A stretch of 64,000 bases of DNA from Gordonia jinghuaiqii (GTDB taxonomy: Bacteria; Actinomycetota; Actinomycetes; Mycobacteriales; Mycobacteriaceae): positions 1,612,001 to 1,676,000 of the forward strand of contig NZ_CP059491.1 of the NCBI RefSeq assembly GCF_014041935.1. Reading direction: 5' to 3'. Of this stretch, positions 1-64,000 are shown piece by piece. The notes beneath the pieces are model-generated. The model worked only from the letters and a program-made list of their open reading frames with translations, did not search any database and was not told where the DNA came from. Position 1 is the first letter of the stretch, and every line of letters begins with the position of its first letter. A program made the translations under genes and the position numbers.

Positions 1-593
1 AGGACGATCAGCAGGGCCAGTGCGGCGGCGCCGGCGGAGGCGTGGACGACCATGCCCCCCGCCCAGTCCTGGGCTCCGAGCTTGGTCAACCAGCCGGTCG
101 GTGCCCACAACCAGTGCGCGATCGGGGCGTAGACGATCACCGACCAGATGCCGATGAACACCGCCCAGCCCAGCGGCTTGAGCCTGCTGGCGATCGCACC
201 GGTGGCCAGAATGGGCGTGATGATCGCGAACATCATCTGGTAGGCGAAGAAGGCCAGCGTGGGTATCGCGACCGAGGTGGTCACCACGTGGAGGGCGGGA
301 TCCGGTGCTTCCCCGATGTTCTTGAGCCCCAAGAAGCTCAGATCGGCGATGAATCCGTTGGCCCGATCGTTTCCGAACGCGAGGCTGTATCCGAAGAAGA
401 ACCAGGTGAGCGTGATGATTCCGAGCGCGATCATGTTCTGCTGGAGCATCGCCAGCGTGTTCCGGCGACTGACCATGCCTGCGTAGAAGAACGCCAGGCC
501 CGGGGTCATGAACAGCACGAGAGCCGCACAGACGAGAACCCAGGCGGTGTCACCGCTGTTGATCGTCTCTTGTGCCAGCGTCATTGATCGCAT
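1..593 (-). CDS. amt: Ammonium transporter (Amt family), N-terminal part, runs off left edge
   Basis: Integral membrane channel that moves ammonium/ammonia into the cell for nitrogen assimilation. The visible 197 residues hold at least five hydrophobic segments and family landmarks: an N-terminal ALVLFMTPGLAFFYAGMV block (the conserved first helix, with the FYAG motif), FAYQMMFAIITP, and AGGMVVHASAGAAAL near the cut. The start at 593 is chosen because GGAGG lies 8 nt upstream; an in-frame ATG at 584 is the alternative. It lies 19 nt downstream of the urea transporter on the same strand, so the two probably form a nitrogen-uptake operon. The C-terminal half, including the rest of the conduction pore, lies outside the window. 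Confidence 0.93.
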   Translation of the reverse strand, partial: MRSMTLAQETINSGDTAWVLVCAALVLFMTPGLAFFYAGMVSRRNTLAMLQQNMIALGIITLTWFFFGYSLAFGNDRANGFIADLSFLGLKNIGEAPDPALHVVTTSVAIPTLAFFAYQMMFAIITPILATGAIASRLKPLGWAVFIGIWSVIVYAPIAHWLWAPTGWLTKLGAQDWAGGMVVHASAGAAALALLIV

Positions 594-612
594 CGGTGCT
601 ACCTCCGTGTGC

Positions 613-1638
613 TCACTCTGTGTCGGCCTGCGCGGCGAACTTTCGTTTGTGGGGGTCGTGATGGATGGGACGGAACTTCTCGTGCGGGATGAGGAACAAC
701 CATGTCGCCAGGACGAACGGCATGGTGAAGGTGGGGATGCCGATGGGGTCCAGTGCGGCGTCGAGCGCACCCTGCACGATGACGGTGAAGATCACCCCGA
801 GAGCGGCGAATGCCGCGACCCGCCAACCGGGCGAATAGAACACGGTGCCCAGCGCGATCGCGGTGAGCACGGCGCTGAAGCCGAACAGGCCGCTCTCGGT
901 CGAGTCGGCGCTCGCACCGAGTAGTACGGCCGTGCCCAGAGCCAGCGCGGAACCGAGTAGCGATGCGACCGCCGCCGCCCACGAACTGACGGCCAGGGCG
1001 ACGACGAAGATGATGCCGGTGACCACATTTTCGATGAGGAACACCTGCGCGACGTTCTTGAACAGGATCTCGACTGTGGTGAGGACCCCGAAGTCGTAGT
1101 CCGGAGTCGACGGCGGCTGGGGCAGAGCGGCCTTCGGCAGGGACGCGTCACCGACATTGGCAAACGCGAACGCCCCCAACACCAGGAACCACGTCGTGAT
1201 GACGAACGGGGCGGTCATCGCAGTGACCCCCCAGGTATCGAAGATGTTCGAGATCGCCTGCATCACCACGGTGGACACCGCCGCGCCCACCACCAGATAC
1301 ACCCACAGGCGAGCGTCGACGTGGAGGAAGGACGGCAGAGCCGCACCCACCAGAATCCCGTTGAACCCGTAGATACCCTGCCCGCGTGACTGCGCGTCGA
1401 ATCCGAGAAGCCAGGCGGTACAGGTCGACACGACCAGGCCGACGACGGCGCCGAGTCCGACCTCCCACTCGCCGGCTCGCGTGGAACCCCACCATATTCC
1501 GATGATGAACAGGATGCCCGTGACCGGATTGTTCTGGAACATCACCTGTCCGGAGCCCCGGCAGAGGGTGTCCACGACGCGAACGGCACGGTGGTCGGAG
1601 ACCGATGTGGACCACGCCTTCGCCGGCTGCAGACGCAT
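613..1638 (-). CDS. Urea transporter (UT family)
   Basis: Predicted channel-type urea permease of 341 residues, close to the usual bacterial UT length. Two homologous halves are visible. Each has a glycine/asparagine-rich re-entrant segment (GIYGFNGILVGAALP in the first half, GLFGFSAVLTAIALG in the second), the typical inverted-repeat architecture of the urea pore. A much longer frame exists upstream, but ATG 1638 is preferred: it has GGAGG 6 nt upstream and removes an Arg-rich, non-membrane extension. It is the first gene of a likely two-gene operon with the ammonium transporter, so the product probably supplies urea nitrogen. No urease genes are visible. A GlnR site was looked for upstream and none was convincing. 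Confidence 0.88.
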   Translation of the reverse strand: MRLQPAKAWSTSVSDHRAVRVVDTLCRGSGQVMFQNNPVTGILFIIGIWWGSTRAGEWEVGLGAVVGLVVSTCTAWLLGFDAQSRGQGIYGFNGILVGAALPSFLHVDARLWVYLVVGAAVSTVVMQAISNIFDTWGVTAMTAPFVITTWFLVLGAFAFANVGDASLPKAALPQPPSTPDYDFGVLTTVEILFKNVAQVFLIENVVTGIIFVVALAVSSWAAAVASLLGSALALGTAVLLGASADSTESGLFGFSAVLTAIALGTVFYSPGWRVAAFAALGVIFTVIVQGALDAALDPIGIPTFTMPFVLATWLFLIPHEKFRPIHHDPHKRKFAAQADTE

Positions 1639-1819
1639 CGCGTCCTCCGATCGTGACACCTTGTGGTCCGGGGATGTTCGCCATTCCCGGTCGTGTGCCG
1701 GCGTGCGGAGTCGATTCGCGGGCCGGCCGATTCGATATAGCTGCGATCCGCCGCCGACACTACGCCGACGATTCACCATCAGTCGCAAAATTGTGGGATC
1801 CGAAACAAGGGGCCGGAAA

Positions 1820-2323
1820 TCAGGGGTTCTTGGCCGCCGAGATCGCCGTGCGTACCGCGTCGCGGCAACGCTCACCGGCCGGAGGCCCGATACCGACGAA
1901 GAAGTCGCCCTGTCGGCCGTCACCGCCGAGCGGACCCCCGACGGTGAAGCCACCCTCGGCGACCTCGGAGCCACCACCTGCAGGGGGCATGCGCCGATCG
2001 CGGATCGAGGCGAGGGCCAGGGGCACCGACAGTGTGCTGACGCCTCGTTCGGCCCCCGAGACCACCACGATCAGATGGGTGGGGTGCAGGACGACGAGGG
2101 TCTGATGTTCGGAGTCGGGATCGGTGGGATTGGCTCGTCGCTTGAAGATCTTGCCCAGGAACGAGGTGGCCGTCGGGTTGAGGCTGCGGGTCACCCAGGC
2201 AGGCAGGTCGTCGGTGACCTGAAGCTGATGCTCATCGGCGTAGGTGCGCAGTGCGGCTTCGATCGCCGGTGGCAGCGTCGAGAGATCCGCGGTGGTCGTC
2301 GTCCGCTGGTACATGAAATCCAT
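1820..2323 (-). CDS. Conserved hypothetical protein, 167 aa
   Basis: Function not recognised. It is a soluble, acidic-to-neutral protein with no signal peptide or membrane segment. Its N-terminal half (roughly residues 10-70) looks helical and contains LPAWVTRSLNPTATSFLGKI. The middle has strong beta character (TLVVLHPTHLIVVVSG). The Gly-rich tail, with EVAEGGFTVGGPLGG, may be flexible. A second in-frame ATG lies three codons in, and neither start has a clear Shine-Dalgarno. It lies downstream of the AurF-like oxygenase and FprB-like reductase on the same strand, separated by 79 nt, so co-transcription is possible but not evident. Confidence 0.7.
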   Translation of the reverse strand: MDFMYQRTTTTADLSTLPPAIEAALRTYADEHQLQVTDDLPAWVTRSLNPTATSFLGKIFKRRANPTDPDSEHQTLVVLHPTHLIVVVSGAERGVSTLSVPLALASIRDRRMPPAGGGSEVAEGGFTVGGPLGGDGRQGDFFVGIGPPAGERCRDAVRTAISAAKNP

Positions 2324-2402
2324 CGTGACCCACCGACGCGCGCCCCGTGCCTGTTATCGCCCCGTGCCTGTTGACCCGTTCTTGTCGTCTGTCCGTGCCC
2401 GC

Positions 2403-3950
2403 TTACGCGCGTACCCGGAATCGTCGGCGACGTGACGCGGGGACCCCGAGGCGACCGGACTCGAGGTCGGCGAGCAACGAGGCGACCGTCTCGGCCGAGT
2501 CGGTCTTGTTGGTGCCGATGAAACCCGATGGGCCACGCTTGATCCAGCCCGTGACGTATACACCGGTGACCGGATCCGTCCCCGACATCACGCGCCCTTC
2601 ACGGTGGGGGATGACCCCGCGTGCGTCGTCGAACGGCAGACCCGGCACCGCGACCCCGCGGTAGCCGACCGAGGTGAGCACGGTCCCGGCGTCGATCGAG
2701 GAGGTGTCGCCGGTGGGTTCGATCCCGGTGGCGAAGCCCGCCGCGTCCGTGGTCGGCCGATTGCGTCCGACGATCAGACCGCGTGCCCGACCATCCTGTC
2801 CGGCAACCACTTCCAGCGGAGAGGCGTAGAACGCCAACCGGATTCGACGACCCGTCGGTTCGGGGCGGGCAGCACACTCGGCGAGGAGGTCGAGCTTGGC
2901 ACGCACGGTCGCGTCGAGGTCGGCCGCCGCCGGCAGTGCCCGGAGGTCGGCGGGGTCGACGGTGACGGCCACACCCGAGTCGACGAGGCCGATGAGTTCG
3001 GGAAGCGTGAACGCCGCGTGGGCGGGACCGCGTCGACCCATCACGACCACCTCGCGCACCGACGACCGCCGCAACTGCGCGAGAGCGGCACGCGAGATCG
3101 AGGTCTCGGCGAGGGAGTCCGGATCGGCGACGAGGATCCGTGCCACGTCGAGGGCGACATTGCCGTTACCGATCACCACCGCGCGCTCGGTGGCGAGATC
3201 GACGTCGAGGTCGGTGAAATCGGGATGGCCGTTGTACCAGCCGACGAACGACGTGGCGCTCGCGACCCCGGCGTGTGCGATACCCGGCAGATCCAGTGAC
3301 TTGTCGGTGGGGGCGCCGCCTGCCCAGACGACGCCGGCGTGGCGTGATCGCAGCTCGTCGAGGGTGATGTCGCGGCCCACCTCGGTGTCGAGCAGGATCT
3401 CCAGGCGAGGGTCGCGGGCGATGTCGTCGAACAGGCGCATCACCCCGCGGGTGTGCAGGTGGTCGGGGGCGACGCCGAACCGGGCGAGTCCGAACGGCTT
3501 GTCCAGGCGTTCGTACATGGTGACCGAGATCTGAGGTTGACGCAGCAGTTCGTCGGCGGCGTACATCGCCGACGGTCCGGACCCGACGATGCCGATCGAC
3601 ACCCGGTCGTCGACGGCGAGCTGGTGTGGGCGGTCGACGGGGGCGAGGGGTAACCGGAGCGAGGGGTCCACCGGGAAGCGTGCCGCACCGTCGGCAGAAT
3701 CCTGATACTGCGCGGCGTTGACGTCGGCGAATCGTTCCTGCCCCGCCGGGAGTCGGTGGCCCGGCACGATCGCACCGACCGGGCAAGCGCTCACGCACGC
3801 ACCGCAGTCGACGCAGGTGGACGGATCGATGTAGAGCATCTCGGCGATGCCGAAATCAGGTTCTTCCGGTGTGGGGTGGATGCAGTTGACGGGGCATGCG
3901 TATACGCACGACGCGTCGCCGCAACACGCCTGGGTGACGACGTGGGGCAT
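2403..3950 (-). CDS. fprB: Ferredoxin / ferredoxin-NADP reductase fusion (FprB type)
   Basis: Flavoenzyme that passes electrons between NADPH and iron-sulfur centres. The first ~65 residues form a 7Fe/8Fe-type ferredoxin domain with two Cys clusters (CVYACPVNCIHP and CVDCGACVSACPVGAI). An FAD-binding Rossmann fold follows (GIVGSGPSAMYAADELL, about residue 105), then an NADP-binding motif (VVIGNGNVALDVARIL). This order and length (515 aa) match mycobacterial FprB. The start at MPHVV (3950) is preferred over an in-frame ATG at 4007, which would overlap the upstream oxygenase. The gene directly follows the AurF-like diiron oxygenase, and in M. tuberculosis the same two families are neighbours. 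FprB is therefore the likely electron donor to that oxygenase (inference). Confidence 0.9.
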   Translation of the reverse strand: MPHVVTQACCGDASCVYACPVNCIHPTPEEPDFGIAEMLYIDPSTCVDCGACVSACPVGAIVPGHRLPAGQERFADVNAAQYQDSADGAARFPVDPSLRLPLAPVDRPHQLAVDDRVSIGIVGSGPSAMYAADELLRQPQISVTMYERLDKPFGLARFGVAPDHLHTRGVMRLFDDIARDPRLEILLDTEVGRDITLDELRSRHAGVVWAGGAPTDKSLDLPGIAHAGVASATSFVGWYNGHPDFTDLDVDLATERAVVIGNGNVALDVARILVADPDSLAETSISRAALAQLRRSSVREVVVMGRRGPAHAAFTLPELIGLVDSGVAVTVDPADLRALPAAADLDATVRAKLDLLAECAARPEPTGRRIRLAFYASPLEVVAGQDGRARGLIVGRNRPTTDAAGFATGIEPTGDTSSIDAGTVLTSVGYRGVAVPGLPFDDARGVIPHREGRVMSGTDPVTGVYVTGWIKRGPSGFIGTNKTDSAETVASLLADLESGRLGVPASRRRRFRVRA

Positions 3951-3981
3951 GGTCTCGGTGGCTACCTGGGGTCGGGTGCGG

Positions 3982-5022
3982 TCAGGCCGCGGTGTAGGTG
4001 GGTTCACTGCGGAAACGCGAGGGCCGACCGCTGATCCCGAGCGCGCGCCACAGCAGTCGCGAGACCGGATTCATCAGACCGCTCTGCTCGCCGAGCATGC
4101 GGACATCACCGAAGACGTTGCGCAGGAACCGCTTCGAATCATCGGAGCGCCAGAAGACGTCCTTCATGACCTCGTCGGGAACGTCGAATCGCCTGGCGAA
4201 GCTGCGCGGGGGAACCACGATCGCGCCACACAGGATGCGCATGGTCAGGGGCAGCGTGAGCGAGAGCAGGAAACGCTGGAATCGATTGCGCTGGGGGACC
4301 TGCTGGCGGATGAAGTGATGTGCGAACGAGATGTGGCGTGCTTCCTCGGCGACATGCAACTGCATCACCGCGGCCATCGTCGGGTGCAGGCTCGCGCGGG
4401 TCCGCAGGAAGTCCTTCTGGATGTGATCGATCGGCTCCTCGCCGCCGAGCACGCCGAAGAAGAAGACGACCGGGAACATCGTCGACACCAGCGGGACGAA
4501 CGGTGAGATCATCCGGTAGCCCAGCTTGGCGCCCGGCACGTCCATCCCGGTGCGGTTCACGAACTCCTGGAACATCAGGGTGTGGTTGCACTCCTCCTTG
4601 GATTCGTGCGTGGTGTACCGGAATTCGCGAGCGCCGTTGGGGAGTTTGAAGCTGTACTGCATGAGCCCGCGGATGAGTACCGACTCGAACTGCAGCCCGA
4701 CCTTGGCGACATTGGCCTGACGCCACATGCCGATCTCGATCTGCTTCTCCTGGGGGAGCTGCTGGTACCACGGGTGCCGGCCGATGGGGTCGACCTCGTA
4801 GGACAGGATCCACCGCGGGTCGTTGTCGACGATGGCCATGTGCGGGGCGTCCCAGTCGATGTCGATGTAGGGGTCGAAGTTGCGGTGCACGGAGGCGGCG
4901 GAGAGGTCGTCGAGCACCTGTCCGTAGTCGTCGTCGCTGCCGATCTTGGCGTGTTCGGGCGCATAGCGCGCCGGGGCGTCGGTGCGGTTGTCCGGAGTGA
5001 TCCGTGTCAGTGCTTTTGTCAT
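3982..5022 (-). CDS. AurF-like diiron oxygenase
   Basis: 346-residue ferritin-like helical protein of the AurF/p-aminobenzoate N-oxygenase class. These enzymes use a carboxylate-bridged di-iron centre to oxygenate substrates. Candidate metal ligands are visible in two helices: ESKEECNHTLMFQEF (about residues 140-155) and EEARHISFAHHF (about residue 240). The ExxH spacing is typical of the family. The GAAGGA Shine-Dalgarno is well placed before ATG 5022. It is followed by the ferredoxin/FprB gene 31 nt downstream, so the pair looks like a self-contained oxygenase plus reductase. The substrate is unknown, and a fatty-acid or amine substrate cannot be distinguished from sequence. Confidence 0.82.
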   Translation of the reverse strand: MTKALTRITPDNRTDAPARYAPEHAKIGSDDDYGQVLDDLSAASVHRNFDPYIDIDWDAPHMAIVDNDPRWILSYEVDPIGRHPWYQQLPQEKQIEIGMWRQANVAKVGLQFESVLIRGLMQYSFKLPNGAREFRYTTHESKEECNHTLMFQEFVNRTGMDVPGAKLGYRMISPFVPLVSTMFPVVFFFGVLGGEEPIDHIQKDFLRTRASLHPTMAAVMQLHVAEEARHISFAHHFIRQQVPQRNRFQRFLLSLTLPLTMRILCGAIVVPPRSFARRFDVPDEVMKDVFWRSDDSKRFLRNVFGDVRMLGEQSGLMNPVSRLLWRALGISGRPSRFRSEPTYTAA

Positions 5023-5349
5023 TGTCGCGTCCTTCGGGTGGGCGGTGTCGTGGTGAGCGCGACCACAGCAGATGCTTCCGAACGTATGGCCGCCGGCTGC
5101 TATTTGTCAACACTCGATGTCACGTTCGTCCTGGACGTCGTGCCGCGTCGTGGGTACGCCGCGTCGACGCACGGTGTGCTCCGCAGATGGGCCCACGCGG
5201 GCGTCCCGGCGGGGCGCAGCAATGTCCGTTTACGGGCTGACCTGCCGGGACGGGGTAATTCGGTCGGGTTATTTCAGCCCGTGGGACCGGTGACCGCGGG
5301 TTAGAGTGACCGCACCATTCATGCCCGCGTCAGCTCATCTGGAGGAGCG
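5023..5349 (+). promoter_or_regulatory. Divergent intergenic region upstream of the flavoprotein/FHA/antiporter operon
   Basis: No gene is seen in these 327 bases. It separates the minus-strand oxygenase from the plus-strand cluster. A TAGAGT -10-like hexamer at 5302-5307 would place a transcript start near 5314. A strong GGAGG (5341-5345) then precedes the ATG of the small leader ORF at 5350. No convincing -35 or operator palindrome was found. The minus-strand promoter was not resolved. Confidence 0.45.
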
Positions 5350-5463
5350 ATGTCCCGTCGTGTCCCGCACCTGTCCGGCCGCCCGCGGAGTGGTGCGTGC
5401 GGCGTCGTGGCCCATCGCCGCCGGGTTGTCGGGTACCCCGACACTGGGCGAGGTCGACGGTGA
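5350..5463 (+). CDS. Putative 37-aa leader peptide, translationally coupled to the flavoprotein gene
   Basis: Small ORF with the best Shine-Dalgarno in this neighbourhood (GGAGG, 4 nt before ATG 5350). It encodes an Arg-rich 37-residue peptide beginning MSRRVPHLSGRPRSG. Its TGA stop (5461-5463) overlaps the GTG start of the flavoprotein gene (5460) as GTGA, the usual sign of translational coupling. The flavoprotein itself has no good Shine-Dalgarno, so ribosomes may reach it by terminating and re-initiating here. The peptide resembles nothing recognised, and it may matter only as a translated leader that controls the operon. Chance occurrence cannot be excluded without ribosome profiling. Confidence 0.5.
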   Translation: MSRRVPHLSGRPRSGACGVVAHRRRVVGYPDTGRGRR

Positions 5464-7316
5464 GCGAGCCTCCGCAGGGGCCGACGCGGGTGGTCCCACA
5501 ACCGGGCGGCCCGGGGTTTCGCCCGCCCCAGCCCGGCCCGCCCCAGCCCGGCCGGCGCCAGCCCGGCGCACCCCAGCCCGGCCCGTCCCAACCCCGGCCG
5601 GGCCCGCCTCCACCGGCACCGCGCCGGGTTCCGCCCCGACCCGGTCCGGGACCCCTCGCTCCTCCCGGATCGCCGCAGCCCGGATCGCCGCAGCCCGGAT
5701 CGCCGCAGCCCGGATCGCCGCAGCCCAGGCCTCGGCCCGGGCCGGCGTCGGGCCGCGCGGAAGGCGGTTCCCGCGGGGACCTCACTCCCGAGTTGGTGGA
5801 GACCGATGTCTGGACCGACGCGATGGTCGAGGCCGCCGGTATCCCGATCGTCGACATCCCGTTCGTCACCGTCGGGTCGGGCATCGGGTCGTTCGTCACC
5901 GTCGACTATCTGCGGATCTCCGGGGTGCCGGCCGACCGGATCGCGGTGCTCGGCCCGCAGGATGTGCCCTGGCACAGTTACGAGTACCTGACCCGGGTGT
6001 CCCAGATCCCGCGCGGCGAGCGCCTTCGTTCGGACTCGGCGTCCACACCGGACAACATCTGGGGTTTCCCGTCGTACGCGGTTCGCGAGGCGTGGGCGGA
6101 CAAGACGTTCAGGCCGCTGTGGAATGTGCTGGTGGAGCCCGTATTCGCGAACTATTACACTCCGAAGGCCGGGCATGCGTTCGAGTCGATGGAAAAGGAA
6201 TGCGAGCGCATCGGTTACCTGAAGTGCTTGCGCCGCGGGCAGGTACGCATGATCCGACGCCGCGCCGGTGGCGGGTACTTCACGATCCTCACCCCGCCGC
6301 AGGGGACGTCGCCGACCAAGCGCGTCGCGTTCCGGAGCCAGTGGGTGCACGTCGCGATCGGCTATCCCGGCATCAAACTCCTGCCCGACCTGCAGGCGTT
6401 CCGCGAGACCTATCGCGACGCAAGCAAGGTGGTCAACGCCTACGAGTCACATGAACACATCTATCAGTCGCTGCATCGCAAACCCGGCACCGTGGTGATC
6501 CGCGGTGCGGGGATCGTCGCCTCACGCGTGCTCCAGCGACTGATCGACGACCGTGACGCCCTGGGCCTGCAGACGCAGATCGTGCACCTGTTCCGGACCT
6601 ACTACGACAAACCCCACGGCCCGCACGTCTTCATGCGGCGCAAGGGGAAAGACGGATGGGCCTACCAGGGGTTCAACTATCCGAAGTCGGTGTGGGGCGG
6701 GCAGCTCAAGGCCCGCATGCGCAAGCTCGAAGGGCATGAGCGCGCCGAGGCGTACAAGCAGATGGGCGGCACCAACACGCCGGTGCGCGACGACTGGCAG
6801 GAACAGCTCGCACGCGGGCGGCGGGAGGGCTGGTACCGCGTCGCCGTCGGAAAGGCGGAGAGCCTGGTGCCCGCTACGGGCGGCCAGGGCGTGGTCACCA
6901 CGGTCCGCGTAGACCCGCACGCGCCCATCCATCAGGAGCACCGACCCGACGGGACCTTCGAGATCTACGCCGACTACGTGATCGACTGCACCGGACTGGA
7001 AGCCGATGTCCGCGAACATCGGTTGCTGAGGGATCTGCTCGACCACACCGGCGCCGGGATCAATCCGGTGGGTCGCATGGACGTCGAACGCGACTTCGAG
7101 CTGAAGGGCACCCGCAACGGCAACGGCAAACTGTATGCCTCCGGCAGCGCGACGCTCGGCGGCTACTTCCCGGGCGTCGACACGTTCCTCGGCCTGCAGA
7201 TCGCGGCTCTCGAGATCGTCGACGATCTTGCGCGGCAGGGTTTCTGCGCGAAGCTCACCCCGTGGCGGTCGACCGCCCAGTGGTGGCGCTGGGTGAACAA
7301 CAAGGGAGTCGACTGA
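5460..7316 (+). CDS. FAD/NAD(P)-binding oxidoreductase with Pro-rich N-terminus
   Basis: 618-residue predicted flavoprotein, starting at GTG 5460. Residues 1-110 are low-complexity Pro/Gln/Gly, including four exact PGSPQ pentapeptides encoded by 15-bp DNA repeats. The rest is a two-dinucleotide-binding-fold protein. GSGIGSF at about residue 140 is a likely FAD motif, VVIRGAGIVASRVL at about 345-357 a second Rossmann motif, and DYVIDCTGLEAD near residue 510 resembles the ATG/CTG motif of flavin monooxygenases and reductases. The exact reaction is not recognised. It heads a tightly packed operon (1-nt gap to the membrane protein). By analogy with KefF/KefG, the flavoprotein partners of Kef antiporters, it could be the redox input to the antiporter two genes downstream, which is speculative. 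Confidence 0.72.
   Translation: MSEPPQGPTRVVPQPGGPGFRPPQPGPPQPGRRQPGAPQPGPSQPRPGPPPPAPRRVPPRPGPGPLAPPGSPQPGSPQPGSPQPGSPQPRPRPGPASGRAEGGSRGDLTPELVETDVWTDAMVEAAGIPIVDIPFVTVGSGIGSFVTVDYLRISGVPADRIAVLGPQDVPWHSYEYLTRVSQIPRGERLRSDSASTPDNIWGFPSYAVREAWADKTFRPLWNVLVEPVFANYYTPKAGHAFESMEKECERIGYLKCLRRGQVRMIRRRAGGGYFTILTPPQGTSPTKRVAFRSQWVHVAIGYPGIKLLPDLQAFRETYRDASKVVNAYESHEHIYQSLHRKPGTVVIRGAGIVASRVLQRLIDDRDALGLQTQIVHLFRTYYDKPHGPHVFMRRKGKDGWAYQGFNYPKSVWGGQLKARMRKLEGHERAEAYKQMGGTNTPVRDDWQEQLARGRREGWYRVAVGKAESLVPATGGQGVVTTVRVDPHAPIHQEHRPDGTFEIYADYVIDCTGLEADVREHRLLRDLLDHTGAGINPVGRMDVERDFELKGTRNGNGKLYASGSATLGGYFPGVDTFLGLQIAALEIVDDLARQGFCAKLTPWRSTAQWWRWVNNKGVD
5664..5723 (+). repeat. Four exact 15-bp tandem repeats
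   Basis: The unit cccggatcgccgcag occurs four times head to tail inside the flavoprotein gene. It adds PGSPQ per copy to the Pro-rich N-terminus. Unit length is a multiple of three, so copy-number change keeps the frame. Confidence 0.9.
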
Positions 7317-7317
7317 C

Positions 7318-7767
7318 ATGTTGCCCACCCTGTGGGGACGTATCCAGACCCGCGTACTGGTACTCGGGATCCTCGGCGGCCTGTGGACCATCGTCCTCAC
7401 GCCGTTCCTGTGGCTGATCTCTTCGGGTGATCCGTCGATCGTCGACACCTACCGAGTCGCGTTCACCGTGCTGTTCACGGTCATCGTCCTCGGCGTCGTC
7501 TGGGAGTTCATCTATCACCTCCTGCAGCAGTTCCGCTGGGAGAAGGACTGGCCGACACTCTTCGGTCTACTGACGGCCATCAACGAGGGCATCGTGGTGT
7601 GGCTGGTCATCCACGGCACGGGGCTGTTGCCCGAGTCGTTGCGGCCGTCGCCGCTGGTGTTCGCCGTGCAGTTCGTCTCGACGTGGCTGTTGGTGTGGGT
7701 CGCGGTCAACGGTCCGCTGCGGGTGATCTTCCCGCACTGGCGATTCCAGGGAGGCAGATTCCTGTGA
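7318..7767 (+). CDS. Small integral membrane protein, 149 aa
   Basis: Not recognised as a named family. It has four likely transmembrane segments: VLVLGILGGLWTIVLTPFLW (about 13-33), VAFTVLFTVIVLGVVWEFI (about 46-64), LFGLLTAINEGIVVWLVI (about 82-99) and FAVQFVSTWLLVWVAV (about 114-130). A charged loop (QQFRWEKDW) and a basic, aromatic C-terminus suggest cytoplasmic exposure. It sits 1 nt after the flavoprotein stop, and its own TGA overlaps the GTG start of the FHA gene (GTGA). Translation of the three is therefore probably coupled. It may anchor the flavoprotein or FHA protein near the antiporter, which is inference from position only. Confidence 0.72.
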   Translation: MLPTLWGRIQTRVLVLGILGGLWTIVLTPFLWLISSGDPSIVDTYRVAFTVLFTVIVLGVVWEFIYHLLQQFRWEKDWPTLFGLLTAINEGIVVWLVIHGTGLLPESLRPSPLVFAVQFVSTWLLVWVAVNGPLRVIFPHWRFQGGRFL

Positions 7768-9317
7768 CCATCCCGGGTGACATCCCGAGCGTCACGCCGA
7801 CGGTGACGCTGATCCCCGGCGCCGGGATCGCGATCCGCAAACCCGCGTTCCTCTGCCTGATGGCCGACACGGTACCGGCGGCGTTCATCACCGATCTGCT
7901 CGACATCGAATCCGCCGTCGCGGTACCCGATTCCGCCCCGCGTCGTGGCCGGCACCTGGTGCGTGCGCTGGCGCAACTCGTCGCGACGGCAGAGGACCAG
8001 ATCGACATCGCCTTCGCCGCACCGGACAACGCCGGCATCGCGATCTTCCTCTCGGGCGCGGTCTACGGCGAGACCGACGGCAAACGCATCGAACCGCCGC
8101 CCGGCGACACCTACGACAAGGCCGTGCCGTGGCCGTTCGAGGGCCTCGGACTCTATCTGGACGGGACCGTACCCGCCGAGGTCGGCGACGAACGGTTCGA
8201 CCTCGTCGACGGCGTGGTCCCGGCTGCCGGAACGCTGCTGCACACGCCGTTGGGACTGCGTGGCACCGAGTTTCACCCGATCCCGGCCGCATCCGGGCAG
8301 CCGGAACCGGTAGCGCCGGAGCCGGTGGCGCCGGAATCTGCGGCACCCGCGCCCGCGCTGCGGGCCGAGGACCCCACCCCGCCGCCGGAACCGTTGGTCA
8401 AGCGCTCGCCCGTCGACGATCTCCCGTCGGCACCGGACGCTGCTGGGGAGCCAGAGCCAGAGCCGGAGCCAGAGCCGGAGCCGGAGCCGGCCGTCGAATC
8501 CGGTTCAGCGGCGGAGCCGTCGGCGGAGTCCGTCCCGATGGGGACCACGGAACGGATGGCGCCGGGAGTCCCGGCATCGCCGCAGGCCGACCCGTTGCCG
8601 TTCACCTCGACGCCACTGGGCGGGGTGTTCGACGAGGCCCCGTCGGCGCCGCGTCTGCCCGCCGACCCGCGTCCACTCGACGCGCGCCCACTCGATCCGC
8701 GCCCACTCGACCCGCGCCCACTCGACCCGGGCCCGCCGCCGGCCGACCCGTTCGCCGAACCCCTCGGACCGCGAGCGCCGCTGCCCAAGGAGGAACATCA
8801 GAAACCCGCGACCGAGGTCGTCCGGATCGAGGCATCGCGGGCCATGGTGCACGGCATCCGGTGCTCGCGTGGTCACCTCAACCATCCGCAGTCATGGTTG
8901 TGCGGCATCTGCGGTATCCGAATGGATCAGCTGACCACGTTCCTCGTCGAAGGTGAGCGTCCACCGCTCGGCTGGCTGCTGCTCGACAACGGTTTCACCT
9001 TCCTGCTCGACGAGGACCTCGTCATCGGGCGTGAGCCCGGCACGGTGGGAGGGGGACCGGCGGGTTCGCCCAAACCGATACGCGTGCAGGACGAGACGGG
9101 CCAGCTCTCGCGCCGGCACGTGGAGATCCGGCTCGTCGAATGGACGGTGCAGCTCGTCGACCTCGGCTCGGCCAACGGGACCTTCGTCGCCGATCCCAGC
9201 GGCGGCAACCGCGAAACGCGACTGCTCCCTCATCGCCCGCATGTGCTGGTTCCCGGATCGCATGTGCGAATCGGGGGACGGCACTTCATCTTCGAGTCGC
9301 ACCACGCCCGGATCTGA
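7764..9317 (+). CDS. FHA domain protein with zinc ribbon and low-complexity linker
   Basis: 517 residues starting at GTG 7764. Residues ~1-175 form an unrecognised alpha/beta domain. Residues ~175-355 are a Pro/Glu/Asp-rich linker with a (Glu-Pro)7 run and four PLDPR-type pentapeptides. A small treble-clef/zinc-ribbon candidate (CSRGHLNHPQSWLCGICG, about 367-384) leads into a C-terminal FHA domain (about 400-515). Its phosphothreonine-binding hallmarks GRE, SRRHVEIRL and DLGSANGTF are intact. FHA domains read phosphothreonine, so this product should dock to a phosphorylated partner. Both kinase folds in the neighbourhood look catalytically dead, so the writing kinase is probably elsewhere. 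The gene overlaps its upstream neighbour by 4 nt and ends 1 nt before the antiporter. Confidence 0.85.
   Translation: MTIPGDIPSVTPTVTLIPGAGIAIRKPAFLCLMADTVPAAFITDLLDIESAVAVPDSAPRRGRHLVRALAQLVATAEDQIDIAFAAPDNAGIAIFLSGAVYGETDGKRIEPPPGDTYDKAVPWPFEGLGLYLDGTVPAEVGDERFDLVDGVVPAAGTLLHTPLGLRGTEFHPIPAASGQPEPVAPEPVAPESAAPAPALRAEDPTPPPEPLVKRSPVDDLPSAPDAAGEPEPEPEPEPEPEPAVESGSAAEPSAESVPMGTTERMAPGVPASPQADPLPFTSTPLGGVFDEAPSAPRLPADPRPLDARPLDPRPLDPRPLDPGPPPADPFAEPLGPRAPLPKEEHQKPATEVVRIEASRAMVHGIRCSRGHLNHPQSWLCGICGIRMDQLTTFLVEGERPPLGWLLLDNGFTFLLDEDLVIGREPGTVGGGPAGSPKPIRVQDETGQLSRRHVEIRLVEWTVQLVDLGSANGTFVADPSGGNRETRLLPHRPHVLVPGSHVRIGGRHFIFESHHARI
8448..8489 (+). repeat. (Glu-Pro)7-encoding hexanucleotide run
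   Basis: Seven near-identical GAGCCA/GAGCCG hexamers inside the FHA gene encode an alternating Glu-Pro rod. This is a likely slippage-prone site. Confidence 0.85.
8670..8729 (+). repeat. Four 15-bp tandem repeats (PLDPR linker)
   Basis: Four 15-bp units of the form cgcccactcgacccg (the first two carry one or two substitutions) inside the linker of the FHA gene. They encode four copies of Arg-Pro-Leu-Asp-Pro/Ala. Confidence 0.85.
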
Positions 9318-9318
9318 C

Positions 9319-11445
9319 ATGGACAAACACACGGTCGCGTTCCTGCTCCTCGATGTCGCCGTCATCATCGCGGCCGCCCGCATCGGCGGGATGATCGCGC
9401 GGGCGCTGCGGCAACCCGCGGTGGTGGGCGAGATCGCGGCCGGAATCGCGTTGGGACCGAGCCTGTTCGGTCTGCTCCCGGGTAGCCCCGACGAATGGTT
9501 GTTCCCCGCCGATGTCCGGCCGCTGCTGGGTGCACTGGCCCAGATCGGTCTGGTCCTGTTCATGTTCATCGTCGGCCTCGAGCTCGACATGCGCCTGACT
9601 CGCGGGCGGGAGCGAGCCGCGGCGAGCATCTCGGTGTGCTCGATCGTCCTGCCGTTCGGACTCGGTGCGGCACTGGGACTTCTGCTCTATCCGTCACACA
9701 ACGTGGTCGACGGCATGGAGATCGGCCGCCTCGGGATGGTGCTCTTCATGGGCGTGGCGATGTCGATCACCGCATTCCCCGTACTCGCCCGCATCCTCGC
9801 CGACCGCGGCATGATGCGCACCGTCCCCGGCGTCTTCAGCCTGGCCGCGGCCGCGATCGACGACATCATCGCGTGGACGATGCTGGCGTTCATCATCGCG
9901 GTCATCCAGGGCGGCAGCCCGCTCGCGGTGGCCGAGATCGTCGGGATGACGCTGGTCTACGCGGTCGTCATGTTCGGTATCGTCCGGCCGCTGCTGGCCA
10001 AGCTGATCACCTGGCGCGACAGGGCCGGACGCCTGACCCCGGACATCCTCGCGGTCATCCTCGTCGGACTGTTCCTGTCCGCGGCGGCCACCGACGTCAT
10101 CGGCATCCACCAGATCTTCGGCGCGTTCATGTTCGGCGCGGTGATGCCGAAGACCGGTGCCGAACAACTGCACCGGGACATCCTGGAACGGCTCGAGCAG
10201 ATCAGTGTGCTGCTGTTGCTGCCGATGTTCTTCGTGGTCACCGGACTCACCGTCGACCTCACCTCGATCGGCTTCGCCGGCCTGGGACAACTCGCACTCG
10301 TGCTGCTGGTGGCGATCGCGGGCAAGTTCGTCGGAGCCTATGTGGGCGCCAGGGTCAGTGCGATACCCACACGGCAGAGCGCCGCCATCGCCGTGTTGAT
10401 GAACACCCGTGGCCTGACCGAACTCGTCATCCTCACCGCCGGACGCGATCTGGGGGTGCTCAGCGACGAGCTGTTCGCGATGCTGGTGGTGATGGCGCTG
10501 GTGACCACCGTGCTCACCGAGCCACTACTGCGGTTGGTCTATCCGGATTCGGTGGTCGTCAAGGACATCGCCGCCGCCGAGCGTCGCGCGCTGGCGGCGG
10601 CCACCGCGCCGCGGGTGATGGTGGTGCTCCGGGACCCGGCGGGCACGGTCGATGACCTGCGCGCCAGGCACCGCAGGCTTCTGGACTGCACCACCGGATA
10701 CGACGTGGTGCTCGCCGGCCTGCTGACCGCCCCGGACCGCACCGCGCAGCGTCTCGAGGTCGGGGTGCCGGTGGTACCCGACTTCGCCGCCATCGCGTCG
10801 GCGATCGAGAAGCTGAACCTGTTGGGTGCGTCGTTGACCGGTGCGGGCTCGGCGTCGGTGTTGTGCCGCTTCAGCGCCGACCCCGCGGCTGATCTCGACG
10901 CGATGGCGGAGAACGCCAACGCCGACGTCATCTTCCTCGACAGCACGAATCGAGATCTGGCCGGGGCACTTCGGGCCGCGCCGGTCGCGGTCGTCGACGA
11001 GATGATCGCCGCCGGCGCGGGACCGGGCCGGAGCACCATCACCTGCGTTGCCGCCGACAGCCGGAGCGGGCGTACCGCCGTACTGCTGGCAGCCGGTCTG
11101 GCGTTGTTCGGGTCGAGGTCGCTGACCGTCGTGGCCGCCGGTTCCCGGCGGCGATGGCTGGCCGACCTGAATTCCGTTGTCGTGCAGGGTGTCGCCGTCA
11201 CGGTGATGGACCCTCGCCGCCACCGGGCGGACGCCGCCTCGTTCACGGTGACCGCAGGTGATGACCCGGCTTCGGGCGTGGCGGCGCCGGTGACCGTCGT
11301 CGACGACACCGGGACGAGCGAGGAGTCGTTGAGCGATCGGGTGGCGATGCTCTACCCGGCGCCGGCCGACGAGGCCGCCGACCTGCCGGCGGCCCGTGAC
11401 ACACCACCACCGAACATCACGTCGTCATCACCGGAGAGGCACTGA
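9319..11445 (+). CDS. CPA2-family cation:proton antiporter (KefB-like) with C-terminal soluble domain
   Basis: 708-residue monovalent cation/proton antiporter. The first ~400 residues hold the 12-13-helix Na+/H+ exchanger fold. Landmarks are VVGEIAAGIALGPSLFG, GLVLFMFIVGLELD, AFPVLARILADRG, AAAAIDDIIAWTML (the conserved Asp pair region) and MNTRGLTELVIL. The C-terminal ~290 residues are soluble and show no canonical RCK/TrkA-N GxGxxG motif. Instead they look like two alpha/beta nucleotide-binding-type halves (RVMVVLRDP..., STITCVAADSRSGRTAVLLA), reminiscent of USP-like regulatory domains. It lies 1 nt after the FHA gene and 1 nt before the pseudokinase gene. The most direct reading is a K+/H+ or Na+/H+ exchanger whose activity is set by its operon partners (inference). 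Confidence 0.85.
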   Translation: MDKHTVAFLLLDVAVIIAAARIGGMIARALRQPAVVGEIAAGIALGPSLFGLLPGSPDEWLFPADVRPLLGALAQIGLVLFMFIVGLELDMRLTRGRERAAASISVCSIVLPFGLGAALGLLLYPSHNVVDGMEIGRLGMVLFMGVAMSITAFPVLARILADRGMMRTVPGVFSLAAAAIDDIIAWTMLAFIIAVIQGGSPLAVAEIVGMTLVYAVVMFGIVRPLLAKLITWRDRAGRLTPDILAVILVGLFLSAAATDVIGIHQIFGAFMFGAVMPKTGAEQLHRDILERLEQISVLLLLPMFFVVTGLTVDLTSIGFAGLGQLALVLLVAIAGKFVGAYVGARVSAIPTRQSAAIAVLMNTRGLTELVILTAGRDLGVLSDELFAMLVVMALVTTVLTEPLLRLVYPDSVVVKDIAAAERRALAAATAPRVMVVLRDPAGTVDDLRARHRRLLDCTTGYDVVLAGLLTAPDRTAQRLEVGVPVVPDFAAIASAIEKLNLLGASLTGAGSASVLCRFSADPAADLDAMAENANADVIFLDSTNRDLAGALRAAPVAVVDEMIAAGAGPGRSTITCVAADSRSGRTAVLLAAGLALFGSRSLTVVAAGSRRRWLADLNSVVVQGVAVTVMDPRRHRADAASFTVTAGDDPASGVAAPVTVVDDTGTSEESLSDRVAMLYPAPADEAADLPAARDTPPPNITSSSPERH

Positions 11446-11446
11446 C

Positions 11447-12259
11447 ATGGCCACTGTCGAGATCCCGCAACAGCTGGCGGATTTCACCGTGCTCCAGAAA
11501 CTGGGAGTCGGCGGGAACGGCACGTTCTATCTCGCCGAGCCTCCCGCGCGGTTGGGTCTGGCCACCGATCGCGTGGTGGTCAAGGTGTTCAGCGGGGTGT
11601 GCAGTGACGACGCCTACCGGCGCGGAGTGCGTGAACTGCGAGCCTTCGCCGCCGTCGCCTCGCCTTTCCTGGCCGGGCTGTACGACGCGGTTCTGCAGGG
11701 CCAGTTCATGTATGCGATGGAGTACTTCCCGCTCGGTTCGCTGGGCACCCCGACCCGGCCGCTGACCCGGGACGAACGACTGGCCGCGATCGCCGATGCG
11801 GCGCGCGGCGTGGACGCCCTCCACGAGGCGGGGATCGCGCACGCCAACATCACCCCGTCGAGCATCATGGTCACCGACACCGGTGGCAAGATCTCCGATC
11901 TGGGCCTCGCGCGGGTCCTGGCGGCCGAAGAACCGATCACCAGTTTCGCGCAGCCGGGCGCGGTGCAGTACATGGATCCGGCGCTGCTGGCCGGCGACGT
12001 GCCGTCGCGGGCGACCGACATCTGGTCGCTCGGCGCGTGTCTGCATCGTGCCCTCACCGACGAGGGCGTGTACGGCGAGGTGCCGGATGCGCAGCCGCTC
12101 TTGGCGATTCGCGCAGCACTGTCCACGCCGCCGGCGCTGTCGGAGAACCTGGACCGCGACGAACGCGCGCTGATCGCCAATTGCCTGGCACTGACCGGGA
12201 GCAGGCCGTCGACCGCGGCGGAGGTCGCCGACCGCATCGACGCGCTCCTCCGGCGCTGA
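11447..12259 (+). CDS. Predicted pseudokinase (Hanks-type Ser/Thr kinase fold lacking catalytic Asp)
   Basis: 270-residue soluble protein spanning a whole PknB-like kinase domain and nothing else. The Gly-rich loop (LGVGGNGTFY, residues 19-28), ATP-anchoring Lys46 (VVVKVF) and a likely helix-C Glu63 are kept. In the catalytic loop, however, HRDLKPSN reads HANITPSS (132-139). The proton-acceptor Asp is Asn134, the loop Lys is Thr136 and the Mg-binding Asn is Ser139. The DFG motif is DLG (151-153). It may therefore still bind nucleotide but should not phosphorylate. It is the last gene of the flavoprotein-FHA-antiporter operon, so a scaffold or allosteric role on the antiporter or FHA protein is plausible. 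The original start is ATG 11447, 1 nt after the antiporter stop. Confidence 0.82.
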   Translation: MATVEIPQQLADFTVLQKLGVGGNGTFYLAEPPARLGLATDRVVVKVFSGVCSDDAYRRGVRELRAFAAVASPFLAGLYDAVLQGQFMYAMEYFPLGSLGTPTRPLTRDERLAAIADAARGVDALHEAGIAHANITPSSIMVTDTGGKISDLGLARVLAAEEPITSFAQPGAVQYMDPALLAGDVPSRATDIWSLGACLHRALTDEGVYGEVPDAQPLLAIRAALSTPPALSENLDRDERALIANCLALTGSRPSTAAEVADRIDALLRR

Positions 12260-12276
12260 TCGCGGAGACAACGCAC

Positions 12277-13854
12277 TCAACCCAACGGGGCGCTGCGCCA
12301 CCAGTCGTCGAGGATCTGGCGGCCGGTGTGCCCGGGCCAGGTGGTGATCACGGTGTGGTCCGCCTGCGGCGGGCCGGTGAAGTTGGTGACCACCCAGCCG
12401 TCGACGACGCTGTCGCGGCTGGCCGACGCGGGGCCGTCGCGCCACCGGATCTTGTTGCCGGGGTGCCCTTTCAGCGTCGCGGTGACCGCACGGCGCGATT
12501 CCGGCGTCGGGGTGTGCCAGACGGCGAAGGTGACCTGTGCGGGGTCTGTGCACGTGATGCCGTCGATGCCGTCACGAGACACGTTCTGGCAGGAAGCATC
12601 TCGCCAGGCCCGCGATTCCGGGGTGGCCGGGAGGAGTTGCGGGAAGGCGTCAGCGATCGGCGACACCGCCGGTGGCCATGGCGGCGGGGTGTTGCGCGTA
12701 CCGAGCACGATGAGGGTGCCGACGACGACGGCGACCACGACGAGCACCACCAGCATCGGTGCGAGGAACCGACGGCGTGGCGCCGGCGGCGAACGGTGGT
12801 GCGGAGGCGACGATGACTGCGCCCCGTGCCCAGCGGGTCCGGGTGCCGGCGCGGCGGATTCACCGGGGCCGGATTCGCCAGGGCCGGATTCGACGGCGCG
12901 ACGGTCGGTCACGATCTCCGTCGGACGGTCGGGATGCCCGCCGGGATGAAACAGGCGCGGTGTGCTGCCGCCCGGCGATCGGCCGGCCAGGACGTCGGTC
13001 GCATCTGCCGGGTTCGGGTCGGCGTCGGCAGGTGGCGCAGCCCCGATGACCTCGGTCGGCGGCTCCCCGTCGGTGCGAGTGAGGTGAAGGGCCAGGTCCG
13101 CGGCCCGGATGAACTCCGCGCACGTCCGGTAGTGCTGATCGGGGCCCGGGTCGAGAGCGCGGGCCAGGACGGCGTAGAAGGCCGGGGAGACCGCTCCGGA
13201 CACCCGGTGCCGCGCGACCGAGGTTGTACCGGTGAGCAATTCGGCGAGAGTGCGGCCGAGTGAGGCGACGTCGCTCGACGGGTGCGGCGAGGTCTCGGTG
13301 GCGCTGAGTCGTGCCAGGCCGAACCCGGTCAGGGTGACGACCCCCGGCTGCGCGGCGTCGATCTGCGTCGGCTCGGTGACGGCGAAGAGGATGTCGGCGG
13401 GGGAGACGGCGCCGTGGACCAGCCGCTTGCGATGCGCCGCGTCGAGGGCGTCACCGACGACTCTCACGAGACGTACGGCGAGATCGACGTCGATTCCGTC
13501 GGGATGGCGCTGCAGCAGTTGTGCGGCGTCGGCGGCAGGCACAGGCGCCGTGGCGGCCCACGCATGACCGTCGGACAGCCCGTGGCCGACAACGCGCGCG
13601 ATGGCGGGATGCCGCATTCCGGAGGCCGATTCGTTGGCGCGGGCAAACCAGGCGAGGGCTCGCGGGTCGGCCGATGTGTTCCGGTCGACGACGGTGAGGA
13701 CGACCTGTCCGGGCCGTGGTACGACTGCGCCCGGCGGGGGCGTGGCGAGGTAGACGAACCCCGTAGCCCGTTGCCGGAGTACACGTTCGACACGATGGCC
13801 GGCCACTCGTGAGCCGGGAGCGAGAGGACCGCCGTGAGTGGTATCGAAAGACAC
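12277..13854 (-). CDS. Membrane-anchored degenerate kinase-fold protein (pseudokinase)
   Basis: 525 residues laid out like a PknB receptor: N-terminal kinase fold (about 18-275), Pro/Ser-rich juxtamembrane linker, one transmembrane helix (about 365-384, MLVVLVVVAVVVGTLIV) and an extracytoplasmic domain (385-525) with two Cys. All catalytic elements are lost. The VAIK Lys position reads VVLTVV (Thr54), HRDxKxxN reads HGAVSPAD (147-154), and DFG reads GFG (177-179). It should neither bind Mg-ATP normally nor phosphorylate. It faces the other pseudokinase gene tail to tail with a 17-nt gap. GGGAG before GTG 13854 supports the start. A small membrane-protein gene lies upstream on the same strand. 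The outer domain could be a sensor. Confidence 0.83.
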   Translation of the reverse strand: MSFDTTHGGPLAPGSRVAGHRVERVLRQRATGFVYLATPPPGAVVPRPGQVVLTVVDRNTSADPRALAWFARANESASGMRHPAIARVVGHGLSDGHAWAATAPVPAADAAQLLQRHPDGIDVDLAVRLVRVVGDALDAAHRKRLVHGAVSPADILFAVTEPTQIDAAQPGVVTLTGFGLARLSATETSPHPSSDVASLGRTLAELLTGTTSVARHRVSGAVSPAFYAVLARALDPGPDQHYRTCAEFIRAADLALHLTRTDGEPPTEVIGAAPPADADPNPADATDVLAGRSPGGSTPRLFHPGGHPDRPTEIVTDRRAVESGPGESGPGESAAPAPGPAGHGAQSSSPPHHRSPPAPRRRFLAPMLVVLVVVAVVVGTLIVLGTRNTPPPWPPAVSPIADAFPQLLPATPESRAWRDASCQNVSRDGIDGITCTDPAQVTFAVWHTPTPESRRAVTATLKGHPGNKIRWRDGPASASRDSVVDGWVVTNFTGPPQADHTVITTWPGHTGRQILDDWWRSAPLG

Positions 13855-13947
13855 GGTGGCTCCCTCACATCGCGTGAAACCCCGAGTCTACCGGTCAGAT
13901 CGGGTGGAACCGAGAGGAAAGAGAGGCCGAGATCCCGGCGGAGGCGG

Positions 13948-14259
13948 TCAGCCGCTCTCGAAGAGGACCGGCGCGGAATTGAACAGCATGACGATGAAGA
14001 AGACGAGCAGGAACCACGCGCCGCCCTGCCAGACCTGCCAGCGCCCGCCGCGCTTGTAGACCCGGTAGGTCCGGAACAGCATGGCGATCGCCCCGACGAG
14101 AACCACGATGGGCGAGGCGATGATGAGCACGGTCTGCAGTGAATCCGATGACGCGTGCGCGATCAGCAGCAGACCGAGCCCGAAGACAACCGTGACGACG
14201 ATGTGGACGACCATCGCGCGAAAGTCGTTGTTGCCGTTCTGTGGTAGCGGTGAAGTCAT
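13948..14259 (-). CDS. Small membrane protein, 103 aa, three TM segments
   Basis: No family recognised. Three hydrophobic helices are predicted: AMVVHIVVTVVFGLGLLLIA (about 15-34), VLIIASPIVVLVGAIAMLF (about 44-62) and WFLLVFFIVMLFNSAPVLF (about 82-100). A basic aromatic loop (RTYRVYKRGGRWQVWQGG) joins helices two and three. A TAATCT hexamer 10 nt before ATG 14259 suggests a near-leaderless transcript. It lies 93 nt upstream of the membrane pseudokinase on the same strand and may be co-transcribed with it. Function unknown. Confidence 0.68.
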   Translation of the reverse strand: MTSPLPQNGNNDFRAMVVHIVVTVVFGLGLLLIAHASSDSLQTVLIIASPIVVLVGAIAMLFRTYRVYKRGGRWQVWQGGAWFLLVFFIVMLFNSAPVLFESG

Positions 14260-14414
14260 GGTGCCTGCCAGATTACACGGCGCGAAGAACGGGGGTTGAC
14301 GCAGCTGAGGCAGGACCTAGTGCTTATTGCCGCTTGCACGAGGGGAGAGCACGATGGAAGGTGAGACCAGGGCCGGGCGGGACCGAAACCCGCGATCGCC
14401 CGGCGGTCGGTACC

Positions 14415-14438
14415 CCGAGGCCACACCCGCGGCCTCGG
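14415..14438 (+). promoter_or_regulatory. Perfect 8-bp inverted repeat upstream of the universal stress protein gene
   Basis: CCGAGGCC, an 8-nt spacer and GGCCTCGG lie 26-49 nt before ATG 14464. It could be an operator or a 5'-leader hairpin. It does not match the DosR box, which was considered because DosR drives usp genes in mycobacteria. Confidence 0.5.
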
Positions 14439-14463
14439 ATTCAACAGGAGATGAGCGAGGAAC

Positions 14464-15330
14464 ATGAACGCGATACTCGTCGGCGTGGATGGATCGGATG
14501 CGGCAACCGGTGCGGTCCGGTGGGCAGCGCAGGCAGCTGCGACCGAGGGCCTCGATCTCAAGATCGTCGGTGCTTACGACGCCAGCACCAGCGACTACGC
14601 TCCCGGGCTGGTCATCCCGCAGGATGTGATCGACGCGATCCGTCAGGACGCTTCGGACGCGGTCCACACGGCGGCCGACGTCGCCAAGGAAGCCGCACCC
14701 ACCGTGACGGTCGCGACATCCATCGTCGACGGCGATGCCGCGCGCGTGCTGCTCGAACTGGGTAAGGATGCCGCGATGATCGTGGTCGGCACCCGCCGGC
14801 TGGGCAGCGTCAAGGGTCTGTTCCTCGGATCGGTGAGCACGACCGTGGCAGCCCACGCCCACGGTCGGGTCGCCGTCATCGCGGCCGAGGGCAGCAGTTC
14901 CGGCCCGGTCGTCGTCGGCGTCGACGGTTCCCCGATCAGCGACGTGGCCGTCGCCGAGGCGTTCCGCCAGGCTTCGCTGCGGAACGTGCCGCTCGTCGCG
15001 GTCCACACCTGGACCCCGCTGGATGCCGACGCCCTGCACGGCTACGGCATCGACAGTGCCGAGGTCAAGCGGATGACGCAGGACGCCGTCGAGGTGGTGG
15101 CCGAACGTCTGGCCGGATACGCCCAGGATTACCCCGATGTGCGCATCGAACGTCGGGTGCTTCCCGAGGAACCGGCAAAGGCTCTGCTCGAGGCGGCCGG
15201 GACCGACGCCTCGCTCATCATCGTCGGCAGCCGGGGTCGCGGCGGATTCCGCGGTCTGCTCCTCGGCTCGACCAGCCAGAAGGTGATGCATCACGCCGAA
15301 TGCCCGGTGATGGTGGTCCGCGGCGCCTGA
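14464..15330 (+). CDS. Universal stress protein with two tandem USP domains
   Basis: 288-residue cytoplasmic ATP-binding stress protein. Two Usp domains are visible, at residues 1-140 and 150-288. Each starts with the beta-strand/Asp motif (ILVGVDGSDAA and VVVGVDGSPIS). Each also ends with a nucleotide-binding Gly loop (GTRRLGSVKGLFLGSVS and GSRGRGGFRGLLLGSTS), the ATP-binding subclass signature. This duplicated form is typical of mycobacterial stress proteins linked to slow growth, hypoxia or redox stress. The ATG is preceded by GAGG 5 nt away. An 8-bp inverted repeat lies just upstream and may carry its regulation. It is next to a SoxR-type sensor gene. Confidence 0.93.
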   Translation: MNAILVGVDGSDAATGAVRWAAQAAATEGLDLKIVGAYDASTSDYAPGLVIPQDVIDAIRQDASDAVHTAADVAKEAAPTVTVATSIVDGDAARVLLELGKDAAMIVVGTRRLGSVKGLFLGSVSTTVAAHAHGRVAVIAAEGSSSGPVVVGVDGSPISDVAVAEAFRQASLRNVPLVAVHTWTPLDADALHGYGIDSAEVKRMTQDAVEVVAERLAGYAQDYPDVRIERRVLPEEPAKALLEAAGTDASLIIVGSRGRGGFRGLLLGSTSQKVMHHAECPVMVVRGA

Positions 15331-15380
15331 CGACGCGCATCGGGCGCTCGTCCGCCCGGCCCGCGGGTGCGCCCAGTGCC

Positions 15381-15386
15381 TACCAT
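15381..15386 (+). promoter_or_regulatory. -10 hexamer TACCAT for leaderless soxR
   Basis: TACCAT followed by 6 nt and ATG 15393, with no Shine-Dalgarno present. This fits the TANNNT-N6/8-RTG spacing of leaderless mRNAs. Confidence 0.55.
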
Positions 15387-15392
15387 CGGTCC

Positions 15393-15842
15393 ATGGCGCT
15401 GAAGAAGCTCGAGCTCTCGGTCGGTGAGCTCGCCCTGCGGGCGGGTATCGCACCGTCGGCGGTCCGGTTCTACGAGGATCAGGGACTGATCTTCAGCCGG
15501 CGCACATCGGGCAACCAGCGCCGGTACCACCGGGCGATGCTGCGGCGCGTGGCGTTCATCCGCGCGTCGCAGGTCGCGGGCATCCCGCTGTCGGTCATCG
15601 GTGAGGTCCTCGCCGAACTCGGCGACCACGAGTCGCCGTCGGTGTCGATGTGGGAAGCGGCGTCGAAACGGTGGATGGACGACATCAACCATCGCATCGC
15701 GCTGCTGGAGAACATGCGCGACATGATCGGCTCCTGCGTCGGCTGCGGATGCCTGTCCCTCGGCGAATGTCACCTGCTCAACCCCGGCGACGAACTGAAC
15801 AAACTCGGCCCCGGCCCGCGGCGCCTGATGGACGAGACCTAG
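15393..15842 (+). CDS. soxR: SoxR-type redox-sensing MerR regulator
   Basis: 149-residue MerR-family activator. The N-terminal winged helix (about 8-75) carries LRAGIAPSAVRFYEDQGLI, then a dimerisation helix. The C-terminal [2Fe-2S] ligand set CVGCGCLSLGEC (CX2CXCX5C, about 117-128) is exactly that of SoxR. Oxidation of this cluster by redox-cycling compounds or superoxide switches on target promoters. Outside enterobacteria, SoxR usually controls quinone reductases and efflux pumps. The MFS exporter two genes downstream is therefore a possible target, although no SoxR box was recognised there. The start is ATG 15393, probably leaderless. Confidence 0.93.
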   Translation: MALKKLELSVGELALRAGIAPSAVRFYEDQGLIFSRRTSGNQRRYHRAMLRRVAFIRASQVAGIPLSVIGEVLAELGDHESPSVSMWEAASKRWMDDINHRIALLENMRDMIGSCVGCGCLSLGECHLLNPGDELNKLGPGPRRLMDET

Positions 15843-15902
15843 CGTCGTTCGCCGGCCAGGGCCCGCGCGCGCGTCCGGGGCGAGGCGGCACATCGCCGGC
15901 GG

Positions 15903-15908
15903 TACTGT
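15903..15908 (+). promoter_or_regulatory. -10 hexamer TACTGT for leaderless patatin gene
   Basis: TACTGT, then 7 nt, then ATG 15916. No Shine-Dalgarno is present, which is consistent with a leaderless transcript. Confidence 0.55.
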
Positions 15909-15915
15909 TGCCGGT

Positions 15916-16974
15916 ATGGCTCGACCGTCGCGCGTGGCGCTGGCTCTGGGAAGTGGTGGGGCCCGCGGTTACGCGCACATCGGTGTGATCGCGGAGCTCG
16001 AGGCCCGCGGATTCGAGATCGTCACGGTCGCCGGATCGTCGATGGGCGCGCTCGTCGGAGGCCTGTACTGCGCGGGAAAGCTCGACGACTACGTCGACTG
16101 GATCTCCGGTCTCAGCCAGCTCGATGTGGTGCGGCTGCTCGACGTCTCACTCAGCAAACCCGGTGTCATCGGTGCCGAACGCATCCTGTTGCGTGTGCGG
16201 GAGATCCTCGGCGACACCGCGATCGAGGACCTGCCCATCCCGTTCACCGCGGTCGCCACCGACCTCAACGCCGGCCGTGCCGTGTGGTTCGGCCGCGGCA
16301 ACCTCGCTGACGCCCTGCGCGCGTCGATCGCGATCCCGGGCGTGATCAGCCCACACGAGTTCGGCGGCCGGCTGCTCGCCGACGGCGGCATCCTCGATCC
16401 GCTGCCCGTCGCGCCCACCTCGACCGTCCCGAGCGATGTGACGATCGGCGTGGTCCTGGGCTCCGACGGCGGTCCCGAGGCCGGTGCGGTCCACCAGCCC
16501 AAGTCCAAGGGGCTGCTGCGCCGCAATGTCGCGCCCATCCTCGACAACGAGTTCGTGCGGTCGATGCGGGACCGACTCGGCTCCGAGATGCCTCCGGGTG
16601 AGGTCGGCCACGACACCGAACCCGCACCGGACACCACCGAGGTCCCCGAAACCGGCGATGTGGCCGGGGCGGCCGCCGCCCAGGCGGGCGGAGCCGTCGC
16701 GGTCGACACCGCAGCCGTGCGGGCCTCCGGCGCGCTCGCCGAAACCTCCGGCGAACCCAACAGGATGGGACGCGTCGAGGTGCTGAGCCGATCGCTCGAC
16801 ATCATGCAGGAGGCGCTGACGCGCTATCAGGTCGCCGGTTATCCGCCCGACGTGCTGATCCGGGTACCCCGCCGGACCGTGCGCACCCTGGACTTCCACA
16901 AGGCATCGGAGATGATCGAGCTCGGACGTGCCCTGACCGCCAAAGCCCTCGACGATCTGCCCGAGATGCCGTGA
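15916..16974 (+). CDS. Patatin-like phospholipase (RssA/NTE type)
   Basis: 352-residue serine lipid acyl hydrolase. The oxyanion-hole loop GSGGARGYAH (about 12-21), nucleophile elbow GSSMG (Ser about 41) and second catalytic residue in DGG (about 156-158, LLADGGILDPLPV) are all present. A Cys/Ser-Asp dyad mechanism is thus expected on phospholipid or lysophospholipid acyl esters. A Pro/Ala/Glu-rich insertion around residues 230-275 interrupts the fold before a conserved C-terminal helix region. It overlaps the MFS gene by GTGA, so the two are probably co-translated. The physiological substrate is unknown. Confidence 0.9.
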   Translation: MARPSRVALALGSGGARGYAHIGVIAELEARGFEIVTVAGSSMGALVGGLYCAGKLDDYVDWISGLSQLDVVRLLDVSLSKPGVIGAERILLRVREILGDTAIEDLPIPFTAVATDLNAGRAVWFGRGNLADALRASIAIPGVISPHEFGGRLLADGGILDPLPVAPTSTVPSDVTIGVVLGSDGGPEAGAVHQPKSKGLLRRNVAPILDNEFVRSMRDRLGSEMPPGEVGHDTEPAPDTTEVPETGDVAGAAAAQAGGAVAVDTAAVRASGALAETSGEPNRMGRVEVLSRSLDIMQEALTRYQVAGYPPDVLIRVPRRTVRTLDFHKASEMIELGRALTAKALDDLPEMP

Positions 16975-18224
16975 GACAGATACCCCGCGGCATCTGGGTG
17001 CTGCTGTCGGCCAACGTCGTCATCGCACTCGGATACGGATTCATCGCACCCGCGCTGCCGACCTTCGCCCGCAACTTCAACGTCTCCTTCACCGCGGCCA
17101 CCGCCGTGGTGTCGGCGTTCGCCGTGATGCGCCTGATGTTCGCGCCGGCGACCGGGCGTCTGGTCACCGCATTCGGCGAACGGCGGATCTACCTGACCGG
17201 CCTGCTGATAGTCGCGGCCAGCACGCTGGCGTGCGCGTTCGCCCAAACCTATTGGCAGTTGCTCGTTTTCCGTGGTCTCGGCGGCATCGGGTCGACGATG
17301 TTCAGCATCTCGGCGATGGCACTGCTGATCCGCATGGCGCCCAGCGACATCCGCGGCAAGGTCTCGGGTTTCTTCTCGGCCGGCTTCCTCATCGGCAGTA
17401 TCACCGGACCGCTGATCGGTGCGGCGCTCGTCGAATTCGGGCTGCGCGTGCCGTTCGTGGTGTACGCGGTCGCGCTGCTCGTCGCGTCGACGGTGGTGGC
17501 CACACAGCTGCGCGAGGTGATCGCCCCCGATCAGACGGAGGGCCCCACGGGCGGTCTGATCGGCTTCCGGACCGCCATGCGCGACAGCGCCTACCGAGCG
17601 ATCCTGGCGTCGAACTTCACCCAGGGGTGGGCGTCGATGGGGGTGCGTGTCGCGGTGGTGCCGTTGTTCATCACCGAGAGTCTCGGTGCCGGTGCGGGTA
17701 TGGCCGGGATCGTGCTGGCGGTCTATGCGGCGGGCAACGTGCTGGCGATCCTGGTCGCGGGCAGGCTGTCCGACCGTTTCGGACGACGCCCCATCATGCT
17801 GCCGGGACTCGTGATCACCGTGGTCGCGACCGTCGCGCTCGGGTTCTCTCCCAACGTCGGTGTCGCCCTCGGTCTGTCGGTGCTCGCCGGTGTCGGCTCC
17901 GGCCTGTTCGCCCCCACGCATCAGGCCGCACTCGCCGACGTTCTCGGTAACCGGCAGCAGGGCGGATCGGCGCTCGCCGCCTACGGCATGTCGTCGGATC
18001 TCGGTGCGGTCACCGGGCCCGTCGTCGTCGGATTCGTGGCCGACCGGATCGGTTTCGGTCCGGCCTTCGTGTTGACCGGTGTGGTCGCCGCCGTCGCGCT
18101 GGGCATGTGGCTGTTCGCGCGGGAGACCGCACCGGTGGTCGTCGGGAACGGTCCCACCATGACCCCGGCGCCGACACGGAAGGTCGATGAGATGTCCGAC
18201 GGCGACGAAACGAATTACGGTTGA
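16971..18224 (+). CDS. MFS transporter
   Basis: 417-residue major facilitator protein with twelve predicted helices. The loop between helices 2 and 3 has FAPATGRLVTAFGERRIYL. The corresponding motif in the second half, GRLSDRFGRRPIMLPG, is the canonical MFS signature with GxxxDRxGRR. A helix-5-like PxxGP stretch (GSITGPLIGAAL) fits drug/proton antiporters of the DHA1 type. It begins with GTG 16971, overlapping the patatin stop (GTGA). Substrate cannot be assigned, and multidrug or metabolite export is the usual role. The promoter of arcA appears to lie inside its last codons. Confidence 0.9.
   Translation: MRQIPRGIWVLLSANVVIALGYGFIAPALPTFARNFNVSFTAATAVVSAFAVMRLMFAPATGRLVTAFGERRIYLTGLLIVAASTLACAFAQTYWQLLVFRGLGGIGSTMFSISAMALLIRMAPSDIRGKVSGFFSAGFLIGSITGPLIGAALVEFGLRVPFVVYAVALLVASTVVATQLREVIAPDQTEGPTGGLIGFRTAMRDSAYRAILASNFTQGWASMGVRVAVVPLFITESLGAGAGMAGIVLAVYAAGNVLAILVAGRLSDRFGRRPIMLPGLVITVVATVALGFSPNVGVALGLSVLAGVGSGLFAPTHQAALADVLGNRQQGGSALAAYGMSSDLGAVTGPVVVGFVADRIGFGPAFVLTGVVAAVALGMWLFARETAPVVVGNGPTMTPAPTRKVDEMSDGDETNYG
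18216..18221 (+). promoter_or_regulatory. -10 hexamer TACGGT for leaderless arcA
   Basis: TACGGT, 6 nt, ATG 18228. The hexamer lies in the final codons of the MFS gene. Confidence 0.45.
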
Positions 18225-18227
18225 GCG

Positions 18228-19490
18228 ATGACGGGTGAAGGGCTGACGGGCCCGGCGCATACGCCAGATGAGCAGGGGTATGCCCTCGGAGCCAACTCCG
18301 AGGTCGGCGCTCTGCGCGCGGTGATGCTGCACCGTCCCGGCGACGAACTGCGGCGGCTGACCCCGCGCAACAGCGACCAGCTGCTGTTCGACGGCCTGCC
18401 GTGGGTGGGCCGGGCGCAGGAGGAACACGATGCGTTCGCCGAGGTGCTGCGTGACCGCGGCGTCGACGTCTATCTGCTGGGTGATCTCCTCGCCGAGACC
18501 ATCGCCCACAGCGGCGCCGCCCGCATCCAGGGCATCGCCGCAGCGGTGAGCGCACGCCGCCTCGGGCCGCACCTCGCCGAGGACCTCGCCACGCATCTTC
18601 GCGGACTCGCCGCCGCCGACCTCGCGTATGTACTGATGGCGGGGATGACCTTCGACGAGTTGCCGATCACGCCGTCCGCGGAGCGGTCGTCGCTGGTGCG
18701 CCGCATGCACCACGGCCCGGAGTTCGCGATCGAGCCGCTGCCCAATCTGCTGTTCACCCGCGACAGTTCGTTCTGGATCGGCGCGCGGTTCGCGATCACC
18801 TCACTCGCGCTGCCCGCCCGTACGCGTGAGACCTCGCTCACCGACCTGATCTACGCGCACCACCCACGGTTCACCGGCGCCCGCCGCGCCTACGAGTCGC
18901 AGGTCGCACCGGTCGAAGGCGGCGATGTGTTGCTGCTCGCGCCGGGGGTCGTGGCGGTCGGGGTGGGGGAGCGCACCACACCCGCCGGCGCGGAAGCATT
19001 GGCACGCAGCCTCTTCGAGGACCACCTCGCGCACACCGTGCTGGCGGTGCCGATCCAGCAGGCGCGGGCGTTCATGCACCTCGACACCGTCTGCACGATG
19101 GTCGACACCGATGCCGTGGTGATGTATCCCAACATCCGTGACTCGATGTCGGCGTTCACACTGGCGCACGATGCCGCCACCGACACCGTGAAGGTCTCGG
19201 GCGAGAGACCTTTCCTCGACGCCGCGGCGGAGGCCATGGGGATCGACAAGCTGCGGGTCATCGACACCGGTCTCGACCCGGTGACCGCCGAACGTGAACA
19301 GTGGGACGACGGCAACAACACGCTGGCGCTCGCGCCGGGCGTCGTGGTGTCCTACAACCGGAACGTGGAAACCAATCGGCGACTGCGCGATTCGGGCGTC
19401 GAGGTCATCGAGATCGAGGGCCGGGAACTCGGTTCGGGACGTGGTGGGCCGCGGTGCATGTCTTGTCCGCTGGCGCGAGAGTTGTTGTGA
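18228..19490 (+). CDS. arcA: Arginine deiminase
   Basis: Hydrolyses L-arginine to L-citrulline and ammonia. The 420-residue product has the guanidino-group-modifying fold signatures: [13 protein letters not shown] (substrate Asp region, about 165-177), [10 protein letters not shown] (catalytic His, about 284-293) and the nucleophile Cys in [15 protein letters not shown] at the extreme C-terminus. Ornithine transcarbamylase (arcB) and carbamate kinase (arcC) of the classical pathway are not adjacent, as in M. tuberculosis, where arcA (Rv1001) also stands alone beside pmt. The role here may be nitrogen release or acid buffering rather than ATP formation. A GntR regulator gene follows 10 nt downstream and could control it. 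Confidence 0.95.
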
Positions 19491-19500
19491 GAGGCGAATC

Positions 19501-19896
19501 ATGAGTCCAGCAGACAGCGCGCACGGTGCCGGGCTCGGATCACTGCACATCGATGCCGCCTCGGACCGCCCGCCGTACGAACAGGTTCGGGTCGGCATCA
19601 TCGATCTGATCGCCGACGGCACGTTGCTCGTCGGCGAGCGGTTGCCGACCGTGCGCGCTCTCGCGACGCAGCTGGGTGTGGCCGCCAACACCGTCGCACG
19701 CAGCTACCGCGAACTCGAGGCCGCCGGGGTGATCGAGACGCGCGGACGCATGGGATCGTTCATCAAGGCCGGACGCAACGACGCGCTCGACGCCGGTTTC
19801 GCCGCCGCAACCACGTTCGTGGAAACCGCACGTGAGCTGGGGTTGGACGACCAGGTCATCGTCGAGATGGTGACACGCGCCCTGGGCCGAACTTGA
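19501..19896 (+). CDS. GntR-family regulator, YtrA subfamily
   Basis: 131-residue DNA-binding protein consisting of a GntR winged helix (about residues 25-92) and a short helical tail. The helix-turn-helix reads LPTVRALATQLGVAANTVARSYREL, in two adjacent helices, followed by the wing VIETRGRMGSFIK. The lack of a large effector domain is the hallmark of the YtrA subfamily. These often control adjacent transporter genes and sit in the same operon. It is only 10 nt after arcA (with a GAGAGG ribosome-binding site) and 31 nt before the BCCT transporter. Either neighbour may be its target, and no operator could be confirmed. Confidence 0.9.
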   Translation: MSPADSAHGAGLGSLHIDAASDRPPYEQVRVGIIDLIADGTLLVGERLPTVRALATQLGVAANTVARSYRELEAAGVIETRGRMGSFIKAGRNDALDAGFAAATTFVETARELGLDDQVIVEMVTRALGRT

Positions 19897-19927
19897 ATAC
19901 CTGAGGCCACGTTGCTTGTCTGGGTGC

Positions 19928-21682
19928 ATGACAAGTGAACAGGATGTGTCTGCACGTCGTGCACGACCAGCCATCGATCCGGTCGTTTTCCTGACCACCG
20001 CGGTATTCGTCATCGCCTTCGTCGTGTGGGGAATCGCGGACAAGGACAGCCTGAACTCGGTCAGCGGCGACGTCCTCGGCTGGATCACCACCAACCTCGG
20101 GTGGTTGTTCATCCTCTCCGCGACGGGTTTCGTGGTGTTCGCGGTGTGCCTGGCGGTGTCGAAGTACGGCCGAATTCCGCTCGGCCGCACCGGTGAGAAG
20201 CCCCAGTTCCGCACCATCAGCTGGATCGCGATGATGTTCAGCGCCGGGATGGGTATCGGGCTGATGTTCTTCGGTGCCTACGAGCCGCTGTTCCACTTCG
20301 TCAGCCCGCCACCCGAAGTGGGCCCCGACGACATCCGTGCGGCGATGGCGACCACGATGTTCCACTGGGGTTTCCACCCGTGGGCGATGTATGCCGTCGT
20401 CGGACTCTCGTTGGCCTACAGCACCTTCCGGCTGGGCCGGACCCAGCTGATGAGCGCGGTCTTCACCCGCCTGCTCGGTCCCCGGGTCGTCAACGGTCCC
20501 GGCGGCAAGGTCATCGACATCCTGGCCATCTTCGCGACCCTGTTCGGCACTGTGGCGTCCCTGGGACTCGGCGCGCTTCAGATCGGATCGGGTTTCGACA
20601 CCCTCGGCTGGGTCAACGAGCCGACCAAGATGCTGCTCGTCGCGATCATCGCGATCCTGACAGCGGCGTTCGTCGCCTCGGCGGTGTCGGGTATCGCGCG
20701 CGGTATCCAGTGGTTGTCGAACATCAACATGGTTCTGGCCCTGGTGCTCGCGGTGTTCGTGTTCGTCGTCGGTCCCACGATCTTCATCCTCAACCTGTTG
20801 CCCACCACACTGGGCGCCTATGCCACCGACCTGACCTCCTACGCCGCTCGCTCCGAGGCCACGGTGATCACCGCCGAGGGCCAGAAGTGGCTGGCGGACT
20901 GGACGATCTTCTACTGGGCATGGTGGGTGTCGTGGACGCCGTTCGTCGGATTGTTCCTGGCCAAGATCAGTCGCGGCCGCACCATCCGTGAGTTCGTGGT
21001 CGGCGTGATGGTGGTTCCCACGACGGTGTCGTTGGTCTGGTTCAGCATCTTCGGCGGCACCGCGATCCGCCAGGAGACCGCGGGGACACTCGGTTTCGAC
21101 CCGGCCACGGCAGCCAGTGAGAACACCCTGTTCGAGGTGCTGGAGCACCTCCCATGGACCGGCGTCTCCTCGACGCTCGTGATGATCCTGGTCGCCATCT
21201 TCTTCGTCTCCGGCGCCGACTCGGCGTCGCTGGTGATGGGCACGCTCTCGCAACGCGGCGTCGAGCATCCCTCACGGGTGGTGACCATCTTCTGGGGTTC
21301 GCTGACCGGCGTCGTCGCGGCGTTGCTGCTCGCGATCAGCGGTGACGACGCTCTGGACGGCATCAAGACGATGGCCATCATCGCGGCGCTGCCGTTCGTC
21401 GTGGTGATGATCGGCATGTGTGTGTCGCTCTACATCGACCTGCGACACGACCCGCTCATCGTCTCCCGCCACGTCCTGTCGGCCCGCGTCGACGAGCACG
21501 TGCTCGAGCAGGCGAAGGCGATCGCCTCCGGTGAGCTCGAGTCCTTCGACGCCGATGCCGTGCGTCACCTGGAGCGGATCGACCCCGACTACGTCGATCA
21601 GGCGAACGGGGCGGGGGAGTCCGGCGACTCCGCAGCGACGGGCACCACCGACAGCGGGCAGACGACCGGCCCTCGCCTCTAG
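19928..21682 (+). CDS. BCCT-family betaine/carnitine/choline transporter
   Basis: 584-residue Na+- or H+-coupled importer for quaternary ammonium osmolytes. Twelve hydrophobic helices are visible with the family core, including SAGMGIGLMFFGAYEPLFH (Gly-rich unwound helix) and the aromatic box region FYWAWWVSWTPFVGLFLAKI. VFFVSGADSASLVMG-type serine-rich segments follow. The C-terminal ~80 residues (from about 505) are charged and probably cytoplasmic, as in osmosensing BetP-like members. Glycine betaine uptake for osmoprotection is the best guess. ATG 19928 is preferred over a TTG 12 nt upstream. The gene ends at a bidirectional terminator shared with pmt. Confidence 0.92.
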   Translation: MTSEQDVSARRARPAIDPVVFLTTAVFVIAFVVWGIADKDSLNSVSGDVLGWITTNLGWLFILSATGFVVFAVCLAVSKYGRIPLGRTGEKPQFRTISWIAMMFSAGMGIGLMFFGAYEPLFHFVSPPPEVGPDDIRAAMATTMFHWGFHPWAMYAVVGLSLAYSTFRLGRTQLMSAVFTRLLGPRVVNGPGGKVIDILAIFATLFGTVASLGLGALQIGSGFDTLGWVNEPTKMLLVAIIAILTAAFVASAVSGIARGIQWLSNINMVLALVLAVFVFVVGPTIFILNLLPTTLGAYATDLTSYAARSEATVITAEGQKWLADWTIFYWAWWVSWTPFVGLFLAKISRGRTIREFVVGVMVVPTTVSLVWFSIFGGTAIRQETAGTLGFDPATAASENTLFEVLEHLPWTGVSSTLVMILVAIFFVSGADSASLVMGTLSQRGVEHPSRVVTIFWGSLTGVVAALLLAISGDDALDGIKTMAIIAALPFVVVMIGMCVSLYIDLRHDPLIVSRHVLSARVDEHVLEQAKAIASGELESFDADAVRHLERIDPDYVDQANGAGESGDSAATGTTDSGQTTGPRL

Positions 21683-21687
21683 TTCTC

Positions 21688-21719
21688 GCTGACCGGGTCG
21701 CGGTGTGGGCCCGGTCAGC
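21688..21719. terminator. Bidirectional terminator hairpin between BCCT gene and pmt
   Basis: Perfect 10-bp stem, GCTGACCGGG (21688-21697) and CCCGGTCAGC (21710-21719), with a 12-nt loop, between two convergent genes. It lacks a U-tract, as is common in this order. It begins 6 nt after the BCCT stop and overlaps the pmt stop codon. Confidence 0.75.
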
Positions 21720-23298
21720 CCCAGCTGGGAAGCCAGATCTGTTGCCGCCACAGGCCGGGGGAGATCGGGGAGCCGGTCAGGATCGGCCACAGCCACACGA
21801 AGTTGGCGACCACGAGCCCCACGTAGATGGCGACCACCACGATCGCCAGCGCCCGCCGCTCGGGGCGTTCGCGGGCGGTGGCCACCGCCGAACGCAACAG
21901 GTCGCCGCAACACAGGGCGAGCCCCATCACCAGGAACGGGGCCAGCACGGTGGCATAGAAGAAGTACATCTGTCGGTCGAGGGCCAGGAACCACGGCAGG
22001 ATGCCGGCGAGGTATCCGACGAGTACCGCGGCATACCGCCAGTCGCGGCGCACGATCCACGACCACAGTCCCCACAGCAGCATCGGCAGCGACAACCACC
22101 ACAGGGCGGGGGAACCGATGAGCATCTGCGCGCGGACACATTCACCCGCGCCGCACTGATCGGGGCCGTTCTCCAATGCGTAGAGCATCGGTCGCAGACT
22201 CATCGGCCACGTCCACGGTTTCGATTCCCAGGGATGCTGGTTGCCCGCCGAATTGGTCAGTCCCGAATGGAATTCGAGGATTCCCGACTCGTAGTACCAC
22301 AGCGACCGCCACGCTCCCGGCACCCAGGCGAACGGTCCGCCGGTGCCGATCGAGTTGCCCACCTCGTAGCGGTAGACGGCGGTCTCGCTGTTGAACCACG
22401 GGATGTAGGTGAGGAAATAGATCACCACCGGCATCACCGCGAGGCTTGCGCCCGCCGGTATGACGTCGCGGACGACGGTGCCCACCCATGGTCGCCGGAC
22501 GTGGAACGCGCGCCGCGCCGCGACGTCGAACCCGATGGCCAGCGCCGTGAAGAAGATGACGTAGTAGACGCCCGACCATTTGGTGCCGCAGTTCAGCCCG
22601 AGCATCACACCGGCGGTGAAGCGGTACCAGCGGAACCCCATCCGCGGGCCGAACGGGCTGTCGTCGATACGGCCTTCGAGGTACACGCGATACATGCGTT
22701 CGCGCACCTGATCGCGGTCGGCGATCAGCGCGGCGAAGGAGGCGACGATGAACAGCGTCTGGAAGATGTCGAGCATGCCCATCCGGGACTGCACGAACAG
22801 CACGCCGTCGCAGATCGCGAAGACACCGGCGATGGCGCCGACCAGCGTCGACCGGGTGAGTCGGCGCACCACGCAATAGATCAGCACGACGATGATCACG
22901 CCGGAGATCGCCGGTGCCACGCGCCACCCGAGGGGGCCGTAACCGAAGACCGCTTCCGACGCGGCGAGCATCCACTTGCCGACCGGCGGATGAACGACCA
23001 GGCCGTACGCCGGATTGTCCTCGATCCAGTTGCCGCCGGTCAGCAACTGCCAGGCCTGCGGCACATAGTGCTTCTCGTCGAAGACGGGTGTGCCCTTGTC
23101 GGTGGGGTGGCTCAGATTCCAGAACCGGGTGAGGCTCGCGATGAGGGCGATGACGACGCCGACCACGAGTCCGCGTCCGCGGTCCGGCGCACCGAACAGG
23201 GGCGTGGGGATCTCCGGGCCGAGACGCGGCGGAGGGCCTGTCCGGGAGGCTTCCACACCGGCTGGCACGTGGGTGTCGCGCGCGGCGGTGATGGTCAC
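21715..23298 (-). CDS. pmt: Dolichyl-phosphate-mannose--protein mannosyltransferase (polyprenol-dependent)
   Basis: GT39-family membrane enzyme that transfers mannose from polyprenyl-phospho-mannose to Ser/Thr of secreted proteins on the outer face of the membrane. The ~527-residue product has ten or more helices. The first extracytoplasmic loop holds the catalytic acid pair in PVFDEKHYVPQAW, and AYGLVVHPPVGKW follows. It corresponds to Rv1002c of M. tuberculosis and sits between arcA and rsmI as there. Two GTG starts are possible (23304 and 23298). The second is chosen because TAGGAT lies exactly 7 nt before it, fitting a leaderless message. The gene faces rsmI with only a ~30-bp shared promoter region. 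Confidence 0.93.
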   Translation of the reverse strand: MTITAARDTHVPAGVEASRTGPPPRLGPEIPTPLFGAPDRGRGLVVGVVIALIASLTRFWNLSHPTDKGTPVFDEKHYVPQAWQLLTGGNWIEDNPAYGLVVHPPVGKWMLAASEAVFGYGPLGWRVAPAISGVIIVVLIYCVVRRLTRSTLVGAIAGVFAICDGVLFVQSRMGMLDIFQTLFIVASFAALIADRDQVRERMYRVYLEGRIDDSPFGPRMGFRWYRFTAGVMLGLNCGTKWSGVYYVIFFTALAIGFDVAARRAFHVRRPWVGTVVRDVIPAGASLAVMPVVIYFLTYIPWFNSETAVYRYEVGNSIGTGGPFAWVPGAWRSLWYYESGILEFHSGLTNSAGNQHPWESKPWTWPMSLRPMLYALENGPDQCGAGECVRAQMLIGSPALWWLSLPMLLWGLWSWIVRRDWRYAAVLVGYLAGILPWFLALDRQMYFFYATVLAPFLVMGLALCCGDLLRSAVATARERPERRALAIVVVAIYVGLVVANFVWLWPILTGSPISPGLWRQQIWLPSWG

Positions 23299-23305
23299 CC
23301 GCACG

Positions 23306-23328
23306 ATCCTAATGGTCCCTCGTAAGCT
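23306..23328. promoter_or_regulatory. Overlapping divergent leaderless promoters for pmt and rsmI
   Basis: On the minus strand TAGGAT (23311-23306) precedes the pmt GTG at 23298 by 7 nt. On the plus strand TAAGCT (23323-23328) precedes the rsmI ATG at 23337 by 8 nt. The two -10 elements are only 11 bp apart, so each -35 must lie within or beyond the other promoter. Confidence 0.6.
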
Positions 23329-23336
23329 GGCTGTCG

Positions 23337-24344
23337 ATGAATGCCGCCCAGTCCGAGACGCCCCTGGTTCCTGTGGACCCCGAGCCGGAAGCCCCCGAGC
23401 CGGGAGCCCCCGAGCCTGCAGTTGAGCCGGGAGCCGCCGAGCCTGCAGTTGACCCGGGAGCCGCCGAGCCGGAAGTCGACCCCGAACCCGCCGGCGACGG
23501 CACCACCGGCAAGCTCGTGCTGGCCGCCACGCCGATGGGGCAGGTCGACGACGCGTCGCCCCGGCTTCGGTCGGCGTTGCGGACCGCCGACATCGTCGCC
23601 GCCGAGGACACCCGTCGGACCCGCGCGCTCGCGTCGGCGCTGGGCGTGGAGATCGGCGGCCGCGTCGTCAGCTACTACGACCAGGTCGAGGCGGCGCGCA
23701 CGCCGGGCCTGGTGAGCGCGATCGCCGGCGGCGAGACCGTACTGCTCGTCACCGACGCGGGCATGCCGTCGGTCAGCGATCCCGGCTATCGGATCGTCGT
23801 GGCCTGCGCGGAGGCCGGTTTGCCGGTGACGGTGCTGCCCGGACCGTCCGCGGTGACAACGGCTCTCGCGGTGTCGGCCCTGCCGTCGGAACGGTTCTGC
23901 TTCGAAGGTTTCGCTCCCCGCAAACCGGGGGCGCGGGCGGAATGGCTGCGGGAACTGCTCCATCAGCCGCGCACTGCCGTGTTCTTCGAGTCGCCGCACC
24001 GGATCGCCGACACCCTCGCCGCGGCCGCGGAGATTCTCGGCGCGGACCGGCGTGCGGCGGTGTGCCGGGAGATGACCAAGACCTACGAGGAGGTTCGACG
24101 CGGCGGGCTGGCCGAACTGGCCGACTGGGCCGCCGGCGGGGTCCGGGGCGAGATCACCGTCGTGATCGCGGGCGCCGTCGCCGCCGAACCCGACATCGAC
24201 GAACTCGCCGATCGCGCGGAGGCGCTCGTGGCCGACGGGATGCGGCTCAAGGATGCCTGCGCCGAGGTCACACAGGGTTCCGGTGCCTCGCGGCGCGACG
24301 TCTACCAGTCGGTGCTCGATAGACGTCGAGCTGATCAGCAGTGA
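23337..24344 (+). CDS. rsmI: 16S rRNA (cytidine1402-2'-O)-methyltransferase
   Basis: SAM-dependent tetrapyrrole-methylase-fold enzyme that 2'-O-methylates C1402 in the ribosomal decoding centre. Conserved blocks are ATPMGQVDDASPRLRSAL, VAAEDTRRTRAL, LVTDAGMPSVSDPGYRIV and VLPGPSAVTTALAVSALP, with FCFEGFAPRKPGAR near the middle. It has an unusual N-terminal extension of ~55 residues rich in Pro, Glu and Ala, encoded in part by three 27-bp repeats and absent from typical RsmI. Whether translation really starts at ATG 23337 or inside this extension is open, but the leaderless promoter spacing supports 23337. Its 3' end overlaps the convergent GAF regulator gene by 77 nt. Confidence 0.93.
   Translation: MNAAQSETPLVPVDPEPEAPEPGAPEPAVEPGAAEPAVDPGAAEPEVDPEPAGDGTTGKLVLAATPMGQVDDASPRLRSALRTADIVAAEDTRRTRALASALGVEIGGRVVSYYDQVEAARTPGLVSAIAGGETVLLVTDAGMPSVSDPGYRIVVACAEAGLPVTVLPGPSAVTTALAVSALPSERFCFEGFAPRKPGARAEWLRELLHQPRTAVFFESPHRIADTLAAAAEILGADRRAAVCREMTKTYEEVRRGGLAELADWAAGGVRGEITVVIAGAVAAEPDIDELADRAEALVADGMRLKDACAEVTQGSGASRRDVYQSVLDRRRADQQ
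23397..23477 (+). repeat. Three 27-bp tandem repeats in rsmI
   Basis: Three head-to-tail 27-bp units (the first two nearly identical, the third diverged) encode EPGAPEPAV, EPGAAEPAV and DPGAAEPEV in the N-terminal extension. Confidence 0.85.
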
Positions 24345-25515
24345 CCCGCAGCTCGACGCGCGGTGCGAGCCGGTAGGGGCGACTCGAGACGAGCGCACCC
24401 ACCACGCGACGCAGCCGGGACAGTTCGGCGCGCACGCTGACGGTGTGGGTGTCGTCGCCGAAGAGCAGTTGGCTCAGCCGCTGCGAGGTCAGTCCCTGCT
24501 CGCCCGCATCGGCGAGGAGCAGCAGGATCTGGGCGTGACGTCGCGTGAGGACGGTGCGCCACGGCTCGTCGTCTCCGGTGACGGTGATCGTCGGTTCACC
24601 GTCGAGATCGAGTTCGGCCAGGACCGGTCCCGTCGGCCCCGCCGGACGCACCAGCCATCCCTTGCCGAGGCGTTCGACGACACAGATGCCGAGCCCCGGT
24701 ACGAACTGCCGCATGTCGTCGGTCGGGGCGGCCACCCGTACCGGTGGCGTGCAACCGCGTCCCTCGGCGACCCAGCCGTCGTCGTCGATGAGCAACCCCG
24801 GGCCCTGCAGCCCGGCGAGTTGGGAACGTCCCGAGAATCGCAGATCGGCGAGTTCGCGTTGGTGGGCGAGCGTGACCTCGTGTTCGCCCAGCGCGGCGAG
24901 CGCAGACGTGAATGCCGTTGCCGCCGGCTGCATCTGCAGCGCGGGGCCGGCCAGCCCGGCGACGGCGACCATCTCGCCGGTGCGATGGTCGTGCACCGGC
25001 ACCGCGGTACAGAACACCCCGTGCAGTGAGCTGCAGTAATGTTCGGCGCCGAACAGGCGGCTCGGACGCTGATGACGGATCGCCAGCGCGACCGCGGTGG
25101 TGGCAGTGGAATCCTCGTCCCATCTGCTGCCCTCGACGAGATCGAGACGGTCGGCCTCCGGGAGGATCGCCGACGACCCGCCGCGCCACAGCATCACGCC
25201 GTCGACGTCGAAGATGCCCAGAACCATCGACGCATCATCCGCGGACTGCGCGAACAACCGCTTGAGCGGTTCCACCGCGTCGCGCAGTGGGTGGGCGGCG
25301 CGCCGCGCCTCGAGCTCGTCGCGAGTGATCTGGCCGGGCGCGTGGACGTCGGAGGTGAACCGGTGCTCACCTGTCCGAACCCGACCCCAGGACTCCACGA
25401 CGTCACCGGAGAATCCGGGAGGTGGGGCGGCGCCGGACATGATCGCATCGCGGTTCAGGCGCAGATCACGGTCGAGCACCGCCAGGTCGGTGGTCGACTG
25501 GATGGGCACGGTCAT
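24268..25515 (-). CDS. GAF-domain regulator with C-terminal winged helix
   Basis: 415-residue predicted cytoplasmic transcription regulator. Residues ~60-220 contain a GAF-type sensor with VVESWGRVR and the block STATTAVALAIRHQRPSRLF. GAEHYCSSLHGVFCTAVPV follows, resembling the sensor half of AcoR/NtrC-like activators. There is no AAA+ domain. Instead a C-terminal domain (about 325-400) reads like an OmpR/SARP-type winged helix (LTRRHAQILLLLADAGEQGL, SVRAELSRLRRVVG). Such proteins often regulate alcohol, acetoin or propane metabolism in actinobacteria. ATG 25515 is chosen over an upstream start because TACGAT lies 6 nt before it. The gene overlaps rsmI tail to tail by 77 nt. Confidence 0.8.
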   Translation of the reverse strand: MTVPIQSTTDLAVLDRDLRLNRDAIMSGAAPPPGFSGDVVESWGRVRTGEHRFTSDVHAPGQITRDELEARRAAHPLRDAVEPLKRLFAQSADDASMVLGIFDVDGVMLWRGGSSAILPEADRLDLVEGSRWDEDSTATTAVALAIRHQRPSRLFGAEHYCSSLHGVFCTAVPVHDHRTGEMVAVAGLAGPALQMQPAATAFTSALAALGEHEVTLAHQRELADLRFSGRSQLAGLQGPGLLIDDDGWVAEGRGCTPPVRVAAPTDDMRQFVPGLGICVVERLGKGWLVRPAGPTGPVLAELDLDGEPTITVTGDDEPWRTVLTRRHAQILLLLADAGEQGLTSQRLSQLLFGDDTHTVSVRAELSRLRRVVGALVSSRPYRLAPRVELRVTADQLDVYRAPTGRRRAARHRNPV

Positions 25516-25521
25516 GGCGGG

Positions 25522-25527
25522 ATCGTA
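25522..25527 (-). promoter_or_regulatory. -10 hexamer TACGAT for leaderless GAF regulator
   Basis: TACGAT on the minus strand, 6 nt before ATG 25515. It lies in the spacer just after the pabB stop, so its -35 must be within pabB. Confidence 0.5.
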
Positions 25528-25540
25528 CCGAAGTTCACCG

Positions 25541-26707
25541 TTATCTACTCGTAACCCGGCCACTCACATGTCCGACGATGCTCGCCGCTTTGTCCAGACA
25601 TTCCTGCCACTCGCGGAGTGGGTCCGAGTCGATGGTGATGCCGCCGCCGACTCCGAGTGCGGCGGTGCCGTCGGGAGTGATCTCCACGGTGCGGATGGCC
25701 ACGTTGAGGTCGAGCGCGCGGCCCGGCCCGGCCATGCCGATGGCCCCGCAGTAGACGCCGCGCGCGTCGGCCTCCCAGTCGTCGAGCAACTCCATCGCAC
25801 GCAGCTTGGGGGTACCGGTCACCGATGCCGGCGGGAACGCGGCGGCGAGCAGGGCGTCGTTTCCGGTGCCCGGCGGCAGGATCGCCTCCACGCGGGAGAC
25901 CAGATGCCACACACCGGGAGCGGGCACCACCGACAGCAGCTCGGGTACCCGCACGCTGCCGGTGACCGCGACGCGGCCCAGATCGTTGCGGACGAGGTCG
26001 ACGATCATGATGTTCTCGGCGACGTCCTTGGTGGAGGCGGCCAGCGCGTCGGGGTCGGCGTCGGCCGGAAGTGTGCCCTTGATCGGCGAGGACGAGATGA
26101 TGTTGCCGGTACGCCGTAGGAACGTCTCTGGTGACAGGCTGGCGACCGTCCCCCAATTGCCCTGTAGGAAAGCGGCTTTCGTGGGGGTCGTGGCGCCTGC
26201 CAGTTCGGCGAAGTACTCGAGCGGGGAGCCTGACACCGCTCCGGTGAACCGCGTGCACACGCACGCCTGATAGACCTCGCCGGCCCGGATGGCATCCAGG
26301 CAGCGCTCGATGGCGGTCAGGTGCGGCTCGCGTTGCGGGGGTTGCCATCGCGCGGCAGCCGGGGCAGGGCGGGGTGCCGGTACGTCGAGAGCTGCCAGCG
26401 CCCAGTCCGGCACGCTCGCGCCGACCTGAGTCCACGCACCGTCGCGGAGCACGAGCACGCCGTCGACGAGACCGCCGACATTCGCCGGCAGCGCCGATTC
26501 CCCTGTGCGAACCGGGAATCCGAGATAACCGAACCAGAAGCGGTCCGGGTCGTCGGGCGGGGTGCAGCCGGGGACCAACTCGATCGACGGTGCGATGACG
26601 GCGTCGGCGTCGTACCAGTCGCCGATCAGTGCTGCCGGCGGCGGCAGTCCCCGCGATGTGGTCTCGGCCTGTAATGACCGGAGCGCATCGAGGGCGGGCA
26701 CGACCAT
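25541..26707 (-). CDS. pabB: Aminodeoxychorismate synthase component I
   Basis: Converts chorismate plus ammonia or glutamine-derived nitrogen to 4-amino-4-deoxychorismate on the folate pathway. The 388-residue product has the chorismate-binding domain in its C-terminal two thirds. SSSPIKGT carries the Lys that marks PabB-type enzymes (anthranilate synthases have PIAGT). Also present are VDLVRNDLGRV, TGTPKLRAME and ALGVGGGITIDSDP. The N-terminal domain is short. It corresponds to Rv1005c in the syntenic M. tuberculosis region. It is 13 nt downstream of metG on the same strand and probably co-transcribed. A pabA or lyase partner is not in the immediate neighbourhood. Confidence 0.93.
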   Translation of the reverse strand: MVVPALDALRSLQAETTSRGLPPPAALIGDWYDADAVIAPSIELVPGCTPPDDPDRFWFGYLGFPVRTGESALPANVGGLVDGVLVLRDGAWTQVGASVPDWALAALDVPAPRPAPAAARWQPPQREPHLTAIERCLDAIRAGEVYQACVCTRFTGAVSGSPLEYFAELAGATTPTKAAFLQGNWGTVASLSPETFLRRTGNIISSSPIKGTLPADADPDALAASTKDVAENIMIVDLVRNDLGRVAVTGSVRVPELLSVVPAPGVWHLVSRVEAILPPGTGNDALLAAAFPPASVTGTPKLRAMELLDDWEADARGVYCGAIGMAGPGRALDLNVAIRTVEITPDGTAALGVGGGITIDSDPLREWQECLDKAASIVGHVSGRVTSR

Positions 26708-26720
26708 GCGATCGTCGGGG

Positions 26721-28295
26721 TCAGTTCTCGTACCGCGGGAACACCGGCGTCGGCTTCGGCAGGGTGGTTCCGGCCGCGAGGCGTGTGGTGACCGCGCTGA
26801 ACTGGCGGTCGGCGCCCACCTCGAGCAGATCGAGGATCTTGTTCGACGACTCCGGCATCACCGGCTGGGAGAGGAGCGCGACGATCCGGACGACCTCGGC
26901 ACAGACGTAGAGCACGGTGCCGGTCCGCTCGAGGTCGGTTTTGGCCAGCTTCCACGGCTCCTGCGCCGAGATGTACCGGTTGGTGTCGGCCAGCGTCGAC
27001 CACATGGCCTCGAGCCCGAGGTGGATCGCCTGATTGTCGAAATGCGTGCGCACCGTCTCGAGCAGGCCGTCGGCCTGGGTGAGCAGTGTCTTGTCGGTGT
27101 CGGTGAGGTCGCCGGGCGCCGGGACGACGGAGTCGAAGTACTTGCCGATCATCGACAGGGTGCGCTGGGCGAGGTTGCCGAACTCGTTGGAGAGGTCGGA
27201 GTTGACGCGCGAGACGATCGCCTCGGCCGAGTACGACCCGTCCTGGCCGTAGGACACCTCGCGGAGGAAGAAGTAGCGCACCGGGTCGAGGCCGAACTCG
27301 TCGATGAGGTTCTCCGGGTCGACGACGTTGCCGACCGACTTGCTCATCTTCTCGCCCTTGTTGAACAGGAAGCCGTGCGCGAAGACCCGCTTGGGCAGTT
27401 CGACGCCTGCGCTCATCAGGAAGGCTGGCCAGTACACGCAGTGGAAGCGGATGATGTCCTTGCCGATGATGTGCAGGTCAGCGGGCCAGAACTTGGCGAA
27501 GGTGTCCGAATCGTCGGGGAAGCCGACGCCGGTCAGGTAGTTGGTCAGTGCGTCGACCCACACGTACATGACGTGCTCGGGGTGACCGGGGACCGGGACA
27601 CCCCAGTCGAATGTGGTGCGCGACACCGACAGGTCGGTCAGTCCGCCCTTGACGAAACTCAGCACCTCGTTGCGCCGGACATCGGGGCCGATGAATCCCG
27701 GCTGGGCCTCATACAGCTCGAGGAGCTTGTCCTGGTAGGCAGACAGACGGAAGAAGTAGGTCTCCTCCTCCGTCCACGTGAGCACGTGGCCGGTGTCGGC
27801 GGCGACGCGGTCGCCGGCCTCGTTGACCACGGTGTCGGCCTCGCCGTAGAACGTCTCGTCGCGGACGTCGTACCAGCCCGAGTATTTGTCGAGGTAGATG
27901 TCGCCGCGGTCGCTCATGCGCTTCCACAACTCTTCCGAGGCGCGCTTGTGGTCCGCGTCGGAGGTGCGGATGAAACGGTCGAAACTGGACCCGAGACGCT
28001 CCTGAAGTGCCTGGAAGCGATCGGAGTTCCGGTTGGCGAGCTCCGCGGTGGGGATACCTTCGGCGGTCGCGGTCTGCTGCATCTTCTGGCCGTGGACGTC
28101 GGTGCCGGTCAAGAACCGGACGTCGAATCCGTCGAGCCGCTTGAACCGTGCGAGAGCGTCGGCGGAGATGTACTCGTAGGCGTGCCCGATGTGCGGAGCG
28201 CCGTTGGGGTAGGCGATCGCGGTGGTGAGGTAATACGGACGTCCGGCGCCGTGCGATGCGCCGAATGGATCAGGGCTGGTCAGATCGGGTGCCAT
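26721..28295 (-). CDS. metG: Methionyl-tRNA synthetase
   Basis: Class I synthetase charging tRNA-Met. The 524-residue product carries the HIGH signature as [10 protein letters not shown] (about 29-38) and the KMSKS loop as [16 protein letters not shown] (about 315), followed by the alpha-helical anticodon-binding domain. The connective insert lacks the four-Cys zinc knuckle of the E. coli type ([15 protein letters not shown] region), consistent with the zinc-free MetG form common in actinobacteria. No C-terminal EMAP/tRNA-binding extension is present. ATG 28295 removes an 80-residue Arg/Ser-rich upstream frame. A TAGTCT hexamer lies 10 nt before it. A boxA-like element sits about 180 nt further upstream. 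Confidence 0.96.
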
Positions 28296-28627
28296 AGTGC
28301 CCAACAGACTACCGATCCTCGGCGGGCTCACCCAATTGCGTCCCGGCCGGCTGCTGCCGGGACTGGTCGGCCGGATTGCGGCTGACGTGCTGGTTCCGGT
28401 GGCGCCCAGCCCGCACAGAACTCTCCGGAGGTGACTGGCGTCGTGGCCACCGGTGCCGGCGTGCGCGCTCACTGTTGAGTTCTCAAAGAACGATCTTCCT
28501 CGACGCCGCCAGAGGCGCCGCGCAGCCCGACTCACCCGCGGCCCGGCTCACCCCCGGCCGCTCGTCGTACCCGGCCTCCCCACGCACCGCACTGCCGGTG
28601 ATCGAGGCTCCACTCGCCGCACCCGGC
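28296..28627 (-). promoter_or_regulatory. Intergenic region and possible leader upstream of metG
   Basis: 332 bases with no recognisable gene lie between the DUF222 gene and metG. On the minus strand it holds a TAGTCT -10-like hexamer (28311-28306) near the metG start and, further up, the boxA-like element listed separately. No T-box or SAM-riboswitch-like architecture was recognised. Confidence 0.4.
28471..28492 (-). promoter_or_regulatory. rrn boxA-like element upstream of metG
   Basis: Read on the minus strand this is CGTTCTTTGAGAACTCAACAGT. It closely resembles the boxA antitermination sequence of mycobacterial rRNA leaders, recalled as TGTTTGAGAACTCAATAGTG. It is 176 nt before the metG ATG in the transcribed orientation. 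It also contains overlapping short dyads (TTGAG/CTCAA and GTTCT/AGAAC). Confidence 0.5.
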
Positions 28628-29869
28628 CTACACGAGCATGTCGTCGAGTCGCATGGTGCGCCGGTTGTAGGCAGATAGCGGTCGGCGCTCAGGGTCGATG
28701 TCGGCCGGCGGCATCAACCACGGATGCCGGTCGGGTCCCATCACCACATCCCAGCCGTGGTGGTGCACCTGGGTGTGGCAGCGTTGACACAGCAGGCAGC
28801 CGTTGCCGAGGTCGGTCGGACCGCCATCGGCCCAGTGCACGATGTGGTGAACCTGCGTATGCGACGCTGGCGCACCACATTTCACACAACACTCATCACG
28901 CACGATGACCGCCCGACGCAGGTGTGGCGGGAACAGTCGCTGACTGGTCCCCATCTCTAGCGGTACGCCTTGGTCGTCGATGACGATCTCGGTCAGGGTT
29001 GCATCACACGACAGCTGTGTCGCCGTGGCGTGGGAGATGCTGCCGACCCACGGCAATCGTGCGGGTTCGGTGGCATCGGCCGGGATGGTGACCAGCACCT
29101 GGGTGCGCGGCGACCCGGCGGTGGTGACGGTCGCGCCGATCGCGGCCTGGTCGAGCAGCACCTCGAAGCCGTCGGCCCATCGTTGTTCCCGCGAGCGGCG
29201 GTCTGCGGCTCCGTCGGGTTCGGGCCGGGGACAGGAACGTTCATCGATCATCGACAGAAATTTCTCTCCGATCACCGCGGTCACGTCCGCGGCGATCTCC
29301 ACCCGACCGTCCCCGGTGACGTGTCCGGTCACCGAGTTCAGCGTGGCATCCTCGGCCGCGGGGACACCACCATCACCAGCGTCTGCGATCCGATGCCCGA
29401 TGCTGCGGGCGTGCTCATCGATCTCGGCCGGGGCGGCACCGGAGAACGCCTGGCTGAGCAGTTCCGATTCGAACATCTGACGCTGCTCATCGGAAAGCTC
29501 GGTGGAGCAACGCTTCTCGACATGGGCGATTCCCCGCACGATCGCGTCGACGCACTCGGTGGCGAGGTACCCCTCGGCGGCGCAGTCGGCCACCTTGGGC
29601 AACGCCTCCAGGCTGCTGCCGATGCGGCTGTAGCGGTGCGCGGCTGCCGGGGGCATGCCCATCTCGATAAGGACCCGCCGCGTTGTCGATCCGACCTTCT
29701 CGGCGGCACCGGAGTCATCGAATGCCGCCACGTGGACAGCGATCTGGTGGTCGATGGCGTTGCGCAACAACCGAAGCTCGTCTATCGCAACGAGCGCTGG
29801 TTTCCCGGTGGGGTCCGCCGGTACGTCGAGTGCGGTGAGGTGATCGCGTATCTCGGTGATCGAGGGCAT
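28628..29869 (-). CDS. DUF222 / HNH endonuclease-domain protein (13E12 family)
   Basis: 413-residue member of the multicopy actinobacterial DUF222 family. The N-terminal ~300 residues are helical DUF222 (including PPAAAHRYSRIGSSLEALPK). The C-terminus is an HNH nuclease module with zinc-binding Cys pairs around the catalytic His: CVKCGAPASHTQVHHIVHW, then NGCLLCQRCHTQVHHHGW. In mycobacteria this family forms the 13E12 repeats and is associated with mobile or recombining loci. No target site or partner gene is evident here. The start at ATG 29869 is supported by TACTGT exactly 6 nt upstream and no Shine-Dalgarno. DNA cleavage activity is likely but unproven for the family. Confidence 0.88.
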   Translation of the reverse strand: MPSITEIRDHLTALDVPADPTGKPALVAIDELRLLRNAIDHQIAVHVAAFDDSGAAEKVGSTTRRVLIEMGMPPAAAHRYSRIGSSLEALPKVADCAAEGYLATECVDAIVRGIAHVEKRCSTELSDEQRQMFESELLSQAFSGAAPAEIDEHARSIGHRIADAGDGGVPAAEDATLNSVTGHVTGDGRVEIAADVTAVIGEKFLSMIDERSCPRPEPDGAADRRSREQRWADGFEVLLDQAAIGATVTTAGSPRTQVLVTIPADATEPARLPWVGSISHATATQLSCDATLTEIVIDDQGVPLEMGTSQRLFPPHLRRAVIVRDECCVKCGAPASHTQVHHIVHWADGGPTDLGNGCLLCQRCHTQVHHHGWDVVMGPDRHPWLMPPADIDPERRPLSAYNRRTMRLDDMLV

Positions 29870-29875
29870 GAATTC

Positions 29876-29881
29876 ACAGTA
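29876..29881 (-). promoter_or_regulatory. -10 hexamer TACTGT for leaderless DUF222 gene
   Basis: TACTGT on the minus strand followed by 6 nt and ATG 29869. Confidence 0.5.
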
Positions 29882-30012
29882 CGGGCACATGCGTTCGACG
29901 AGTCACAACTCTCCACAGGGGGCGTCACGCGAATCATTGTTGTTAACAACCACTTTCACTCACGCCCCACCGGCGAACCGCAGTGGACTGTAATGAACAG
30001 TTGTCACATCAG

Positions 30013-31035
30013 TCACTCACCCATGTCGAGTTGTGTGGGTGTGGGCGGTCGGTTCGGTTCGTGCCCGCCGATCACCTCGGCAGTCCGCGCGACCATGACG
30101 TCGGGATCACGCGTCAGCGCAGACAGTGCCGAAGTCGATGCGGCGCCGGAGATCTCGGCGAGTGCCTGGACGAGGCGCATCCGTACCGCCGGGTCGGGAT
30201 CGGTGCCGAGTCGTCCGGTCAACGCCTCGACGATCCGTGAGGGATCCCCTGGATATTCACCCAGGACCTCTGCTGCCTCGACATCGCGATCCCCGACGGC
30301 GACGAGCTCGACGAGAGGGCCGATCGCCGACGGTTCACCGCGGGCACCGAGTGCAAGGGCAGCGTGGCGACGAACATCGGAGTCCGGGTCGTCGACGGCG
30401 TCGCGCAGAACCGGGATGATCTGCGGGGTGTCCAGGGCGCCGATCGCGGCGATCACGCGTCGTCGGACCTCGGGGTCCGGGTCGCCGGATCGTGCTGCGA
30501 GGGAGGATAATCCGCCATCGCCGGACTGGGACAGGGCCCAGCGGAGAGCGCCGGCCACGTTCTCGTCTCGTTCGACGGTCAGGGCGTCGACGAGGGCGAC
30601 GGCGGGCAGGTCGCCGCCCGCGGAGGCCAGGGCTGCGCGCTGACGGAACCCCGGATCGTCGGATCGGACACCATGCAGGAGACTGATCACGCCGAGTACC
30701 GATTCCCAGTCGCCCGGGCCGGCCGAATCGACCTGTTCGAGTCGCTCGAGAAGCCTTGCCTCGGCGGCCATCCGCGCTCGGGTGTCAGCGATGAGATCGG
30801 CCATCAGTGCTCCGGGCGCGAAGCCGGGATCGTCGAGGGCACGCCCCGCTTCACGCAGCGACAACCCCAGAGAGCGCAGGCTCTCCACATGGAACAACCG
30901 TTCGATGTCTGCCTCGGAGTACTCGCGGTAGCCACCGGTGGTGCGGCCCGTGGGCCGCACGAGTCCGATCGCATCGTAGTGGCGCAGCATCCGGGAACTC
31001 ACTCCCGAGCGCCGCGCAACCTCCCCGATCAGCAC
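30013..31035 (-). CDS. MerR regulator fused to HEAT repeats
   Basis: 340-residue protein. The N-terminal MerR winged helix (LIGEVARRSGVSSRMLRHYD and GGYREYSEADIERL, residues 1-70) is followed by a dimerisation helix. In place of a small effector pocket or metal-binding loop there is a long array of HEAT-type helical repeats (about 135-325), for example DPDPEVRRRVIAAIGAL and DPDSDVRRHAALALGARG. HEAT arrays bind proteins, so the signal is probably a partner protein rather than a drug or metal. The obvious partner is the HEAT protein encoded immediately upstream, whose gene overlaps the GTG start (31035) by 7 nt. Both are driven from a strong MerR-type operator-promoter, implying autoregulation. 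Confidence 0.85.
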   Translation of the reverse strand: MLIGEVARRSGVSSRMLRHYDAIGLVRPTGRTTGGYREYSEADIERLFHVESLRSLGLSLREAGRALDDPGFAPGALMADLIADTRARMAAEARLLERLEQVDSAGPGDWESVLGVISLLHGVRSDDPGFRQRAALASAGGDLPAVALVDALTVERDENVAGALRWALSQSGDGGLSSLAARSGDPDPEVRRRVIAAIGALDTPQIIPVLRDAVDDPDSDVRRHAALALGARGEPSAIGPLVELVAVGDRDVEAAEVLGEYPGDPSRIVEALTGRLGTDPDPAVRMRLVQALAEISGAASTSALSALTRDPDVMVARTAEVIGGHEPNRPPTPTQLDMGE

Positions 31036-31661
31036 GCGGTCCCCGCCTCCGCCCCGAAGTCGCTGTCCGGATCCTCCATGAGGCGTTCTGTGGCAGCCAC
31101 GTGGATACGCACAACCGGGTCAGGGTGTGCGCGCGCCGCCCCGAGCGGGCCGAGCGCGGCGTCGCCGAGCTCGACGATGGCCCGGCTGAGACTGCGCTGC
31201 ACCTCCATGTGACCCCGACCGAGTTCACGGGCCAACTCGACGGCGAGCGCGGTGACCTCCTCGTCGGGCACGAGAGCCACAGCCGTCCGCCACGCCGCCC
31301 GCGCGACCTCGTCGTCGGTGTCGTGCAGCAGTGTGGAGGAGATCGAGGGCCACGCCGACCGATCGCCGATCTTCGACAGCGTGTGCAGCGACTGACTCCG
31401 GGCCTGCGGGATCTCCGAGTTCAGCTCGACGACGAGCCGCGGCACTGTCACATCCGCGGGCAGCCGGGTCAACGCCCAGGTCAGCATGTCGCGGACGAAG
31501 AAGTCGGGCTCGATGCGACAGCGTCGGATCAGTTCATCGGTGAGTGCCGGGTCGGGCCGGGTGCCTGCGGCCATCGCCGCGCGCAGGCGCGTCGATGCGC
31601 TGGGAGCGCTCAACGCGTCGACGAGTGCGGCGACCGGTGAGTGAGTGGTCTGGTCGGTCAT
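31029..31661 (-). CDS. HEAT-repeat protein, operon partner of MerR-HEAT
   Basis: 210-residue soluble protein made almost entirely of HEAT/PBS-lyase-like repeats. Examples are LTWALTRLPADVTVPRLVVEL, split across two helices, RSQSLHTLSKIGD and DTDDEVARAAWRTAVAL. No catalytic motif, signal peptide or membrane segment is seen. ATG 31661 has GGAGG 7 nt upstream. The MerR operator/promoter ends about 22 nt before the start, so this is the first gene of a two-gene operon. A role as the signal-carrying partner or anti-activator of the downstream MerR-HEAT protein is a reasonable guess, because helical-repeat proteins tend to pair. Alternatively it may act on another protein whose level the operon controls. 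Confidence 0.78.
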   Translation of the reverse strand: MTDQTTHSPVAALVDALSAPSASTRLRAAMAAGTRPDPALTDELIRRCRIEPDFFVRDMLTWALTRLPADVTVPRLVVELNSEIPQARSQSLHTLSKIGDRSAWPSISSTLLHDTDDEVARAAWRTAVALVPDEEVTALAVELARELGRGHMEVQRSLSRAIVELGDAALGPLGAARAHPDPVVRIHVAATERLMEDPDSDFGAEAGTAC

Positions 31662-31683
31662 CTCCGAACCTCCTTCGATACCG

Positions 31684-31718
31684 ATCACACCCCTTGACAC
31701 AGTGTGAATGTCAAGGGG
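31684..31718 (-). promoter_or_regulatory. MerR-type operator/promoter with 19-bp spacer
   Basis: A perfect inverted repeat CCCCTTGACA, 9 nt, TGTCAAGGGG occupies 31690-31718. On the minus strand its inner part supplies a consensus -35 (TTGACA, 31714-31709). Exactly 19 nt later comes the -10-like TGTGAT (31689-31684). An over-long 19-bp spacer spanned by a dyad is the defining layout of MerR-activated promoters. Confidence 0.88.
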
Positions 31719-31739
31719 TGGTCGTCGTCGGAGGTCGGG

Positions 31740-34097
31740 TCACATCTCCCGTCGATACGGCTCGCAACCCGGTGGCGCCTTCGGCGGCTCGCGGTACTCG
31801 AGTTCAGGGATGTGCATGGTCACCGGGGACGACTCGAGCGTGAACTGCTCACCATGGTGGGCGAGTTTGATGGGTGGCCCCGACAACAGCCGGTACGTGG
31901 CGCTCTCCTTGTCCACCGCGACCACGATCTTCGTGTCACGCACGATCATGCGAAACGACATGTAGGTCAGCCGGGTCGGCAGTCGCGGTGCGAACGTGAT
32001 GTGCCCGCCGAAGTCGCGCATCCCGCCGAAACCCGCCACGCAGTCGGTCCACGCGCCGGCGAGTGCGGCGATGTGCAGACCGCTGCTGACGTTGTTGTGC
32101 AGGTCGTGCAGATCGGTGAAGACCGACTCGGCCAGCAGATCGTAGGCGAGATCGGGGTAGCCGACCTCGGCGGCGGTGACCGCCTCGCAACACGCCGACA
32201 GCGACGAGTCGCGCACGGTCAGCGGGTAGTAGTAGTCGAAGTTGCGCAGTTTCTGTTCGGCGGTGAACGCGTCACCGAACAGATAGGTGGCGAACACCAG
32301 GTCGGCCTGTTTGACCACCTGCTTGCGGTAGAGGTCGTAGTACGGATAGTTCAGCAGCAGCGGGTAGCGGCCGACAGATGTCTCGAAGTCCCACGCGCCG
32401 AGCAGGGTGAACGACTCACACTGTTGATGAACACCCAGGGCGTCGTCGTAGGGGATCGTCATGTCGTCGGCGCACGATTCCCAGTGCGCCGCTTCGGCTG
32501 TGGTCACCCCGAACTGTTCGGCGAGGTCCGGCCGACGATGCACGGCCGCGACGGCGTCACGCAGGTTCTGTTGCGCCGCAAGGTTGGTGAAGGTGTTGTT
32601 GTTGACCACCGCGGTGTACTCGTCCGGTCCGGTCACGCCGTCGATGCGGAACTTGCCGTTGACGTCGTGATGACCGAGGCCGGCGAACAGCCGGGCGGTC
32701 TCGACGAGAAGTTCGACACCGCACTCGGTTTCGAACTGTTCGTCGTTGGTCGCACGCAGGTAGCGGGCGGTCGCGTTGGCGATGTCGGCGGAGACGTGGA
32801 CACCCGCGGTGCCCGCAGGCCAGTACCCCGAACACTCGTCGCCGTTGATCGACCGCCAGGGGAACATGGCACCGCGCTGGCCGAGTTCGGCGGCCCGGGA
32901 CTTGGCCTTGTCCATCGTGGAGTGCCGCCACCGCAGCTCCTCGCCGGCCGCCGCGGGCACGGTGTAGGTGAGCATCGGCAGGATGAAACTCTCGGTGTCC
33001 CAGAAGGTGTGGCCGTCGTATCCGGGTCCGGTGAGGCCCTTGGCCGGGATGGCGCGGGACTGGCCGCGCGCACCGGCCTGCAACACGTGGAACAAGGCGA
33101 ACCGAACCGCTTGCTGGAGTTCGGGATCGCCGTCGAGTTCGACGTCGGCATCACGCCAGAAGTCTTCGAGGTAACGCACCTGGTCGGCCTTGAGCGAGTC
33201 CCAGCCGGTCTCCATCGCCATGGCCAGCGCGGCATCGACCTGCGCGCGCAGGGCCGGGACGGAGCGTCGGGCCGACCAGCCGTATCCCATGTACTTGGTG
33301 AGGGTGAGGCTCTTGCCCTTCGGGACGTTGGCCGCGATGGTGAGCCGGGCGAGGTCGCCGTCGGCGCGGATGAAGGTGTCGGCCTTGTCGGGGAAGTAGA
33401 TCTCGTGATCCATACCGGCCGCGATGTGCAGCCCGGACTGCTTGGTGTGATGGACCAGCATGCCCCAGTAGTTGCGGCATGTCGCGAGGTCGGAGACCAG
33501 CGGGGCGTCGAGGGCGGCGGCCAGACGGGGGTCGTTGCCCGGGGCCGGCACCGGCTCGTTCGCGAGGAGATCGGACTGCAGGACGAGTTTCATGTCCTCG
33601 TCGACGGGCTCGACCTCGTAGCGGATCGCGGCGATCGTGCGTTTGGTGAACGAGACCAGACGCTCGGACTTGATCCGGACCTTGCGGCCGGTGGGTGAAG
33701 TCCAGACGGTGTGGCGACGCAGTGTGCCGGTGCGGAAGTCGAGGGTGCGCTCATGCTCTTCGGTACGCCCGTACCGAAGGTCCATCGGCTCGTCCTCGAC
33801 GAGGAGGCGGATGATCTTGCCGTCGGTCACGTTCACGACCGTCTGCCCCGACTCGGGGTAGCCGTAACCGCTCTCAGCGTAGGGGAGTCCGCGCAACTCG
33901 TAGAAGCCGTTGAGGTAGGTGCCGGGATGGGTGACCGGTTCGCCCTCCTCGAAGCTGCCTCGTAACCCGATGTGTCCGTTGGACAATGCGAACAGCGTCT
34001 CGGTGCGGCCGAGCATGTCCAGATCGACGCCGCCACGCCACTTCAGCTGCCAGGGGTGGACCTCGAAGCCGAAACCGTGGTCGTGCTCGGGGCTCAT
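31740..34097 (-). CDS. Glycoside hydrolase family 65 disaccharide phosphorylase (trehalose/kojibiose/maltose phosphorylase-like)
   Basis: 785-residue inverting phosphorylase that would split an alpha-glucobiose with phosphate to give beta-glucose 1-phosphate. The N-terminal super-sandwich domain (about 1-275) is followed by the (alpha/alpha)6 barrel. The general-acid Glu lies in TGPDEYTAVVNNNTF (about residue 490). Substrate-site blocks GHTFWDTESFILPML and EDFWRDADVELDG are typical of GH65. Its immediate partner is a beta-phosphoglucomutase gene overlapping by ATGA, which converts the product to glucose 6-phosphate. The pair matches Rv3401/Rv3400. Trehalose is the likely substrate in a mycolate-forming actinobacterium, but kojibiose or maltose cannot be excluded from sequence. 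Confidence 0.92.
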   Translation of the reverse strand: MSPEHDHGFGFEVHPWQLKWRGGVDLDMLGRTETLFALSNGHIGLRGSFEEGEPVTHPGTYLNGFYELRGLPYAESGYGYPESGQTVVNVTDGKIIRLLVEDEPMDLRYGRTEEHERTLDFRTGTLRRHTVWTSPTGRKVRIKSERLVSFTKRTIAAIRYEVEPVDEDMKLVLQSDLLANEPVPAPGNDPRLAAALDAPLVSDLATCRNYWGMLVHHTKQSGLHIAAGMDHEIYFPDKADTFIRADGDLARLTIAANVPKGKSLTLTKYMGYGWSARRSVPALRAQVDAALAMAMETGWDSLKADQVRYLEDFWRDADVELDGDPELQQAVRFALFHVLQAGARGQSRAIPAKGLTGPGYDGHTFWDTESFILPMLTYTVPAAAGEELRWRHSTMDKAKSRAAELGQRGAMFPWRSINGDECSGYWPAGTAGVHVSADIANATARYLRATNDEQFETECGVELLVETARLFAGLGHHDVNGKFRIDGVTGPDEYTAVVNNNTFTNLAAQQNLRDAVAAVHRRPDLAEQFGVTTAEAAHWESCADDMTIPYDDALGVHQQCESFTLLGAWDFETSVGRYPLLLNYPYYDLYRKQVVKQADLVFATYLFGDAFTAEQKLRNFDYYYPLTVRDSSLSACCEAVTAAEVGYPDLAYDLLAESVFTDLHDLHNNVSSGLHIAALAGAWTDCVAGFGGMRDFGGHITFAPRLPTRLTYMSFRMIVRDTKIVVAVDKESATYRLLSGPPIKLAHHGEQFTLESSPVTMHIPELEYREPPKAPPGCEPYRREM

Positions 34098-34807
34098 GCG
34101 GGGAGCAATTCGTCGAGGTCGTTCACGACGATGTCCGCGCCGGCCGCCGTCATCGCGGCGGCCTGTCCGCCGCCGACGCGGTCGATGCCGACGACGTAGC
34201 CGAATTTGCCTGCGCTACCGGCCTGTACGCCGGAGATCGCGTCCTCGAAGACGGCGGCGGCTGCGGGTTCGACCCCCATCAGCTCGGCGCCCAGCAGATA
34301 CGAGTCGGGCGCGGGCTTGCCGTTCAGACCCTTCGAGACGATGTCGAGGCCGTCGACACGGACCTCGACGAACTTCGACAGGTCGGCTGCATCCAGCACT
34401 GCTGCTCCATTCTTCGACGACGTCACGACCGCGATGCGGAGACCCGCGTCACGTGCCGCGTTGAGGTAACGCACCGACCCGGGGTAGGCCTGGCCGCCGT
34501 CCTCGGCGAGGCTGACCAGGAACATGTCGTTCTTGCCGCTGCCGATCCGGTCGACGGTCTCCGCGTCGACGTCGACGATGCCGCGCGAGGCGAGGAACGC
34601 CCGCACACCGTCGTCGCGGGGACGTCCGTCGACGAAGTCGAGATAGTCCTGGTCGGTGAACTCCACGAAGTCGGCGCCGCCGACCAGCGTGGCGAGATAG
34701 GCGTCGAACGCCTTCTTCCACGCTTTGCGGTGCAGCACCGCGGTCTCGGTGAGGACGCCGTCGAGGTCGAAGAGGGCGACGGAGATCGAATCTGGCAAAC
34801 CCAACAC
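34094..34807 (-). CDS. pgmB: Beta-phosphoglucomutase-like HAD hydrolase
   Basis: 237-residue HAD-superfamily enzyme converting beta-glucose 1-phosphate to glucose 6-phosphate. Motif I is LFDLDGVLTE (nucleophile Asp and acid/base Asp), motif II lies in VVTSSKNG, and motif IV in AAVFEDAISGVQAG. The helical cap contains HRKAWKKAFDAYLATL, in which the conserved His-Arg-Lys-Ala-Trp is typical of the mutase subgroup. Start GTG 34807 is chosen because TAGCGT lies 8 nt upstream and the domain begins four codons later. It is the first gene of an operon with the GH65 phosphorylase, overlapping it by 4 nt, so the two enzymes act in sequence. Confidence 0.88.
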   Translation of the reverse strand: MLGLPDSISVALFDLDGVLTETAVLHRKAWKKAFDAYLATLVGGADFVEFTDQDYLDFVDGRPRDDGVRAFLASRGIVDVDAETVDRIGSGKNDMFLVSLAEDGGQAYPGSVRYLNAARDAGLRIAVVTSSKNGAAVLDAADLSKFVEVRVDGLDIVSKGLNGKPAPDSYLLGAELMGVEPAAAAVFEDAISGVQAGSAGKFGYVVGIDRVGGGQAAAMTAAGADIVVNDLDELLPA

Positions 34808-34815
34808 GCTTCGCA

Positions 34816-34821
34816 ACGCTA
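34816..34821 (-). promoter_or_regulatory. -10 hexamer TAGCGT for leaderless pgmB-GH65 operon
   Basis: TAGCGT on the minus strand, 8 nt before GTG 34807, with no Shine-Dalgarno. Confidence 0.5.
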
Positions 34822-34979
34822 CCCGTCCGGCGGCGCTCCGGCGCAGTTTGAGCGGGCGGCCCAACCGTTTTGCCCGTTGAGGCGGTGTGACGAGGGCGCG
34901 TCGGGCATCCGGTGCACCCGAGAACCGCACGCCGGAAACCTGTTGACCCGGGACACGAGGCCGGTGAGACGATGAACCG

Positions 34980-35840
34980 ATGACCCGACGATTCGCCCAG
35001 ATCGATGTCTTCTCCGCCACCGGGACCGAGGGGAATCCGGTGGCGGTGGTGGTCGACGGGGACGGCATCGCCGAAGACAGGATGGCTGCCTTCGCCCGGT
35101 GGACCAATCTGAGCGAGACCACATTTGTCCTGCCGCCCACCGATCCGGCCGCCGACTATCGGCTGCGGATCTTCACCCCCGACGGTGAACTGCCTTTCGC
35201 CGGGCATCCGACACTCGGGTCCGCGCACGCCTGGCTGACGACCGGTGGACGGCCCGCAGGCGAGGACATCGTGCAGGAATGCGGCGTAGGGCTGGTGCGG
35301 CTCCGACGCTCCGGTGCGCGCCTGGCCTTCGCGGCGCCGCCGCTGAGGCGCTCGGGTGCGGTCGAACCACGCATCGTCGCGGAGGTCGCCGCGGCGCTCG
35401 GCGTCGGCCTCGACGAGGTCCTCGCCGCCGAATGGGTCGACAACGGGCCGGAGTGGATGGTCTTTCGACTCGGGTCGGGGGAGCGGGTGCTCGAGGTCCG
35501 CCCCGACATCCCCGCCCTCGGCGACCACAAGGTCGGGTTGCTCGGTCTGTACGGCTCCGGTGACGGGGCATCGGGTGAGACATCGGGGACGGGCGAGGTC
35601 TTCGCCGAGGTGCGGGCGTTCGTGCCCGGCATCGGCGTGCCCGAGGACCCGGTGACCGGAAGCCTCAACGCGGGTATCGCGACCTGGCTGCGCGCGACCG
35701 GTCAGGCCCCGGCGACCTATGTCGCCGCACAGGGTGCCGCCATCGGACGTGCGGGCCGCATCCACATCCACGACGACGGCGAGGACATCTGGGTCGGCGG
35801 CGACACCGCGACGGTCATCGAGGGAACGGTGGCGCTGTAA
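34980..35840 (+). CDS. PhzF-family isomerase/epimerase-like protein
   Basis: 286-residue member of the PhzF/diaminopimelate-epimerase-fold family. Signatures are QIDVFSATGTEGNPVAVV at the N-terminus, the catalytic Glu in NLSETTFVLP (about residue 46), FTPDGELPFAGHPTLGSAH, and GIGVPEDPVTGSLNAG in the second half. True PhzF isomerises a dihydro-hydroxyanthranilate in phenazine synthesis. No other phenazine genes are present, so this is one of the many stand-alone homologues with unassigned small-molecule isomerase activity. It is divergent from pgmB, with 172 nt between them. No operator was recognised. Confidence 0.88.
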   Translation: MTRRFAQIDVFSATGTEGNPVAVVVDGDGIAEDRMAAFARWTNLSETTFVLPPTDPAADYRLRIFTPDGELPFAGHPTLGSAHAWLTTGGRPAGEDIVQECGVGLVRLRRSGARLAFAAPPLRRSGAVEPRIVAEVAAALGVGLDEVLAAEWVDNGPEWMVFRLGSGERVLEVRPDIPALGDHKVGLLGLYGSGDGASGETSGTGEVFAEVRAFVPGIGVPEDPVTGSLNAGIATWLRATGQAPATYVAAQGAAIGRAGRIHIHDDGEDIWVGGDTATVIEGTVAL

Positions 35841-35973
35841 ACGGAGGCGCCGAGAGGTTCGCCGCTCAGCGACTGGTCGCCGCCGATGTCGGTGGCCGGT
35901 GCGTGAGGAGTCGCCGTGTTCCACCCGCTCGCCGGGGCGGGGGCGCGGCGGGGCGTGTGCCAAGGTGGGGGCC

Positions 35974-36876
35974 ATGAGTGACACCCCCGATGCCGGTGCG
36001 AACGGCGGTGGCGAGACCCTGAGCAACAAGGCCGCCAAGAAGCGTCGTCGACGCGAACCGCCGCCGGACCCGGCGCCACTTCCCGGCCTCGTCGACGCCC
36101 ACACCCATCTGGCAGCGTGCGGAGGCCGTGACGCGGAGTCGGTGCGCGCGATCCTCGACCACGCGCAGGCCGTCGGCGTCGACCATGTCGTCACCGTCGC
36201 CGACGACATGGTCGACGCGCGCTGGGCGGTTGCGGCCGCCGAATGGGACGACCGCGTCTACGCCGCCGTCGCCCTTCACCCCATGCATGCCGGCGACCTG
36301 AACGACGAGACGGCCGCCGAACTCGAGCAGATGGTGCGCCACCCGCGCGTCGTCGCGGTCGGTGAGACCGGTCTGGACTACTACTGGCCGGGTAGGTCCG
36401 ACGACTGTGCATCGCCCGAGGTGCAGCACGAGACGTTCCGCTGGCACATCGACCTCGCCAAGCGTGTCGGCAAGCCGCTGATGATCCACAATCGGGAGGC
36501 CGACCGGGATCTCCTCGACGTCCTGGCCGCCGAGGGCGCTCCGGAGACCGTGATCATGCATTGCTTCTCCGGTGACCGGGACGTTGCACGGGAATGTGTG
36601 GACCGCGGGTTCATACTCAGCTTCGCCGGAACTGTGAGCTTCGCCAACTCCGAAGAACTCCGTGTCGCGGCGGAACTGGTGCCCGACGAGCAGCTCCTGG
36701 TGGAGACCGACGCGCCGTTCCTGACGCCCCATCCCTACCGTGGCCAGCCCAATCAGTCGTATTGCCTGCCCTACACGGCTCGGGCCGTCGCCGACATCCG
36801 CGGCGTGTCCGGCGAGGAGATGGCGCAGATCCTCGGCGGGAACGCGCGACGGATCTACAACATCCCTTTGCCATAA
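35974..36876 (+). CDS. tatD: TatD-family metal-dependent deoxyribonuclease
   Basis: 300-residue TIM-barrel hydrolase of the TatD class (3'-5' exonuclease/DNase in characterised members). Metal ligands are visible in order: VDAHTHL (HxH), VGETGLDYYWP (Glu), PLMIHNREAD (His), VIMHCFSGD (His) and LLVETDAPFLTPHPYRG (Asp). An N-terminal tail of ~35 residues is Gly-rich and then strongly basic (AAKKRRRRE), which is unusual and may aid nucleic-acid binding. It is followed by rpfB and ksgA in the order Rv1008-Rv1009-Rv1010 of M. tuberculosis. Start ATG 35974 has a weak AAGG-like site. A perfect 8-bp inverted repeat begins at the base after its stop. Confidence 0.94.
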   Translation: MSDTPDAGANGGGETLSNKAAKKRRRREPPPDPAPLPGLVDAHTHLAACGGRDAESVRAILDHAQAVGVDHVVTVADDMVDARWAVAAAEWDDRVYAAVALHPMHAGDLNDETAAELEQMVRHPRVVAVGETGLDYYWPGRSDDCASPEVQHETFRWHIDLAKRVGKPLMIHNREADRDLLDVLAAEGAPETVIMHCFSGDRDVARECVDRGFILSFAGTVSFANSEELRVAAELVPDEQLLVETDAPFLTPHPYRGQPNQSYCLPYTARAVADIRGVSGEEMAQILGGNARRIYNIPLP

Positions 36877-39047
<2,171 letters not shown>

Positions 39048-39118
39048 CCTGTCCGGACCACTGACCTGGCCGTCATCAAAGGTGCTCCCGCGCAGGCAGA
39101 TCGGCGTCGGATGACCGC

Positions 39119-40111
39119 TCAGCTCGACGCGGCCCGCAGTTTCTCCAGAAGTTCGGGCGCCGCCTCACGCAGGAAGTCGTCCTGTGTTTCGCCGCCGATC
39201 TGGATGAGTGCGACATCGGTGAATCCCGCCTCCCAGTAGGGTTTCACCGCGTCCACGATCTGATCGAGGTCGGGGCCGCACGGGATGTTGCCCGCGACAT
39301 CGTAGGGCGTGACGAATTGGGTCGCTGCCGCGAAACCGGCGGTGGTACGCAGGTCGGCGTTGACATCCCAACCGCCGGCGAACCACCGGAACTGCTCGTG
39401 CGCACGGTTGATCGCCTTCTCGCGATCGGGGTCCCAGCAGATCGGGATCTGGCCGATCGCCCGCGAGCCCTGCTCGCCGATCGTCGTGGTGGAGGAGTGC
39501 TCGTTCCACGCCGTCACGAGGTCGGCATTCGGCTCGACCGCGATCAGATGCTCGGCGAGCGGGCCGAACGTGTCGATCCCCGAATTCCCTGCCACCGCAA
39601 CGCCTATCGGGACCGGCTGGTCCGGAACGTCCCAGATGCGCCCGGCGTCGACCTGAAAGAACTCGCCGCGGAAGTCCACGAGGTCCCCGGTGTGCAACTT
39701 GCGGATGATCTCGATGGCCTCGGCGAGCATGTCCTGACGGTCGGCCACCGACGGCCATCCCTCACCCACCACATGCTCGTTCAGGTTCTCACCCGATCCG
39801 AGGCCGAGCGTGAATCGTCCGTCGGCGAGGATCTGCATCGTCGCGGCCTTCTGCGCGACGATGGCCGGGTGGTAGCGGATCGTGGGGCACGTCACATAGG
39901 TCATCAACTCGACCCGGTCGGTCGCGTGGGCGACCGCGCCGAGGACCGACCACGCGTACGGTGCATGCCCCTGGGAGGAGAGCCACGGGAAGTAGTGGTC
40001 GCTGGAGACCTCGAAGTCGAAACCGGCCTCCTCGGCACCGACCGCGTAACGGACCAGTTCTTTGGGTCCGGCCTGCTCGGTCATCAGGGTGTAGCCGAAT
40101 CGGGTTGCCAT
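39119..40111 (-). CDS. F420-dependent LLM-class oxidoreductase (G6PDH-like subfamily)
   Basis: 330-residue TIM-barrel luciferase-like oxidoreductase using coenzyme F420. It starts RFGYTLMTEQAGPKELV and contains FDFEVSSDHYFPWLSSQGH, TYVTCPTIRYHPAIVAQKA and FTLGLGSGENLNEHVVG. These resemble the G6PDH-like F420 family common in mycobacteria and relatives. Known members oxidise hexose phosphates or other hydroxyl compounds, or reduce nitro and quinone groups, so the substrate is not fixed. GAGGAG before ATG 40111 marks the start clearly. It is on the strand opposite to its neighbours and, with the HAD gene, separates ksgA from ispE, which are contiguous in M. tuberculosis. Confidence 0.88.
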   Translation of the reverse strand: MATRFGYTLMTEQAGPKELVRYAVGAEEAGFDFEVSSDHYFPWLSSQGHAPYAWSVLGAVAHATDRVELMTYVTCPTIRYHPAIVAQKAATMQILADGRFTLGLGSGENLNEHVVGEGWPSVADRQDMLAEAIEIIRKLHTGDLVDFRGEFFQVDAGRIWDVPDQPVPIGVAVAGNSGIDTFGPLAEHLIAVEPNADLVTAWNEHSSTTTIGEQGSRAIGQIPICWDPDREKAINRAHEQFRWFAGGWDVNADLRTTAGFAAATQFVTPYDVAGNIPCGPDLDQIVDAVKPYWEAGFTDVALIQIGGETQDDFLREAAPELLEKLRAASS

Positions 40112-40252
40112 CGATTGCTCCTCTGCAGTCACTGTTTCGGGGTCGCGAGTTTCGGGTCGCTGCTGCGGGGTCACTCTTCTGCGAAACCGGTCGGATCGGT
40201 GTAGGCGTTGAGTTGCGCGCCCAGTGATCGACAGCTGCGGAATGAGGTACGG

Positions 40253-40921
40253 ATGCCCGACCAGAACACGACTGAAACCATCGACACAGTGCTCCTCGAC
40301 GTCGACGGAACACTCATCGACTCGACGTACCTGCACGCCCTGGCATGGATGCGGGCCTTCGCAGCGCACGATCTGACGCCCCTGTGGTGGCGCGTCCACC
40401 GCGCGATCGGCATGGGCGGCGACCGTCTGGTCGGCGAGATCTGCGGCGACGAGGTCGAGGAGTCGCTCGGGGACACGCTGCGCGATGCCTGGTCCGAGCA
40501 CTATCGCGGGATGCTTGCGGACGTGCGACCGCTGCCGGGCGCCGTCGACCTGATCCGCGGTCTGCTCGACGCCGACTACCGGGTGGCGCTGGCGTCGTCG
40601 GGCAAGTCCGAGTTCACCGACGCCGCGCTGGACTCCATGGGACTGCACCGGGACGACTTCGCCGCCGTGACCACCTCCGACGATGCCGACTCGTCGAAGC
40701 CTGCACCCGACATCCTCTCCGTGGCACTCGAACGCGCCGGCGGTGGGCGAGCGGTCGTGGTGGGTGACACGGTGTGGGATATCGAGTCGGCACACCGCCT
40801 TCCGGCCGACTGCGTGGCGGTGCGATCCGGCGGCTTCGCCGAGGGTGAACTCCGCGACGCGGGGGCGATACTGGTCGTCGACGATGTCGGCGATCTCGTC
40901 GCCAGGGGATGGCGTCCCTGA
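40253..40921 (+). CDS. HAD-superfamily phosphatase (phosphoglycolate-phosphatase-like)
   Basis: 222-residue HAD hydrolase. Motif I is VLLDVDGTLIDST with both catalytic Asp residues. The helical cap contains YLHALAWMRAFAAHDLTP. Motif II lies in VALASSGKSEFT and motif III-IV in SSKPAPDIL and VVVGDTVWDIESA. This architecture suits small phosphomonoesters such as phosphoglycolate or sugar phosphates. ATG 40253 has a GAGG site 5 nt upstream. It lies between an F420 oxidoreductase (divergent) and ispE (37 nt downstream, with its own promoter). No metabolic link to either is evident. Confidence 0.88.
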   Translation: MPDQNTTETIDTVLLDVDGTLIDSTYLHALAWMRAFAAHDLTPLWWRVHRAIGMGGDRLVGEICGDEVEESLGDTLRDAWSEHYRGMLADVRPLPGAVDLIRGLLDADYRVALASSGKSEFTDAALDSMGLHRDDFAAVTTSDDADSSKPAPDILSVALERAGGGRAVVVGDTVWDIESAHRLPADCVAVRSGGFAEGELRDAGAILVVDDVGDLVARGWRP

Positions 40922-40943
40922 GCGGACTCCCACCGACTGAGAC

Positions 40944-40949
40944 TAGGCT
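40944..40949 (+). promoter_or_regulatory. -10 hexamer TAGGCT for leaderless ispE
   Basis: TAGGCT, 8 nt, GTG 40958. It gives ispE its own start site independent of rpfB-ksgA. Confidence 0.55.
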
Positions 40950-40957
40950 GAATCATT

Positions 40958-41926
40958 GTGCCGCGAACGTCTCTGTCGGTGGTGTCCGACTCCATCACCG
41001 CGCGGGCCCCGTCGAAGGTGAATCTGCACCTCGGTGTGGGTCCGCGCCGAGATGACGGGTACCACGATCTGGTCACCGTCTTCCAAGCCCTGTCGCTCCA
41101 CGACGACATCCGTGTCGCCCGTGCCAACGAGATGAGCGTCACCGTCCGCGGGGAGGGTGCCGGATCGGTACCGACCGACGGCGCCAATATCGCCGTCCGT
41201 GCCGCGGTGGCCCTCGCCGACTGGGCCGGCCGCACGGGCCGGGTCTCCATCGACATCGACAAGTCCATCCCGGTCGCCGGCGGAATGGCCGGGGGCAGTG
41301 CCGATGCCGCGGGTGCACTAGTGGCGCTGGCCGCGCTCTGGAAACTCGACATCGGACGCGACGACCTCGCCGCCATCGCCGCCGATCTCGGCAGCGACGT
41401 TCCCTTTGCGCTACACGGCAACACGGCGCTGGGGACCGGACGCGGCGAACGGCTCATGCAGGTGCTCTCGCGCGGCGAGTTCCACTGGGTACTCGCGCTC
41501 GCCCGCGAGGGGCTGTCCACCCCCGCGGTGTATCGCGAGCTGGATCGGTTGCGCGACAGCCGCTCTGGCGGCGTCGCCGCCGACGACGAGCGTGACCTGT
41601 TGCGCCGCCCGGACGATCTGATGCAGGCCCTGGCGTCGGGCGACGCACGCGCCGTGGCCCCGTTGCTGCACAACGACCTGCAACCCGCCGCCCTCAGCCT
41701 GCAACCGACACTGCGACGCACGCTGCGCGCGGGTATCGATGCCGGAGCGCTCGGTGGCATCGTCTCCGGCTCGGGACCGACGTGCGCCTTCCTGTGCGCC
41801 GACGAGATCAGTGCGGTCAACGTCGCCGCCGAACTGTCCGGGGCGGGCGTGGCCCGCTCCGTGCGCACGGCATGCGGTCCGGCGCCGGGCACGCGTGTAC
41901 TGGGAACTCCCGAACAGGCTCACTGA
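40958..41926 (+). CDS. ispE: 4-diphosphocytidyl-2-C-methyl-D-erythritol kinase
   Basis: GHMP kinase that phosphorylates CDP-methylerythritol in the MEP route to isoprenoids, needed for menaquinone and polyprenyl carriers. The 322-residue product shows the substrate motif [20 protein letters not shown], the ATP-binding glycine loop [17 protein letters not shown] (about 108-124) and the third GHMP motif [14 protein letters not shown] (about 267-280). Start GTG 40958 has a leaderless promoter. In M. tuberculosis ispE follows ksgA directly in the rpfB operon. Here two unrelated genes intervene and ispE has acquired or kept its own promoter. Confidence 0.96.
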
Positions 41927-41989
41927 CCGCGGTCCGCTGCGGACACCGACGGCGCCTTACGCGGGGGCCGTCGACCCGACGCCGGCCAC

Positions 41990-41995
41990 TACAGT
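41990..41995 (+). promoter_or_regulatory. -10 hexamer TACAGT for leaderless lipase gene
   Basis: TACAGT, 6 nt, ATG 42002. No Shine-Dalgarno is present. Confidence 0.5.
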
Positions 41996-42001
41996 GGTCT
42001 G

Positions 42002-43147
42002 ATGCCTGGCAGACCTCCGATGCGTATCGCGGCGCTCGTCGTCGCCGTACTGGCCTGGACCGGTCTGTTCGCCACCGCGGCGCCCGCGCATGCGGCCGCC
42101 CCGGACAACGGATTCGTGTTCACCACCGCCGACGTCGCCGACGACCAGCTCCCCACGGCGGCCTCAGCGGGCACCCGTCTGACCTATGCGACGCGGGACC
42201 AACGCGGACGCCCGGCGATGTCGAGTGGGGTGTACTGGCTGCCCGAGGGGACGCCGCCCGCCGGCGGGTGGCCGGTCGTGTCGTGGGCGCACGGGACGGT
42301 CGGCATCGCCGACGAGTGCGCACCGACCCGGCACCGCCTCGGCGACGGCGTCGAGCTGCCGGTCCGGGCCGCTCTGGAAGCCGGCTACGCGGTCACCGCC
42401 ACCGACTACGCCGGCCTCGGAACCGCCGGGGAGAACGAATATCTCGGTGGCCGTGCGGCCGCGCACTCGGTCATCGACATGATCCGCGCCGCCCGATCGG
42501 TCGAGAACACACTAGGTGCGCGCTGGGTGTCGATCGGCCATTCGCAGGGTGGGCACGCGGCGATCCAGGCCGGCCGGCTCGCACCCGAGTACGCGCCGGA
42601 ACTGCCGGTCGAGGGCGTCGTCGCGATCGCCCCGGTCTCGTTGCTCGAGGAATTGTTCGGCATCTTCGGCCCACGCGTCCCCGCCCTCGGGGCACTCAAT
42701 GTCTTGAGTGCCCCGTTCCTGTACACCCTCGCCGGCCTCGATCACGCTCACCCCGAGCTGCGCGTCACCGACTTCCTGACGACCGACGGCAAGCGTTTCC
42801 TCGACCGTTCGCGCTCCCGGTGCAACGGCGATCTCGTCGACGCGCTGCGGTCGGTGTCGCCGGGATCGCTGGTGGACCGATCGTTCACCGACGACCAGTC
42901 CTTCCGGAATGCGTTGCGGGAGTATGCGGAGGTGCCGACCTCCGGCTACCCGGCGAAGGTGACCATCGCGCACGGGATCCTCGATCCCGTTCTCCCGTAC
43001 CTGCTGAGCCGCAAGCTACGGTCGGCGATGAGTGACAACGGGGTCGACGTCGACCTCAAGACCTATGCGCGCGCCGACCACAGCAGTGTCGTCGACGGAT
43101 CGTTGCCCGACGTCCTGGCTGCGATCCGGCAGGCGTTCGGCGACTGA
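42002..43147 (+). CDS. Secreted lipase (LIP / secretory lipase family)
   Basis: 381-residue alpha/beta hydrolase with a Sec signal peptide (AALVVAVLAWTGLFATAAPA then HAAAP, cleavage near residue 31). The nucleophile elbow is GHSQGGH (Ser about 179). The acid is likely the Asp of AHGILDPVLP, and the His that of ARADHSSVVDG. The lid-like insertion and VVSWAHGTVGIADECAPT oxyanion region are those of fungal/actinobacterial secretory lipases that hydrolyse triacylglycerols. A single Cys pair candidate (C at ADECAP and RSRCNGD) could form a disulfide outside the cell. It ends 4 nt before the convergent ABC-F gene. Confidence 0.9.
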   Translation: MPGRPPMRIAALVVAVLAWTGLFATAAPAHAAAPDNGFVFTTADVADDQLPTAASAGTRLTYATRDQRGRPAMSSGVYWLPEGTPPAGGWPVVSWAHGTVGIADECAPTRHRLGDGVELPVRAALEAGYAVTATDYAGLGTAGENEYLGGRAAAHSVIDMIRAARSVENTLGARWVSIGHSQGGHAAIQAGRLAPEYAPELPVEGVVAIAPVSLLEELFGIFGPRVPALGALNVLSAPFLYTLAGLDHAHPELRVTDFLTTDGKRFLDRSRSRCNGDLVDALRSVSPGSLVDRSFTDDQSFRNALREYAEVPTSGYPAKVTIAHGILDPVLPYLLSRKLRSAMSDNGVDVDLKTYARADHSSVVDGSLPDVLAAIRQAFGD

Positions 43148-43151
43148 GTCC

Positions 43152-44957
43152 TCACTCGATCGCTTCGCCGAGCTCCATCCAGCGTTCCTCGAGTTCTTCG
43201 AGTTCGGCCTCCATGGTGCGGATGCTCTCCGTCTCGGCGGCCAAGCCCTGGTAATCGGCCTGGTCGTGATCGGCCAGCGCGGTGCGTGCCGCGTCGATCT
43301 TGCTGTGCAACTTGTCGATTCGCCGCTCCATCGACGCCAGTTCCTTGTTCGCCGCTCGCAGATCGGCGCCGCTCAGCGATGTGGCCGCCGCGCCGCCACC
43401 CGATGAACTCGCACCGGCGGGCATCGAGGAGTTGGACTTCGACTGCGCAGCACGAAGTTTCAGGAACTCGTCGACGCCGCCGGGAAGATGGCGGAGCTTG
43501 CCGTCCATGACCGCGAACTGCTGATCGGTGGCCCGCTCGAGGAAGTAGCGGTCGTGCGAGACGACGATCAGGGTTCCGGGCCAGGAGTCGAGCAGATCTT
43601 CGAGGGCGGCGAGCATGTCGGTGTCGAGGTCGTTGGTCGGCTCGTCGAGGATCAGCACATTCGGGGCGTCGAGCAGGATGAGCAGCAGCTGCAGCCGCCG
43701 CTTCTGACCGCCGGAGAGATCTTTGACCGGGGTCGAGAGCTGCGCGCTGTCGAAGCCGAGTCGCTCGAGGAGCTGCGACGGTGACAGTTCCTGAGCCTTG
43801 GATCCCGCGCCGAAGGTGTAGGTGGTCTGCAGGTCGGCGATCACCTTGCGGACCGGGTCGTCGAGGTACTGATCGAGGTCGTCGAGCCGCTGCGTCAGGG
43901 TGGCGACCTTGACGGTCTTGCCGCGCTTGACACGACCGCCGGTCGCCTCGACCGTGCCGGCGACCAGCCCGAGGAGGGTGGACTTGCCGGCGCCGTTGAC
44001 GCCGAGGATGCCGGTACGTTCACCGGGCGCGAGCCGCCACTCGATGCCGTCGAGCACGGTGCGGTCGCCGTAGGACACCGAGACGTCGAGGAGGTCGACG
44101 ACGTCCTTGCCGAGGCGCGCGGTGGCCAGCGACTGCAGGGCGACGGTGTCGCGAACGGGCGGCACATCGGCGATCAGGGCGTTGGCGGCGTCGATCCGGA
44201 ACTTCGGCTTGGACGTGCGGGCCGGAGCGCCGCGCCGCAGCCACGCCAGTTCCTTGCGCGCCAGGTTCTGGCGACGCGCCTCGATCGTCGCGGCCTGCCG
44301 GTCACGTTCGACGCGCTGCAGGATGTAGGCGGCGTATCCGCCCTCGAACGCCTCGACGATGCGGTCGTGGACCTCCCAGGTCACCGTGCACACCTCGTCG
44401 AGGAACCACCGATCGTGAGTCACCACCAGCAGCCCACCCGCATTCGCCGGCCAGCGTCGCTTGAGGTGGTCGGCGAGCCAGGTGATGGCCTCGACGTCGA
44501 GGTGGTTGGTCGGTTCGTCGAGCGCGAGGACGTCGTGTTCGCCGGCCAGCAACCGGGCCAGCGAGACCCGGCGGCGCTGACCACCCGACAGCGAGTCGGT
44601 GGGCGCAGACCATTCGACGTCGCCGAGCAGCCCGCCGATGACGTCGCGCACCCGCGCATCGCCGGCCCACTCGTGCTCGGGACGGTCGCCGACGACGGCG
44701 TGTCCGACGGTCTCGCCGTCGTCGAACTCGTCGACCTGGGAGAGGACGCCGATGCGGACTCCGCCGCGCACCGTGACCCGGCCGGAATCAGGTTCCATCC
44801 GGCCGGCGAGCATCGCGAGCAGACTCGATTTTCCGTCGCCGTTACGTCCGACGATGCCGATACGGTCGCCCTCGTTGACGCCGAGGGACACCGAGTCGAA
44901 GACCTTCGTCGTCGGGTATTCCAGGCCTAGGGTTTCCGCGCCGAGTAGATGTGCCAC
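43152..44957 (-). CDS. ABC-F subfamily ATPase (ribosome-associated)
   Basis: 601-residue protein with two ABC ATPase domains and no membrane segment. The first domain carries Walker A GRNGDGKSS, signature LSGGQRRRVSLARLL and Walker B DVLALDEPTNHLD. The second carries GVNGAGKST, LSGGQKRRLQLLLIL and NVLILDEPTNDLD. An arginine-rich interdomain linker holds QRVERDRQAATIEARRQNLA. The C-terminus (about 535-601) is a coiled coil resembling Uup (ANKELASMERRIDKLHSKID). ABC-F proteins bind the ribosomal E site to rescue stalls or confer antibiotic resistance, and this one is more like housekeeping Uup/EttA types. GTG 44957 is preceded by TAGCGT at 7 nt, so it is probably leaderless. Confidence 0.92.
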   Translation of the reverse strand: MAHLLGAETLGLEYPTTKVFDSVSLGVNEGDRIGIVGRNGDGKSSLLAMLAGRMEPDSGRVTVRGGVRIGVLSQVDEFDDGETVGHAVVGDRPEHEWAGDARVRDVIGGLLGDVEWSAPTDSLSGGQRRRVSLARLLAGEHDVLALDEPTNHLDVEAITWLADHLKRRWPANAGGLLVVTHDRWFLDEVCTVTWEVHDRIVEAFEGGYAAYILQRVERDRQAATIEARRQNLARKELAWLRRGAPARTSKPKFRIDAANALIADVPPVRDTVALQSLATARLGKDVVDLLDVSVSYGDRTVLDGIEWRLAPGERTGILGVNGAGKSTLLGLVAGTVEATGGRVKRGKTVKVATLTQRLDDLDQYLDDPVRKVIADLQTTYTFGAGSKAQELSPSQLLERLGFDSAQLSTPVKDLSGGQKRRLQLLLILLDAPNVLILDEPTNDLDTDMLAALEDLLDSWPGTLIVVSHDRYFLERATDQQFAVMDGKLRHLPGGVDEFLKLRAAQSKSNSSMPAGASSSGGGAAATSLSGADLRAANKELASMERRIDKLHSKIDAARTALADHDQADYQGLAAETESIRTMEAELEELEERWMELGEAIE

Positions 44958-44964
44958 GCGACAA

Positions 44965-44970
44965 ACGCTA
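44965..44970 (-). promoter_or_regulatory. -10 hexamer TAGCGT for leaderless ABC-F gene
   Basis: TAGCGT on the minus strand, 7 nt before GTG 44957, in the 32-nt gap after the SGNH hydrolase stop. Confidence 0.5.
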
Positions 44971-44989
44971 GTGGGTCCGCGTGGCAGGG

Positions 44990-45880
44990 CTACCGGCGGA
45001 TGGCCCCGTTGATCATCGCGGCGAACGCGACCGCGCCTGCCTGGTTGACGTGGTAGGGCAGCGCGATGTTGTTGGACAACCCGCTCTCGTACCAGGGATT
45101 GATCAGGTTGCAGGCGTCGTGTCCCGCCGAGCGCCGGTTGGCGTCGACGAACTGGCCGTCGACCTTGGTGGTGGCCCGCCACAGCGCGCCGTTGGCGCGG
45201 TTGAAGACCTCACGCATCCATCGGGCGTCGGGATCGCTCAGGGGGACCAGCGGCCAGCAACCGTGGAATCCGATGAAGCCGCCGAGCCCGACGACGATGA
45301 TCTGCGCGCGGGGGGCCTTCTTTCGGATGGCCTTCAGTGCCGGGGTGACCCGGTTCTCCATGAGTTCGATGCGCCAGCGGACCTCGTTCTCGAGCCGGCG
45401 GTTGTGGCGGCAGCGACGATCGGTGAACGCGGGGGTCTTGCACTGGCCGAGGACGGCGGCCCAGCGCATGTCGTTGCCGCCGATGCTCACGGTGATCAGC
45501 TGCGCATCGCGGGGGACCAGATGCACCTGGATCGTCTTCGGGCCACCGTCGGTGTGCTGCGACGCCTGGTACAGATGCGCGGCCTGCGCTCCCGCGCACG
45601 ACGCGTCGATGAAGCGGCGCGGCAGCGTCGCGGCGGCCACCAAGGTCGGGTAGTTGAACGCGGAGCGCTTGCACCCCGCGAAGTAGCCGGGGGTCGGGGT
45701 GAAGAATCCGCCGGAGGCACGTGAGTCGCCCAACGCCACATACGGGCCGCCCGTGTAGCGCACCGGCGCCGATTGGGCGGGTGACGCCGTCGCCACCAGA
45801 AGAGCTGTCACGAAGGCGGTGATCAACACCGTCGTCAACACCCGGAACCCGCCCCGAACCATCCGCACCACCGCACACAT
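44990..45880 (-). CDS. Secreted SGNH/GDSL-family hydrolase
   Basis: About 296 residues with an N-terminal signal peptide (LTTVLITAFVTALLVATASP, cleavage near AQSA). Block I is VALGDSRASGG with the nucleophile Ser, block III is SIGGNDMRWAA (oxyanion Asn), and the catalytic His lies in ALPYHVNQAGAVAF near the C-terminus. Several Cys (CKRS, CAGA, CKTP, CRHN, CWPL, CNLI) suggest disulfides, as in secreted actinobacterial lipases of this fold. Lipid ester or acetyl-xylan-type substrates are possible. An in-frame GTG at 45889 is an alternative start. It is transcribed away from the palindrome at 45958-46006. Confidence 0.87.
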   Translation of the reverse strand: MCAVVRMVRGGFRVLTTVLITAFVTALLVATASPAQSAPVRYTGGPYVALGDSRASGGFFTPTPGYFAGCKRSAFNYPTLVAAATLPRRFIDASCAGAQAAHLYQASQHTDGGPKTIQVHLVPRDAQLITVSIGGNDMRWAAVLGQCKTPAFTDRRCRHNRRLENEVRWRIELMENRVTPALKAIRKKAPRAQIIVVGLGGFIGFHGCWPLVPLSDPDARWMREVFNRANGALWRATTKVDGQFVDANRRSAGHDACNLINPWYESGLSNNIALPYHVNQAGAVAFAAMINGAIRR

Positions 45881-45957
45881 CGCTTCCACTACCGCCGAGT
45901 CGCTCAGGGAATACTAAGGCACGACCGGTCGGGCTGTGAGGCGGATCGGTGCCAGAC

Positions 45958-46006
45958 CGACAGTGCGGGATACGTATCGGAAACCGATACGTATCCCGCA
46001 CTGTCG
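45958..46006. repeat. Perfect 23-bp inverted repeat (palindrome A) upstream of DUF559 gene
   Basis: Arms 45958-45980 and 45984-46006 are exact complements around a 3-nt AAA loop. The core is GGGATACGTATCGG. It lies in the divergent gap between the SGNH hydrolase and DUF559 genes, so it is not a simple terminator. It shares its core with palindrome B at the other end of the DUF559 gene. Confidence 0.92.
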
Positions 46007-46060
46007 CGGCGAGGCCGGCGGCGAGGGAACCCCGGAGACGTCGGCCGCGTCCACTTGTTC

Positions 46061-46939
46061 ATGACGACAGCACCTGAACTGCGGAAACTCGCGCTGGCGC
46101 ATGACGGCGTGATCACCGTCGGCGAGGCTCGCGACCACGGCCTGGACCGCGCAGCGACAGGTCGACGCGTGAAGTCCGGACAGTGGGTGCGCGAAAGCCA
46201 TGGCGTCTACCGGCTGGCCGATCACCCGGTGACGGACAAGACCCGCACCCGGTTGGTGGCCCTGTCCGTCTCGTCGCACGCGATCGTGAGCGGTCTGATG
46301 GCTGCGTGGTGGCACGGCGTGGTGACCACACGCCCCTCGACCTGCACGGTCACCGTTCCGATGGGTTGGCACGGTTCACCGGTGCGGGGCACGACCGTCA
46401 TCCGGCGTGAGCTCGACGATGCCGACGTCGTGGTCCGGAGGGGCCTTCGGGTCACGGCTCTGCCGCTGACCGTCCTCGAAGGCGCCGTCGAAGGAAAGAT
46501 GGATGTCCTGGACAGGGCGCTGCAGCGTAAGAAGGTGACTGTCGACAAGCTGGTGGACGCCTACCAGCGTCGACGCGGATGCAGAGGTGCGCCGGAGATG
46601 GCGAAGATGCTTGTCGTGGTCGGTTCGGGTGCGAGGTCTGCAGCCGAACGTCTCACGGTGGACCTGTTCGACGAATACGCGATCGTGGGCTGGATCGCGA
46701 ATCATCCGGTGGGCAGCTATGAGGTGGACTTCGCCTTCGTGCAGGAGAAGGTCGCGGTGGAGATCGACGGCATGGCGTATCACACCGACGCAGACGTCTT
46801 CCAGAACGACAGGAAGCGTCGCAACGCACTCATCGTCGCGGGGTGGACTGTTCTCAACTTCACCTGGGCCGACCTGGTCGAGCGGCCGGGATACGTTGCC
46901 GCGCAGGTCAATCACGCGCTCAAGCCGCGCACAGAGTGA
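46061..46939 (+). CDS. AbiEi-type winged-helix plus DUF559 (PD-(D/E)XK/Vsr-like) protein
   Basis: 292-residue protein. The N-terminal ~70 residues resemble the AbiEi antitoxin winged helix found in many actinobacterial genes (HDGVITVGEARDHGLDRAAT and RVKSGQWVRESHGVYRLA). The C-terminal ~100 residues are DUF559, a Vsr-like endonuclease fold. Its candidate catalytic core is YEVDFAFVQEKVAVEIDG, followed by HTDADVFQNDRKRRNAL and GWTVLNFTWADL. No adjacent AbiEii nucleotidyltransferase toxin is present, so this is not a complete AbiE system. The gene is bracketed by two related long palindromes, and palindrome B overlaps its stop codon. ATG 46061 is preferred over TTG 46055. Confidence 0.82.
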   Translation: MTTAPELRKLALAHDGVITVGEARDHGLDRAATGRRVKSGQWVRESHGVYRLADHPVTDKTRTRLVALSVSSHAIVSGLMAAWWHGVVTTRPSTCTVTVPMGWHGSPVRGTTVIRRELDDADVVVRRGLRVTALPLTVLEGAVEGKMDVLDRALQRKKVTVDKLVDAYQRRRGCRGAPEMAKMLVVVGSGARSAAERLTVDLFDEYAIVGWIANHPVGSYEVDFAFVQEKVAVEIDGMAYHTDADVFQNDRKRRNALIVAGWTVLNFTWADLVERPGYVAAQVNHALKPRTE

Positions 46940-46980
46940 GGGATGCGTATCGGATAACGATACTCATCCCTCACTCTGTG
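46930..46980. repeat. 23-bp near-perfect inverted repeat (palindrome B) at the end of the DUF559 gene
   Basis: Arms 46930-46952 and 46958-46980 pair with one mismatch around GATAA. The core GGGATGCGTATCGG matches palindrome A except for one base. It overlaps the DUF559 stop codon and lies between convergent genes, so it can also serve as a terminator. Confidence 0.9.
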
Positions 46981-46994
46981 AACCGGGTGACGGC

Positions 46995-48152
46995 TTACAG
47001 GCCCAGATCCTTGGCGATGATCGTCTTCATGACCTCGCTGGTGCCGCCGTAGATCCGGGTGACGCGGGTGTCGGCGTAGAGCCGCGCGATCGGGTACTCC
47101 AGGACATAGCCGTAACCGCCGTGGAGCTGCAGGCATTTGTCGATGACCTTGCCCGCGGTCTCGGTGGCGAACAACTTGGCGCGCGCGGCATCCGGGACGC
47201 TCAGCTCGCCCTCGTTGTGCAGTTCGAGCGCGCGGTCGACGAACGTGCGGATCGCCTCGACGTCGGCGGAGCACTCGGCCAGTGAGAACTTGGTGTTCTG
47301 GAAGGCGGCCACCGGCTTGCCGAAGACGGTCCGTTCCTTGGTGTAGGCGATGGCGTGCTGGACGGCCGCGGCGGCGGTGGCCGACGCCCCGATCGCAATG
47401 GTGAGGCGTTCCTGGGCGAGGTTGTGGCTCAGGTATGTGAAGCCGGCACCCTCCTCGCCGAGGAGGTCCTCGACGGGCACCTTGACCGAGCTGAACGACA
47501 GCTCCGCGGTGTCGGAGGCCTTCAGCCCGATCTTGTCGATCTTGCGGCCCACGGTGAAGCCCTCGGACTTGGTGTCGACCACCAGGATCGACAGTCCCGC
47601 ACGACGATTCGCGGTATCGAAGGGTGTGGTGCGGGCGACCACGAGGATGCGGTCGGCCAGGGCGCCGCCGGTGATGAAGGTCTTGGCGCCGTCGAGCACG
47701 TAATGCGAGCCGTCCTCGGACAGCTTCGCCGTGGTGGCGATGTTCGCGAGGTCCGAGCCGGTGCCGGGTTCGGTCATCGCGATCGCGAACATGAGGTCGC
47801 CGGAACAGAATCCGGGGATCCAGCGCTCCTTCTGCTCCTGCGTCGCGTACTCCATCAGGTACGGGAGGATCAGGTTGGAGTGCACCGAGTAGCTGCCGAA
47901 GGTGACGCCCGCCGCGGAGGTCTCCTCGGCGATCACCATCGAGTAGGTGAAGTCGCAGACGCCGCCGCCGCCGAACTCCTCGGGTGCCTCGATGCCCAGG
48001 ACGCCGAGTTCGCCGAGGCGGTTGTAGAACTCGCGCGGGGGATGGCCCTGCTCCTCCCAGTCGTGGTAGACGGGCTCGACCTCTTTGGCGATGAAGTCCC
48101 GGATGGTCTTCCGGAAGGCCTCATGATCCTCGGTGAAAATGCGACGCTGCAT
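46995..48152 (-). CDS. Acyl-CoA dehydrogenase
   Basis: 385-residue FAD flavoenzyme for the alpha,beta-dehydrogenation of acyl-CoA in beta-oxidation. The N-terminal helical domain (EDHEAFRKTIRDFIAKEVEP), the FAD-contacting beta-domain segment FAIAMTEPGTGSDLANIAT and the C-terminal LQLHGGYGYVLEYPIARLYA and RIYGGTSEVMKTIIAKDL are all intact and full length. An AGGA site precedes ATG 48152. A second acyl-CoA dehydrogenase gene lies 49 nt upstream on the same strand, so the two may form an operon for related substrates. Chain-length preference cannot be read from sequence. Confidence 0.93.
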   Translation of the reverse strand: MQRRIFTEDHEAFRKTIRDFIAKEVEPVYHDWEEQGHPPREFYNRLGELGVLGIEAPEEFGGGGVCDFTYSMVIAEETSAAGVTFGSYSVHSNLILPYLMEYATQEQKERWIPGFCSGDLMFAIAMTEPGTGSDLANIATTAKLSEDGSHYVLDGAKTFITGGALADRILVVARTTPFDTANRRAGLSILVVDTKSEGFTVGRKIDKIGLKASDTAELSFSSVKVPVEDLLGEEGAGFTYLSHNLAQERLTIAIGASATAAAAVQHAIAYTKERTVFGKPVAAFQNTKFSLAECSADVEAIRTFVDRALELHNEGELSVPDAARAKLFATETAGKVIDKCLQLHGGYGYVLEYPIARLYADTRVTRIYGGTSEVMKTIIAKDLGL

Positions 48153-48201
48153 GTGTGTTTCCTAAAGATGTTGGAAGCGGGAAGGATTGAAGGAGTTCAG
48201 A

Positions 48202-49398
48202 CTACTTCTCGCGGTACTCGCGTAGGAGTCCCTTGGAGATGATCTGTTTCTGAATCTCGCTGGTGCCCTCGCCGATGAGGAGGAACGGCGCGTCGCGCAT
48301 GAGTCGCTCGATTTCGAATTCCTTGGAATAGCCGTAGCCGCCGTGGATTCGGAAGCTGGCCTGGGTGACCTCCGCGCAGTATTCGCTGCACAGGTACTTG
48401 GCCATCCCGGCCGCGACGTCGTTGCGCTCCCCGGAGTCCTTGAGGCGGGCGGCGTTGACCATCATCAGGTGGGCGGCCTCGACCTTGGTGGCCATCTCGG
48501 CCAGTGAGAAGGCGATCGCCTGATGCTCGGCGATCGGCTTGCCGAACGTCGAGCGCTGCTGGGCGTACTTCACGCCGAGTTCGAAGGCGCGCTGGGCGAT
48601 TCCGCAGGCACGTGCGGACACGTTGACGCGGCCGACCTCGACTCCGTCCATCATGTGGCCGAAGCCGCGGCCCGGTTCGCCGCCGAGGATGTCGGTGGCC
48701 TCGGCGCGGTAACCGTCGAAGATCAGCTCGGTGGTGTCGATGCCCTTGTAACCCATCTTGTCCAGCTTGCGCGGGATGGTCAGGCCGGGCAGCACCTCGC
48801 CGAATCCGGCCGGTTTCTCCACCAGGAACGTCGTCAGGTTCTTGTGCGGCTTGTCGTGACCTTCCTCGGTGCGGACCAGCGCCGCGACGAGGGTGGAGCT
48901 GCCCCCGTTGGTCAGCCACATCTTCTGGCCGTTGATGACATATCCGCCGTCTCCGTCCCGCTTGGCGGTGGTCTTGATCGCCGCGACGTCGGAACCCAGC
49001 TCGGGCTCGGACATCGAGAACGCGCCGCGCACCTCTCCGGTCGCCATCCGCGGCAGGAAACGCTGCTTCTGCTCGTCGGTGCCGTGCTGGCGAACCATGT
49101 AAGCGACGATGAAGTGGGTGTTGATGACACCGGAGACGCTCATCCAGCCGCGGGCCAGTTCCTCGACGCACAGCGCGTAGGTCAGGAGAGATTCGCCCAG
49201 GCCGCCGTATTCCTCGGGGATCATCAGCCCGAACAGACCCATCTCGCTCATCCCGTCGACGATCGCCTGCGGGTATTCGTCGGCGTGCTCGAGTTCCTGC
49301 GCATTGGGGATGATCTGCTTGTCGACGAACGACCGGACGTTGGCCAGGATCTCCGTCTGGATCTCGGTGAGTCCCAGGGTCTGCGCGAGGCGGGTCAT
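48202..49398 (-). CDS. Acyl-CoA dehydrogenase
   Basis: 398-residue acyl-CoA dehydrogenase, paralogous to its downstream neighbour. Landmarks are GLFGLMIPEEYGGLGESLL, FSMSEPELGSDVAAIKTTA (FAD/substrate loop) and IHGGYGYSKEFEIERLMRDA with LIGEGTSEIQKQIISKGLL at the end. ATG 49398 (MTRLAQTLG) is chosen because the conserved N-terminal helix begins there; the longer frame upstream is Arg/Pro-rich and unsupported. It is the first gene of a probable two-gene unit. The neighbouring thiolase and SDR genes run divergently from a 653-bp gap. Confidence 0.92.
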   Translation of the reverse strand: MTRLAQTLGLTEIQTEILANVRSFVDKQIIPNAQELEHADEYPQAIVDGMSEMGLFGLMIPEEYGGLGESLLTYALCVEELARGWMSVSGVINTHFIVAYMVRQHGTDEQKQRFLPRMATGEVRGAFSMSEPELGSDVAAIKTTAKRDGDGGYVINGQKMWLTNGGSSTLVAALVRTEEGHDKPHKNLTTFLVEKPAGFGEVLPGLTIPRKLDKMGYKGIDTTELIFDGYRAEATDILGGEPGRGFGHMMDGVEVGRVNVSARACGIAQRAFELGVKYAQQRSTFGKPIAEHQAIAFSLAEMATKVEAAHLMMVNAARLKDSGERNDVAAGMAKYLCSEYCAEVTQASFRIHGGYGYSKEFEIERLMRDAPFLLIGEGTSEIQKQIISKGLLREYREK

Positions 49399-50051
49399 GG
49401 TGGTGAGTTCTCTCCGGAGGTCGTCGGCGGTGCGGATCGCACCGGGTGGCGGATGCTGCGTGGGACAGAGGAGTGGTCCCCGAGTCTCAGCATGCACGCA
49501 GAGGAGGCAGGGGAGTAGACGGTGTTGCGCTAACGGTCCGATAGCGCGAGCCAATGAGACCGAGCCAACGAAGCGGAGCCATGAGACGGTGGCGATACAC
49601 CTAACCCTCCGATAGGGCCGGCCAATGGTGCGTGCTCGCGGAGGGCCTCGGCACATGGGCAATCGCAGTCGGTCCGTTCGTCGCGTACTGGTTCCTCACG
49701 CCGGCCGTCGCAGGCCTCCTCTGGTGCGTCGTGATCCAGTCGTACTTCGAAAAGGGCCTGGGTGTTCCTCCTGCGTCTGCGGCTGCACGCGGCCACGATC
49801 GAGGGTGCATCTTCGTAGGTCTCACCTGTGGAACGTCACGACCCCGACGTCCCATAGGCAGGGCCTCATCGTCTGTGAGCGGGAATCTACTTGTCTGCCA
49901 GGTCCCTTCGTGGTCGGCTCGATGCGACGGGCGATTCCTCCGCACCGACGTCATCCGTGCCGCGGTGCGCACCGGCCTGAGCTCGCCCCCACAACTTCAT
50001 CCCGGCACCATTCGCCATCCCGGGCACCTGCCCCGACATCTAGGAGACCTC
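49399..50051. other. 653-bp region without a confident gene; direct repeats and a possible gene remnant
   Basis: Two imperfect direct repeats (49530-49556 and 49601-49628, shared TAAC..TCCGATAG..GCCAATG pattern) lie around a short GAGCC-rich stretch. From 49632 a plus-strand frame encodes a hydrophobic run (AIAVGPFVAYWFLTPAVAG, then LLWCVVIQSYFEKGLG). It then becomes low-quality and continues in frame into the thiolase. It may be the remnant of a membrane-protein gene or chance. The thiolase ribosome-binding site (AGGAG, 50042-50046) is at the right end. Confidence 0.35.
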
Positions 50052-51185
50052 ATGCGTGATGCAGTGATCGTCGACGCGGTCCGCGCACCGATCGGACGTC
50101 GCCGCGGCGCACTCTCCGGAATCCATCCGGCCGACCTGTCCGCGCACGTCCTCGAGGCTCTCGTGGAGCGGACCGGCATCGACCCGGCCATCGTCGACGA
50201 CGTCGTCTGGGGTTGCGTCAGCCAGGCCTCCGAGCAGGCCGGCAACATCGCGCGTACCGCGGTGCTCGCGGCCGGCTGGCCGGAGAGCGTGCCCGGCACC
50301 ACCGTCACCCGGGCCTGCGGGTCGAGCCAGCAGGCGGTCAGCATGGCGGCCGCCGCGGTGATCGCGGGCCAGCAGGACGTCGTCATCGCCGGCGGTGTCG
50401 AGTCGATGAGCCGCGTCCCGATGGGTTCGGCCGCACCCAACGGCGAGAGTCAGCCGCCGACGGTCCTCGACCGCTATGGCGTGGACAAGTTCAGCCAGGG
50501 CATCGGCGCGGAGATGATCGCGTCGAAGTGGACTCTCGATCGCACGCGCCTCGACGAGTACGCACTGCGCTCCCACGAGCTCGCCGCGGCCGCTGCCGAC
50601 CGCGGCGCCTTCGACGGTCAGCTGGCCCCGATCCCCGGTGTACTCGAAGGTGACGAGGGTATCCGCCGTGGCGGCACCCTCGAGTCGCTGGCCAAGCTCA
50701 AGCCCGCCTTCAGCGAGGACGGCGTGATCCATGCCGGCAACTCGTCGCAGATCTCCGACGGATCGGGTGCGCTGCTGATCATGTCGTCGGAGACCGCGAA
50801 GTCGCACGGGCTGACCCCCATCGCGCGTATCCACACCGCCGTCGTCGCCGCCGACGACCCGGTGATCATGCTGACCGGCCCGATTCCGTCAACCGCCAAG
50901 GCACTCAAACGTTCCGGCCTGTCGATCGACGACATCGGGGCGTTCGAGATCAACGAGGCGTTCGCGCCGGTGCCGCTGGCGTGGCAGGCCGAGACCGGTG
51001 CCGACCTCGAGCGCCTGAACCCGCTCGGCGGGGCGATCGCCGTCGGTCATCCGCTCGGCGGGTCGGGGGCGATCCTGATGACCCGCCTCGTCCACCACAT
51101 GCGCGACAACAAGATCCGCTACGGGCTCCAGTCGATGTGCGAGGCGGGCGGCATGGCCAACACCACCATCCTCGAACTCCTCTGA
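50052..51185 (+). CDS. Acetyl-CoA acyltransferase (thiolase)
   Basis: 377-residue thiolase for the final cleavage of beta-oxidation or its biosynthetic reversal. The acyl-accepting Cys is in TVTRACGSSQQAVSMAA (about residue 90). Further blocks are EINEAFAPVPLAWQAE, the His motif NPLGGAIAVGHPLGGSGA (about 330-347) and the C-terminal Cys motif SMCEAGGMANTTILELL. It starts at ATG 50052 with AGGAG 5 nt upstream, although the frame stays open 420 nt further. It is followed 37 nt later by an SDR dehydrogenase, giving two consecutive beta-oxidation steps in one unit. Confidence 0.93.
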   Translation: MRDAVIVDAVRAPIGRRRGALSGIHPADLSAHVLEALVERTGIDPAIVDDVVWGCVSQASEQAGNIARTAVLAAGWPESVPGTTVTRACGSSQQAVSMAAAAVIAGQQDVVIAGGVESMSRVPMGSAAPNGESQPPTVLDRYGVDKFSQGIGAEMIASKWTLDRTRLDEYALRSHELAAAAADRGAFDGQLAPIPGVLEGDEGIRRGGTLESLAKLKPAFSEDGVIHAGNSSQISDGSGALLIMSSETAKSHGLTPIARIHTAVVAADDPVIMLTGPIPSTAKALKRSGLSIDDIGAFEINEAFAPVPLAWQAETGADLERLNPLGGAIAVGHPLGGSGAILMTRLVHHMRDNKIRYGLQSMCEAGGMANTTILELL

Positions 51186-51222
51186 TCAGCCGCTCACCCC
51201 AGGCGAAAGGCACGTCACCACA

Positions 51223-51987
51223 ATGGAACTCAAGGGACTCTCGGTCGCCGTCACCGGCGGCGCATCCGGCCTCGGGCTGGCCACGGCCAAACGCGTCATC
51301 GACGCCGGCGGCCTGGTCACCCTCATCGACCTGCCGACCTCCGATGGTCAGGCCGTCGCCGAAGGACTCGGTGACGCAGCCACTTTCGCGGCCGCCGACA
51401 TCACCGACGCCGAGCAGTTCGCCACCGCTCTCGACGTCGCCGACGAGCGGGGTGGCCTCCGCGGCCTCGTGCACTGCGCCGGCGCGGGCCGCCGCATGCG
51501 CATCCTCGACAAGGAGGGCAAGGCCGGTTCGGCCGAGGACTTCGAGTTCGTCATCAAGCTCAACCTGGTCGGGTCCTTCCTCGCGCTGTCGCTGGGCGCC
51601 GAGCGCATCGCCCGCGTCGAACCCGTCGACGGCGAGCGCGGTGCGATCATCCTGACCGCGTCGGTCGCGGCCTTCGAAGGTCAGATCGGTCAGATCAACT
51701 ACTCGGCGTCCAAGGCCGGCATCGTCGGCATGACCCTGGTCGCCGCGCGCGACCTGGCCAGCAAACTGATCCGCGTGAACACCATCGCGCCGGGCACCAT
51801 GGACACCCCGCTGCTGGCCCGTCTGCGCGAGGACGTGCGCGCCTCCCTCGCGGCGAGCATCCCCAACCCGTCACGTCTGGGCCGACCCGACGAGTTCGGC
51901 CGGCTGGCCGCGAACATCCTGGAGAACGCCTACCTCAACGGGGAGACGATCCGTCTCGACGGCGCCATCCGGATGGCGCCGCGCTGA
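51223..51987 (+). CDS. SDR-family 3-hydroxyacyl-CoA dehydrogenase-like oxidoreductase
   Basis: 254-residue short-chain dehydrogenase. The NAD-binding motif is TGGASGLGLATAKRV (about 11-25), with the acidic residue in TLIDLPTSD favouring NAD. The catalytic tetrad is seen in LTASVAAFEGQIGQINYSASKAG (Ser, YxxxK), and the C-terminal APGTMDTPLLARL is typical. The sequence resembles type II 3-hydroxyacyl-CoA dehydrogenases (HSD10-like). That fits its position after a thiolase and opposite two acyl-CoA dehydrogenases. The 148-nt region after it contains a short GC hairpin and no gene. Confidence 0.9.
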   Translation: MELKGLSVAVTGGASGLGLATAKRVIDAGGLVTLIDLPTSDGQAVAEGLGDAATFAAADITDAEQFATALDVADERGGLRGLVHCAGAGRRMRILDKEGKAGSAEDFEFVIKLNLVGSFLALSLGAERIARVEPVDGERGAIILTASVAAFEGQIGQINYSASKAGIVGMTLVAARDLASKLIRVNTIAPGTMDTPLLARLREDVRASLAASIPNPSRLGRPDEFGRLAANILENAYLNGETIRLDGAIRMAPR

Positions 51988-52135
51988 CCGATCGTGCGTC
52001 GCGCGAGAAAGTCGCATCCCCACAACGTATTTCGAGAGGAGTCGCCGCGGTGATCGCCCCGGCGCCCACCCACTCAGCTATCGAGTGACCCACCCCGTCG
52101 TCGGGGCCGCCGTCGTCGGCCCGATCGGGGCCGTT

Positions 52136-53281
52136 TCAGCGACGCGGATCGATCAGGATCTTCGCGTGACGTTCGGGGTCGCCGAGATCGTTGAATGCCT
52201 GTGCCACACCGTCGAGACCGACCGTCGCGGTGTGCAGCGGTGACGGGTCGACCTTGCCGGAGGCGATCATGCCCAGGGTCTGGCTGAACTCGGCCGGGTC
52301 GTAGCCGAACACGAACCGGAGGTCGATCTCTTTGCTGAGGGCGACGGCCGGTCGGAACTTGTCGACTTCGGTGCACATCCCCACCACTGCCACCAGCGTG
52401 CGAAGCGGTGCGTCGGCGACGATGTGATCGATGATGCCCGGGACGCCCGCGCATTCGAATACCACTGGGCCGCTGGGGGAGCGGCCGAGTCGCTCGGCTC
52501 CGAAGAAGATCTTCTCCAGCGAGGCGAATGGAATCCGGCGCACGGCTCTGGTCATCGTGAGCGCGAACGCGAGGAGTTCAGGCGTCGAGTTGACCGGATC
52601 CTTGAGTGTGAGGGCGTCCCAGGGTGATCGGACCCTGGGGTCGACGACCACATCGGCACCGCACCGCGCGGCCAGTTCGCGCCGGCCGGGCGACGGATCG
52701 GAGGCGATGACCGTCGTGACGCCGGTGGCTTTCAGCATCAGGATCACGGCCAAGCCGATGGGTCCACACCCGATGACAACGGCTGGGCGCTTCTTGCTGA
52801 TCCCGGATCGACGTACTGCATGCCGCGCGACGGTGAGCGGCTCGGTGAACGCCGCCTTGTCCGGGGAGACCCCGTCGGGAACCGGGAATGTCAGAGCCTC
52901 CTCGACCAGTGTGTATTCGGCATAGCCGCCTGCTGCGTGAATGTCGAACCCGGTCAGATGCATTCCGGCTTCGGTGTGCAGGATGGGCAGTGCCGTAACC
53001 GTCGTACCCGCAGGCCATCGGCCACGCGTCTGCGGACCGTACGACACCACCTCGCCGATAAACTCATGGCCGAGAACTACCTGTTGCTCCGGACGAATCG
53101 CGGTCGTGTAACCCGACTCGAGCATCAGCGCATTCAGCTCGGCGGCGTCCTTGGTGGCGTGCAGATCCGACCCACAGATCCCGGTCCGCAGCACTTTGAT
53201 CAGTATCTGACCCGCCCCTGGTTCGGGTCGGTCCACCTCCTGAACCGTGAGCTCGCCCTGTGTGCAGACAACGGCCTTCAT
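52136..53281 (-). CDS. Zinc-dependent medium-chain alcohol dehydrogenase
   Basis: 381-residue MDR-family dehydrogenase. Catalytic zinc ligands are in TGICGSDLHATKD (Cys about 36) and LGHEFIGEVVS (His-Glu about 72-73). The NAD(P)-binding motif is VIGCGPIGLAVILMLKATG, followed by VIASDPSPGRRELA. The four-Cys structural zinc lobe is missing, as in several actinobacterial ADHs. In the M. tuberculosis MymA locus a zinc alcohol dehydrogenase (adhD) occupies a comparable position. It is 12 nt downstream of the PDR-type reductase and is likely the last gene of the operon that begins at 56710 or 57878. Confidence 0.9.
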   Translation of the reverse strand: MKAVVCTQGELTVQEVDRPEPGAGQILIKVLRTGICGSDLHATKDAAELNALMLESGYTTAIRPEQQVVLGHEFIGEVVSYGPQTRGRWPAGTTVTALPILHTEAGMHLTGFDIHAAGGYAEYTLVEEALTFPVPDGVSPDKAAFTEPLTVARHAVRRSGISKKRPAVVIGCGPIGLAVILMLKATGVTTVIASDPSPGRRELAARCGADVVVDPRVRSPWDALTLKDPVNSTPELLAFALTMTRAVRRIPFASLEKIFFGAERLGRSPSGPVVFECAGVPGIIDHIVADAPLRTLVAVVGMCTEVDKFRPAVALSKEIDLRFVFGYDPAEFSQTLGMIASGKVDPSPLHTATVGLDGVAQAFNDLGDPERHAKILIDPRR

Positions 53282-53293
53282 CGAGTAGGTCTC

Positions 53294-54412
53294 CTATGCG
53301 TCGATGGAAATTGTGCCCTGTGCGCGAGAGACGCACAGGATCATGTGGTCGTCGCGTTCGCGGTCGGTCAGGACGTGGTCGCGGTGCTCCACCTGGCCGT
53401 CCAGCAACCGGACCTTGCACGTTCCACAGAACCCCTGTTGACAGGAGTAGGCCTGTCCTGGCTTCGTCCGCCGGATGGCCGTCAGTGCGGACTCGTCGGA
53501 CTCGACGTGTACCTCCATGCCGGTGCTCGCGAGCCGGACGGTGAACTTCTCTCCGCCGACAACCGTTGGTGGACTGAATCGTTCGTAGTGCAGGGTGTCG
53601 ATCTGCGGGTCCGGGATCTGTGCGCGGATGGCGTCGACCATCGGCGTCGGCCCGCATGTGTAGAGCGCGGCACCCGGGGGTGCGAGATCGATGATCCTCG
53701 CGGCGTCGGGCGTACCGTACTCGTCGTCGGGCCAGATGTGGAGGTCGTGGTCTCCCACGATCTGACTGATCTCGTCGAGAAAGGGCATCGATGCGCGGTC
53801 GCGGCCGGTGTAGATGAGGACATACGGGTCGCCTCGCCGAGCCACATCGCGGAGCATGGGCAGGATGGGCGTGATCCCGATGCCGCCGGCGACGAAGACG
53901 TACCCGCGCGGGGAATCGATGAAGGGGAATGCGTTCCGCGGTCCCTTCAACGTCAGTTCCTGTCCGGGCTCGAGGGTGTGGACCTCCGCAGATCCTCCGC
54001 CGCCGCCGCGGTTTTCGTCGATCCGGCGGACCGCGATCCGATAGGTGCGCAGGTCGGCGGGGTCGCTGGTGAGGCTGTACTGGCGGATCCGGCCGCTGGG
54101 CAGCACCACGTCGACGTGAGCGCCCGGGTCCCACGCCGGAAACATCTGCCCGTCGGTTCGGGTGAACGACAGCGTCCGGACATCGCCGGTCTCGTCGCGG
54201 GCAGAGCGGATCCGCACACGTAGGTCACGATCGACGGCGCGCACCGGTGGACGGCCACCCGCCGAACGTGCTGCGGCGCGGGTCCACCAGGTGCCGGTCA
54301 CCGTTTCGAAGAGTCGGAAGACGAATGCGTCCGGGATGTCGGTCCCCGGTGTGTAGCGAACGCCGCGAGTGCGCGGCCGACTCCGATTCGACTGGTGTGC
54401 AGTATCTCTCAT
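53294..54412 (-). CDS. PDR/VanB-type ferredoxin reductase with C-terminal 2Fe-2S domain
   Basis: 372-residue electron-transfer protein feeding an oxygenase. A unique N-terminal ~70 residues precede an FMN/FAD domain (QYSLTSDP, the RxYS-like flavin motif), then an NAD domain (FVAGGIGITPILPMLRD and YTCGPTPMVDAI). A plant-type ferredoxin domain ends the protein, with cluster ligands CQQGFCGTC and a distal Cys in HMILCVSR. The start ATG 54412 overlaps the upstream gene stop (ATGA). Its natural oxygenase is not obvious: the only monooxygenase gene in the operon is broken, but the upstream helical metal-dependent protein could be the acceptor. Confidence 0.9.
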   Translation of the reverse strand: MRDTAHQSNRSRPRTRGVRYTPGTDIPDAFVFRLFETVTGTWWTRAAARSAGGRPPVRAVDRDLRVRIRSARDETGDVRTLSFTRTDGQMFPAWDPGAHVDVVLPSGRIRQYSLTSDPADLRTYRIAVRRIDENRGGGGGSAEVHTLEPGQELTLKGPRNAFPFIDSPRGYVFVAGGIGITPILPMLRDVARRGDPYVLIYTGRDRASMPFLDEISQIVGDHDLHIWPDDEYGTPDAARIIDLAPPGAALYTCGPTPMVDAIRAQIPDPQIDTLHYERFSPPTVVGGEKFTVRLASTGMEVHVESDESALTAIRRTKPGQAYSCQQGFCGTCKVRLLDGQVEHRDHVLTDRERDDHMILCVSRAQGTISIDA

Positions 54413-55326
54413 GGTGCTTGGTTGATCGCCAGAGCGTCCGCCCGCATGGCGGCCGGCGACTTCGCCAGGTACGCGACGGCTTGTGATGTCGAGCCCTCCT
54501 GGGACGGGTGGTAGGTCGGCAGCAGATACTTCCACGAGGCTTTCGCGAAGGTGCCGAGTCCGGGGACGACATGACGGGCCTCGGCCCAGATGAGCTTGAC
54601 GATTCTGGCGCGGGGCCGTGTGGCATCGGCCGCGATGGTGGGATCGTTGGCCATCAGGAACTTGACGCCGCGCCACCACAGCGAGAACAGCAGCACGCCT
54701 CCCACGGCGTAGGTCCGGACCCGGCGCCAGTACCTTCCGTCGATGTGCTTGTAGACGTCGTAGGCGACCGTGCGATGTTCGACTTCCTCGGCCCCATGCC
54801 ATCGGAGCAAGTCCAGCATCGTCTCGTTCGACTCGAGTTCATCGAGCTTGGGAGAATTGAGACTCCAATTCCCCAGTACCGCAGTGAGATGTTCGACTCC
54901 GGCGACCATCGCGGCACGCTCGATCAGCCATTCCTCACGGGCTTTGCCCTCGAGGTCGCGATCTCCGAGTACCTTGCGGAACATGGCCTCGATCTCCGCG
55001 ACGTAGGGCCGGACGTCGAGGCCGTTGGCTGTGTAGTAGTCCTGCACCCCCTGATGGGAGGCTGCGTGGACGCCTTCCTGGCCGATGAACCCGACGACGT
55101 CCTCGTGGAGCTGGTCGTCCCGGATCATCGGCAGGATCTCGCTGAACACCTGCACGAACCAGCGCTCACCCTCTGGGAGCAAGAGATTGAGGACGTTGAT
55201 GTAGTGCGAGGCGAAGTGCTCACCCGGAATCCACTCGAACGGCAGATCCGTCCAGTCGAAGTGCACGTTGCGGGCGTGAAGTGCGACCTTTCGGGGGTCG
55301 CTGCGACGCTGGGGTGTCATTGTCAT
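54409..55326 (-). CDS. Predicted metal-dependent hydrolase (COG3687/PF10118 type, diiron-like helical protein)
   Basis: 305-residue helical protein of the family labelled predicted metal-dependent hydrolase. Metal-ligand-like acidic/His motifs are seen in FIGQEGVHAASHQGVQDYY (about 80-98) and WHGAEEVEHRTVAYDVYKHI (about 185-204), and VAGVEHLTAVLGN lies between them. The EX6H/EExxH layout resembles ferritin-like diiron oxygenases more than hydrolases. Encoding next to a 2Fe-2S reductase, with 4-nt overlaps on both sides, supports an oxygenase function. That is inference; the family label stands for lack of biochemical proof. Confidence 0.82.
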   Translation of the reverse strand: MTMTPQRRSDPRKVALHARNVHFDWTDLPFEWIPGEHFASHYINVLNLLLPEGERWFVQVFSEILPMIRDDQLHEDVVGFIGQEGVHAASHQGVQDYYTANGLDVRPYVAEIEAMFRKVLGDRDLEGKAREEWLIERAAMVAGVEHLTAVLGNWSLNSPKLDELESNETMLDLLRWHGAEEVEHRTVAYDVYKHIDGRYWRRVRTYAVGGVLLFSLWWRGVKFLMANDPTIAADATRPRARIVKLIWAEARHVVPGLGTFAKASWKYLLPTYHPSQEGSTSQAVAYLAKSPAAMRADALAINQAP

Positions 55327-56315
55327 GCGCGGTCTCCGTCCTGGTGCTGCTCTCCGGTGCTGGTGAATTCGGTGGTGCTGATGAACCCGGTGGTGCTGAT
55401 GAACTCGGTGACGAGGCCGACGATCAGGGCGGGGTTCTGTTCCACCACCCAGTGATTGCCGGGTATTTCGTGCGTGCGCAGGGTGTCGGTGAATGGCTTC
55501 GGCGCCTCGAGCCCGAGCGGAACGGTCACGTGGGCGTCGTCCCTCGGGGCGATGACCTGTACCGGGCACACCGCGCGGGCGGGGCGTGGTGAGAGCAGAC
55601 GGCGAAAGTTGGCGCGGTAGAGCTCGATACCGTTGATCGCGTCGCGACGGGACCGGCGTCCGGCCGGCGGCTGCACGTCGGCGGGCACGCCGATGCTCTC
55701 GGATCTGGCGACCAGCTTCTCGACGACACCGCGCCTCACGAGCATCTCGGGGAGGAACGGCAACTGAAATGCGAAGATGTACCAGGAATCGGCGAGCTGA
55801 CGAACCAAGTTGCCCGGGTGGCGGCGCCCACGGCGTATCCAGGCGCCGGCCATGTCGAGGCTCGGTCCGGAGATGGACGTGAACGAGGCGAGTGTGTCGA
55901 CGAAAGCCGGATCGGTTGCCGCAGACCAACCTTGGATCGAGCCCCAATCGTGCGCGATCAGATGGACCGGCGCGTCCGGGCTGGTGAGGGAGATGACGGC
56001 GGCCAGGTCGTCACGCAGTTGGGGCATCGCGTAGCCGGCCCGAACGGTGGGCTGCCCGGATGCTCCGGTACCACGTACATCGTAGGTGACGACGTGGAAG
56101 TCGCCGGCCGCCAAAGCGATTGCCGGTTCCCAGACCCTGTGGTCGTCCGGAAAGCCGTGGACGAACAGTGCGGTGGGTCGATCGCTGTCGCCGTACTCGT
56201 AGATCGCCAGCTTGACCCCGTCGGTGGCATCGGCGAATCGTGTCGGATCACCCGGCCGGGCAGCATTGTTGGCGATGAGTGTCGGGGATTCATGCGGCGG
56301 CGATGAGTTCATCAC
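55323..56315 (-). CDS. Alpha/beta-fold hydrolase (epoxide hydrolase/lipase-like)
   Basis: 330-residue hydrolase. The oxyanion motif is HGFPDDHRVWEP, and the nucleophile position reads LIAHDWGSIQGW, where Asp in HDWG is typical of epoxide hydrolase/haloalkane dehalogenase types. A C-terminal His lies in PGNHWVVEQNP. The tail repeats FISTTGFISTTEFTSTG, encoded by 18-bp DNA repeats (55371-55406). In the MymA locus of M. tuberculosis the comparable gene is lipR, although LipR uses a serine. GTG 56315 or ATG 56312 can start; AAGGAG lies 8-11 nt upstream. It is directly downstream of the broken monooxygenase gene. Confidence 0.88.
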   Translation of the reverse strand: MMNSSPPHESPTLIANNAARPGDPTRFADATDGVKLAIYEYGDSDRPTALFVHGFPDDHRVWEPAIALAAGDFHVVTYDVRGTGASGQPTVRAGYAMPQLRDDLAAVISLTSPDAPVHLIAHDWGSIQGWSAATDPAFVDTLASFTSISGPSLDMAGAWIRRGRRHPGNLVRQLADSWYIFAFQLPFLPEMLVRRGVVEKLVARSESIGVPADVQPPAGRRSRRDAINGIELYRANFRRLLSPRPARAVCPVQVIAPRDDAHVTVPLGLEAPKPFTDTLRTHEIPGNHWVVEQNPALIVGLVTEFISTTGFISTTEFTSTGEQHQDGDRA

Positions 56316-56335
56316 TGGACCGTCTCCTTCATATG

Positions 56336-56710
56336 TCAGGTGGCGTCGTTCGTGGGGGCGTCGTTCGTGGGGGCAGTGTTCGTGAGGGCAGCGTTCGTGA
56401 GGGCACCGTCAGGCGAGGTGGCCGATGTGAAATGGAGCTCCGGATCGTCGATCGGGTCCTGGCCGAGAACGATCCGGTCGCGGTTGAAGTCCTACGCCTG
56501 CAGATCGGAGTCCGAGCGAATTCCGGGGTAGCGGAACAGATCCCACGTACCGCCGATCGAGTCTCGCGCATCGACGATCGCAAAGCTCCGGCCCGGTCGC
56601 GATCGCTTGAGGTTGTATCCCATTCCGATCCCGGCCAGGCCGGCGCCGACGACCAGAACATCGACGTGATCGAATCCGACGCCCGGAGCGGGCGCGGGGT
56701 CTGTAGGCAT
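56336..56710 (-). pseudogene. Flavin-containing monooxygenase (MymA-like) remnant with internal deletion and in-frame TAG
   Basis: The first 72 codons encode an intact N-terminus of a Baeyer-Villiger-type monooxygenase: FAD motif VLVVGAGLAGIGMGYNL and the family hallmark GGTWDLFRYPGIRSDSD. A TAG follows at 56494-56492. The next 51 codons, in the same frame, encode what matches the C-terminus of MymA (DPIDDPELHF against DPIDDGVLHF recalled for Rv3083), plus a repetitive tail, ending at TGA 56338-56336. About 370 middle residues, including the NADP site and fingerprint, are missing. The gene therefore cannot make an active enzyme. Confidence 0.85.
56345..56404. repeat. Four 15-bp tandem repeats in the monooxygenase remnant tail
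   Basis: Four head-to-tail 15-bp units (consensus gtcgttcgtgggggc, diverging to agcgttcgtgagggc) encode Leu/Pro-Thr-Asn-Ala/Asp-Ala repeats on the minus strand. Confidence 0.85.
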
Positions 56711-56861
56711 GAAAGCTCCTGTGATTGCATTCCGTGTGACGTTGCCTACAAGAGTCGCAAGCCTGCGTCGACAAAACTTGCCCTCACGCGACATAGAGTT
56801 GTCATTTGGCGACATCGGTCGGTTCGGTGATCGCGGGTGGAAGGGCGCGTGGCCCACCTGT

Positions 56862-57878
56862 CTAGAAGATCGGATCCTCGGGGCGGCTGCCACGGCGCTG
56901 TTTCAGCAGAGTGCGCGGCGGCTGGCCGTACCAGCGGCGGCAGGCACGGGTGAAGCTGCTCTGTTCGGCATAGCCCAGGGCAACGGCGATCTGCGAAGCC
57001 TGCAAGCCCGTTGCCGCGAGCTCCCAGGCCGTCGCCCGTCGAACATCGTCGAGGATCTTCTCGAAAGTGGTGCCCTCGGCCGCGAGTTCGCGTTGCAGGG
57101 TGCGCTCGTGCAGCGATACCGCCCGGGCCACTTGGGAGAGACCGGCCTCTCCGACCAGAAGCAGGCGCCGCGTCACGTCCCTGACATGCTCGGCCCGTGC
57201 CACCCCGGAATGGACCCTGGACAGATACTCCTGGGCGAGTGTGAGTGCGGCTTCGTCGCGATCCTCGATGGGACGGGTGAGATGTGCCGGCGACAGGTGG
57301 ATGGTGTTCTGACTCTGTCCGAACTCGGCCGGGCAGGCGAACACGTCGAAGTAGGACTCCAGTGGTGCGAGCCGTTCGTGCTGAAAGGTGACCTTCATCG
57401 GCCCGACGCTGTCGCCCATCATGACATTGATGGCGTTCATTGCCAGAGCCTGATTCTTCTCCACCATCTGGCGCCGGTCGAAGTCGTTGTGGAGGATCGT
57501 CGAGTACGAGTAGACCGCCGATCCGGGCGACGTGGACAGCATCGCGGTGTCGGCTGGTGCGAGGTTCCCCAGGAAGCGGCAGAAGTTCGTGATCGCTTCG
57601 CCCACTGTCGCGGCGTTGCGCAGGATGACGCTGAGCGGTCCCAACGATGCGATGCTCTGCATGCCGCCAAGGCGCAATCCGAAGTCCGGACAGTCGAATT
57701 CGCGAGCTGCGTGCCCGAGTACGGCGGCCGCGTCCTCGTAGCGGATGTACCGGTCGAAGTCACCGGTTACCAGCGGGTCGATGCCATGGGCCCGAAGGAG
57801 GGTGTCGGCATCACCGCCGAGCTCGGTGATGAGCTCATCTGCACGGGAGATCAGCGAGCCCCGCGTCAAGACGGCCAT
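56862..57878 (-). CDS. AraC-family regulator, VirS-like
   Basis: 338-residue transcription activator. The N-terminal arabinose-binding-like domain of the VirS/OruR group (about residues 20-210, SIASLGPLSVILRNAATVGE) is followed by a C-terminal AraC double HTH. The latter carries GLSQVARAVSLHERTLQREL, ATAWELAATGLQASQIAVAL and the signature GYAEQSSFTRACRRWYGQPP. VirS controls the mymA operon in M. tuberculosis. Here the gene lies 151 nt upstream of the broken mymA-like gene, but in the same direction rather than divergent. It probably regulates the alpha/beta hydrolase-reductase-ADH operon. The effector would be acid stress or a lipid-derived compound by analogy. Confidence 0.9.
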   Translation of the reverse strand: MAVLTRGSLISRADELITELGGDADTLLRAHGIDPLVTGDFDRYIRYEDAAAVLGHAAREFDCPDFGLRLGGMQSIASLGPLSVILRNAATVGEAITNFCRFLGNLAPADTAMLSTSPGSAVYSYSTILHNDFDRRQMVEKNQALAMNAINVMMGDSVGPMKVTFQHERLAPLESYFDVFACPAEFGQSQNTIHLSPAHLTRPIEDRDEAALTLAQEYLSRVHSGVARAEHVRDVTRRLLLVGEAGLSQVARAVSLHERTLQRELAAEGTTFEKILDDVRRATAWELAATGLQASQIAVALGYAEQSSFTRACRRWYGQPPRTLLKQRRGSRPEDPIF

Positions 57879-57949
57879 GACATCAGTGTGGAGTCATTGT
57901 CGTCCGAAGACAACTTCTTGACCGACGCCCGACGCCCGACGCATGCGGA

Positions 57950-59140
57950 TCAGCGCGCGGCGCGCTTGACCAGGTTCCGTCCGATGATGAGCCGCTGGAT
58001 CTCGCTGGTGCCCTCGTACAGGCGCAGCAGCCGGACCTCGCGGTAGATGCGCTCGACCGGGACGTCGCGCATGTAGCCGCTTCCGCCGTGGATCTGCACG
58101 GCGAGGTCGGCGACCTTGCCGACCATCTCCGTGCAGAACAGTTTGGCCGCCGAGGGGGCGATGCGGCGGTCGGTGCCCTCGACCCAGGCGCGGGCGGCGT
58201 CGCGCACCAGGGCGCGGCCGGCCATCACACCGGTCTGCTGATCGGCCAGCATGGCCTGGACCAGCTGGAACTCGCCGATCGGACTGCCGCCCTGGGTGGC
58301 GGTGGCCGCCCAGGCGATCGACTCGTCGAGTGCGCGCTGCGCGGTACCGACCGACAGCGCGGCGATGTGCACGCGCCCACGGGCGAGAGTCATCATCGCG
58401 GCTTTGTAGCCGACGTCTTCGCTGCCACCGACGAGTGCTGCGGCGGGCACGCGCACGCCGTCGAAGTGCACATCCGCCGTCCACGCACCTTCCTGGCCCA
58501 TCTTGCGGTCTTTGGCGCCGACGGTGAGGCCCGCGGAGTCGGCGGGGACGAGGAACACCGCGATGCCGGTGCCGTCGGCGTCGGCCGGGCGGGTGCGGGC
58601 GAACACGACGAAGAGATCGGCCAGCGGTGCGTTGGTGATGAAACGCTTCTCCCCGGTGATGACCCAGTCGTCGCCGTCGCGGACGGCCTTGGTCCGCAGG
58701 CCTGCGGGGTCGGAACCGGCGCCGGGCTCGGTGAGCGCGAACGATGCGACGACCTCGCCGGAGGCGATCTTCTCCAGCCAGGCGGATTTCTGCTCGTCGG
58801 TGCCGAAGTTGACGAGCACCTGTCCGGCGATGCCGTTGTTGGTGCCGAACATCGAACGCAGGGCGAGGGAGGTGTAGCCCAGCTCCATGGCGAGCTCGGC
58901 ATCCTGCGTCAGATCGAGGCCGAGGCCGCCCCACTCCTGTGGGATCGCGTAGCCGAAAAGACCCATGTCCTTGGCGGTTTGGCGGATGTCCTCAGGGATC
59001 GCGTCGGTGTCGAGGATCTCCTGCTCGCGGGGGACCACGACCTCGCGGACGAATTCTCGCGTGGCGGCGAGAATGTCGGCGAAGTCCTCCGCACTCACCT
59101 GCGACGAGGTTGGGGTCTCTGGTTGCGTCACTCCGGTCAT
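57950..59140 (-). CDS. Acyl-CoA dehydrogenase
   Basis: 396-residue acyl-CoA dehydrogenase, the third in the window. It contains GLFGYAIPQEWGGLGLDL, ASFALTEPGAGSDPAGLRT (FAD loop), IHGGSGYMRDVPVERIYREV and YEGTSEIQRLIIGRNLVKRA. The C-terminal fingerprint is complete, so it should be active. ATG 59140 (MTGVTQ) is chosen; the longer frame upstream lies in the divergent promoter region. It faces an SDR-thiolase pair across a 198-bp gap, repeating the acyl-CoA dehydrogenase versus thiolase-SDR layout seen at 48-52 kb. Confidence 0.92.
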   Translation of the reverse strand: MTGVTQPETPTSSQVSAEDFADILAATREFVREVVVPREQEILDTDAIPEDIRQTAKDMGLFGYAIPQEWGGLGLDLTQDAELAMELGYTSLALRSMFGTNNGIAGQVLVNFGTDEQKSAWLEKIASGEVVASFALTEPGAGSDPAGLRTKAVRDGDDWVITGEKRFITNAPLADLFVVFARTRPADADGTGIAVFLVPADSAGLTVGAKDRKMGQEGAWTADVHFDGVRVPAAALVGGSEDVGYKAAMMTLARGRVHIAALSVGTAQRALDESIAWAATATQGGSPIGEFQLVQAMLADQQTGVMAGRALVRDAARAWVEGTDRRIAPSAAKLFCTEMVGKVADLAVQIHGGSGYMRDVPVERIYREVRLLRLYEGTSEIQRLIIGRNLVKRAAR

Positions 59141-59338
59141 GTGGTCACTCTTGCGCGTTGGGCGTGAGCGGTCCAATACGAAAGCGGGATCACTGCGATA
59201 GCCGTTGCGTATGAACCGCGTGGGTGAAACGCGGCCGATCCTCGGTAGATTGCTGGCAGTCGTCGAATGTGGTGTCGGAGTTCGATCCGCCCGCACGCCA
59301 CACCACGCTCACATCGAAGTTCTCGGAAGGACCGAAAC

Positions 59339-60100
59339 ATGTCACCCAGCACCACCCCGCAGCCGCTGCTCGAGGGCCGGACCGCCGTTGTGACCGGCGG
59401 CGCCCAGGGCATCGGCTTCGAGATCGCCCGCTCCTTCGTGGAGGCCGGCGCACGGGTGGTCCTCGGTGACCTCAACATCGACGCCGCACAGGCCGCGGCC
59501 GAGAAGCTCGGCGGCGCCGGCGTCGCCCGGGCCGTGAAATGCAACGTCGTCGACGGCGCGGATGTCGACACGCTACTCGCCGAGGCCGTCGACGGTTTCG
59601 GTTCGCTCGATGTGCTCGTGAACAATGCCGGGATCACCCGCGACGCCACCATGCGCACGATGACCGAAGAGGATTTCGACCTGGTGATCTCGGTGCACCT
59701 CAAGGGCACCTGGAACGGCACCCGTAAAGCCGCGGCGATCATGCGTGAACAGAAGTCGGGCGCGATCGTCAACATCTCGTCGCTGTCGGGCAAGGTGGGC
59801 ATGGTCGGGCAGACCAACTACTCCGCCGCCAAGGCAGGCATCGTCGGCATGACCAAGGCCGCGGCCAAGGAGATGGCCCACCACGGTGTGCGCGTCAACG
59901 CCATCCAGCCCGGCCTGATCCGGTCGGCGATGACCGAGGCCATGCCGCAGAAGGCCTGGGATCAGAAGATGGCCGAGATCCCGATGCGCCGCGCAGGTGA
60001 GGTGGGTGAGGTCGCCAGTGTCGCCCTGTTCCTGGCCTCGGACATGTCCTCGTACATGACCGGCACCGTCCTCGAGGTGACCGGCGGCCGCTTCATGTGA
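59339..60100 (+). CDS. SDR oxidoreductase, FabG / 3-hydroxyacyl dehydrogenase-like
   Basis: 253-residue short-chain dehydrogenase with [15 protein letters not shown] (cofactor loop), LGDLNID (Asp selecting NAD), the NNAG motif in [11 protein letters not shown], and catalytic Ser and YxxxK in [22 protein letters not shown]. The C-terminal substrate loop [16 protein letters not shown] and [12 protein letters not shown] end the fold. These are FabG-like hallmarks, and the likely reaction is oxidation or reduction of 3-hydroxyacyl-CoA. GGAAGGA lies upstream of ATG 59339. A thiolase gene follows 51 nt later, so the pair supplies the last two steps of beta-oxidation. Confidence 0.9.
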
Positions 60101-60151
60101 GAGTGGTTCTCCTCCAACTCTTTTCTCTTCCCCGAACCCGAAAGGTCCCCC

Positions 60152-61375
60152 ATGCGCGACGTCGTCATCTGTGAGCCGGTACGTACCCCGATCGGCCGTT
60201 ACGGCGGGATGTTCAAGAGCCTCACCGCCGTCGATCTCGGCGTGACCGCGCTCAAGGGGCTGATCGAGCGCACCGGCCTGGACCCGGAGAAGGTCGAGGA
60301 CGTGATCCTCGGTCACTGCAACGGCAACAGCGAGGCGCCGGCGCTCGGCCGTGTCGTCGCACTCGACGCCGGACTCCCGATCACGGTGGGCGGCATGCAC
60401 ATCGACCGTCGTTGCGGTTCGGGACTGCAGGCCGTCATCCAGGCCGCGTACCAGGTGTCCGCGGGCGACAACGACCTGGTGATCGCCGGCGGTGCCGAGT
60501 CGATGAGCAACGCGTCGTTCTACTCCGTGGACATGCGGTGGGGTGGTGCACGTACCGGGATCGCCATGCACGACAGCCTGGTTCGCGCTCGCTCGACCGC
60601 CGGCGGCAAACACTACCCGGTGCCCGGCGGCATGATCGAGACCGCCGAGAACCTCCGCAAGGAGTACGAGATCTCCCGCGAGGAACAGGACGAGCTAGCC
60701 GTCGCCTCGCACGAGCGTGCCGTCCGTGCGCAGAAGGACGGCGTACTGGCCGAGGAGATCGTCCCGGTGACGGTGCCCAGCCGCAAGGGCGATGAGATCA
60801 TCGACACCGACGAGCATCCGCGCCCGGACGTGTCGCTGGAGTCACTGGCCAAGCTGAGGCCGATCATGGGCAAGGCCGACCCCGAGGCCACCGTCACCGC
60901 GGGTAACGCCAGCGGCCAGAACGACGCCGCGTCGATGGCGATCGTCACCACCACCGAGGTCGCCGAGAAGCTGGGCCTGCGTCCGCTCGTGAAGCTCGTG
61001 TCCTGGGGGCTGGCGGGCGTCCCGCCGCGCACCATGGGTATCGGCCCGGTGCCGGCCACCGAGAAGGCGCTGGCCAAGGCGGGTCTGACCCTGGCCGACA
61101 TCGACCTCATCGAGCTCAACGAGGCGTTCGCCGCGCAGGCGCTCGCCGTCACCCGTGAGTGGGGCTTCGGGCGATTCGCCGCAGGTGGCGACTTCGACCG
61201 CACCAACGTGCACGGCTCCGGCATCTCGCTGGGTCACCCCGTCGGCGCGACCGGCGGACGCATGCTGGCCTCGCTCGCCCGCGAATTGCAGCGCCGCGAG
61301 GGACGTTACGGCCTCGAGACGATGTGCATAGGCGGTGGCCAGGGTCTCGCCGCGGTCTTCGAACGCGTCAGCTGA
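60152..61375 (+). CDS. Acetyl-CoA acetyltransferase (thiolase)
   Basis: 407-residue thiolase. The reactive Cys is in HIDRRCGSGLQAVIQAAYQV (about residue 90). Other blocks are LIELNEAFAAQALAVTREW, the His motif NVHGSGISLGHPVGATGGRML (two halves) and the C-terminal Cys motif YGLETMCIGGGQGLAAVFE. This is the complete catalytic set. The length and DRTNVHGSGI segment are typical of degradative actinobacterial thiolases. The GAAAGG site precedes ATG 60152. The gene ends before an intergenic region with a dispersed repeat and two LysR regulator genes on the opposite strand. Confidence 0.94.
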   Translation: MRDVVICEPVRTPIGRYGGMFKSLTAVDLGVTALKGLIERTGLDPEKVEDVILGHCNGNSEAPALGRVVALDAGLPITVGGMHIDRRCGSGLQAVIQAAYQVSAGDNDLVIAGGAESMSNASFYSVDMRWGGARTGIAMHDSLVRARSTAGGKHYPVPGGMIETAENLRKEYEISREEQDELAVASHERAVRAQKDGVLAEEIVPVTVPSRKGDEIIDTDEHPRPDVSLESLAKLRPIMGKADPEATVTAGNASGQNDAASMAIVTTTEVAEKLGLRPLVKLVSWGLAGVPPRTMGIGPVPATEKALAKAGLTLADIDLIELNEAFAAQALAVTREWGFGRFAAGGDFDRTNVHGSGISLGHPVGATGGRMLASLARELQRREGRYGLETMCIGGGQGLAAVFERVS

Positions 61376-61444
61376 CCTCGGTACGCGCCCTCGCTCCGCT
61401 CGGTCGACGCTACTCGGTCGGCGGGTGGGGGCGCCGTCTTTCTG

Positions 61445-61488
61445 CTGGTTGAGTAGGCGAGGAGCTTGCGACGAGCCGTATCGAAACC
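61445..61488. repeat. Dispersed intergenic palindromic repeat element
   Basis: A 44-bp element starting CTGGTTGAGTAGGCGAGGAG and ending GAGCCGTATCGAAACC has complementary ends (GGTT/AACC) and inner GC-rich dyads. From memory, very similar sequences recur between genes in Gordonia and other mycolic-acid actinobacteria. It lies between convergent genes, where it may terminate transcription. Confidence 0.6.
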
Positions 61489-61489
61489 A

Positions 61490-62362
61490 CTAACCCACTT
61501 GAGCCCGAACCAGTTCGACGAAGGCCTGGCCGACCGGCGACAGCGATGCCGGGTCAAAGGCGATCGCGAAGGGCCGCACCACGTTGGGCTCGATCTCGCG
61601 GATGACCACGGGGTCGTCGGCCGACTCGGCCACCGACCGCTCCAGCAGGGTCGCGCCGATGCCGGCGACCACCATCGGGAGGCGTTCTTCGCGGTGTTCG
61701 GACAGCACCGCCAGCGGAGGCCGCACACCCCCGACCCGGATCGCCTCTTCGAACTCGTCGGCCACCGAGTATCCCCGTGGGACGAACACCATCGGGAACG
61801 TCGGCAGGTTTCCCAGCGGGATCGGGCCGTCGGGGACGTCGGCGTCCGGCGGAAACACCAGCACGTGCTCGTGTTGTCCCATGATGATCACCTCGAGGTC
61901 ATCGCCGGCTATCGGGAGATGGGCAACGGCGAACTCGCAATGACCGTCCTCGATCATCGACGCGGCGCGTGTCTCGTCGCGTAACTCGCCGAAACGCACG
62001 GTGACCCGCGGATATTCGGCACGGAACTGCGCGACGAGGTCGACGAGCGGTCCCACCGCTGTCGCCGGGAAGGCGAGGATGTCGAGGCGGCCGGTGAGTT
62101 CGTCCTCCGACGCGGTCAGGAGGTCGTCGACGGCACCGACATCGCGGATGATCTGGCGGGCCGGACCCACCATCGTGCGGCCCGCCGCCGACATCACCAT
62201 CCCGCGCCCGATGCGATGGAACAATTGCACCCCGAGTTCCCGTTCCAGCGCCCGAAGAGCTTGGGACACAGTCGGTTGCGCGACGCCGAGGGCCGACGCG
62301 GCGCCACCGATGCCTTGGTTCTCGACGACCGCGAGGAAGTATTCTATCTGCCTCAATTCCAT
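61490..62362 (-). CDS. LysR-family transcriptional regulator
   Basis: 290-residue LysR regulator. The N-terminal winged helix has IEYFLAVVENQGIGGAASAL and VAQPTVSQALRALERELGVQ. The long linker helix and two-lobed effector domain follow (LDILAFPATAVGPLVDL; ATLLERSVAES). It is closest in style to CynR/CatM-type aromatic or organic-acid sensors, but the ligand is unknown. It is the downstream member of two LysR genes 7 nt apart in the same direction. Both face the thiolase operon tail to tail, and an enoyl-CoA hydratase gene lies just upstream on the same strand, so regulation of nearby lipid genes is plausible. Confidence 0.92.
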   Translation of the reverse strand: MELRQIEYFLAVVENQGIGGAASALGVAQPTVSQALRALERELGVQLFHRIGRGMVMSAAGRTMVGPARQIIRDVGAVDDLLTASEDELTGRLDILAFPATAVGPLVDLVAQFRAEYPRVTVRFGELRDETRAASMIEDGHCEFAVAHLPIAGDDLEVIIMGQHEHVLVFPPDADVPDGPIPLGNLPTFPMVFVPRGYSVADEFEEAIRVGGVRPPLAVLSEHREERLPMVVAGIGATLLERSVAESADDPVVIREIEPNVVRPFAIAFDPASLSPVGQAFVELVRAQVG

Positions 62363-62369
62363 TGCGGTT

Positions 62370-63281
62370 TTACCAATCCCGCACTTCGGTCGGTTCGGGG
62401 GCGACCCCGGAGTGGACCTTTGCCGCGGAGATGAAGGCCAGAGCCGCAGGGGACGGCAACCCGGATCGCACCACCAGGCCCCAGGGGCGGGTGAGGGGCG
62501 GGTCGAGGGCGAGGTGACGGGCGCCGGGTAACTGGTGGCATGCGACCGTGCGCGGCAGAACCGTTGCGCCGGTGCCCTTCTTGACGAGACTCCAGACCGC
62601 AGAGGGGAGCGGGCAGTCGACCACGACGTTGCCCGCGGCGTCGTCGATGAGGTCGGCGAACAGGGTGCCCGTGTACTGATTGCTGTGGTCGATGACCAGT
62701 GGCATCGCTCGAATGGCGGCGCGCGGCACGGTGTCGGGCATCCCGTCGGCCAGCTCTGGTGGTGCGGCGACGACGAGTTCCTGCTCGGTCATCGGGATGG
62801 CGGTGAACGTCGCATGTTCGGCCGAGGAATCGAGGACACCGATCTCGGCTTCGCCGGATCGCAGGGAGGCGAGCACCCCCGACGGCCCCTCGGCGGCGAC
62901 CACGCGCACCGCGAGCTTCGGGAAGCGTTGCCGGAACAACCGGACGATGTTCACGATCGGGTCGATGCTGAATGCCGCATAGGTCACGATGTCCACCCGA
63001 CCGGCCTGCAACTCTCGGACCGCGTCGACCTTCACCTTCGCGCGCTCGACGTCGGCGAGGATGCGGCGGGCCGCGACGTCGAGTTTGCGTCCGGCGTCGG
63101 TGAGTTCGAGACGACGACCCGTGCGATCGAACAGTGTCACGCCCAGGCGTTTCTCGAGCGTGCGGATCGCCTGGGACAGCGACGGCTGCGAGATGTAGAG
63201 CGACTGGGCGGCCTTCGTGATCCCACCGTGGTCGACGACCGCCACGAAGTAGGTCACCAGGTGCAGGTCCACCACGCCCAT
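62370..63281 (-). CDS. LysR-family transcriptional regulator
   Basis: 303-residue LysR regulator. The winged helix reads LVTYFVAVVDHGGITKAAQS and LYISQPSLSQAIRTLEKRL, with the effector domain beginning VDIVTYAAFSIDPIVNIVRL. It shares fold but limited identity with the adjacent LysR gene, so the pair is not a recent duplication. The 7-nt spacing implies one transcript. It lies 21 nt downstream of the enoyl-CoA hydratase stop on the same strand, possibly the third gene of that unit. Effector unknown. Confidence 0.92.
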   Translation of the reverse strand: MGVVDLHLVTYFVAVVDHGGITKAAQSLYISQPSLSQAIRTLEKRLGVTLFDRTGRRLELTDAGRKLDVAARRILADVERAKVKVDAVRELQAGRVDIVTYAAFSIDPIVNIVRLFRQRFPKLAVRVVAAEGPSGVLASLRSGEAEIGVLDSSAEHATFTAIPMTEQELVVAAPPELADGMPDTVPRAAIRAMPLVIDHSNQYTGTLFADLIDDAAGNVVVDCPLPSAVWSLVKKGTGATVLPRTVACHQLPGARHLALDPPLTRPWGLVVRSGLPSPAALAFISAAKVHSGVAPEPTEVRDW

Positions 63282-63302
63282 CCTAGTGAGCCCGTCGGTG
63301 GG

Positions 63303-64000
63303 CTATTTGCCGGTCCATCGCGGCGGCCGCTTCTCGGCGAACGCGCGGGCGCCTTCCTTGGCGTCGTCCGAGGTGAACACCGGGGTCAGGTACTCCCACT
63401 GCTTCTTGATCAGGTCGGCGTCGGTGTAGTTGATGGCCATCGAGGTGACCTGCTTGGTGGCGCGGACCGCGAGCGGACCGTTGGCGGCGACCACCGCGGC
63501 GAGTTCGCGCGCACCGGCGAGGGCACCGCCCGGCTCGGTGATCCGGTTGACCAGGCCGAAGTGGTGGGCGCGTTCGGCGGTCAGCGGGTCGCCGGTCAGG
63601 GCCAGTTCCATCGCCAGCTGGTACGGCAGGATCTTGGGCAGGCGGAGCAGTCCGCCCGCGGCCGCGGCGAGTCCGCGCTTGACCTCGGGGATACCGAACT
63701 TGGCGTTGCTGGCGGCGACCACGAGGTCGGCGGACAGGGCGAGTTCGCATCCGCCTGCCAGCGCCCAGCCCTCGATGGCGGCGATGAGCGGCTTGCTCGG
63801 CGGGGCCTCGGTGAGTCCACCGAATCCGCGGCCTTCGAGCGAGACCTTCTCGCCGCGGGAGAACGCCTTGAGGTCCATCCCGGCGCAGAAGGTTCCGCCG
63901 GCGCCGGTCAGGATGCCGATGGTGAGGTCATCACGGGACTCGAGCTCGTCGATCGCGGCGGCGATGCCCTCCGAGACCTCGAGGTTCACCGCATTCTTCG
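63303..64000 (-). CDS. Enoyl-CoA hydratase/isomerase family protein, N-terminus cut by window edge
   Basis: Crotonase-fold enzyme, 231 residues visible and complete at the C-terminus. The oxyanion-hole loop is GGTFCAGMDLKAFSRGE, and the second is AIEGWALAGGCELALSADLV. FGIPEVKRGLAAAAGGLLRL is the region that carries a catalytic Glu in hydratases, and a single acidic residue is retained there. This may indicate an isomerase or other crotonase activity rather than classical hydration. The C-terminus ends FAEKRPPRWTGK, very common in mycobacterial EchA proteins. It fits the surrounding acyl-CoA dehydrogenase, SDR and thiolase genes. Confidence 0.92.
   Translation of the reverse strand, partial: KNAVNLEVSEGIAAAIDELESRDDLTIGILTGAGGTFCAGMDLKAFSRGEKVSLEGRGFGGLTEAPPSKPLIAAIEGWALAGGCELALSADLVVAASNAKFGIPEVKRGLAAAAGGLLRLPKILPYQLAMELALTGDPLTAERAHHFGLVNRITEPGGALAGARELAAVVAANGPLAVRATKQVTSMAINYTDADLIKKQWEYLTPVFTSDDAKEGARAFAEKRPPRWTGK

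Follow-up and report, generated by a model that had tools for sequence, protein, structure and literature searches.

A recurring actinobacterial gene module combines a flavoprotein, an FHA adaptor, a predicted NapA-like antiporter and a kinase fold that has lost its catalytic Asp in Gordonia

The window analyzed here is a 64,000-nucleotide stretch of Gordonia jinghuaiqii DNA in which five tightly packed genes span positions 5460-12259 of the + strand. They encode a flavoprotein (5460..7316, 618 residues, GTG start, with an alternative in-frame GTG start possible at 5397), a membrane protein with four transmembrane segments, hereafter 4-TM protein (7318..7767, 149 residues), an FHA adaptor (7764..9317, 517 residues, GTG start), an antiporter (9319..11445, 708 residues) and a soluble kinase fold, kin1 (11447..12259). 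Successive genes are separated by a single nucleotide, except that the FHA gene overlaps the 4-TM gene by 4 nucleotides. A second kinase fold, the membrane-anchored kin2, lies on the - strand (12277..13854), tail to tail with kin1 and 17 nucleotides away from it. The gene calls confirm both the close packing and the second degenerate kinase described in an earlier, sequence-only reading of this DNA. A scan for promoters and terminators returned no promoters and two terminator-like sites, against 2.6 expected by chance.

The flavoprotein begins with a Pro-rich stretch of about 100 residues followed by two dinucleotide-binding motifs, GSGIGS (139-144) and GAGIVA (349-354). No match was found by sequence in Pfam, NCBIfam or the PDB, but the predicted structure (AF2 model, pLDDT 86) resembles YpdA, PvdA/SidA, FMO and TrxR. 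The best predicted folds are thus of the two-dinucleotide-domain type, in line with the two Rossmann domains proposed before; the likeness to PvdA/SidA N-hydroxylases and to the bacillithiol disulfide reductase YpdA is one of modelled fold, with no counterpart at the sequence level. The 4-TM protein, whose topology was judged by eye, gave no Pfam match above cut-off and contains WExxYHxxxQxRWEKDWP, E90, NGPxR and WRxxGxR as invariant elements in 35 aligned rows.

The FHA adaptor consists of a PP2C-like N-domain (residues 2-166, 7767..8261, + strand), a Pro-rich linker, a zinc ribbon of the form C-x3-H...C-x2-C-G (8862..8915, + strand) and an FHA domain (9024..9275, + strand; Pfam FHA, 7e-9). 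The zinc ligands C367, H371, C380 and C383 are invariant in 37/37 rows, which bears out the earlier description of an FHA protein with a zinc ribbon. Equally invariant (37/37) are R423, S449, R450, H452, N471 and G472, which we take to be the phosphothreonine-binding residues of the FHA domain. Fold matches of the modelled N-domain include TAB1 and RssB, which have a PP2C fold without phosphatase activity; the N-domain differs from them in comprising only about 165 residues and in being fused to a zinc ribbon and an FHA domain. Active PP2C phosphatases possess invariant metal-binding acids, whereas no D/E column of the N-domain alignment is invariant, the best two reaching 29/35 and 20/32. On this model the N-domain is likely a pseudophosphatase.

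The antiporter matches Pfam Na_H_Exchanger (PF00999, 2e-53), and its best solved relatives are 4bwz (8.4e-20, single-sequence search) and 5bz2 (7.5e-33, profile search), both presumably NapA. Residues D181-D182 (codons 9859..9864, + strand) align with the ion-binding DD of 4bwz, a solved Na+/H+ antiporter, and K336 aligns with its TM11 Lys. Both D182 and K336 are kept in 22/22 rows and D181, judged by eye, in 19/22, the other 3 rows having VD or ID. According to the accessible part of one study, the ion site is DD with a TM11 Lys in NapA and QD in Kef proteins (PMC11150392). Judged from these residues the protein is a CPA2 antiporter of NapA-like (DD plus Lys), not Kef, character. The solved NapA chains (385-394 residues) end before the tail, whereas the module antiporter continues into a soluble tail from about residue 415. 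No RCK/KTN domain, the Kef type of tail, was detected there (Pfam gives only Na_H_Exchanger); KefC matches the antiporter profile weakly and over the transmembrane positions 14-428 only, and TIGR00932 of NCBIfam scores 151.6 bits, under its curated cut-off of 238.3. A USP-like tail as in plant CHX proteins was also considered, and a sequence search of the PDB with the tail alone gave no relative below E 0.5. The sequence-only reading had called the antiporter KefB-like. Its CPA2 type stands, and KefC-KefF and KefB-KefG likewise pair a CPA2 antiporter with a redox flavoprotein, but the KefB-like assignment was rejected on account of the DD site and the undetected RCK tail. At the family level the Kef analogy fails as well for the flavoprotein, since KefF has a flavodoxin-like fold. 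Kef systems are gated by glutathione and its adducts.

In kin1 (Pfam Pkinase, 2e-21) HAN replaces HRD, so that N134 (codon 11846..11848, + strand) occupies the site of the catalytic Asp, whose absence had been noticed before; the beta-3 Lys (K46) and the DLG Asp (D151) are retained. Within the kin1 family the beta-3 Lys is kept in 67/67 rows, the DFG Asp in 66/67 (the loss is in one pst-linked copy) and the activation-loop Thr, T165 in the window (codon 11939..11941, + strand), in 66/67, dead kinases included. Asp-to-Asn exchange is found in 13/13 Gordonia rows, which form one clade, and in 5/5 rows linked to alpha-glucan genes. Among the 60 module-linked rows it is limited to Gordonia, as all 47 others keep the catalytic Asp; these counts treat G. 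jinhuaensis (L009) as Gordonia by name, although the kinship table (G072) puts it in a neighbouring genus. The kin1 tree omits rows of fewer than 200 aligned residues, contains an identical pair that is one locus twice (L011/L103) and has L009 and L101 on long branches. From its motifs kin1 looks active in most relatives, whereas Gordonia kin1 is, on the same sequence grounds, a pseudokinase under purifying selection. Since its catalytic residue has been lost while selection remains strong, its probable role is that of a docking platform, not of an enzyme. The actinobacterial ActPs2 pseudokinases share the Asp-to-Asn exchange and, in the accessible text of PMC12599244, almost all have Arg for the beta-3 Lys, mostly lack DFG, carry two insertions in about 90% of cases and commonly have a transmembrane segment; the kin1 family differs in keeping both the Lys and the DFG Asp.

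Conservation of the gene set was analyzed in 81 loci, based on a set selected via the flavoprotein (the best 80 of 160; loci on incomplete contigs stay in the denominators), and in an evenly drawn class sample of 25 loci from 22 genomes, which takes all positives except G000 and G006 and omits a 74-codon match with a stop in G370. The two sets are not independent because at least 8 class-sample loci have contigs equal in length to those of L060, L064, L065, L071, L075, L076, L078 and L080 of the best-80 set and are probably identical with them. The flavoprotein and 4-TM genes stand together in 81/81 loci. The antiporter is present in 53/81 and has kin1 alongside in 53/53; it lies on the same strand in 22 and on the opposite strand in 31 of these 53, and kin1 may follow it, precede it or stand upstream of the flavoprotein. 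The class sample gave the flavoprotein with the 4-TM protein in 24/25 loci and kin1 in every antiporter locus (10/10). The antiporter is missing from 15/25, of which a contig end explains at most 3 (L117, L134, L136), and in L132 and L133 the flavoprotein and 4-TM genes occur without FHA. In L092 the antiporter and kin1 are still together, 44 kb from the flavoprotein/4-TM/FHA triad.

Across 151 genomes the long antiporter was found in 33/35 flavoprotein-positive and 0/116 flavoprotein-negative genomes, and kin1 in 33/35 and 2/116, at bit thresholds chosen post hoc with the tables already in view. Shorter antiporter relatives (212-374 bits) occur in nine flavoprotein-negative genomes, and at E 1e-30 six flavoprotein-negative genomes instead of two have a kin1 relative. 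The Fisher values (3e-31 and 2e-28) ignore relatedness and were not relied on. The five genes are thus far from seldom together, and the gene set is a genuine recurring module of Actinomycetota. As the earlier reading had supposed, antiporter, redox flavoprotein fold and FHA reader belong to one conserved unit, and the reader retains its phosphothreonine-binding residues. A chance neighbourhood was rejected in view of this co-occurrence and of the linkage in the 81 loci. Among the literature matches listed (titles and abstracts, with most subscription papers outside coverage) no account of the gene set appeared. In 19/19 Nocardia and 2/2 Parafrankia loci (best 80 of 160) neither the antiporter nor kin1 lies within 10 kb of the triad, and in 9/9 Nocardia genomes searched the antiporter matches all end by residue 431. 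Antiporter control therefore cannot be the sole role of the FHA protein. The antiporter is also much shorter in some module members. A kinase/vWA/PP2C set, absent from the window and hence left out of the module definition, adjoins the module in seven Nocardioides-type loci (Pfam was run on L062 only).

An FHA gene with a kin1-type kinase is also found behind pst-type phosphate-import genes (L100, L101) and next to alpha-glucan genes (L108-L112), which points to a portable regulatory pair. Sequence comparison indicates that the alpha-glucan kinases lost the HRD Asp separately from the Gordonia antiporter branch, so that catalysis-free forms would have arisen by Asp-to-Asn exchange in these two branches and by loss of the DFG Asp in the one pst copy. 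A broader proposal, plausible but rather doubtful, is that a dead-phosphatase/FHA adaptor and its dedicated kinase form a control unit that can be fitted to membrane transporters as well as to storage-carbon enzymes and has repeatedly been rebuilt without catalysis. The window would then display such non-catalytic folds, a predicted pseudophosphatase and two predicted pseudokinases, around a single phosphothreonine reader, with a redox flavoprotein coupled to a NapA-type antiporter.

For the module itself we tentatively favor, at somewhat less than an even chance, a cation/proton antiporter under phospho- and probably redox control. It would comprise two sub-units, (a) the flavoprotein, 4-TM protein and FHA adaptor and (b) the NapA-type antiporter and kin1, with the adaptor and kin1 as the portable kind of pair. 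The ancestral kin1 would be an active Ser/Thr kinase producing phosphothreonine. Its most likely target would be T165 of kin1 itself and/or the antiporter tail; the adaptor would dock there and switch antiporter flux, while the flavoprotein/4-TM pair may signal the NAD(P)H-redox state at the membrane. Gordonia kin1 would instead be a trans-phosphorylation target of another Ser/Thr kinase and recruit the adaptor without catalysis of its own. This explanation draws on the synteny kept through rearrangement, the constant company of antiporter and kin1, their co-occurrence with the flavoprotein and the FHA-kinase pairs at other loci, as well as on the invariant FHA residues, the conserved activation-loop Thr and the low kin1 dN/dS. 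Against it count the triads without antiporter, the FHA-less loci and the shorter antiporter and kin1 relatives in flavoprotein-negative genomes, together with the shortened antiporters.

Candidate trans-acting kinases are encoded at 17 other loci of the same genome, and a precedent also counted in favor is the mycobacterial lipid II flippase MviN, whose pseudokinase domain is phosphorylated in trans by PknB and recruits FhaA (PMC12599244, PMC11898655). By analogy with what the accessible parts of these accounts describe, the module would likewise control a membrane transporter through a trans-phosphorylated pseudokinase and an FHA protein, here one with intact phosphothreonine-binding residues. 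In MviN, however, the pseudokinase is fused to the transporter and lacks the usual Lys, HRD, DFG and part of the activation loop, whereas kin1 is a separate protein that keeps the Lys, DLG and activation-loop Thr and, by sequence, looks active in most relatives. The MviN phosphosite lies in the C-terminal tail (PMC12599244) and not in the activation loop, where T165 is the proposed site, and this counts against the explanation. Nothing in the accessible parts of the MviN-PknB-FhaA accounts corresponds to the flavoprotein, the 4-TM protein or the PP2C-like domain.

If the favored antiporter explanation holds, the module may show how actinobacteria that do without a Kef/glutathione system tie ion exchange to phosphorylation and redox state. 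The copies at pst-type and alpha-glucan loci suggest that transport and storage share one principle of control. The module also contributes two families that Pfam does not model and a candidate bacterial pseudophosphatase. The pair of kinase and adaptor has been maintained whether the kinase is apparently active, as in most lineages, or catalytically dead, as in others, and this natural experiment makes the remaining role of a bacterial pseudokinase directly testable.

A serious though somewhat unlikely alternative is that the real output comes from the flavoprotein/4-TM pair, as a membrane-associated NAD(P)H-dependent oxidoreductase or monooxygenase under FHA/kinase control, and that the antiporter only restores ion or pH balance while this enzyme works. 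The flavoprotein/4-TM pair is the invariant core in both locus sets, is found in Nocardia and Frankia-type loci that have neither antiporter nor kinase and in L132/L133 where FHA is missing, and includes one of the two most constrained products (flavoprotein dN/dS 0.040-0.055 in close pairs, the other being kin1), with a modelled fold like that of N-hydroxylases and disulfide reductases. This alternative leaves unexplained why every antiporter is accompanied by kin1 (53/53 loci, from the flavoprotein-selected set) and why the FHA-kinase pair stands behind phosphate-import genes. Mere co-regulation within one stress response, without a complex, would suit sub-units lying up to 44 kb apart on a contig (L092); we regard it as distinctly improbable given the one-nucleotide gaps and overlap in the window, the repeated re-assembly in varied gene orders and the strong co-presence across genomes.

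Residual catalysis by Gordonia kin1, either as a weak kinase or through a different transfer reaction, is compatible with the retention of K46 and D151 and with pseudokinases of new chemistry such as SelO, cited in PMC12599244, but is very unlikely as the metal-binding Asn that follows the catalytic loop has been lost too, giving way to Ser in 12 of the 13 Gordonia rows and to Ala in the other. That the degenerate kinases are decaying relics is hardly credible overall and was rejected for kin1, whose 13 Gordonia rows are uninterrupted and whose dN/dS (0.023-0.059 in five close pairs, 0.15 in two wider pairs) matches the constraint on the flavoprotein, although kin2 offers it some support. The latter gives Pfam kinase matches of only 0.0017-0.0042, below cut-offs, has lost all three catalytic motifs (reading HGA, GFG and VVLT in their place), gave no match in L008, L009 and L010, all counted as Gordonia loci, and evolves faster, with a dN/dS of 0.21-0.32 within the clade of the window versus 0.20 between two intact copies. 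The sequence-only reading had cast the pseudokinases as scaffolds; this suits Gordonia kin1 with its low dN/dS but not the system as a whole, since the module-linked kin1 rows outside Gordonia all keep the catalytic Asp and kin2, which is related to intact receptor-like kinases, has intact relatives of its own type in G. oryzae, G. polyisoprenivorans, Geodermatophilaceae and Occultella.

Six genes form one group in the window, which belongs to the single 5.18-Mb contig of its genome. By gene call the plus strand encodes a flavoprotein (5460-7316), a protein with four transmembrane segments (4-TM, 7318-7767), an FHA adaptor with a predicted PP2C-like N-domain, a zinc ribbon and an FHA domain (7764-9317), an antiporter (9319-11445) and a soluble kinase fold, kin1 (11447-12259), and the minus strand a membrane-anchored kinase fold, kin2 (12277-13854), 17 bases from kin1. 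The five plus-strand genes are spaced by 1-base gaps or a 4-base overlap. The DD ion site of the antiporter predicts electrogenic exchange. Together with the conservation described below, this bears out the gene cluster seen in the sequence-only reading, whose interpretation as a redox- and phospho-gated ion exchanger scaffolded by pseudokinases holds in part only. The flavoprotein had zero matches in Pfam and NCBIfam up to E 1 and no relative among PDB sequences, profile search included, and the 4-TM protein had nothing near cut-off in Pfam and NCBIfam. Among the matches listed, the nearest named flavoprotein relatives are from Gordonia species. A small membrane protein (13948-14259, minus strand) adjoins kin2; it occurs in Gordonia loci only (10/81) and matched no Pfam family above cut-off.

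The protein database holds at least 1998 flavoprotein relatives, of which only the candidates with most shared words were scored, and the best 80 of 160 loci from named genomes plus the window (81 loci) were queried with the window proteins. The 4-TM gene was found in 81/81 loci and the FHA gene in 77/81, all four misses having a contig end at most 1.6 kb from the flavoprotein. The antiporter was present in 53 of the 81 loci and a kin1-type kinase (>140 bits) in 54, made up of L052 and every locus with the antiporter. Five of the 28 antiporter-free loci have a contig end within 3 kb and the remainder come from Nocardia (19), Parafrankia (2), Antrihabitans (1) and Pseudonocardia (1). The last two genomes carry a long antiporter relative elsewhere (51% and 44% identity, reaching residue 678 or further), which in Antrihabitans lies on the same contig, 44 kb off and divergent from its kin1. 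The antiporter shares the strand of the flavoprotein in 22 loci and lies opposite to it in 31, and for kin1 the counts are 47 and 7; the gene set has therefore been reshuffled yet retained.

In an even draw of 394 genomes across the class, 24 contained the flavoprotein, own genome counted. Its neighbourhoods comprised 25 loci from 22 genomes besides own, and at least eight of these loci are apparently also in the 80-locus set. The 4-TM gene was found in 24 and the FHA gene in 23 of the 25, the antiporter (>790 bits) in 10 and kin1 (≥380 bits) in 11, including all ten antiporter loci; three of the 15 antiporter-free loci stop at a contig end. L132 and L133 contain the flavoprotein and 4-TM gene alone, which suggests a minimal unit made of these two genes. 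Both are second copies, with no FHA, antiporter or kinase gene within the 20-kb stretch. At E 1e-35 only one kin1 besides that of own genome was found in 118 class genomes, and the kinase is therefore uncommon across the class. In a set of 151 genomes requested as relatives, 35 had the flavoprotein. A long antiporter relative (>460 bits) occurred in 33/35 of these vs 0/116 of the others, and kin1 (>229 bits) in 33/35 vs 2/116, counts that are uncorrected for relatedness and use thresholds chosen after the tables were seen. The flavoprotein-positive misses were G103 and G121 (74% complete). Shorter antiporter relatives (212-374 bits) were found in nine flavoprotein-negative genomes, and a kin1 relative at E 1e-30 in six.

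In the tree, kin1 relatives occupy one side of a branch (100/100), set off from the receptor-type kinases that these loci also encode. Of 67 kin1-family rows, all retain the beta-3 Lys, 66 the DFG Asp and 49 the catalytic HRD Asp; kin1 of Geodermatophilus is among the intact ones. The other 18 rows have Asn in place of the HRD Asp and fall into two branches, 13 from Gordonia (100/100) and five alpha-glucan-linked (100/100); the metal-binding Asn is absent from these 18 rows and from L101. The earlier description of kin1 as a pseudokinase is therefore right for Gordonia, where it is a derived state and not that of the family. Activation-loop Thr165 is retained in 66/67 rows, dead kinases among them. 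Five close Gordonia pairs gave a kin1 dN/dS of 0.023-0.059, which rules out a decaying gene; in the same pairs the flavoprotein had 0.040-0.055, the 4-TM protein 0.10-0.30, FHA 0.076-0.188, the antiporter 0.11-0.18 and kin2 0.20-0.32. Two wider pairs gave 0.15 for kin1 and 0.51-0.56 for kin2.

All three kinase motifs are absent from the window kin2 and its near relatives. Judged by sequence motifs, both kinases of this one cluster have thus probably lost catalysis in the window's lineage. G. oryzae, G. polyisoprenivorans, Geodermatophilaceae and Occultella have an intact kin2-related kinase downstream of kin1, on the minus strand. A C-terminal part aligns as well in L006, L044, L012, L013 and L059, and a search of L008, L009 and L010 gave no kin2 match.

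The two kin1-positive, flavoprotein-negative genomes (G075 and G077) both carry an FHA protein of window-type layout, with zinc ligands and FHA residues retained, and a kin1-type kinase. This pair (L100:5597-7886 and L101:6150-8425) immediately follows pst-type phosphate-import genes and has a phoU-like gene close by, as read by eye; in L101 the kinase no longer has the DFG Asp. A literature search for such a pair behind pst-type genes found nothing. In five further genomes an FHA and kinase pair adjoins alpha-glucan genes (glgB/glgE/maltokinase-like, names by eye; L108:7622-9782, L109:5886-8407, L110:5853-8337, L111:5892-8104 and L112:6599-8597). All five kinases have HRN and DPG and form a second branch of predicted pseudokinases. 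Their FHA proteins have no zinc ribbon and SS or SG in place of SR, but Gly-Arg, Ser, His and Asn-Gly are retained at their places. The FHA N-domain profile matches three of these five copies and both pst copies; the full profile matches 7/7. Found beside antiporter, pst-type and alpha-glucan genes, the pair may thus be a regulator that serves several outputs, a second transport system among them, which is the strongest argument that it acts on the antiporter in the window.

The closest working precedent is the mycobacterial lipid II flippase MviN, a transporter whose pseudokinase domain is phosphorylated by PknB, which leads to FhaA recruitment (PMC12599244, PMC11898655). By analogy with that account the same three roles would be present in the window, which spreads them over separate proteins and adds a redox flavoprotein. 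Candidates for phosphorylating kin1 are the 17 other kinase loci of own genome. The cluster would be a variant form of kinase/FHA control of a membrane transporter, and a serious case can be made that the portable pair of predicted dead-phosphatase-FHA protein and kinase or pseudokinase constitutes a separate kind. All nine Nocardia genomes searched retain the triad of flavoprotein, 4-TM protein and FHA adaptor without the long antiporter, which speaks against an exclusive link to the antiporter; the FHA protein must therefore also work with something else, perhaps with the flavoprotein and the 4-TM protein.

By eye, the triad adjoins NADH dehydrogenase subunit-like genes in 19/19 Nocardia loci (L014-L038) and RuBisCO-like genes (clusters C5-C16) in 14-16 of them, and type VII secretion-like (EccC-like) genes lie upstream of it in Antrihabitans L011 and L016. 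Seven Nocardioides-type loci (L058, L061, L062, L064, L069, L073 and L079) have a kinase, a vWA protein and a PP2C phosphatase upstream of the flavoprotein, families assigned by Pfam on L062 only, and in six of the seven a double-FHA trypsin-like protein adjoins the module.
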